IMG/VR virus record: IMGVR_UViG_3300037294_000216
Coordinates: 1-21,805 of that record
Length of the DNA: 21,805 nt
Origin: a virus
Strand: one strand, 5' to 3'
The notes below the pieces were generated by a model. That model searched no databases. It worked only from the letters and a program-made list of their open reading frames with translations, and was not told where the DNA came from. The translations under genes were made by a program, and so were the position numbers. Positions within the stretch are counted from its first letter, which is position 1; each line of letters begins with the position of its first letter. Below are positions 1 through 21,805 of the stretch, piece after piece.

Positions 1-543
1 ACTAACGGACGAAATAAGCAATGCAAAAATGCAGTTGGTGGCGTTAAGTCTGTTTATTTAGCGCCTTACAAAAAAGTAACGCGTTCAAATATAGCTTACA
101 ACGGTGTAGAGTTAACGGGTTTTCCTCAAACGTTTATTTATAAGTTTGAAATGCTTGGGGCAAGTACTTTCACGCAATCGCAACAAATTACTGACGGAGG
201 TAAATCTTACAATCAAAGTTTATCTTTGAATTTTAGTAAAATAAGTGCTTTTGATAATGTTAATTTTAGCAAGCTACTTAAAAAAGATTATTTTATAGTA
301 GTTCAAGATTATAACAATAACTTTTTTTTAATGGGTTTTAGAAACGGAGTTGAAAGCGAAAATTTAACAATAAGCACAAACCAAACTTATAACATTTCAT
401 TTAGTGGGCAAGAAGAAAACATCGCACCTTTTTGTAATAATTTAATAAACACTAGTTTGATAATTTTTGACGGATTTAACTATATTTTTAACGATAGTAC
501 AAACTATATTTTTCAAAACGATAACAATTATATTTTTCAATAG
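1..543 (+). CDS. Tail-associated structural protein, 5' end outside window
   Basis: The frame is open from the first base of the window and ends with TAG at 541-543, so the gene starts upstream and its C-terminal 180 residues are shown. An internal ATG at 151 is not a credible start because protein-like sequence continues without break before it. The visible part contains NGRNKQCKNAVGGVKSVYL, a pattern I associate with tail-region proteins of Bacteroidota phages, and it is rich in beta-prone segments. The last 25 residues hold three degenerate copies of NYIF followed by N or Q. The next gene begins on the base after the stop, which suggests coupled translation with the tail fibre-like protein. 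The tail assignment is by position and pattern; the exact role (tube, tip or baseplate) is unknown. Confidence 0.6.
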   Translation, partial: TNGRNKQCKNAVGGVKSVYLAPYKKVTRSNIAYNGVELTGFPQTFIYKFEMLGASTFTQSQQITDGGKSYNQSLSLNFSKISAFDNVNFSKLLKKDYFIVVQDYNNNFFLMGFRNGVESENLTISTNQTYNISFSGQEENIAPFCNNLINTSLIIFDGFNYIFNDSTNYIFQNDNNYIFQ

Positions 544-1596
544 ATGGCTTTAATAGATAAAAAATTAACCGAACTAACAGAGATTTTAAGCGTACCTGAT
601 AACGCGTTTATACACGTTGTTGACCCTAACGATGTTTCGCAAAGTCCGCAAGGATCAAGTTACAAAGCTAAAAAGTCAACTATTGGCGGTGCGGTTAAAG
701 CACAAGTTACAGTTAGTGGAACTGTTAAGACAAACGAAAACAATTCAGACCCTATTGTATATTTAAAAAGCAAGGTTGATGCTTTGTTATCTGAAAAACA
801 AGATACTTTAGTAAACGGCATTAACATAGCTAGTATTAACAGTCAAAACTTATTAAATGGTGGTAATATTGAGATTTCAAGTTCGGGCGGTGTTATTGAT
901 TCTACGGTTATAGAAAACAGTACTAATGCAGTAAGTGGAGGTGGTGTTTTTGAAAAATTAGCTGAAAAGCTTGAAAATTCTACTACACTAGCTGAACCAT
1001 TTTTGACTGATAAATTAATTATAAAACAAGCACCTAGTTTTACTGAAAGCAAAGAAATTACTTTGGCGGATTTGAAAACTTTAATTGGTAGCGGTGGAGC
1101 AGCTAAAAAATATGCTTTTATTCAACCATCTTTAGATAATGGTCAATATTCAACTGCAAATTTATGGTATGGCGTTTCGAAAGAAACAGCTGGATACGAT
1201 TCAGAAACGGCTTCTAATGTAGGACTTACGGGAACAAATTTATACCATTCTAGATGGAAAGGTTTTATCCCGCCTTTTGTAAATTCTAAAGTAATTTCAG
1301 GAAAATTTGTTTTTCAATTTCAATCAAGCGCAAGTAATTCTGTATTTGAAGTATTGTTAGTTAAAGCAGATTTTCCAAACGGTCAAAGTGTAGAAACGCC
1401 GTTAAATTACGAAGTTGTTAGTAGAACTATTACCAATCAAATTCAACAGGTTTTTTTGGGATTATTCACAATTAATTTAACCATAAGCGCACATAATGTA
1501 TTCAATACTAATTCTTTTTATTTTTGGGCTTTTAAGAACAACTCCGCTACTTTTTATAAACCACTCGGTATTGCATTCGAATTTCAAGAACAATAA
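544..1596 (+). CDS. Tail fibre or receptor-binding-like protein
   Basis: A 350-residue protein that starts with ATG directly after the preceding stop. The N-terminal part (residues 1-45) has the DKKLTELTE...VPDNAFIHVVD pattern seen in virion-attached tail appendage proteins of Bacteroidota phages. Residues 80-120 contain KQDTLVNGINIASINSQN followed by NGGNIEI, a phrase common in long tail fibres. Residues 121-145 contain STNAVSGGGVFEKLAEKL, also typical of fibre shafts. The C-terminal half is rich in aromatic and beta-prone residues and could be the receptor-binding tip. Position after a tail gene and before the lysis genes agrees with a fibre at the end of the tail operon. The receptor cannot be told from sequence. 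Confidence 0.65.
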   Translation: MALIDKKLTELTEILSVPDNAFIHVVDPNDVSQSPQGSSYKAKKSTIGGAVKAQVTVSGTVKTNENNSDPIVYLKSKVDALLSEKQDTLVNGINIASINSQNLLNGGNIEISSSGGVIDSTVIENSTNAVSGGGVFEKLAEKLENSTTLAEPFLTDKLIIKQAPSFTESKEITLADLKTLIGSGGAAKKYAFIQPSLDNGQYSTANLWYGVSKETAGYDSETASNVGLTGTNLYHSRWKGFIPPFVNSKVISGKFVFQFQSSASNSVFEVLLVKADFPNGQSVETPLNYEVVSRTITNQIQQVFLGLFTINLTISAHNVFNTNSFYFWAFKNNSATFYKPLGIAFEFQEQ

Positions 1597-1609
1597 TTGT
1601 AAAGAATCA

Positions 1610-1739
1610 TGCCTAGAACTCGCAATAATAAAATATTAAAAAAAACTCCAAAAAAATAGAAAATAAAAACAATCCAACAATGAAATTATTCTTAGAAATC
1701 CAAAATTTAAAAACAGAAATTGCAGAGTTTAAAAAATAA
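1610..1739 (+). other. Two very short open frames in the gap after the tail fibre gene
   Basis: Between the fibre gene and the next promoter there are two tiny frames, ATG at 1610 (16 codons, ends 1660) and ATG at 1680 (19 codons, ends 1739). Both are lysine-rich and start in AT-rich context. They may be a decayed small gene, real micro-proteins, or chance. I see no terminator-like hairpin in this gap. Confidence 0.2.
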
Positions 1740-1758
1740 ATGTTAATTTTTAATTTAG

Positions 1759-1782
1759 TATTGTTTTAATTATTTATCTTTG
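1759..1782 (+). promoter_or_regulatory. Promoter, TATCTTTG -7 box, for the beta-barrel gene
   Basis: TATCTTTG at 1775-1782 fits the Bacteroidota -7 consensus TAnnTTTG. A TATTGTTTTA sequence lies at 1759-1768, but its TTG is only 11 bases from the -7 box, whereas the other TATTGTTTA promoters here use 19-20, so a proper -33 box is lacking. The 10-mer TAAATGTTAA-like repeat (here TAAATGTTAA, 1737-1746) lies just upstream. Expected transcription start is near 1788, giving a leader of about 16 bases before ATG 1804. Confidence 0.65.
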
Positions 1783-1803
1783 GTGAAACTTAAAACATTT
1801 ATT

Positions 1804-2301
1804 ATGAAAAAATTAATCGCATTATCGTTATTTTCTTTAATTTCTTACGCTCAAAATGACCATTACGGAATGGAGCAATATTTGAGTATTACAACCGACG
1901 TAAGAAACGCAACTATTGGAAGTAACGCAACAAACAACAAACCCGAATTAGATTTAACATTTAGGGCTGGTGTAATTTCAAATGAAAATTTAACTATTGG
2001 AATACTTTACGAGAATTTCAATAGTTTAGATTTTAGAAAATATGCTTTTGAAATAGGGCAAAGAATAGGCAAAGGTAGGTTACAATTTACGCCAACTATC
2101 GAAGCGGGCTGGATTGAGAGATTTAAATTAAATCACTGGACAGTTGGAGCTAATTTACATACCGTTTATTATTTAAACGATAACTTTGGAATACTTTTGA
2201 CAACAAACGTAAGTTGGAGAACAGATTTGAATTATAATTATGGCGGTAACAATTGGAAGTTATCGAACGGTTTAGGAATAATATACACTTTTAACAAATA
2301 A
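1804..2301 (+). CDS. Secreted beta-barrel-like protein (putative outer-membrane protein)
   Basis: A 165-residue protein. ATG 1804 is chosen because it begins a textbook signal peptide, MKKLIALSLFSLISYA, with likely cleavage before Q17; an upstream TTG at 1780 lies inside the promoter and cannot be the start. The mature part is made of alternating hydrophobic/polar beta-type segments with many aromatic residues (LTIGILYENF, LQFTPTIEAGW, WTVGANLHTVYYL, LSNGLGIIYTF), as in small outer-membrane barrels. It has its own promoter and sits between tail fibre and lysis genes. A phage-coded surface protein could block superinfection or alter the host envelope, but that is inference. I do not recognise a specific family, and the PagL-type catalytic residues are not apparent. 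Confidence 0.6.
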   Translation: MKKLIALSLFSLISYAQNDHYGMEQYLSITTDVRNATIGSNATNNKPELDLTFRAGVISNENLTIGILYENFNSLDFRKYAFEIGQRIGKGRLQFTPTIEAGWIERFKLNHWTVGANLHTVYYLNDNFGILLTTNVSWRTDLNYNYGGNNWKLSNGLGIIYTFNK

Positions 2302-2307
2302 GAATTA

Positions 2308-2619
2308 ATGCTAGAATATTGGAGAGAATTTAGTGCTGTTGTAGGTGCTTTGGTTATGTTTTTTACAGGTCGTAAGACTTCAAGAATTAGCGATAAGACA
2401 GCCAACGCTAATGCGGTTGATGCAATGCAAAGCACTTACGATGTATTTTTGAAACATTACAAAGAACAATATGATAGTTTGCTAATTAGGCTTAATGGCT
2501 TAGAATTGCGTAACGCTATACTTATGGAATCTGCACAAACTTGGGAAAAAAAGTTTAAAGATTTAGATGTAAAATACAAGCAGTTACTTTCAATTTGCGA
2601 AAAACTAAAAAATAAATAA
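2308..2619 (+). CDS. Small membrane-anchored coiled-coil protein of the lysis region
   Basis: 103 residues. A short hydrophobic segment (about residues 8-20, FSAVVGALVMFFT) is followed by a basic stretch and then a long charged helix with heptad-like leucines (about residues 40-100), which suggests one N-terminal membrane anchor with a coiled coil. The stop overlaps the next start as TAATG, so it is coupled to the holin-like gene. Proteins of this layout commonly precede holin and endolysin genes in Bacteroidota phages. A role as holin partner, antiholin or envelope-spanning helper is possible; none is proven by motif. Confidence 0.5.
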   Translation: MLEYWREFSAVVGALVMFFTGRKTSRISDKTANANAVDAMQSTYDVFLKHYKEQYDSLLIRLNGLELRNAILMESAQTWEKKFKDLDVKYKQLLSICEKLKNK

Positions 2620-2834
2620 TGATAAAATTTTTAACGAACATATTAAAAAGCGATACTCCAGAAAGTAGCAAGCGACTAGTGGGCGTTTTAGGCTCTGTCA
2701 GTTTAATAATTTCTATGTTAATTTACCAAACTGATACTTTAGTAAACGCGGTTTTAGTTTTATCTTTAGGTAGTTTAAGTATAACGGTAGTTGACAAAAT
2801 TATAAATAAAAAACAAGAAGATGAAATTAGATAA
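2619..2834 (+). CDS. Holin-like two-helix membrane protein
   Basis: 71 residues with two predicted membrane helices (about residues 20-37 and 41-58) separated by a short polar turn, a basic/polar N-terminus, and a charged tail NKKQEDEIR. Size, topology and position directly before the endolysin match class II-type phage holins, which form lesions in the inner membrane and release or activate the endolysin. It begins in a TAATG overlap with the upstream gene and its end overlaps the endolysin start by 14 bases, so the three genes are co-translated. Holins share little sequence, so the call rests on topology and context. Confidence 0.65.
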   Translation: MIKFLTNILKSDTPESSKRLVGVLGSVSLIISMLIYQTDTLVNAVLVLSLGSLSITVVDKIINKKQEDEIR

Positions 2835-3282
2835 AAAAGGATTAGATTTAATTGCAAGTTTTGAGGGATTGAGGTTAAAGCCTTATTTGTGCAGTGCTGG
2901 AGTGCCTACTATTGGTTATGGTAATACCTACTATGAAGATAAAACAAAAGTATCAATGAGCAATCCCGCAATAAGTAAAGAAAGAGCGGTTTTACTATTA
3001 AAATTAATTGTTAAAGATTTTGAAGATATTGTAAACAAATATGTAAAAAGAGATTTAACGCAAAATCAATTTAATAGTTTGGTATCTTTAGTTTATAATA
3101 TTGGTGGAGGTAATTTTAAAGCATCTACTTTGTTGAAATTAGTAATAAACAATCCAAACGATGCAAACATAGCTAAGCAGTTTTTACGCTGGAATAAAGC
3201 ACGTGTAAATAACGTTTTAACAGAAATAAAAGGATTGACGAACAGGCGTATAAAAGAATCAGCAAATTACTTCACAAAATGA
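2821..3282 (+). CDS. Endolysin, GH24 lysozyme
   Basis: A 153-residue T4-type muramidase of normal family length. The catalytic core FEGLRLKPYLCSAGVPTIGYG begins near residue 14 and gives E15, C24 and T30 in the E-8-(D/C)-5-T spacing of the GH24 triad. The usual Asp is replaced by Cys, a known variant in this family (for example phage P1 Lyz). Further GH24 marks are NQFNSLVSLVYNIGGG (about 84-98), FLRWNKA (about 123-129) and LTNRRIKE (about 140-147). There is no signal peptide or N-terminal membrane anchor, so export should depend on the holin. It hydrolyses peptidoglycan glycan strands at lysis. The stop overlaps the spanin start by four bases. Confidence 0.92.
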   Translation: MKLDKKGLDLIASFEGLRLKPYLCSAGVPTIGYGNTYYEDKTKVSMSNPAISKERAVLLLKLIVKDFEDIVNKYVKRDLTQNQFNSLVSLVYNIGGGNFKASTLLKLVINNPNDANIAKQFLRWNKARVNNVLTEIKGLTNRRIKESANYFTK

Positions 3283-3743
3283 AAAATTTAATAATTATTT
3301 TATCAATCTTACTATTTTCTTGCGGCTCTCGAAAAGTAGAAGTCAAAAAAGCAAACAAAGAAACTGTTACACAAACAAAAGAAACCAAAAAAGATAGTGC
3401 GGTTTTAGTTATAAATAAAAATGTAATTCAGACCGAAGAAAACGATATTGTAATTTACGAACCAATCGACAACACAAAAGAAATAGTAGTAGATGGTTTA
3501 ACCTACAAAAACACTCGTTTAACAAAGAAAAAAGCAAAAGTTATATTAGTAGATACTAGCAAAATAAAAGAGGTTAAAACAAGCGTTTCTACTAAACAAC
3601 AAAGTAATAAAGTTAAAGAGGTTCTGCAAGAAAAAAAAGTAGACAGAAAAGAAAGTTATTTTAAATATTTTTTACTTATATTTGTAATTATAATTTTAGC
3701 ATTCTTAGTAAGAAAATATTATAGTAGATTTTTTAGTTTTTAA
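3279..3743 (+). CDS. Unimolecular spanin (u-spanin) candidate
   Basis: 154 residues with the two anchors that define a u-spanin. The N-terminus is a lipoprotein signal, MKNLIIILSILLFSC, with lipobox-like LFSC and acylation expected at C15. The C-terminus has one membrane helix (about residues 129-145, FLLIFVIIILAFLV) followed by a basic tail. Between them lies a Lys/Glu/Thr-rich periplasmic stretch. Residues after C15 are GSRKVE, not the acidic surface-export signal of Bacteroidota lipoproteins, consistent with an inner-leaflet outer-membrane anchor. Such proteins link outer and inner membrane and fuse them after the wall is cut. The ATGA overlap with the endolysin supports the lysis role. 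Confidence 0.75.
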   Translation: MKNLIIILSILLFSCGSRKVEVKKANKETVTQTKETKKDSAVLVINKNVIQTEENDIVIYEPIDNTKEIVVDGLTYKNTRLTKKKAKVILVDTSKIKEVKTSVSTKQQSNKVKEVLQEKKVDRKESYFKYFLLIFVIIILAFLVRKYYSRFFSF

Positions 3744-3802
3744 TAGTTTATTTTTTTATATTTGTTTTTTCATAATTTTTTTTGTTTTGGTTAGCAACTG
3801 AG

Positions 3803-3832
3803 AAACCCGTTATTAGTTTAGCGGGTTTTTTT
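3803..3832 (+). terminator. Rho-independent terminator after the lysis genes
   Basis: AAACCCG (3803-3809) pairs perfectly with CGGGTTT (3822-3828), with a 12-base loop and a run of seven T (3826-3832). It lies 60 bases after the spanin stop and closes the lysis operon before the early promoter. Confidence 0.85.
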
Positions 3833-3867
3833 GCGTTTGTTAAATAAATGTTAAATAACAATTAAAG

Positions 3868-3899
3868 TATTGTTTAATTAAAAAACCACCTTATATTTG
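3868..3899 (+). promoter_or_regulatory. Early promoter, TATTGTTTA / TATATTTG
   Basis: TATTGTTTA at 3868-3876 supplies the -33 TTG, and TATATTTG at 3892-3899 the -7 box, with 19 bases between TTG and -7. The repeat TAAATGTTAA lies upstream at 3845-3854. The same box pair recurs at 6609, 9638, 15711 and 21381. It should drive the early operon starting at 3942. Confidence 0.85.
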
Positions 3900-3905
3900 C
3901 TAAAG

Positions 3906-3925
3906 AAATAACAACGACGTTATTT
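3906..3925 (+). repeat. Perfect 7-bp inverted repeat just after the early promoter
   Basis: AAATAAC (3906-3912) and GTTATTT (3919-3925) are exact reverse complements separated by AACGAC. The element sits at the expected transcription start, so it could be a repressor operator or a 5'-end hairpin in the mRNA. No other promoter here has it. Confidence 0.5.
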
Positions 3926-3941
3926 ATTAAAACTAAAAATT

Positions 3942-4142
3942 ATGAAAGTAGGTAATTATGAATTGTTTCAGACTAATGATGGAAAAGGAATCTATATTAA
4001 TAATTTTTTAGTTGATGATAAAGATAGATGTAAAGAATATTGGGAAGGTTGGGAATATTGGATCAATAAACTTAAAAATGTAGAATTTTATGACTTTTTA
4101 AAAAGAAGTGAATTAATTAAAGAAATTAGAAATAAAAATTAA
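3942..4142 (+). CDS. Hypothetical early protein, 66 aa
   Basis: First gene after the early promoter, with ATG preceded by AAAATT. The protein has a compact N-terminal beta-like part (GNYELFQTNDGKGIYINNF) and a C-terminal acidic/aromatic helical part (KEYWEGWEYWINKLKN). I recognise no family. Position at the head of the early operon is where phages often place small host-takeover or anti-defence proteins, but nothing in the sequence proves this. Confidence 0.6.
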   Translation: MKVGNYELFQTNDGKGIYINNFLVDDKDRCKEYWEGWEYWINKLKNVEFYDFLKRSELIKEIRNKN

Positions 4143-4147
4143 AAATT

Positions 4148-4432
4148 ATGAAAGCAATTAAAAACATCTGCGACCTTTTAAAAGAAAAAGTACAAAATGA
4201 TTACAACGACGAATTTAGAGATTTAGAATTTAGAGAATCGATTGTTAAATACAGTCAAGAACTTTGGATAGGCGAAAACCTAATTGAGTTTAATTTTGTA
4301 GCTAGCAAAGAAAATTCAAAAATAGATAATTTTAGAGTAGATTTACATAGTTTGTTTATTATTTCTATGCCTAACGAAAATTCAATAGACAGAACAAATA
4401 TAAAAAACATAATCAATAAAAAATTAGCATAA
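4148..4432 (+). CDS. Hypothetical early protein, 94 aa
   Basis: 94 residues, charged, with alternating helix and strand patterns (for example FNFVASKENSKIDNFRVDL) and no membrane segment or known motif. It follows the previous gene after five bases, and its stop overlaps the next start as TAATG, so it is a member of the early operon. Function unknown. Confidence 0.6.
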   Translation: MKAIKNICDLLKEKVQNDYNDEFRDLEFRESIVKYSQELWIGENLIEFNFVASKENSKIDNFRVDLHSLFIISMPNENSIDRTNIKNIINKKLA

Positions 4433-4551
4433 TGATAACAGACAAACAAATTTTAAAATTTATCAATAAAGATAGTTTTAGAAATATTAAAGATGTTTCA
4501 CCAAAATTAAAAGAAATAATAATAGAAATTTTAACCAATAAAACCAAGTAA
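4432..4551 (+). CDS. Hypothetical 39-aa protein
   Basis: A short frame that starts in a TAATG overlap with the previous gene and ends one base before the next ATG. The 39 residues are mostly helical and basic (KQILKFINKDSFRNIK, then PKLKEIIIEIL). The tight packing between two genes is the main evidence that it is translated. No function can be suggested. Confidence 0.5.
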   Translation: MITDKQILKFINKDSFRNIKDVSPKLKEIIIEILTNKTK

Positions 4552-4552
4552 A

Positions 4553-4684
4553 ATGGAAAATGTAATTGAGTACCAAGCGCAAAGAATTTTAGCTTTAGAG
4601 GCAAGAATAAAGGATTTAGATCGAGAACTTTCAGACGCAAAAGAAATATTATCGGAAATACTAACAGACTTAAAAAACAATTAA
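4553..4684 (+). CDS. Hypothetical 43-aa coiled-coil protein
   Basis: A 43-residue frame starting one base after the preceding stop and ending one base before the next ATG. Nearly the whole chain is one amphipathic charged helix with leucine/isoleucine heptads (RILALEARIKDLDRELSDA), suggesting a small coiled coil that dimerises or binds a partner. Similar short helices are common between early phage genes. Function unknown. Confidence 0.5.
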   Translation: MENVIEYQAQRILALEARIKDLDRELSDAKEILSEILTDLKNN

Positions 4685-4685
4685 A

Positions 4686-4937
4686 ATGAGAACAATTCAA
4701 AACACAATCCAGAACACACAAGTAGACGTTACTAATTTTACAGTAGAGAAAATTTACAAACTTTGCAAAGGTTTACATATCTGGAAACATAACGCTGCAC
4801 TTGAACGCAAAGAGGGCGAAAGTTGTTTCTTTACTAAATTTCGCTCCGATAATGACTATTATATTAGAATGACGAAGGACGAAAAAAAAGAAGTTGTAAC
4901 TTTTGAAGAATTTAATTCTCTGAAAAATGAAATATAA
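4686..4937 (+). CDS. Hypothetical protein, 83 aa
   Basis: 83 residues, soluble, with a basic middle region (KLCKGLHIWKHNAALERK) and an acidic C-terminus (KDEKKEVVTFEEF). The end overlaps the next gene by 11 bases, so both are probably co-translated. I recognise no motif. Confidence 0.55.
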   Translation: MRTIQNTIQNTQVDVTNFTVEKIYKLCKGLHIWKHNAALERKEGESCFFTKFRSDNDYYIRMTKDEKKEVVTFEEFNSLKNEI

Positions 4938-6207
4938 CATACCAGAAATACTAGCAATTTACCAAGCCAACGGAAACAAAACTAAAACCGCAAGAAAATA
5001 TTGCGAATTGAACGGTTTAATTTTTAATGATAACTTAAGACGTTTAATTGCTTTGTGTATAGCAAAAAATATCGATTCAGACTTTGAAATTGAAACCAAA
5101 ACCGAAACAATCCAATACAAGCAAAATGAAGTTAGTCTTCCAAGTGCGTGGAGCATAGATAAAAACAGATTTTATACTATTGACGAATACTGCGATGTTT
5201 ACGGACTTGAAAAATCAAAGGTTAAAAGTTCTAAACTTGTAAGTCATAACGCGTCTCACATGGTTTATAACATAGCGTTCTTTACAGAAGAAGAAGAAGC
5301 TGTTATAAATGTAAACGATAATTTAGAGTCTATAATAGGTAAATTTATAAAGCCAATATTTTTAGATATAAAGCCAAATAAAATAAATAACTTAGATTAT
5401 TTTGATAGATTGGTCTATACAGATGTTCATATAGCAATGGATGTAAACGGCAAAGATGGAGACAGTTTATACAGCGGTGTTTGGGACAAAGTAGAAGTTT
5501 TAAGGCGGTTAAATTTAATGATTTCCCACGTTTTAGAATTTCAAAAATCAAACATTTTAGTTATAGATGACTTAGGCGACTTCTTAGATGGTTTGAACGG
5601 TCAAACAACTCGTAAAGGTCACGACTTGCCACAAAATATGAATGACAAAGAGGCGTTCGAATTAGCTTTAGAATTTAAACTTACGTTATTAGACACTTTG
5701 GCTTTGCACTATGACGAAATAATTTGCAATAACATTACTAATGACAACCACAGCGGGTTATTTAGCTACTTTGTAAGTAGTGCGTTTCAAAAAATAGTAA
5801 CCGCAAGGTATTCGGGAAGGATAAAAGTAAATACTATTAAAAAGTTCATAGACCATTACACTATGTTTAACCACACTTTTGTAATTTCGCACGGTAAAGA
5901 TATAGGAGAGCAAAAATTTGGATTCAAGCCTAAACTAGATGCTATACAAGCGGAAAAAATAGACCAATTTTGCAAACAGTATAAACTTTATAACGGAAAT
6001 TTTATAGAATTTAGTAAAGGCGATAGCCACCAAGCAATATACGACGATACAACTAGCAACGATTTTAGTTATTATAATTATCCAGCATTTTCTCCACCGT
6101 CTAATTGGGTTAAAACAAACTTTAAAAATTCAAAATCTGGCTTTAACTTTTACAATATTAATAAAATAAAAAATATAAAAATAGCAATTCCTTATTGGTT
6201 TGCATAA
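4927..6207 (+). CDS. Metallophosphoesterase-like protein with N-terminal HTH
   Basis: A 426-residue protein. Residues 5-30 look like a helix-turn-helix (PEILAIYQANGNKTKTARKY). From residue 160 the motifs of calcineurin-like phosphoesterases appear in order: D166-x-H168 (TDVHI), G217-D218-x-x-D221 (DLGDFLDG), N274-H275 (NITNDNH, in place of GNHD), H322 (ISHGKD) and GD-x-H near 365-368 (KGDSHQ). These residues bind two metal ions and hydrolyse phosphoesters. The likely role is nucleic-acid or nucleotide processing in the early programme, perhaps guided to DNA by the HTH. Substrate is unknown. Metallophosphoesterases with such an N-terminal part are frequent in Bacteroidota phages. Confidence 0.78.
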   Translation: MKYNIPEILAIYQANGNKTKTARKYCELNGLIFNDNLRRLIALCIAKNIDSDFEIETKTETIQYKQNEVSLPSAWSIDKNRFYTIDEYCDVYGLEKSKVKSSKLVSHNASHMVYNIAFFTEEEEAVINVNDNLESIIGKFIKPIFLDIKPNKINNLDYFDRLVYTDVHIAMDVNGKDGDSLYSGVWDKVEVLRRLNLMISHVLEFQKSNILVIDDLGDFLDGLNGQTTRKGHDLPQNMNDKEAFELALEFKLTLLDTLALHYDEIICNNITNDNHSGLFSYFVSSAFQKIVTARYSGRIKVNTIKKFIDHYTMFNHTFVISHGKDIGEQKFGFKPKLDAIQAEKIDQFCKQYKLYNGNFIEFSKGDSHQAIYDDTTSNDFSYYNYPAFSPPSNWVKTNFKNSKSGFNFYNINKIKNIKIAIPYWFA

Positions 6208-6218
6208 AAACTAAAATT

Positions 6219-6602
6219 ATGAAAATATCACAGTTACCACAAGACATTAAAGAATTAGCTTTAGAAAATATTGAGTATCAAAAAAGAGAGATTATAAACG
6301 ACTGTCTTTCTAGGTCTTTTAGTTGGTTAAACTCCAAAGAAGGACCTGAGTTTTGGTATGATTTGTATCACAAAGAATTTAAACCAGAATTAACTGTAAA
6401 AAACAAATACCAAGTTAATTGCAAAGAAATTACAATTGACGTGTACGATGTTTTAAATGCTTTTAACGTACAAAATCCTGCAATACAGCACGCAATAAAG
6501 AAACTTTTAAAAGGTGGCGAAAGAGGCGTTAAAAGTAAAGTGCAAGATTATACGGAAGCGATTGAAAGCATAACTAGAGCAATAGAATTAGAAAATAATT
6601 AA
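6219..6602 (+). CDS. Conserved phage protein of unknown function (127 aa)
   Basis: ATG 6219 is chosen over an upstream TTG at 6195 because it follows the usual AAAATT context and begins a sensible protein, MKISQLPQDIKELAL. The C-terminal region (VQNPAIQHAIKKLLKGGERG then DYTEAIESITRAIELE) follows a pattern often seen in small phage proteins, resembling the DUF3310-type layout of a helical pair preceded by a glycine turn. No catalytic residues are evident. It is the last gene before the promoter at 6609. Confidence 0.6.
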   Translation: MKISQLPQDIKELALENIEYQKREIINDCLSRSFSWLNSKEGPEFWYDLYHKEFKPELTVKNKYQVNCKEITIDVYDVLNAFNVQNPAIQHAIKKLLKGGERGVKSKVQDYTEAIESITRAIELENN

Positions 6603-6608
6603 AATAAA

Positions 6609-6641
6609 TATTGTTTAATTAATTATAAATAGTTATCTTTG
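6609..6641 (+). promoter_or_regulatory. Early promoter for the recombination genes
   Basis: TATTGTTTA (6609-6617) and TATCTTTG (6634-6641), with 20 bases between TTG and the -7 box. Transcription should start near 6648, about 15 bases before the Erf start codon. Confidence 0.85.
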
Positions 6642-6662
6642 AGAAACTAAAAACCAAAAATT

Positions 6663-7163
6663 ATGAAAGAATTATTAAAAGCGTTATCTAACGTAAAAAA
6701 AGAAGTAGGTAGTTTATCTAAAACTGAAACAAACCCGTTCTTTAAATCAAAGTATTTCGACATTAACAGTCTTATTCAGCAAGTAGATCCTTTATTGGAA
6801 AAATACGGTTTATTACTTTTGCAACCTATCGAAAATGGTAATGTTATAAGTAAAATTTACCACGTTGAAACCGCAGAAAGCGTAAGCAGTAGTATTATTT
6901 TACCAAACTTAAACGATCCTCAAAAGTTAGGTTCTGCAATAACTTACTATCGTAGATATACTTTACAGAGTTTGTTAGGTTTACAAGCAGAAGACGACGA
7001 CGCAAACAAGGCTAGTCAGGCAAGTAAGCCACAGCAATCTGTTCAAGCAGTTAAACAAGCCGCTAAGCAAGAAAACTTAGATAAAGCAAAACTAGGTAAT
7101 TTTACAATTGCACAAGTAAAAGAGATTTATTCAGTAACGCCAGAACAGGAAAAAAATTACTAA
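6663..7163 (+). CDS. erf: Erf-family single-strand annealing protein
   Basis: 166 residues. The N-terminal half carries the Erf signature: NPFFKSKYFDI (24-34), a central LLLQPI strand, and GSAITYYRRYTLQSLLGLQAE from residue 90 followed by an acidic DDDAN. Erf proteins bind single-stranded DNA and anneal complementary strands for phage recombination, genome circularisation and repair. After residue 115 comes a Gln/Ala/Lys-rich linker and a C-terminal segment that probably mediates partner contacts. It has its own promoter and is followed by a DUF3127 ssDNA-binding-like protein, which fits a recombination module. Confidence 0.88.
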   Translation: MKELLKALSNVKKEVGSLSKTETNPFFKSKYFDINSLIQQVDPLLEKYGLLLLQPIENGNVISKIYHVETAESVSSSIILPNLNDPQKLGSAITYYRRYTLQSLLGLQAEDDDANKASQASKPQQSVQAVKQAAKQENLDKAKLGNFTIAQVKEIYSVTPEQEKNY

Positions 7164-7165
7164 TT

Positions 7166-7306
7166 ATGAAAGACGAAAAAATTAAAGAAATATTTTTAAA
7201 ATACATTTATAGTATAGAAGCTGAAAACTTTGTGAACTACACTTATTTAGAAGTTATAGAAATGTTAGAAAATTTAGAATCTGATTTATTAATTGAAAAT
7301 ATTTAA
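7166..7306 (+). CDS. Hypothetical 46-aa acidic protein
   Basis: A 46-residue frame beginning two bases after the Erf stop in AATT-ATG context and ending one base before the next ATG. It is acidic and helical (KEIFLKYIYSIEAENF then LEVIEMLENLESDLL). The tight fit inside the recombination operon supports translation. Function unknown. Confidence 0.55.
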   Translation: MKDEKIKEIFLKYIYSIEAENFVNYTYLEVIEMLENLESDLLIENI

Positions 7307-7307
7307 T

Positions 7308-7562
7308 ATGGGAGCAAATAGCGAATTAATGATTAGAATGAGCGAGGAGGAGTTTTACAGAATACCACCAGATATTCGCCAAAGTTATCTTAGCAGTAAA
7401 ATGGTAACGCCCGAGTTAAACGATTGGAGCGAGTTGATGCAAGATGAACATTACAGCGTTTTATATTACGCAAGTAAAAAAGTTAAGCAAAATTTAGAAC
7501 AAAGAGCATACGATTTAAGAGAGAAAAAAAGAGAGAATATTAAAAACAATTTAAACAAGTAA
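7308..7562 (+). CDS. Hypothetical protein, 84 aa
   Basis: ATG 7308 is preferred to a TTG at 7293, which would overlap the preceding gene. The 84-residue protein contains MSEEEFYRIPPDIRQSYL, a pattern of a short helix and loop, and a strongly basic C-terminal helix (DLREKKRENIKNNLNK) that may contact nucleic acid. It lies between the Erf and the DUF3127 genes, so a role in DNA metabolism is plausible but unproven. Confidence 0.55.
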   Translation: MGANSELMIRMSEEEFYRIPPDIRQSYLSSKMVTPELNDWSELMQDEHYSVLYYASKKVKQNLEQRAYDLREKKRENIKNNLNK

Positions 7563-7566
7563 AATT

Positions 7567-7914
7567 ATGGAAATTTTAGGAAAGATTATCGTATTAGGAA
7601 ATACAGAAATAGTTGGAAGTGCGGGAACATTTAAAAAGCGTACATTAGTTGTAGAAACCGAAGAGCAATACCCGCAGAAAATAGCTATTGACTTTGTACA
7701 AGATAAATGCGAAATACTAGACAAATACCTATTAGGGCATAACGTAAAGGTCGGTATTAACATTAGAGGTAACGAATACAACGGTAAGTATTATGTTAGC
7801 TTACAAGGCTGGAAAATAGATTTTTTAGACCAAAGTAACACGGCTAATTTAAAGCCAGAGAAACAAGCGGTAAATGCGCCTAAACAAGTTGTAGAAGATG
7901 ACTTGCCTTTTTAA
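7567..7914 (+). CDS. DUF3127 protein, probable ssDNA-binding OB-fold protein
   Basis: 115 residues. The body follows the DUF3127 pattern: an N-terminal strand MEILGKIIV, FKKRTLVVETEEQYPQKI (about 23-40) and NIRGNEYNGKYYVSLQGWKI (about 65-84), strands expected of an OB fold. The C-terminus is an extended linker ending in the acidic tip DDLPF, like the protein-interaction tip of bacterial SSB (DDDIPF). It therefore probably coats single-stranded phage DNA and recruits partners, working with the Erf protein encoded upstream. A strong terminator follows after about 17 bases. Confidence 0.78.
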   Translation: MEILGKIIVLGNTEIVGSAGTFKKRTLVVETEEQYPQKIAIDFVQDKCEILDKYLLGHNVKVGINIRGNEYNGKYYVSLQGWKIDFLDQSNTANLKPEKQAVNAPKQVVEDDLPF

Positions 7915-7931
7915 ATTAAAAATATTATTAC

Positions 7932-7964
7932 AAAATCCTATAATTAATTTTATAGGATTTTTTT
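7932..7964 (+). terminator. Strong rho-independent terminator
   Basis: A perfect 12-bp stem, AAAATCCTATAA (7932-7943) with TTATAGGATTTT (7950-7961), a six-base loop and a T run to 7964. It ends the recombination operon. Confidence 0.88.
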
Positions 7965-8007
7965 ATACCTTTTAACATAATTTAACATTTATAATGGAAT
8001 ATTAGTT

Positions 8008-8015
8008 TATCTTTG
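8008..8015 (+). promoter_or_regulatory. Promoter of the structured leader and replication genes
   Basis: TATCTTTG (8008-8015) is a good -7 box, but no TATTGTTTA lies at -33. Instead TTAACATTTA (7982-7991), the exact reverse complement of the TAAATGTTAA repeat, sits about where the -33 region should be, with a partial copy TTAACATAAT at 7972. This may make the promoter dependent on a regulator. Confidence 0.65.
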
Positions 8016-8019
8016 TGAA

Positions 8020-8110
8020 AGTATTATTTGGTAGAGAACTTAATACTATTTAAAACATTTTATTATCCTATCAGTGCGGAACTCTACTTCCAATCTGGTG
8101 GGATTTTTTT
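8020..8110 (+). ncRNA. Structured leader RNA with terminator and long-range pairing
   Basis: Directly after the promoter, AGTATTA (8020-8026) pairs with TAATACT (8041-8047) around a 14-base loop that contains GTAGAG (8031-8036). A second hairpin pairs ATCCTATCAG (8065-8074) with CTGGTGGGAT (8095-8104), 10 bp with two G-U, followed by seven T (8104-8110), a terminator. Its loop contains GGAA/TTCC closing CTCTAC (8082-8087), the exact complement of GTAGAG. Either a kissing-loop/pseudoknot attenuator controls the gene at 8122, or the unit is a short free RNA of about 90 bases. The pairings are seen; the function is inference. Confidence 0.6.
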
Positions 8111-8121
8111 ATTAAAAAACA

Positions 8122-8871
8122 ATGAATAGTTACGAACTTTCTAGAAATTGGTTTGATTGGTCTTTTGAAAATCCAGAATTAGTTAACCCTAACCATACTG
8201 CAATTTATTTTTTTGCTATTGAACATTGTAATAGATTAGGTTGGAAAGAAAAATTTGGCTTTCCTACTCAAATGGTTATGGATGCTTTAGGTATAAAAAA
8301 ACATCAAACTTACATTAAGTATTTTAATGAATTGGTAGATTATGGATTTATAAAAATGATACAAAAATCTAAAAATCAATATTCAGCAAATATAATTAGC
8401 CTTATAACTGCTACGCCAAAAAACGGCAAAGCACTAGACAAAGCAATCATAAACCATGGGGCAAAGCAAACACAAACCAATGGGCAAAGCAATAGTAGTA
8501 TAGATAAACAAATAAACAATATAACAACAAACCAAATAACTAGTTTAGATTTAGAAATTTTTGAAGCAGAAATCATTGAATATTCTTTTACGGACTTTTG
8601 GGAGATTTACCCAAATAAAACAAACAAGAAATTAGCCGAGGTTAAATTTAATAAACTAACTAAAGAGCAAAAAGATTTAGTAGAATATCATTTACCTTTG
8701 TTTGTGGCTAACAAACCATTTAAAGAATATAATTACCCACACGCGACAACTTACTTAAATCAAGACCGCTACAAAGACGAAATAACAACTAATTTAAAAA
8801 CACAAGAAAATGAACGACTTAAACAAATTTCAACAATGCTTAGGAGTGATGGATCTGCAAAATATCTCTGA
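8122..8871 (+). CDS. Phage replication initiator/helicase-loader-like protein
   Basis: 249 residues. The N-terminal domain (about 1-95) looks like a winged helix: FPTQMVMDALGIKKHQTYIK (47-66) followed by LVDYGFIKMIQKS. A polar Asn/Gln-rich linker spans about 112-140. The C-terminal part (about 155-225) has FTDFWEIYP, a run of basic residues and HATTYLNQDRY, the arrangement found in the C-terminal domain of DnaD/DnaT-like phage replication proteins. Such proteins bind the origin and help load the replicative helicase. No obvious iteron array is present inside the gene. It is read from the structured leader upstream. Confidence is good for replication, lower for the exact step. Confidence 0.65.
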   Translation: MNSYELSRNWFDWSFENPELVNPNHTAIYFFAIEHCNRLGWKEKFGFPTQMVMDALGIKKHQTYIKYFNELVDYGFIKMIQKSKNQYSANIISLITATPKNGKALDKAIINHGAKQTQTNGQSNSSIDKQINNITTNQITSLDLEIFEAEIIEYSFTDFWEIYPNKTNKKLAEVKFNKLTKEQKDLVEYHLPLFVANKPFKEYNYPHATTYLNQDRYKDEITTNLKTQENERLKQISTMLRSDGSAKYL

Positions 8872-9112
8872 TTTAAAAAAATCTTTAGCCTACGCATTTG
8901 AGAGAACAGATTTTGAACTTAGAAACCTAGACAAAATCATCGAAGAAATAAATAGCGAATTTAAAAACTTGCCAGAAAAAGAAATTATAAAAGCAATTAG
9001 AAACGGTGCTTTTGGAAAGTACGGAAGAACCTATAAACTTTCTACGCAAGAAGTATGTTTCTGGATTTACAGCTACCTTAAAGAAAAAGAATCTAAAAGA
9101 CTAAAATTATGA
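8810..9112 (+). CDS. Conserved phage protein of the replication operon (100 aa)
   Basis: 100 residues; the start lies 62 bases inside the preceding gene in another frame, a typical phage overlap. The C-terminal part AIRNGAFGKYGRTYKLSTQE followed by VCFWIYSYLKEKE is a pattern I recognise from small proteins next to replication genes in Bacteroidota phages. It is highly charged and probably all-helical. The stop overlaps the next start by four bases. Exact role unknown; a replisome accessory protein would fit. Confidence 0.6.
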   Translation: MNDLNKFQQCLGVMDLQNISDLKKSLAYAFERTDFELRNLDKIIEEINSEFKNLPEKEIIKAIRNGAFGKYGRTYKLSTQEVCFWIYSYLKEKESKRLKL

Positions 9113-9606
9113 GTTGGGTTATACAAAATTCTGTAAATCGCGTTTTTAACGCTTTTAAGCGCAATAAAAATAATATCTATAAAGAAGATATAGAGGCACT
9201 AAAACTAATCAATGAAGCCCTATTAGGACACGAAAAAACGATAGTCAATGATAATCTACTCTTTTCAAAATTACTTTCTGTACAATTACGGCAAAATATA
9301 ATCTATTTTAAGGATATTGGACTGGCTATAAAAGCAGTTCAAAGAGATTTGAGAAATACAGTAGAATTTAATATAAACTTGTTAACTTTGGATTTAAACA
9401 ATCACGAGTTAGAAAATTATTTTAAAAGCATTGGAATTGAAAAATACAATACTTTGGAGGAGTGGGAAAGTAACAAGCAAATAATTAGCGATAACCAGCA
9501 AGAAATTATCAAGAAAGTTTTAAAAAGTTGGAGCGTAGAAGATGTTGAAAAAAGTTTCTATAAGTCTGCAAATCAAATAATAAAAGATATAGAAAATTAC
9601 AAGTAA
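9109..9606 (+). CDS. Hypothetical protein, 165 aa
   Basis: 165 residues, probably mostly helical and highly charged (KEDIEALKLINEALLG, RQNIIYFKDIGLAIKAVQRDL, then SVEDVEKSFYKSANQIIKDIE). It begins in an ATGA overlap with the previous gene, so it belongs to the replication operon. I recognise no family or catalytic motif. It is the last phage gene before the cassette array. Confidence 0.6.
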   Translation: MSWVIQNSVNRVFNAFKRNKNNIYKEDIEALKLINEALLGHEKTIVNDNLLFSKLLSVQLRQNIIYFKDIGLAIKAVQRDLRNTVEFNINLLTLDLNNHELENYFKSIGIEKYNTLEEWESNKQIISDNQQEIIKKVLKSWSVEDVEKSFYKSANQIIKDIENYK

Positions 9607-9637
9607 ATGTTAAATTTTAAAAATAAATTAAAAAAAG

Positions 9638-9669
9638 TATTGTTTATTTAATTAAAGTATTTATATTTG
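9638..9669 (+). promoter_or_regulatory. Phage promoter upstream of the cassette array
   Basis: TATTGTTTA (9638-9646) and TATATTTG (9662-9669) with 19 bases between TTG and -7. TAAATGTTAA lies upstream at 9604-9613. It matches the other phage promoters, not the cassette sequence, and points into the array; with the array removed it would serve the ATPase gene at 12059. Confidence 0.85.
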
Positions 9670-9693
9670 TAGAAGCAATAAATAATTAATTAA

Positions 9694-9826
9694 TTCTAAC
9701 GGATTGCGTCTTTATTTCAGTTGCGAAGTTTGTACCCGAGATTTTTCCGCCACAACAAAACGTATTGCGATACGTGAACGTTATTAAACTACAAAACTCG
9801 CAATTGAATAAAACCGCGGTTATAGA
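9694..9826 (+). repeat. Leading attC-like site without its cassette gene
   Basis: R''-like TTCTAAC (9694-9700) and R'-like G|TTATAG (9819-9825) flank a foldable region. The stem pairs 9718-9734 (CAGTTGCGAAGTTTGTA) with 9790-9806 (TACAAAACTCGCAATTG), 14 of 17 plus one G-U. An inner CGTAT/ATACG hairpin lies at 9761-9774. No gene of the array precedes it; the upstream gene is phage. Confidence 0.7.
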
Positions 9827-9856
9827 CAGTTGTGGTTAATTAAAACAAAAAATGTT

Positions 9857-10255
9857 ATGGAAATAGATTTAAACAAATTATCAACAAAAGAAGTTTTTGA
9901 ACTTATTGATAAAGTAAATAATCATTTTACTTCAATAAAAGGATGGGGATTAATAAAAAACAATTTAATTGAAGATTTTGACGAAAGTTCTTATTTAGTT
10001 GAATCAGGATTACAAGTAGATGAAGAATTAATACAAGAGTTTTTTAACGAGTTTGAGTATAATGTTGAAGATGGATTCTATGAATTTAGATTTTTATTAT
10101 CATATTCATCTGCTCAAATTGGTAATTATCCACCTCCTAATATAGAATGTCAAGCATATTATGATTATTACGATTCTATATTTGATTTAAAAGTAAGTTT
10201 AGAGGATTATACAAAAGGAATTATTTATGAAGCAATTGCGGATAATCCGTTTTGA
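9857..10255 (+). CDS. Cassette gene 1, hypothetical protein (132 aa)
   Basis: ATG 9857 lies 37 bases after the cassette junction, in AAAATGTT-ATG context; a TTG 27 bases upstream falls in the recombination box and is unlikely. The 132-residue protein is very acidic with few basic residues, soluble, and has aromatic-rich segments (DGFYEFRFLL, YYDYYDSIFDLKV) between helices. I recognise no family. The stop TGA is 14 bases before the start of the R'' half of attC, so gene and site form one compact cassette. Acidic small cassette proteins are often DNA mimics or anti-defence factors in phages, but that is only a thought. Confidence 0.65.
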   Translation: MEIDLNKLSTKEVFELIDKVNNHFTSIKGWGLIKNNLIEDFDESSYLVESGLQVDEELIQEFFNEFEYNVEDGFYEFRFLLSYSSAQIGNYPPPNIECQAYYDYYDSIFDLKVSLEDYTKGIIYEAIADNPF

Positions 10256-10274
10256 AAACGTAAATAAAACAATT

Positions 10275-10352
10275 GTCTATAACAAGCGCGCGCTTTGCGC
10301 AGGCTTTGCTTTCGCAAAGCGTGAGTTAGGCGAAGTGCGCGCTTGTTAGGCG
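10275..10352 (+). repeat. attC site of cassette 1
   Basis: AACAAGCGCGC (10281-10291) pairs perfectly over 11 bp with GCGCGCTTGTT (10337-10347). Inside, CGCTTTGCG (10291-10299) pairs with CGCAAAGCG (10313-10321). The right core site GTTAGGC (10345-10351) fits GTTRRRY exactly, and the recombination point is 10345|10346. GC content is far above the surroundings. Confidence 0.88.
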
Positions 10353-10502
10353 ATGCGCTTGCGCATTTCGCCTAACGTCCGAGTGCTTGGCGAAGAAGCG
10401 GACTTATGAAAATTATATTTTCAGAAAACAATAAACGCAATTAGAATTACAAAACTTGAATTATAAACTGAACCCGCTTTTTTGCCAAACACTTGTTATG
10501 TG
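10346..10502 (+). repeat. Gene-less mini cassette with its attC site
   Basis: The cassette body is only about 30 bases, and it starts and ends with GTTAGGCGA (10345-10353) and TCGCCTAAC (10368-10376), so it folds on itself and contains no gene. GCCTAAC fits RYYYAAC exactly. The attC stem pairs 10383-10401 (GTGCTTGGCGAAGAAGCGG) with the CCGCTTTTTTGCCAAACAC region at 10474-10492, with one mismatch and two G-U. The right junction is 10495|10496, GTTATGTG. Confidence 0.78.
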
Positions 10503-10531
10503 ATGAACGGGTTTTAACAACTAAATTAATT

Positions 10532-10834
10532 ATGAAACAATTAGCATCTATTAGAACAAATTTGAGCTTTTCAGTTGAAACAGGAACTACTGAATTAAAA
10601 CCGACAATTGAAATAGTATTGTTGACTTATAAGCCTGAATATTCATTTAATGCAAAAAGTGAAATTCAGCAAAAAAGAGCATTAGACGAAACAAGATTGA
10701 TATTAAGTACTGAAGGACTAAATCAAATGATTGCAAACTTACAATTATCTCTTGCTCAACTTCAACAATATGAACAAATGGGCGTTGCTTTAAATAACGT
10801 TATCAAGGCAATGAAAGTTGATGAAAAACCGTAA
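10532..10834 (+). CDS. Cassette gene, hypothetical protein (100 aa)
   Basis: ATG 10532, 36 bases after the cassette junction, is chosen over a TTG at 10493 that spans the recombination site. The 100-residue protein has an N-terminal beta part (IRTNLSFSVETG, PTIEIVLLTYKP) and a C-terminal helical half with Gln and Leu repeats (LNQMIANLQLSLAQLQQYEQ). No membrane segment or known motif. The stop at 10832-10834 is nine bases before the R'' arm. Function unknown. Confidence 0.65.
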   Translation: MKQLASIRTNLSFSVETGTTELKPTIEIVLLTYKPEYSFNAKSEIQQKRALDETRLILSTEGLNQMIANLQLSLAQLQQYEQMGVALNNVIKAMKVDEKP

Positions 10835-10843
10835 ATATAGTTT

Positions 10844-10939
10844 ATCACATAACGGTTGCGTATATGAGAGGTACGCCACCGAGATTATGAACTGAAAAAA
10901 TATGTTTCTGCGTATCTCTTATATACGTTGTTACCACCA
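10844..10939 (+). repeat. attC site after the 100-aa cassette gene
   Basis: ATCACATAAC (10844-10853) is the complement of this cassette's start GTTATGTGAT (10495-10504). The stem pairs CGTATATGAGAGGTACGC (10859-10876) with GCGTATCTCTTATATACG (10910-10927), 18 positions with 16 Watson-Crick and two G-U. The junction is 10930|10931, followed by the next cassette TTACCACC. Confidence 0.88.
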
Positions 10940-10968
10940 GTACGGATTTTTAAAATAAAATTAATTAT

Positions 10969-11289
10969 ATGGAATTTTCATTTGAAGCAAAAGTAGTTCT
11001 AACATTAGAACACAAAAAAGGAATGGCAACATCAAAACACGTTGCAACTGATTTTAATCTTTATGTAATTGGAGAACTTGACAAAAAGCAATATTTAGAC
11101 AAAGAAGATTTGCCAACCAAAGCAGGTTCAAAAGTTTTATCTAATGTTCTTGTGCAAGGATTAGTAGGTAATATTCATTTAGCACACGAAAAAGGTTTTC
11201 GAGATAGTGCAGAACATTTACGATGGATTATTTCCGAATTAGAGCGAGGTTTTGTAACAGTTGCAAATGTAGAACAATCAAATTTTTAA
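10969..11289 (+). CDS. Cassette gene, conserved hypothetical protein (106 aa)
   Basis: First of two genes in one cassette, ATG 38 bases after the junction. Residues about 50-95 contain AGSKVLSNVLVQGLVGNIHL then RDSAEHLRWIISELERGFVTV, a pattern I have seen in small uncharacterised proteins of Bacteroidota and their phages. It is soluble and mostly helical with an N-terminal beta hairpin. The next gene follows after four bases, so the two probably act together. No enzymatic motif is visible. Confidence 0.65.
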   Translation: MEFSFEAKVVLTLEHKKGMATSKHVATDFNLYVIGELDKKQYLDKEDLPTKAGSKVLSNVLVQGLVGNIHLAHEKGFRDSAEHLRWIISELERGFVTVANVEQSNF

Positions 11290-11293
11290 TATT

Positions 11294-11551
11294 ATGAAAC
11301 CAAAAAAATTCAAAGAAGCAAATGTAACTTTTGCAAAAGACCAACCAGAATACCAACCATTACCAGCGTTTAGAAACGAAAGTCCACAAGGTGAAGTTAT
11401 AACGTGTTGGAATTTAACTTTTAGAGAAAGATTTAGAATTTTATTTAAAGGCGAAATTTGGCTTTCATTATTAACTTTTAACAATCCATTAACTCCAAGT
11501 TTTATAACCACAAAGAAGAGCGATGTACTTACTTCTGAAAACGATTCGTAG
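11294..11551 (+). CDS. Cassette gene, widespread small protein (85 aa)
   Basis: 85 residues. The stretch VTFAKDQPEYQPLPAFRN, then EVITCWNLTFRERFRILFKG, then IWLSLLTFNNPLTP is a pattern I recognise from small proteins of unknown function found in many phages and bacteria. Its conserved Trp, Glu-Arg and terminal Pro positions suggest a real fold. It lies four bases after the previous gene, and the TAG stop at 11549-11551 touches the R'' arm of the attC (from 11551). Two genes in one cassette suggest a functional pair, possibly with a toxin-antitoxin or interaction relation, but there is no direct evidence. Confidence 0.68.
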   Translation: MKPKKFKEANVTFAKDQPEYQPLPAFRNESPQGEVITCWNLTFRERFRILFKGEIWLSLLTFNNPLTPSFITTKKSDVLTSENDS

Positions 11552-11692
11552 TATTGGTGGTAACGGCGATGTATTGCTGAAGTTGCGAAAAAATATTACA
11601 GAATTCTAGATTAAAAACTGTCTTAACTGACAAAAAACAAATTATAAATTAAACACTTAACTCGCAATTTCTGCAATACAGTGTTATCAAAT
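11551..11692 (+). repeat. attC site after the two-gene cassette
   Basis: GTATTGGTGGTAAC (11551-11564) complements the start of this cassette, GTTACCACCAGTAC (10930-10943), in 13 of 14 positions plus one G-U. The stem pairs TGTATTGCTGAAGTTGCGA (11570-11588) with TCGCAATTTCTGCAATACA (11662-11680), with one G-U and one mismatch. The junction is 11683|11684 and the next cassette begins TTATCAAAT. Confidence 0.88.
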
Positions 11693-11701
11693 CGTTTTAA
11701 T

Positions 11702-11971
11702 ATGTACAAACCAATTAAATTACAAGGTTATAAAGATGCTTTTACTGTAAAGGCAAAAAATAGAAGATTTGCAATTATTAAAAAACAAGTTGATGACAAA
11801 AATAGAAATATGATTTACATAACTTCCTTGACTTCTGAAACAGGAAAAATGGATGTAGCAATTACAAAATTTTCAAATAATAACAAAGTGAAATATTCCT
11901 CAATAGTATTAAGTGATGAAGCAATTAGAGAACTTTACGCTTGTATGCACCACTATCTCAAAAATGTTTGA
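11702..11971 (+). CDS. Cassette gene, hypothetical protein (89 aa)
   Basis: ATG 11702 lies 18 bases after the junction; a GTG at 11681 would start inside the attC and is rejected. 89 residues, basic, with an N-terminal beta part (AFTVKAKNRRFAIIKKQV) that continues as antiparallel-looking strands (MIYITSLTSETGKMDVAITKF) and a C-terminal helix (DEAIRELYACMHHYLKN). The TGA stop (11969-11971) is inside the R'' box of the following attC. No known motif; a small nucleic-acid-binding protein is possible from charge and fold. Confidence 0.65.
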   Translation: MYKPIKLQGYKDAFTVKAKNRRFAIIKKQVDDKNRNMIYITSLTSETGKMDVAITKFSNNNKVKYSSIVLSDEAIRELYACMHHYLKNV

Positions 11972-11995
11972 TAACTTGTATATATACGAACCTAC
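11967..11995 (+). repeat. Remnant of the last attC site
   Basis: TTTGATAAC (11967-11975) is the complement of this cassette's start GTTATCAAA (11683-11691), so it is an R'' box. The following TTGTATATATACG should have a partner near a GTT core site, but none follows before the phage gene at 12059. The right half of the site is lost, marking the 3' edge of the array. Confidence 0.65.
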
Positions 11996-12058
11996 GTTTC
12001 TAAATAACTAATAACCAAACAATTAAAAATTAAAGCAATTGCGCTAAAAAAATAAATT

Positions 12059-12892
12059 ATGGATTTAAACTTTGAAGATTTAGAAAAAACATTACAAGAA
12101 GAACAAACTTTTGACTTTGATAAAACATTTAATAGTTGCTTTGTAGATTTGTCAATCGAAATACCTAAACCAGAAATATTAATCTCAATAGGTAACCACG
12201 AATATAAAGGAAATTTTTATGATACAGCCGTATGTACCGCTGGAGAGTTTTCAGCAATAGTAGGGCAATCAAAAAGTAAAAAGAGTTTTTTAAAATCTGC
12301 CATTTGCGCTTCGTATATTGGTGGCAACACAAACAACCTATTCCCAAACATTAAAGGGCATAGAACAAAGGATTACGGTATTATCGACATAGACACGGAA
12401 CAAGGTAACTATTATGCGCAAAGGACATTTAGACGACCTATTGAAATGGTTGGAGCGAATTATCAAAACTACCATAGCTTTGCAACAAGGCACTTGAAAA
12501 CAAGTGAAAGATTAAAGTTTACAGATGAACTTTTAATAAACCAATCTAAGTTTTGTAAAGAAAAAGTAAAACTATTGTTTATCGATGGTGTCGCAGATTT
12601 AGTAGAAAATACAAATGATTTAGTAATGAGTAAAGAGGTTGCAGATTATTTGCTAAGATGGACTTCGCAATACAATATACATATTTGCACGGTAATTCAC
12701 AAAGCAAGCGGCACAAACAAACCTTTAGGGCATTTAGGTACATTTGTATTAAAGAAAGCAGAAACTGTTATTGATTTAGAGAAAGACGATTTAGGCCAAA
12801 TTAAAGTAACTAATCCTTATAGTCGTGGATACCAATTTGAGGAGTTTTCATTTGACGTAAACAAAAATGCATTACCTTATTTATTAGAATAA
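12059..12892 (+). CDS. RecA/RepA-like replication ATPase
   Basis: 277 residues of the AAA_25/RepA-like group. Walker A is the variant AIVGQSKSKKSF (67-77) with KKS instead of GKS/T. A second strand-acid motif, GIIDIDTEQGNY, is at 107-118, and Walker B is LLFIDG (172-177) followed by AD. A later GHLGTFVLKKAET (224-236) occupies the position of the sensor/arginine loop. Such proteins are hexameric ATPases that unwind DNA or load helicase at the phage fork. It is the first phage gene after the cassette array, and its usual promoter was probably the one at 9638. The modified Walker A is common in Bacteroidota phage members as far as I recall. Confidence 0.78.
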   Translation: MDLNFEDLEKTLQEEQTFDFDKTFNSCFVDLSIEIPKPEILISIGNHEYKGNFYDTAVCTAGEFSAIVGQSKSKKSFLKSAICASYIGGNTNNLFPNIKGHRTKDYGIIDIDTEQGNYYAQRTFRRPIEMVGANYQNYHSFATRHLKTSERLKFTDELLINQSKFCKEKVKLLFIDGVADLVENTNDLVMSKEVADYLLRWTSQYNIHICTVIHKASGTNKPLGHLGTFVLKKAETVIDLEKDDLGQIKVTNPYSRGYQFEEFSFDVNKNALPYLLE

Positions 12893-12903
12893 TATAAACA
12901 TTG

Positions 12904-12918
12904 CGGCGATAATCGCCG
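12904..12918 (+). other. Compact GC hairpin between two replication-region genes
   Basis: CGGCGA pairs with TCGCCG around a TAA loop (12904-12918). There is no U run after it, so it is probably not a terminator; it may stabilise or separate the mRNA segments before the 36-aa gene at 12939. It is not flanked by attC boxes. Confidence 0.5.
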
Positions 12919-12938
12919 TTATTTGACTTAAATAAATT

Positions 12939-13049
12939 ATGACACACACACTAGAAACAATCAAAAAACTTATTCAAAAGCAATATTTGCGCGGGCAAAA
13001 CTGCGAGAAAACCAACGCTATTTATAGAAAAATTTTAAAAGAACTATGA
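12939..13049 (+). CDS. Hypothetical 36-aa basic protein
   Basis: ATG 12939 in AAATT-ATG context. The 36 residues are basic and probably helical (LETIKKLIQKQYLRGQNCEKTN). The stop overlaps the next start by four bases (ATGA), which supports translational coupling to the DUF1367 gene. Function unknown. Confidence 0.5.
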   Translation: MTHTLETIKKLIQKQYLRGQNCEKTNAIYRKILKEL

Positions 13050-13459
13050 AAATACTTGTAATTAAAATAAACGGTAGTCTAAAGCCTTGCTATGATTCCG
13101 ACTACGAAAATTTCGCTAAAATACCAATAGGGGAACAAATAGAAATTAGCTACACTAAGCGCAGAAACCTATCCTTTCATAAAAAATACTTTGCTTTGCT
13201 TAAACTATGTTTTGAAAATCAAAGCGATTATAGGCTGTTAGAAGATATGCGACGCGATTTAATAATAACATCCGGCAGATACGACGAAATAGTAAACAAA
13301 ATTACTGGCGAGGTTTACAAACTAGCTAATTCTATAAGTTTTGGAAGTATGGACCAAAATGAGTTTACCAAACTTTACGAGGATACTAAAGGAATAATAA
13401 GTAAGTGGCTAGGGGTTTCTGATGAAAATATAGAAGAACAAATTTTACAATACTTTTAA
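13046..13459 (+). CDS. DUF1367 family phage protein
   Basis: 137 residues. The features of DUF1367 are present in order: an N-terminal NGSLKPCYDSDYE (about 10-22), then RRNLSFHKKYFALLKLCFEN (about 39-58) and an ITSG strand at 74-77. The RN...H.K.F.LL core is the most typical part. Family members are small proteins near recombination and methylase genes of tailed phages; the biochemical role is not established. It is coupled to the upstream 36-aa frame and lies in the recombination/modification block. Confidence 0.75.
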   Translation: MKILVIKINGSLKPCYDSDYENFAKIPIGEQIEISYTKRRNLSFHKKYFALLKLCFENQSDYRLLEDMRRDLIITSGRYDEIVNKITGEVYKLANSISFGSMDQNEFTKLYEDTKGIISKWLGVSDENIEEQILQYF

Positions 13460-13461
13460 TT

Positions 13462-13659
13462 ATGATAAAAACTATTGAACAACGTTTAAATGTAGCTGAT
13501 GGTTACGCAATTGAATTTGCTGATTGGTTAAATAAAGAAAGGTTTTCGCCATATGGAAATCAATGGACAGATAATAAATTATCTAAAGACCCAAACGGCA
13601 ATTGGTTGTTTTATACTTCAAAACAGCTTTATGAAATTTTTAAAAAACAAATAAAATGA
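13462..13659 (+). CDS. Hypothetical protein, 65 aa
   Basis: 65 residues that begin two bases after the DUF1367 stop and end in an ATGA overlap with the methyltransferase start. The chain has a helical N-terminus (QRLNVADGYAIEFADWLNKE) and a Trp-rich middle (NQWTDNKLSKDPNGNWLFYT) ending with a basic helix. Similar small proteins of this look (acidic start, a WLF(Y)TSKQLYEIFKK end) occur among phage early genes. Function unknown. Confidence 0.6.
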   Translation: MIKTIEQRLNVADGYAIEFADWLNKERFSPYGNQWTDNKLSKDPNGNWLFYTSKQLYEIFKKQIK

Positions 13660-14264
13660 GTAATATTTCTATAACAAACGAAGATAATATGGAGTTAATG
13701 GCTCGATACCCAGATAATTATTTCGAATTGGCAATAGTTGATCCGCCTTATGGTATTGATATTAATTCTAGCGGAACACATTTTAAAGAAAAATACGATA
13801 TAAAAGAGTGGGATAAAAGCACACCAAGTACAGAATATTTTAATGAATTAAAAAGAGTTTCTAAAAATCAAATTGTATGGGGTGGAAATTATTTTTTAGA
13901 TAGATTAGGAAATTGTAAATGTTTTATAATTTGGGATAAAAAAATAGCTGAAGATATGAGTTTTGCAATGTGCGAAATGGCTTGGACTTCTTTTAAAAAT
14001 GGTGCTAAAATATATAAAAATACAGCTACACAAATAAACAGAATACACCCAACCCAAAAACCAATTAAACTTTACGAATGGTTATTAATGAGATACGCAA
14101 AAGAAGGCGATAAAATACTTGACACACATTTAGGTAGCGGAAGTATCGCACTAGCTTGTCATAATCTTAAATTTGATTTAACTGCTTGTGAATTAGATAA
14201 AGATTACTACGATGCAAGTTTAAAAAGACTACACAATCATCAATCACAACTAACAATGTTTTAA
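13656..14264 (+). CDS. DNA adenine-type methyltransferase, beta-class order
   Basis: 202 residues. DPPY (motif IV) is at 29-32 near the N-terminus. The HPTQKP signature is at 131-136, and the S-adenosylmethionine-binding motif I, DTHLGSGSI, at 156-163, followed by ACELDKDYYD (motif II) at 177-186. This N-terminal IV to C-terminal I order is that of beta-class N6-adenine/N4-cytosine methyltransferases. There is no restriction endonuclease gene beside it, so it is an orphan phage enzyme, probably protecting the phage genome from host restriction. The small size leaves little room for a separate target-recognition domain. Confidence 0.85.
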   Translation: MSNISITNEDNMELMARYPDNYFELAIVDPPYGIDINSSGTHFKEKYDIKEWDKSTPSTEYFNELKRVSKNQIVWGGNYFLDRLGNCKCFIIWDKKIAEDMSFAMCEMAWTSFKNGAKIYKNTATQINRIHPTQKPIKLYEWLLMRYAKEGDKILDTHLGSGSIALACHNLKFDLTACELDKDYYDASLKRLHNHQSQLTMF

Positions 14265-14300
14265 GGAAAAGTTTGAAAACATAAAATAAAGGGATTAACT

Positions 14301-14945
14301 ATGAAACTAAAAAAATGTAAAGTTTGCAAAGAAAGTTTTGAGCCTAAGCAACTGTTTCAAATTTGCTGCGGGTACAAGTGCGCAATAATACACGCTAAGG
14401 AACTTAAAAGGCTAAAAGATACTAAAGAGTGGAATGCAGAAAAAAAAGTCTTAAAAGAGAAATTGACAACTCCAGATAATTATAGAGCCAAAAACTTGCA
14501 ACCCACTATAAATAAAATTGCTAGGTTTATAGATTATGGTTGCGCTTGTATTGCGACCGATAACTTTGGCAAACTTGCTGGAGGTCATAATATTTCGGTT
14601 GGAGCAAATAGGTCGACTGCATTAAACTTACATAACATTCACATTCAGAGTTTCGCATCTAATAGTTTCAAAGGTGGCGATACAATAAAATACCATAAAG
14701 GAATAGTAAAGCGTTACGGTAAAGAATATTTAGAGTTTATGGATAGATTGCATAAAACTCCGAAGATAAGTTTAAGCTATAAAGAAATGGTTGTAATAAA
14801 TACTAACGCTAAAAAGATTGCATTAACTTTATCTAAAAACTTAACTGAACTAAACCCGCAAGAAAGGATTAATTTAAGAAATCAAATTAATACAGAGTTG
14901 GGTATTTATTCAAAAGAATTTTGTATATTTGATATAACGGATTAA
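14301..14945 (+). CDS. ninG: NinG/Rap-like recombination protein
   Basis: 214 residues. The N-terminus has a cysteine zinc-binding motif, C6-x2-C9 and C22/C23-x3-C27. The central LQPTINKIARFIDYGCACIA (about 66-85) and GGHNISVGAN, then NLHNIHIQSFASN (about 93-122) follow the lambda NinG pattern, with His and Asn of an HNH-like fold. Next come GGDTIKYHKGIVKRYGKEYL. Lambda Rap/NinG is a structure-specific nuclease that acts on recombination intermediates. The C-terminal 50 residues are helical. A second promoter for the next gene lies inside its 3' end. Confidence 0.8.
   Translation: MKLKKCKVCKESFEPKQLFQICCGYKCAIIHAKELKRLKDTKEWNAEKKVLKEKLTTPDNYRAKNLQPTINKIARFIDYGCACIATDNFGKLAGGHNISVGANRSTALNLHNIHIQSFASNSFKGGDTIKYHKGIVKRYGKEYLEFMDRLHKTPKISLSYKEMVVINTNAKKIALTLSKNLTELNPQERINLRNQINTELGIYSKEFCIFDITD
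14924..14931 (+). promoter_or_regulatory. Candidate promoter inside the end of the NinG gene
   Basis: TATATTTG (14924-14931) matches the -7 box; a TTG at 14898-14900 stands 23 bases upstream, a bit far. It would make a leader that begins near 14937 and carries the structure at 14942-15012. The match falls in coding sequence, so it is weaker than the other promoters. Confidence 0.45.
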
Positions 14946-15012
14946 GGCACGTTTAACAATTTTATAAATTCCCAACTAATTGAGCGCCTTAACTCTTTTT
15001 GTTGGGTTTTTA
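14942..15012 (+). terminator. Terminator hairpin with interleaved upstream pairing (leader of the HNH gene)
   Basis: CCCAAC (14971-14976) pairs with GTTGGG (15001-15006), followed by TTTTT. Within the loop, GCCTTAA (14986-14992) is the exact complement of TTAAGGC (14942-14948) at the end of the NinG gene. The two stems interleave, so they form either an H-type pseudoknot or alternative structures. The order of segments is the same as in the leader at 8020-8110. Confidence 0.6.
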
Positions 15013-15017
15013 ATTTT

Positions 15018-15560
15018 ATGAAAAACATAGAAGTTTGGAAAGATGTAGTAGGTTTTGAATCGCTTTACCAGGTAAGTAATATTGGTAATGTAAATAGAAT
15101 TACTAAAAAAATTAAAATTAAAAACCACTTAGTTACATTTAATGAAAAACGTATGATTCCCTTAGATAATGGAATGGGTTATTTAAGATATAAACTATCT
15201 AAAAATGATAATTCAAAAAGATATATGGCGCATAGAATAGTTGCAGAGGCTTTTATTAAAAACCCAAAAGGGAAAAAATGTGTAAACCATAAAGACGGTA
15301 ATAAAAAAAATAACGATGTTAGTAATTTAGAGTGGAATACGCACAGTGAAAATACAATTCACGCATTAAAAAACGGATTAATAGTTAGGCATAAGGGAGA
15401 GAATCACGCTATGGCAAAACTAAGCAACCACCAAGTTAAAGTTATTAGGAGGTTTAAAAAAATATATCCAAAAGTTACTTGTGCTTATATTTCAAAAAGA
15501 TTTAAAGTTTCTGGTAGCGTAATAGAAAGAATAATTAAAAATAAAACTTACAAAATTTAA
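15018..15560 (+). CDS. Free-standing HNH homing endonuclease
   Basis: 180 residues. Residues 6-27 (VWKDVVGFESLYQVSN, IGNVNR) are a NUMOD4 DNA-binding module. The HNH nuclease core follows: AHRIVAEAF (71-79), CVNHKDGNKKNND (88-100) with N90-H91, then SNLEWNTHSEN (102-112). The C-terminal segment AKLSNHQVKVIRRFKK and ISKRFKVSGSVIERIIK is a helix-turn-helix for DNA contact. Such enzymes nick or cut a target and spread by homing in phage genomes. The neighbouring orphan frame at 15562-15720 may be part of a gene displaced or interrupted by its entry. Confidence 0.88.
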   Translation: MKNIEVWKDVVGFESLYQVSNIGNVNRITKKIKIKNHLVTFNEKRMIPLDNGMGYLRYKLSKNDNSKRYMAHRIVAEAFIKNPKGKKCVNHKDGNKKNNDVSNLEWNTHSENTIHALKNGLIVRHKGENHAMAKLSNHQVKVIRRFKKIYPKVTCAYISKRFKVSGSVIERIIKNKTYKI

Positions 15561-15561
15561 A

Positions 15562-15720
15562 GTGCTAGCAGACGAAACAGAAATAGAAGTATACGCCTTT
15601 CACAAAACAAAACCAACTATAAAAAAGTTAATGACTATTAAAAAGTTTAAAGAGTTGCCAAAGTCAAAAGATTATATTTATCGAGCGTATCAAATTAATT
15701 TTAATAAAAGTATTGTTTAA
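15562..15720 (+). CDS. Orphan 52-codon frame after the HNH gene, possible gene remnant
   Basis: The frame opens with GTG at 15562 and ends at 15720, inside the -33 box of the next promoter. The peptide (ADETEIEVYAFHKTKPTIKK, then SKDYIYRAYQINF) looks like a genuine protein, but it has no ATG at the start and the first ATG (15631) would leave only 29 residues. It could be a GTG-started small gene or the 3' part of a gene displaced by the HNH endonuclease. I give it low confidence. Confidence 0.35.
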   Translation: MLADETEIEVYAFHKTKPTIKKLMTIKKFKELPKSKDYIYRAYQINFNKSIV

Positions 15721-15742
15721 TAGTAAAAGTGTTGTATCTTTG
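15711..15742 (+). promoter_or_regulatory. Promoter, TATTGTTTA / TATCTTTG
   Basis: TATTGTTTA (15711-15719) and TATCTTTG (15735-15742), with 19 bases between TTG and the -7 box, the same spacing as at 3868, 9638 and 21381. It should start the operon at 15764. Confidence 0.85.
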
Positions 15743-15763
15743 TAGAAACAAAAAACAAATATT

Positions 15764-16084
15764 ATGGAAGAATTAGTAAAAGAATTAGAAAAATTAACGT
15801 TTGATGTTGTTAATTTAAAAGAAACAGATTATATTAAAATATCTGAAAGACTTTTGTTTTCAACTAATAAGGCTAAAGAATTAAGCTTGATAAAAAACTT
15901 ACCTTTTTTGAATGAAAATCAGGCTTATGCCATTTGTTTAAAAACTTATAATGATGAAGATGACATAGAAAGTTTTTATCAAGGAGATTTAGCGATTAGT
16001 GAAGTTAAAGTATATCACAAAGGAATGAGATATGTTGTACATAAAAAACGCTTCGATAAGAATTTTTATAAATTATTAGATTAA
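15764..16084 (+). CDS. Hypothetical protein, 106 aa
   Basis: First gene after the promoter, ATG in AATATT-ATG context. 106 residues with helical acidic N-terminus (EELVKELEKLTFDVVNLKE), a middle that contains LPFLNENQAYAICLKTYNDE, and a beta-like C-terminus (EVKVYHKGMRYVVHKKRF) with basic residues. No known motif. It begins a run of small coupled genes that leads to the sigma-like regulator. Confidence 0.6.
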   Translation: MEELVKELEKLTFDVVNLKETDYIKISERLLFSTNKAKELSLIKNLPFLNENQAYAICLKTYNDEDDIESFYQGDLAISEVKVYHKGMRYVVHKKRFDKNFYKLLD

Positions 16085-16090
16085 AACACT

Positions 16091-16330
16091 ATGGAATTAA
16101 AATACACTAATTATATACCGACAAAAGATTTTAAGAATGGAGCTTTAAAATTTATATCTAAGGAAAATAAAAACATTATGAAAACAGAAAAAAATCCAAA
16201 AGGAGCTGGCAGACCTAGTAAAAATTACGCACAGAAAAACCTACAAAAGAAAGTACCTTTGGAAATGTTTAGAGAATGTATTGAGGCTTTAAATGTTATC
16301 TGCAAGGATTACGAGAAAAAACATTTATAG
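16091..16330 (+). CDS. Small DNA-binding-like protein (79 aa)
   Basis: 79 residues. The motif NPKGAGRPSKNYAQKNL resembles the basic GAGRPxK start of ribbon-helix-helix or AT-hook-like proteins, followed by a helix KVPLEMFRECIEALNVICKDY. That layout suggests a small DNA-binding regulator. Two starts are possible: ATG 16091, used here, and ATG 16178, which begins exactly before the motif and would give 50 residues. The end overlaps the next GTG start as TAGTG. Confidence 0.55.
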   Translation: MELKYTNYIPTKDFKNGALKFISKENKNIMKTEKNPKGAGRPSKNYAQKNLQKKVPLEMFRECIEALNVICKDYEKKHL

Positions 16331-16587
16331 TGTTACGCAACAAAAAACAGATAGCAGACTTTCTAAAAATAGGTTATGAAACCGTAAGGTCAAGAGTTAA
16401 ATATCTAAACCTAGAACACGTAGAGAAGCAGTTTAAGCTAGGTAGAATGTATAATGATAATCAAGTAAACGAAATAAGACTTTACAAAAATAATCCTCTT
16501 GTTACAAGTCATCATATTGTTTATGTAACAAGGCAAACAACAATTTTACAAAGCAAACTAAACTTTTTAACTCTTGAACAATTATGA
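16330..16587 (+). CDS. Helix-turn-helix protein (85 aa, GTG start)
   Basis: 85 residues that begin with GTG at 16330, in a TAGTG overlap with the previous stop; no ATG is near. Residues 3-27 (RNKKQIADFLKIGYETVRSR) are a typical helix-turn-helix, followed by LNLEHVEKQFKLGRMYNDNQVNEIRLYK, as in MerR-like or DNA-binding adaptor proteins. It could be a transcription regulator for the early-to-late switch or an accessory replication protein. The stop overlaps the next start by four bases. Confidence 0.55.
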   Translation: MLRNKKQIADFLKIGYETVRSRVKYLNLEHVEKQFKLGRMYNDNQVNEIRLYKNNPLVTSHHIVYVTRQTTILQSKLNFLTLEQL

Positions 16588-16661
16588 TAAAAGCGATATT
16601 AAAATTTAGAAACGATTATGCAAACTGGATTCAAAAATTAAACTTAAAAATAAAATTATGA
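16584..16661 (+). CDS. 25-aa micro-protein with ATGA overlaps at both ends
   Basis: The frame runs 25 codons, basic and amphipathic (MIKAILKFRNDYANWIQKLN). Its ATG overlaps the preceding stop (ATGA) and its TGA overlaps the next ATG (ATGA). Two exact coupling overlaps make translation likely, perhaps mainly to carry ribosomes to the next gene. Confidence 0.45.
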   Translation: MIKAILKFRNDYANWIQKLNLKIKL

Positions 16662-17062
16662 AAACACCAACTTTAGAAGAAGTCAAAGAACATTTTAAGA
16701 ATGCTAAACAAGTTAAATGTTTATCTAGCGATAGAATTTACGACTTGACTAAGATTAAAATAATTAGAGATATACACGAATGGCCAGGCGGGTATTGGAT
16801 AGATGCGGAAGTTTCAGTAAATAATATAAAAATTGCAGATGAATGTAATTTTGCAGAAATACTTACTTACAAAGAACCATTAAAGCAAACGGTAAAAGAA
16901 TTACTAAAAGGTAGCGAGTTTGAGAATTTAAGATGGAACTTTTGTTCAGAAAGTTATTCTGAATCGAAATCTGGATTTATTACAGACAATAGAAAAATAA
17001 AACTAACCCAACAACAAGCAGAAGATATTATCGGTTATAAATTTGAAATAATAAAGTTATGA
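16658..17062 (+). CDS. Conserved phage protein, paralogue A (134 aa)
   Basis: 134 residues. It starts with TPTLEEVKEHFKNAKQVKCL, contains TYKEPLKQTVKELLKGSEFENL (about 87-108) and ends in KIKLTQQQAEDIIGYKFEIIKL. The gene at 17991 shares the start, the middle (SYKEPLKQTVKQLLKGSEFE) and the end, so it is a duplicate. The variable part between start and middle could be the specificity region. The coupling overlaps on both sides place it in the same operon. Function unknown. Confidence 0.6.
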   Translation: MKTPTLEEVKEHFKNAKQVKCLSSDRIYDLTKIKIIRDIHEWPGGYWIDAEVSVNNIKIADECNFAEILTYKEPLKQTVKELLKGSEFENLRWNFCSESYSESKSGFITDNRKIKLTQQQAEDIIGYKFEIIKL

Positions 17063-17295
17063 CAGCGAAAGAAAAGGCAAAGGATTTGTTTTATAAATTC
17101 AGACCGCTTGCGTATAAAGACGAAAGACAAGTTGGCTCGTGTAAAATAATCAAAGAAATGGAAAGCGCAAAGCAATGCGCCTTACTAGCGGTAAAAGAAA
17201 TTTTAGAACAAATACCTAATATTAATAACACACAAGAAGATTATAATAAAAGGGTTTACTATATTGAAGTTTCAGAAGAAATAAGCAAACTGTAA
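17059..17295 (+). CDS. Conserved small phage protein (78 aa)
   Basis: 78 residues. The pattern TAKEKAKDLFYKFRPLA followed by SAKQCALLAVKEILEQIP is shared by many small phage proteins that begin MT(A/P)KEKAKEL and contain AKQCAL.AV.EI. It is a soluble two-helix protein. Its start overlaps the previous stop as ATGA. Function unknown. Confidence 0.6.
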   Translation: MTAKEKAKDLFYKFRPLAYKDERQVGSCKIIKEMESAKQCALLAVKEILEQIPNINNTQEDYNKRVYYIEVSEEISKL

Positions 17296-17301
17296 AATCA
17301 T

Positions 17302-17367
17302 ATTTCTAACATATTAACATTATTAACTTATATTTGTATAACTTAATTTTATTAATATGTTAGAAAT
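17302..17367 (+). repeat. Perfect 16-bp inverted repeat around the promoter and start of the sigma-like gene
   Basis: ATTTCTAACATATTAA (17302-17317) and TTAATATGTTAGAAAT (17352-17367) are exact reverse complements with 34 bases between. The right arm contains the ATG of the gene at 17357, and the promoter box TATATTTG (17329-17336) is in the loop. On a transcript from upstream the hairpin hides the start codon; on a transcript from the local promoter, which starts after the left arm, it cannot form. It could also be an operator pair. Confidence 0.85.
17329..17336 (+). promoter_or_regulatory. Promoter of the sigma-like gene
   Basis: TATATTTG at 17329-17336 is the -7 box. The -33 region has no TATTGTTTA; TTAACATTAT (17314-17323) is nearby, close to the TTAACATTTA box at 7982. 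Transcription should begin near 17342, only about 15 bases before the ATG. Confidence 0.65.
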
Positions 17368-17773
17368 TCTTTGTTTAAAACACGATTTGTGGGTAAAGAT
17401 GGCTAGAGGTATTTGCAAAGACCAATTCTTAGCTGATGACATAGTAAGTGAAATGTATCTTAAGCTAAAAGACTACGACAAAGAACTAAACGATTTTTAT
17501 ATTTATTTCACTTTAAAGTCTGTTTGGCTAGATTGGTTAAAGTCTGAGAATAAACGTATGCACTGCGAATTAAGTGCAAACTTAGCAACCGAAGAAGAAG
17601 AACCCGATACTATTTACAAAGTTCCCGATTGCTTAACTTGGAAAGAGCGAAAGATATTAATACTTAGATACGATAACTCACTAAGGGAAATAGAAAGACG
17701 TTATAAAATAAATTTTATGACAGTTAGTAGAATAGAGAAGAAAGCAAAGATAAAAGCAAATAAAAAATTATGA
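17357..17773 (+). CDS. Sigma-70-like (ECF type) regulator
   Basis: 138 residues with the two-domain plan of small sigma factors. Region 2: LWVKMARGICKDQFLADDIV (11-30) and SEMYLKL (31-37), then YIYFTLKSVWLDWLKSENKR. Region 4: LTWKERKILILRYDNSLREI (93-112) and a final helix-turn-helix, ERRYKINFMTVSRIEKKAKI. Phages of this host group often encode such proteins to direct host RNA polymerase to later promoters. The position ahead of the terminase genes, after the early operons, fits a late switch. Some residues of region 2 are unusual, so it might be a phage regulator that binds core polymerase only partly. Its start is inside an inverted repeat. Confidence 0.75.
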   Translation: MLEILCLKHDLWVKMARGICKDQFLADDIVSEMYLKLKDYDKELNDFYIYFTLKSVWLDWLKSENKRMHCELSANLATEEEEPDTIYKVPDCLTWKERKILILRYDNSLREIERRYKINFMTVSRIEKKAKIKANKKL

Positions 17774-17994
17774 TAGCAAAACCAATATTTATAGTAAGGA
17801 TTAGCGACTGGGATTTAGACGAAAAAGAAAAAGATATTATTTCAAACAAGTTTATTGAAAATTTTAAAGATTATAATTGTTTAGTTGTTTTTGAGGACAG
17901 AGATAAGGCTGCTTTTGAATGTTATAATTATACTTTTTATGATTTCAAAATTTTTAAAAAATTAAAAGAAATGTTTTTAAATAAAAAATTATGA
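17770..17994 (+). CDS. Hypothetical phage protein, 74 aa
   Basis: 74 residues. It opens MIAKPIFIVRISDWDLD, then DIISNKFIENFKDYNCLVVF, a strand-helix-strand plan seen in small phage proteins of unknown function that start kPifivrl and contain dYhvlv. Its ATGA overlap with the sigma-like gene couples them. It may be a partner of the regulator, but there is no direct evidence. Confidence 0.6.
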   Translation: MIAKPIFIVRISDWDLDEKEKDIISNKFIENFKDYNCLVVFEDRDKAAFECYNYTFYDFKIFKKLKEMFLNKKL

Positions 17995-18413
17995 TAGCAA
18001 CAGAAAAATTTAAAAATTGTAGTTTAGATACTTACCCTTGGTATACTTCGGGTTTAAATAAAGAAAAAACAAAACCAACAATGGAAGAAGTAAGAGAACA
18101 TTTTAAGAACGCTAAAGAAGTTAAGAGTTCTTGGAGTGGAGTAGTATTTGAATATAAAGAAAAAGTTTTAGAACATACAGTATCATATTCTGATGGTTTT
18201 TTTCTTTTATGGAACGTACATAATGGTTATTCAGAAATAGTTTCTTACAAAGAACCATTAAAACAAACGGTAAAACAATTATTAAAAGGTAGCGAATTTG
18301 AGAATTTAGATTGGATATTTTATACGAAGGATTACGGCGAAAGCAGAAGAGGCTTAGTTGTTGACGGAAGAAAAATAAAACTAACACAAGAGCAAGCTGA
18401 GGATATTATTTGA
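17991..18413 (+). CDS. Paralogue B of the gene at 16658, shortened by a TGA (140 aa)
   Basis: 140 residues. The shared blocks TMEEVREHFKNAKEVK, SYKEPLKQTVKQLLKGSEFE and RKIKLTQEQAEDII match the protein at 16658. The N-terminus is about 28 residues longer. At 18411-18413 a TGA stands where paralogue A has GGT (Gly); the sequence after it, 18414-18452, is still open for 12 codons and reads YKFELIKVELIK, like the end of paralogue A. So the C-terminus was lost by a recent point change. Function unknown. Confidence 0.6.
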   Translation: MIATEKFKNCSLDTYPWYTSGLNKEKTKPTMEEVREHFKNAKEVKSSWSGVVFEYKEKVLEHTVSYSDGFFLLWNVHNGYSEIVSYKEPLKQTVKQLLKGSEFENLDWIFYTKDYGESRRGLVVDGRKIKLTQEQAEDII

Positions 18414-18458
18414 TATAAATTTGAATTAATTAAAGTAGAACTTATAAAATAAAAAATA

Positions 18459-18668
18459 ATGTTAGAATTAATTTTAATAATAATTTATGTTTTAAGTATT
18501 TTTTTAAATAGATTCTTAAATAAGAAAATTTATAAAAAAAGTTTTTATAAAGAAGATATAATTCCTTTACTTTGGTTTGTTCCTTTTATTGGAACTTTAT
18601 TTTTAATAATTAAAATACTAGAAGATTCAGATTCAAATACAAATTGGTTCAATGGTAAAAATTGGTAA
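18459..18668 (+). CDS. Small membrane protein (69 aa)
   Basis: 69 residues with two hydrophobic segments, about 2-18 (LELILIIIYVLSIFLN) and 36-52 (IPLLWFVPFIGTLFLII), separated by a basic loop (KKIYKKSFYKE) and followed by an acidic tail. The pattern is a two-helix inner-membrane protein with basic loop in the cytoplasm. It may be an accessory holin, an exclusion protein or something else. Its position far from the lysis cassette makes lysis less likely. Confidence 0.55.
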   Translation: MLELILIIIYVLSIFLNRFLNKKIYKKSFYKEDIIPLLWFVPFIGTLFLIIKILEDSDSNTNWFNGKNW

Positions 18669-18671
18669 TTA

Positions 18672-18776
18672 ATGAAACTAAGAATACATAAGAGCGTGTT
18701 TAGGCAATACTTTCTACCAATAAGTTACAATATTAAATATTCATCGTTATTAATGTGTAGTTTTTGTATGAATTAG
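18672..18776 (+). CDS. 34-aa open frame before the tRNA, doubtful
   Basis: A 34-codon frame, ATG 18672 to TAG 18776, that ends two bases before the tRNA. It begins MKLRIHKSVFRQYFLPI, which recalls the start of some phage large terminases (MKIxxxxxVFxxxYLPxL) but has no ATPase part. It may be a remnant or chance. Confidence 0.25.
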   Translation: MKLRIHKSVFRQYFLPISYNIKYSSLLMCSFCMN

Positions 18777-18778
18777 AA

Positions 18779-18851
18779 ATGCGGTAATGTTCCAAGGTAT
18801 GCGACTTGGTTTCCAACACCGAGTGGGTGGGTTCGATTCCTACACCGTATG
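18779..18851 (+). tRNA. Probable tRNA-Trp, anticodon CCA
   Basis: Acceptor arm ATGCGGT (18779-18785) pairs with ACCGTAT (18844-18850) with one G-U. The T arm is GTGGG-TTCGATT-CCTAC (18827-18843) with the conserved TTCGA loop. The anticodon stem TTGGT/ACCGA (18806-18810, 18818-18822) carries the loop TTCCAAC, so the anticodon is CCA (18813-18815) and the base 33 is T. The discriminator is G (18851), as expected for tRNA-Trp. The D arm is weak (GTT/GAC with AAGGTA in its loop) and the CCA tail is not encoded. The gene lies just before the terminase genes. Confidence 0.6.
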
Positions 18852-18888
18852 CAACTATAAATTAATTGAATAATCAAAATATATAAAA

Positions 18889-19314
18889 ATGGGTAGGTAT
18901 AAGTTAATAGAGTCACCAGATTTTTTGTGGGATTTATTTAAAAAATATAAAGAATATATAAAGAACAAGCCAATAATAGTAAAAGATTGGGTAGGTAAAG
19001 ATGCGTCTAGTGTTTATAGAGAAAAAGAAAAGCCTTTAACTATTGAGGGTTTTGAAAATTGGTTAGAGGATAATGAAATTATAACGCATTTAAGCGATTA
19101 CTTTGCTAATACTGATAAAAGATACTCTGATTTTACGACTATCTGTTCGCGTATAAAAAGAAACATTAGGCAAGACCAAATAGAAGGAGGTATGGCTGGA
19201 ATTTACAATCCAAGTATAACTCAAAGGTTGAACGGTTTGGTAGATAAAAAAGAAACGGAATTGAAAGGCTCTATTAATATTCCAAAACTTCCTGATATTG
19301 GAAACAGAATCTAA
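18889..19314 (+). CDS. terS: Terminase small subunit
   Basis: 141 residues. The region KPLTIEGFENWLEDNEII (48-65), then Y-FANTDKRYSDFTTICSRIKR (71-91) and DQIEGGMAGIYNPSITQRLN (96-115) matches the pattern of small terminase proteins of Bacteroidota phages, which bind the packaging site with a helix-turn-helix and feed DNA to the large subunit. Position directly before the large terminase agrees. The C-terminus ends in a proline-rich IPKLPDIGNRI that overlaps the next gene by 17 bases. Confidence 0.8.
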   Translation: MGRYKLIESPDFLWDLFKKYKEYIKNKPIIVKDWVGKDASSVYREKEKPLTIEGFENWLEDNEIITHLSDYFANTDKRYSDFTTICSRIKRNIRQDQIEGGMAGIYNPSITQRLNGLVDKKETELKGSINIPKLPDIGNRI

Positions 19315-20527
19315 ATTTAAATATACAAAAGCATATTTTAAGATACTCGAATTAATTACAAACAATCCGCAAGAAGATGTATTTGTAATTCGTGGCGGTC
19401 AAGGCGCGAGCAAAACTATAAGTATTATTCAATTGATTATACAGTCTTTGGTTACTTCGGAAAAAGAAGCCGCAATACTTAGTAGCGAGTTGTCTAAAAT
19501 GAAAAGAACTGTAATTAGGGATTATAAAAAAATATGTAATGATTGGGGTATATTTGCATTTGATAATGATTTTAATAAGTCAGAAAGCAAACACGAATAT
19601 AACAACGGAAGTTATTTAGATTTTCTAGGCGCTGATGTTAATGATGTGGGTAAGGGATTCAGAAGGGATATACTTTACATAAACGAAGCGGATAAAATGG
19701 AAGTAGATACTGCCGTACAATTTATATCTCGTGCGGGATTAACTATTATAGATTATAACCCAGACAAGCCTTTTTGGGGCGACGAATACATAAATAAAAA
19801 CAACTTTATTACTTTAACTTTTGAAGATAACGAGTATTTAAATAAGAGTGAAGTAAGATCTATTTTAGATTACAAAACAAAAGGATTCTATAATACATAT
19901 TTAGATACAGAATTTTTATTTGAAGAAAGTAATATTAAAAATAGGTATTGGAGTAATAAGTGGCGAGTTTATGGTTTAGGATTAGTAGGCAATTTAGACG
20001 GTGTTATTTTTGAGAACTACTATATAATAGATTCTATTCCATCAGAAGCTAGGTTATTGGGTTACGGTTTAGATTTTGGATATACAAATGACCCTACAAG
20101 CATAATTGAAGTATATAAGTACAACGATAAACGAATACTCAATGAAATTTGTTACGCAAAAGGATTAAGTAACTCAGCTATAAGTAAACTAATTACTACA
20201 ATGTTGCCTTGTTATTGCGATAGTGCAGAACCAAAATCAATAGACGAGTTGAGTCTTTATAGAGTTAATGCAAGACCAGTTACTAAAGGAGCGGATTCTA
20301 TTAATTTTGGTATTCAAATAATCCAAGAAAACAATTATTTAGTTACAAAAAAATCTACTAACCTTATAAATGAGTTATCAAAGTATATTTGGGCTAAGGA
20401 TAAAAGAACTGGCGAAACTTTAAATAAGCCAATAGATAATTTTAATCACGCAATAGACGCGTGGAGGTATCACGAAATGGAAACTTTAGGAGTAAATATA
20501 AATAGAGGAAAATTTGATATAAGATAA
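19298..20527 (+). CDS. terL: Terminase large subunit
   Basis: 409 residues. ATPase: Walker A GGQGASKT (33-40) and Walker B ILYINEAD (125-132), where Asn stands at the usual Asp before the catalytic Glu130. The RNase H-like nuclease has three acidic points: D259 (YGLDFGYTNDPT), D308 (CYCDSAEPKS) and D387 (NFNHAIDAWRY). It packages DNA into the head and cuts it. The only reasonable start is TTG 19298, overlapping terS by 17 bases; the first ATG in frame would remove the Walker A region. So the start codon is unusual but well supported by the motif position. Confidence 0.9.
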   Translation: METESKFKYTKAYFKILELITNNPQEDVFVIRGGQGASKTISIIQLIIQSLVTSEKEAAILSSELSKMKRTVIRDYKKICNDWGIFAFDNDFNKSESKHEYNNGSYLDFLGADVNDVGKGFRRDILYINEADKMEVDTAVQFISRAGLTIIDYNPDKPFWGDEYINKNNFITLTFEDNEYLNKSEVRSILDYKTKGFYNTYLDTEFLFEESNIKNRYWSNKWRVYGLGLVGNLDGVIFENYYIIDSIPSEARLLGYGLDFGYTNDPTSIIEVYKYNDKRILNEICYAKGLSNSAISKLITTMLPCYCDSAEPKSIDELSLYRVNARPVTKGADSINFGIQIIQENNYLVTKKSTNLINELSKYIWAKDKRTGETLNKPIDNFNHAIDAWRYHEMETLGVNINRGKFDIR

Positions 20528-20529
20528 TT

Positions 20530-21075
20530 ATGAAAATAAACATACCAGAAAATATTAGCGAGGTTACATTAGGGCAGTTCCAGAAGTATATGGAGTTACT
20601 AGAGCGAGACTTAGATATAATGACTTTTAACAAACGTAAAGTATCAATCTTTACAAATGTGCCTTATAAAGAGTTGTTGTTTAAAAGCATAAGAGCGGTT
20701 GACTTTGAACGTATAAGCAAACAAGTAGACCTTGCTTTAAATACAGCGGTTTCTTTTGAGTCTACCTTTAAATTAGATGGTTTAGAGTTTGGATTTATAA
20801 ATGACTTTGAAGAAATAAGTTTAGGAGAGTTTGCAGACCTAGAGAAATACCAAACAAGCCAGAATGATTTACATAATCTAATGGCTATACTGTTCCGACC
20901 GATAAGAAATAAAGCACACGGTAGGTATGAAATAGAAAGTTACAAAGGCACTGCGGAATATGCAGAGCAAATGAAATTAATGCCTTTAAATATTGCTAAT
21001 GGCGCGCTGGTTTTTTTTTTGAATTTAGCCAACGAGTTAGAGGATTATACCCTGAAATATTCGAGCGTGGAATAA
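20530..21075 (+). CDS. Conserved phage protein, likely tail assembly chaperone-like (zero-frame product)
   Basis: 181 residues starting MKINIPENISEVTLGQFQKYMELLE, a start typical for a family I know from Bacteroidota phages. The C-terminal part KLMPLNIANGALVFFLNLAN is followed by the end DYTLKYSSVE. A tract of ten T at 21011-21020 lies in the FF codons. If ribosomes slip back one base there, the frame continues without stop into the gene at 21090, giving a longer fusion. This plan is that of tail chaperone pairs such as lambda gpG/gpGT, but the present gene follows the terminase rather than a tail operon, so the role is inferred. Confidence 0.6.
   Translation: MKINIPENISEVTLGQFQKYMELLERDLDIMTFNKRKVSIFTNVPYKELLFKSIRAVDFERISKQVDLALNTAVSFESTFKLDGLEFGFINDFEEISLGEFADLEKYQTSQNDLHNLMAILFRPIRNKAHGRYEIESYKGTAEYAEQMKLMPLNIANGALVFFLNLANELEDYTLKYSSVE
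21010..21021 (+). other. T10 slippery tract, candidate programmed -1 frameshift site
   Basis: GTTTTTTTTTTG lies in the codons V-F-F-L of the zero frame. In the -1 frame the reading is open from the tract (GAA TTT AGC...) to the ATG at 21090 and on to 21287. A -1 slip would fuse the two frames. No strong stimulatory stem was seen just after the tract. Confidence 0.55.
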
Positions 21076-21089
21076 GCGAGGGCGAGGAT

Positions 21090-21287
21090 ATGGCAAACTA
21101 CTTTAAAGATTGGGGTTGGTATCCTACTATTAAAAAGCTAGCTAAAGACGACATATTTGCAATTGACAAAGTAACCCAACTAAGTTTGCATAAATGTTTA
21201 TTATTTTTAAGTTGCGAGGTCGTGGAAAATAAAGCGATCATAAGCGCTCAGAATAAATCTAACGGTAAGCAAATAACCGAATTGTAA
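21090..21287 (+). CDS. C-terminal frameshift extension (or separate 65-aa gene)
   Basis: The frame has ATG 21090, but the open -1 frame begins upstream: from 21021 it reads RVRGLYPEIFERGISEGED before that Met. Then follows YFKDWGWYPTIKKLAKDDIF, a conserved-looking Trp-rich part (WGWYxxI..LA) typical for the second domain of chaperone-like fusions in these phages, then KVTQLSLHKCLLFLSCEVVENK. Thus the ATG may not be the true start and the product is probably made by frameshift from the gene at 20530. A separate protein cannot be excluded. Confidence 0.6.
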   Translation: MANYFKDWGWYPTIKKLAKDDIFAIDKVTQLSLHKCLLFLSCEVVENKAIISAQNKSNGKQITEL

Positions 21288-21307
21288 AATAAACTATTGT
21301 TTAATAC

Positions 21308-21349
21308 ACCGCCTTTGCCTCTTAATAACGCACACTTAGGCGGTTTTTT
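21308..21349 (+). terminator. Rho-independent terminator after the terminase operon
   Basis: ACCGCCT (21308-21314) pairs with AGGCGGT (21338-21344), loop 23 bases, followed by TTTTTT (21344-21349). It ends the operon that contains terS, terL and the frameshift pair. Confidence 0.8.
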
Positions 21350-21380
21350 CTAAAATAATTTAAAAGTTTTTTAAATAAAG

Positions 21381-21412
21381 TATTGTTTATTAAAATGTTG
21401 GTTGTATCTTTG
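21381..21412 (+). promoter_or_regulatory. Promoter, TATTGTTTA / TATCTTTG
   Basis: TATTGTTTA (21381-21389) and TATCTTTG (21405-21412), TTG to -7 spacing 19. An isolated copy of TATTGTTTA at 21295-21303 has no -7 box and is not counted. It drives the small gene at 21449. Confidence 0.85.
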
Positions 21413-21448
21413 TACAAGCAATAACGCTAAACCAAACAAATAGAAATT

Positions 21449-21607
21449 ATGACATCAGCAACTTACCAAAAAAGAATGAATATGTATTTAGGAGTTAAAA
21501 AATTTAGATTAGCATATAAATCATTTTTAAAAATGAATGAGTTAAGAATTTCAGAAGGAGTTAAATTTTTTACAATGCCTAACTTACAAGCTAAATTTGA
21601 AAAATAA
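21449..21607 (+). CDS. Small basic protein (52 aa)
   Basis: 52 residues, basic (MTSATYQKRMNMYLGVKKF, then AYKSFLKMNELRISEG), starting in GAAATT-ATG context about 30 bases after the promoter start. It has its own promoter and terminator, so it forms a single-gene unit. A 10-codon frame follows in a TAATG overlap (21607-21639) and is too short to judge. Function unknown; small basic proteins can be DNA or RNA binders. Confidence 0.55.
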   Translation: MTSATYQKRMNMYLGVKKFRLAYKSFLKMNELRISEGVKFFTMPNLQAKFEK

Positions 21608-21650
21608 TGTATAACAGGCCAATAAAATACAAAACATAAAACTAATATTA

Positions 21651-21678
21651 AAACCCTATTCATTCGAGTAGGGTTTTT
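21651..21678 (+). terminator. Rho-independent terminator
   Basis: AAACCCTA (21651-21658) pairs with TAGGGTTT (21669-21676), 8 bp with a 10-base loop, then a T run to 21678. It closes the small unit at 21381-21607. Confidence 0.85.
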
Positions 21679-21717
21679 GCTTTTGTTACATATTAGCAAT
21701 CTTATCGTTTTACTTAT

Positions 21718-21805
21718 ATGAACGGATACAGCGAAATTTTACGATATATTAAGACTCTAGCCGAGCAGGATTATTTTATTAACACGATAACACAGGGAGA
21801 TTTTG
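21718..21805 (+). CDS. Start of the next phage gene, 3' end outside window
   Basis: ATG 21718 opens a frame that runs to the end of the window (29 codons visible): NGYSEILRYIKTLAEQDYFI then NTITQGDF. I recognise this beginning from structural-region genes of Bacteroidota phages (SEIL.YIKT.AE...NT.TQGD), but the function is not assigned. No good promoter was seen right before it. Confidence 0.6.
   Translation, partial: MNGYSEILRYIKTLAEQDYFINTITQGDF

Follow-up and report, generated by a model that had tools for sequence, protein, structure and literature searches.

Cassette arrays in phages

Cassette arrays lacking an integrase (CALIN) are already known from phages. Qi et al. 2023 (PMC9892861) reported them in phages including a Polaribacter phage; in the parts of that study available, the arrays of two phages are called typical and that of P12002L divergent, and five of the six attC sites tested recombined with attI1 through IntI1. 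Very few integrons have been reported for Bacteroidota by a published survey (PMC9024848). Our own search for inverted-polarity cassettes or further integrons in phages of Bacteroidota, which covered the open-access literature, returned nothing.

The locus described here lies in a stretch of viral DNA of 21,805 nucleotides (the window), a fragment of the genome of a phage that infects flavobacteria-like bacteria. As the first-pass annotation had proposed, cassettes arrayed as in an integron, with no integrase, occupy a replication locus of the phage. That annotation also held such an array to be unusual, a claim that the phage CALINs of Qi et al. weaken; what is new is the variant, an array of inverted polarity anchored at an attI-like site. 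The locus is probably a phage-borne array of this kind, on which a host integron-type recombinase most likely acts in trans.

Layout of the array

Direct reading of the window reveals five attC-like hairpins between positions 9694 and 11692, which chain together five modules (9819-10283, 10345-10376, 10495-10853, 10930-11564, and 11683-11975). The first bases of each module are exactly complementary to the last bases before its own terminal AAC, over 10, 9, 10, 10, and 9 nt, respectively, and over longer stretches when one mismatch is tolerated, in agreement with the 9-14 bases noted initially. Beyond the GTT/AAC cores, the chance of such complementarity is about 4^-6 to 4^-7 per module. The array is bordered on the left by a phage gene encoding 165 aa (9109..9606, + strand) and on the right by an AAA_25-type gene, probably involved in replication (12059..12892, +). 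Upstream of the array, a pattern match reveals a promoter-like sequence, ttg-N19-tatatttg (9640..9669, +), which we take to be of the Bacteroidota TTG / TAnnTTTG type. Intergenic sequences resembling this region recur at about 15692-15761 and 21357-21461. The phage also encodes an Erf-like annealing protein. A tRNA scan of the window found none, and an Rfam scan with E up to 5 gave only chance-level matches, three of them in GC-rich hairpins within the array.

The cassette genes are all on the + strand: gene 1 (132 aa, 9857..10255), gene 3 (100 aa, 10532..10834), genes 4a (106 aa, 10969..11289) and 4b (85 aa, 11294..11551), which occupy one module, and gene 5 (89 aa, 11702..11971). The second module (10345..10376, +) is an empty mini-module of about 30 bp, gttaggcga...tcgcctaac, without an ORF. 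The five proteins have no informative match in Pfam, PHROGs, or PADLOC, and gene 3 has no match at all in these databases. Two of the genes have homologues in other viral contigs that lack attC sites. Those of gene 1 are in contigs L345 and L346, without attC; those of gene 4a (59-92% identical) occur in other viral contigs both inside and outside arrays. Flavobacterium phage filifjonk9-1 likewise carries gene 5 as a cassette, and the homology there ends at R''. The cassettes of isolated relatives include many DNA methyltransferases, and this variable cargo suggests an exchange of anti-restriction genes and of further accessory genes.

The hairpins are attC-like sites of the chromosomal family

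All five sites lie on the + strand, and they agree with the attC pattern of YTAAC...GTTRR boxes, an imperfect hairpin of conserved structure, and an unpaired spacer. Folded as single-stranded DNA, sites 1 to 5 form long stems, with z-scores of -1.2, -5.1, -3.9, -3.0, and -2.2 relative to dinucleotide shuffles; given its z-score, site 1 is unremarkable by folding energy alone. A two-arm profile recovered the five sites on the + strand of the window and none on the - strand, and it gave no match with a score of at least 15 across 400 kb of simulated sequence. Since part of the window was included in the training set of this profile, the independent test is a covariance model trained solely on 60 attC sites from bacterial chromosomes (18 pairs). 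In the chromosomal set, compensatory changes were found in 14 of the 18 pairs, and 93.9% of cells are paired vs 72% in shuffles.

Of the five, the covariance model matched three, each of them on the + strand, and it matched nothing else in the window; the outcome that would have refuted the initial proposal, an attC model with no match at any site, did not arise. The matches are site 1 (9694..9828, with R'' ttctaac at 9694-9700 and R' gttatagaca at 9819-9828; E=1e-11, profile score 35.4), site 3 (10370..10504; E=8e-19, 82 bits), and site 5 (11558..11692; E=4e-9). The model gave no match at site 2, a short GC-rich hairpin (10277..10353; profile score 20.8), or at site 4, which has a long stem and a short loop (10847..10939; profile score 22.9). 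The hairpin arms are asymmetric, and the direction of this asymmetry reverses between sites of phage and chromosomal origin. With five attC-like sites close together and no PF00589 match in the window, the block is a CALIN.

The attI-like site and the recombinase

The first-pass annotation missed an element that closes the array at its right-hand end. This putative attI site, ggttcgtatatatacaag|tt (11973..11992, - strand), opens a right flank that is constant in the relatives L005-L009 and L018. The flank of the window matches a profile of chromosomal attI sites (empirical p = 3e-4), as do the phage flanks taken as a group (p = 9e-15). In the Mumin and Lillamy phages the match is weak (p about 0.18 each), attI being defined there from its position and from the relocation of a cassette rather than from its sequence. 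An insertion adjoining the equivalent flank is seen in one relative.

We found no PF00589 match in the complete phage genomes MN812206 and MN812208, nor in the window, where the search covers the 21.8 kb fragment of the phage. On the chromosomes of Flavobacteriaceae, a tyrosine recombinase adjoins similar attI and attC sites; examples from Flavobacterium are the attI-linked integrases of L272 and of LMO8 (locus L331). These enzymes score 160-218 bits against TIGR02249, whose cut-off is 265, and align only to model positions of about 2-181 and 236-315. They lack the additional IntI-specific domain, which is considered essential for the activity of IntI, so that the integron hallmark of an intI with this domain beside attI is absent from these loci. 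TIGR02249 alone proved unspecific as an integrase finder, with matches in all control genomes, and we therefore relied on adjacency and co-occurrence. Sites of the attC type are present in 242 of the 301 Flavobacteriaceae genomes, across which integrase and attC co-occur (odds ratio 9.4, p = 4e-12). Among the integrase loci with an attC match, about 24 of 26 have it on the 3' side and in canonical polarity.

A host recombinase of this type is likely to act in trans on the phage arrays, the candidate being drawn from Flavobacteriaceae genomes at large rather than from the host of the window phage or from LMO6 and LMO9, the hosts of the isolates. Of the two explanations offered initially, the one in which the phage serves as a target in trans fares better; the action in trans is itself something we infer. 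The cassettes could instead be moved by another enzyme, such as the host XerC/XerD or a recombinase supplied by a helper element. In favor of this are the abundance of tyrosine recombinases in these genomes, the missing IntI domain of the attI-linked enzyme, and the clear PF00589 proteins encoded by two other array-bearing viral contigs. Against it, the attI-linked enzyme co-occurs with attC and adjoins sites of the same attC family as well as a similar attI. We consider this alternative unlikely.

Gene polarity and cassette pools

The exchanged unit consists of an attC and the gene downstream, i.e. the attC travels with the gene on its right, and not with the left-hand gene as first drawn. 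Canonical boundaries (a gene and its downstream attC) were rejected by three comparisons: L005 and L007 have a common first gene and diverge directly after its AAC; L006 and L009 have in common a gene and its upstream attC and differ in what comes next; and module 4 of the window matches L340, L342, and L343 only up to TAACG. Given this unit, and with attI closing the array at the right, the genes are inverted relative to both attC and attI. This polarity is found in 181 of the 184 genes of viral arrays (181:3) vs 0 of 93 in chromosomes of Bacteroidota (0:93); an earlier script had given 158:7 and 0:62, respectively. Hence, viral arrays do not have the integron arrangement in which genes precede their attC and are read away from attI.

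These results bear on the other initial explanation, an ordinary CALIN whose cassettes were gathered canonically by a host chromosomal integron before the phage took the block. The attC family is indeed the same as in Flavobacteriaceae chromosomes, and canonical-layout phage CALINs are reported by Qi et al. (PMC9892861). Yet the polarity is opposite to that of chromosomal cassettes, the viral and chromosomal pools have one weak protein match among 297 x 104, homologues of window cassette genes occur without attC, the right border is constant and attI-like, and near-identical phages differ cassette by cassette. We regard such an origin as very unlikely.

Variation and relocation among relatives

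The relatives L005, L007, L008, and L009 are close to the window phage, with flanks 92-96% identical, and have quite different cassettes at the locus, which vary one by one between near-identical phages. In L013 the site is empty, the homologue of the 165-aa gene directly overlapping or abutting the AAA_25 gene, and distant relatives lack the array. Related phages therefore do not repeat the gene content and gene order of the window, an outcome that, without the box complementarity, would have refuted the initial proposal. In ten Flavobacterium phages, 46 of the 62 distinct alignment breakpoints fall within 12 bp of R'' or of the attI R'' (5% expected, p = 6e-47), a count in which not all events are independent because the phages are related. 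The remainder lie near R' (4/62) or elsewhere (12/62); given the four at R', exchange of other kinds also occurs. In Flavobacterium phages lillamy9-1 and lillamy9-7, isolated from one water sample, a cassette identical at 444/444 bases occupies an interior position in one phage and the attI position in the other, with exact junctions and only the ATAAC core in common at the attI joint. These relatives of the window phage thus present the precise excision and the insertion at attI expected of integrons and, judged from such genome comparisons, the cassette arrays of these phages are active.

Could homologous recombination at attC-like repeats, or ordinary phage mosaicism, produce this variation around inactive relics? 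Phage genomes are mosaic, an Erf-like protein is encoded by the window phage, and 16 breakpoints lie away from R''. The concentration of breakpoints at R'', the minimal identity at the joint of the relocated cassette, and the compensatory changes that preserve hairpin pairs make this highly improbable. That the hairpins act as RNA, in the role of terminators or translation leaders, with complementarity as a by-product is scarcely credible: although 71 of the 181 viral-array ORFs begin within the hairpin region, the arm asymmetry flips with phage or chromosomal origin, the start and the end of a module are complementary to each other, and the exchange and relocation at R'' oppose an RNA role as sole function.

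Proposed mechanism and significance

In the reading we favor, an integron-type array served by a host recombinase, the cut that delimits the unit would fall within R'', at AA|C as read on the + strand and at G|TT as read on the - strand, and new units would enter at the attI-like site, the right-hand, promoter-distal end. An integron-type tyrosine recombinase of the host, without the IntI-specific domain, would act in trans while the phage replicates, its substrate being folded single strands of attC DNA. Transcription of the phage operon would run towards attI and, with the cassette genes turned against the orientation usual in bacterial cassettes, captured genes would be read in the sense of the operon.

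More broadly, phages of Bacteroidota probably keep their own pool of inverted-polarity cassettes on phage attI sites, in many of which the start codon lies within attC, the cassettes being shuffled during infection by a widespread host recombinase lacking the IntI domain, through which different lineages trade accessory genes. The relocation seen among the isolates suggests that genes such as anti-restriction methylases are traded with the help of this enzyme. If so, phages would go beyond the passive carriage of integron pieces and hold active docking sites for cassettes, worked by an enzyme of the host, in which the genes are reversed to suit the phage operon. The findings also point to numerous integrons in Bacteroidota with a recombinase that is missing the domain by which integron integrases are defined. 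The two phages between which the cassette was relocated were isolated from a single water sample and have a culturable host strain, which makes the mechanism directly testable.

Comparison with known systems

The phage CALINs of Qi et al. 2023, e.g. that of Polaribacter phage P12002L, likewise have attC-bounded cassettes without integrase, methyltransferase cargo, and G|TT cores. They differ, as far as the available description goes, in having no attI-anchored hypervariable locus, phage-wide inverted polarity, or relocation between isolates. Chromosomal integrons resemble the phage arrays in having attI at one end, attC hairpins with R''/R' boxes and an asymmetric unpaired spacer, insertion at attI, and mostly single-gene cassettes. 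In contrast, the genes of phage arrays point towards attI and not away from it, the phage lacks an integrase, and the related host integrase lacks the IntI-specific domain and has its 3' end facing attI. In Treponema-type integrons, intI is reversed, such that the integrase has the same direction as the cassettes. The Flavobacteriaceae loci, where the integrase is co-directional with the cassettes, resemble them in orientation. Finally, against NF040815 (recomb_XerA_Arch, 'site-specific tyrosine recombinase/integron integrase'), with its cut-off of 220 bits, the host recombinases that we examined reach 183-229 bits; the majority stay below the cut-off, and most carry an additional domain of some 70 residues or more at the N terminus.

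A hypervariable cassette locus in a phage lineage

The array occupies 9694-11975 of the window, between a phage gene encoding 165 aa (9109-9606) and an AAA_25-type gene (12059-12892). In agreement with the first-pass annotation, whose coordinates are confirmed, it comprises five modules (9819-10283, 10345-10376, 10495-10853, 10930-11564 and 11683-11975), each starting with GTT, ending with AAC and having 9 or 10 end bases complementary to its own start. One long-stem hairpin precedes module 1 and others separate the modules. One module has two ORFs and another, 10345-10376, has none. The latter, of about 30 bp, has matching ends, lacks a gene and adjoins a very stable GC-rich hairpin; it may represent either an empty cassette or the remnant of a deletion. 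A promoter-like core (TTG / TAnnTTTG) lies in intergenic sequence repeated at 9612-9691, 15692-15761 and 21357-21461, upstream of three gene groups.

The close relatives, i.e., viral contigs whose AAA_25 protein is 95-97% identical to that of the window, share 92-96% identity with it (88% in some to the left of the array). Homology ends at about 9669-9712 and resumes at about 11962-11972. Comparison with related phages, also proposed in that annotation, revealed that the block differs in content: the intervening DNA is unlike in each of four contigs (L005, L007, L008 and L009), with other cassettes and other attC stems. In the distant relative L013, the left-gene homologue runs directly into the AAA_25 start, leaving an empty site, and L011 looks the same. 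Since like flanks hold unlike cassettes and L013 is empty, the locus is a hypervariable cassette site within one phage lineage. Downstream of this locus, close relatives carry another cassette site (L006:3060-3690 and L008:12640-12790), where a copy of the promoter-like repeat is followed by an attC-like start; L006 also has a second array end there, with the flank TTGTATATATAAGAACC. An N6_N4 DNA methyltransferase is encoded outside the array in the window (13656-14264) and immediately upstream of the AAA_25 gene in the viral contig L010 (L010:9390-9946).

Identification of attC and attI-like sites

We built an attC covariance model from an alignment of 60 sites, all from bacterial chromosomes. 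Of the 18 pairs in the consensus hairpin, 14 show compensatory changes. Complementarity holds in 93.9% of paired cells, compared with 72% after shuffling and 39-50% after sliding the partner. Within the window, this model matches three of the five sites (E = 8e-19, 1e-11 and 4e-9) and no other position; the two it misses have shorter loops. Related phages give matches throughout, whereas the empty relatives L011 and L013 give none. A two-arm profile, whose training set included part of the window, recovers all five (9694-9828, 10277-10353, 10370-10504, 10847-10939 and 11558-11692), with no false match at score >= 15 in 400 kb of simulated sequence.

To the right of the array, the flank that stays constant in the window's lineage carries an attI-like site, GGTTCGTATATATACAAG/TT on the minus strand (11973-11992 in the window). 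Chromosomes of Flavobacteriaceae have CATATAAACAAG/TTGGCA-like sequences located 45-180 bp past the stop of a tyrosine recombinase gene, and many of these sequences are followed in turn by cassettes with attC sites. Scored against a profile of 28 such recombinase-linked chromosomal attI sites, the window flank reaches an empirical p = 3e-4. Taken together, phage right flanks greatly outscore other GTT positions (p = 9e-15); those of the Mumin/Lillamy phages taken alone score weakly.

Unit of exchange and cassette relocation

Contigs L005 and L007 share their first gene and diverge immediately past its AAC; between L006 and L009, the shared stretch comprises one gene plus the attC upstream of it and ends with the gene's AAC. 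Matches to window module 4 in three viral contigs (L340, L342 and L343), and to module 5 in phage filifjonk9-1, stop at TAAC(G). The exchange unit is therefore an attC with the gene on its right, cut at AA/C (G/TT on the minus strand). Ten Flavobacterium phages show 62 distinct breakpoints, of which 46 lie within 12 bp of R'' or the attI R'' (5% expected near R''; p = 6e-47) and 4 lie near R'; as these phages are related, not all of the events are independent.

The near-identical isolates lillamy9-1 and lillamy9-7 infect Flavobacterium sp. LMO9, and this whole set of phages came from water sampled at a single site on a single day (PMC7077304). A cassette interior to the array of lillamy9-1 lies at the right end in lillamy9-7, with 444/444 bases identical. 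The lillamy9-7 interior is cleanly closed at the place that the cassette occupies in lillamy9-1 (...CATAAC/GTTAAAGC); the right-end junctions are ...TATAAC/GCTTTGC ... GTTATAAC/TACAATATT. Only the ATAAC core is common to these junctions, and snork6-1 lacks the cassette at both positions. The difference looks like excision and re-insertion at attI.

Gene polarity and cargo

An attC site has a direction, because its two arms differ in sequence. Genes have one direction relative to attC in 181 of 184 cases in viral arrays versus 0 of 93 in chromosomal ones (158:7 and 0:62 with an earlier script). As in classical integrons, chromosomal cassette genes point away from attI and toward their own attC; phage genes, by contrast, point out of their own attC, toward attI. 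In 71 of the 181 viral cases the ORF starts within the hairpin region and crosses R'; 46 have the TAA of R'' as their stop codon. With starts inside the attC hairpin, as at L008:8690-8760, L005:900-960 and L005:1399-1470, different proteins would gain an attC-encoded N-terminal leader. The window's ORFs, from their ATG, begin past R'. An apparent cytosine methyltransferase in L008 carries such a leader.

Gathering of the cassettes by a host integron, as initially suggested, is not borne out: polarity is opposite, and 297 viral and 104 chromosomal cassette proteins yield a single, weak match. Viral cassettes often match one another, above all methyltransferases. Since window genes 1 (9857-10255) and 4a (10969-11289) have homologues in viral contigs lacking attC sites, phage genes are the more likely source of cargo.

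Recombinase and proposed mechanism

The window yielded no PF00589 protein, nor did MN812206 and MN812208, both complete phage genomes, or most of the related contigs; a clear one is encoded by each of two further viral contigs with arrays. Among 301 Flavobacteriaceae genomes, 176 have the integrase and 242 an attC match (E <= 0.001), with an odds ratio of co-occurrence of 9.4 (p = 4e-12). The latter count is far above what published integron surveys suggest for the phylum. By our count, about 24 of the 26 integrase loci with an attC match have it 3' of the integrase gene and in canonical polarity, and in F. sedimenticola the array extends as far as the integrase gene. In Flavobacterium sp. LMO8, isolated alongside hosts of Baltic phages, an integrase of 580 aa, much extended at its N terminus (locus L331), is encoded beside an attI-like site and an attC match.

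Against the integron integrase model, whose cut-off is 265 bits, the attI-linked host enzymes reach 160-218 bits and align to positions of about 2-181 and 236-315; those examined lack the intervening segment, which in IntI holds the additional domain specific to it. PMC9668308, citing Messier and Roy, describes this domain as defining and necessary. The host system thus seems integron-like in its working, while lacking one defining feature.

Most likely, a host recombinase acts in trans on phage cassettes, probably as single-stranded substrates. Cassettes, either excised as circles or acquired from a phage infecting the same cell, would enter at the phage attI, located where the operon ends. 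The promoter-like sequence 9640-9669 is the probable start of the operon's transcript. Genes would then be expected to be inverted, since a cassette must be inverted for its gene to have the same sense as this transcript. Cassette exchange presumably benefits the phage.

A search of the open-access literature turned up no description of comparable phage arrays anchored at attI, phage-wide inverted polarity, cassette relocation between phage isolates or a widespread attC/attI/recombinase system in Flavobacteriaceae. Phage CALINs themselves are known (PMC9892861); one of those described lies in a flavobacterial phage, and their cargo includes methyltransferases, as does that of the viral cassettes analyzed here.
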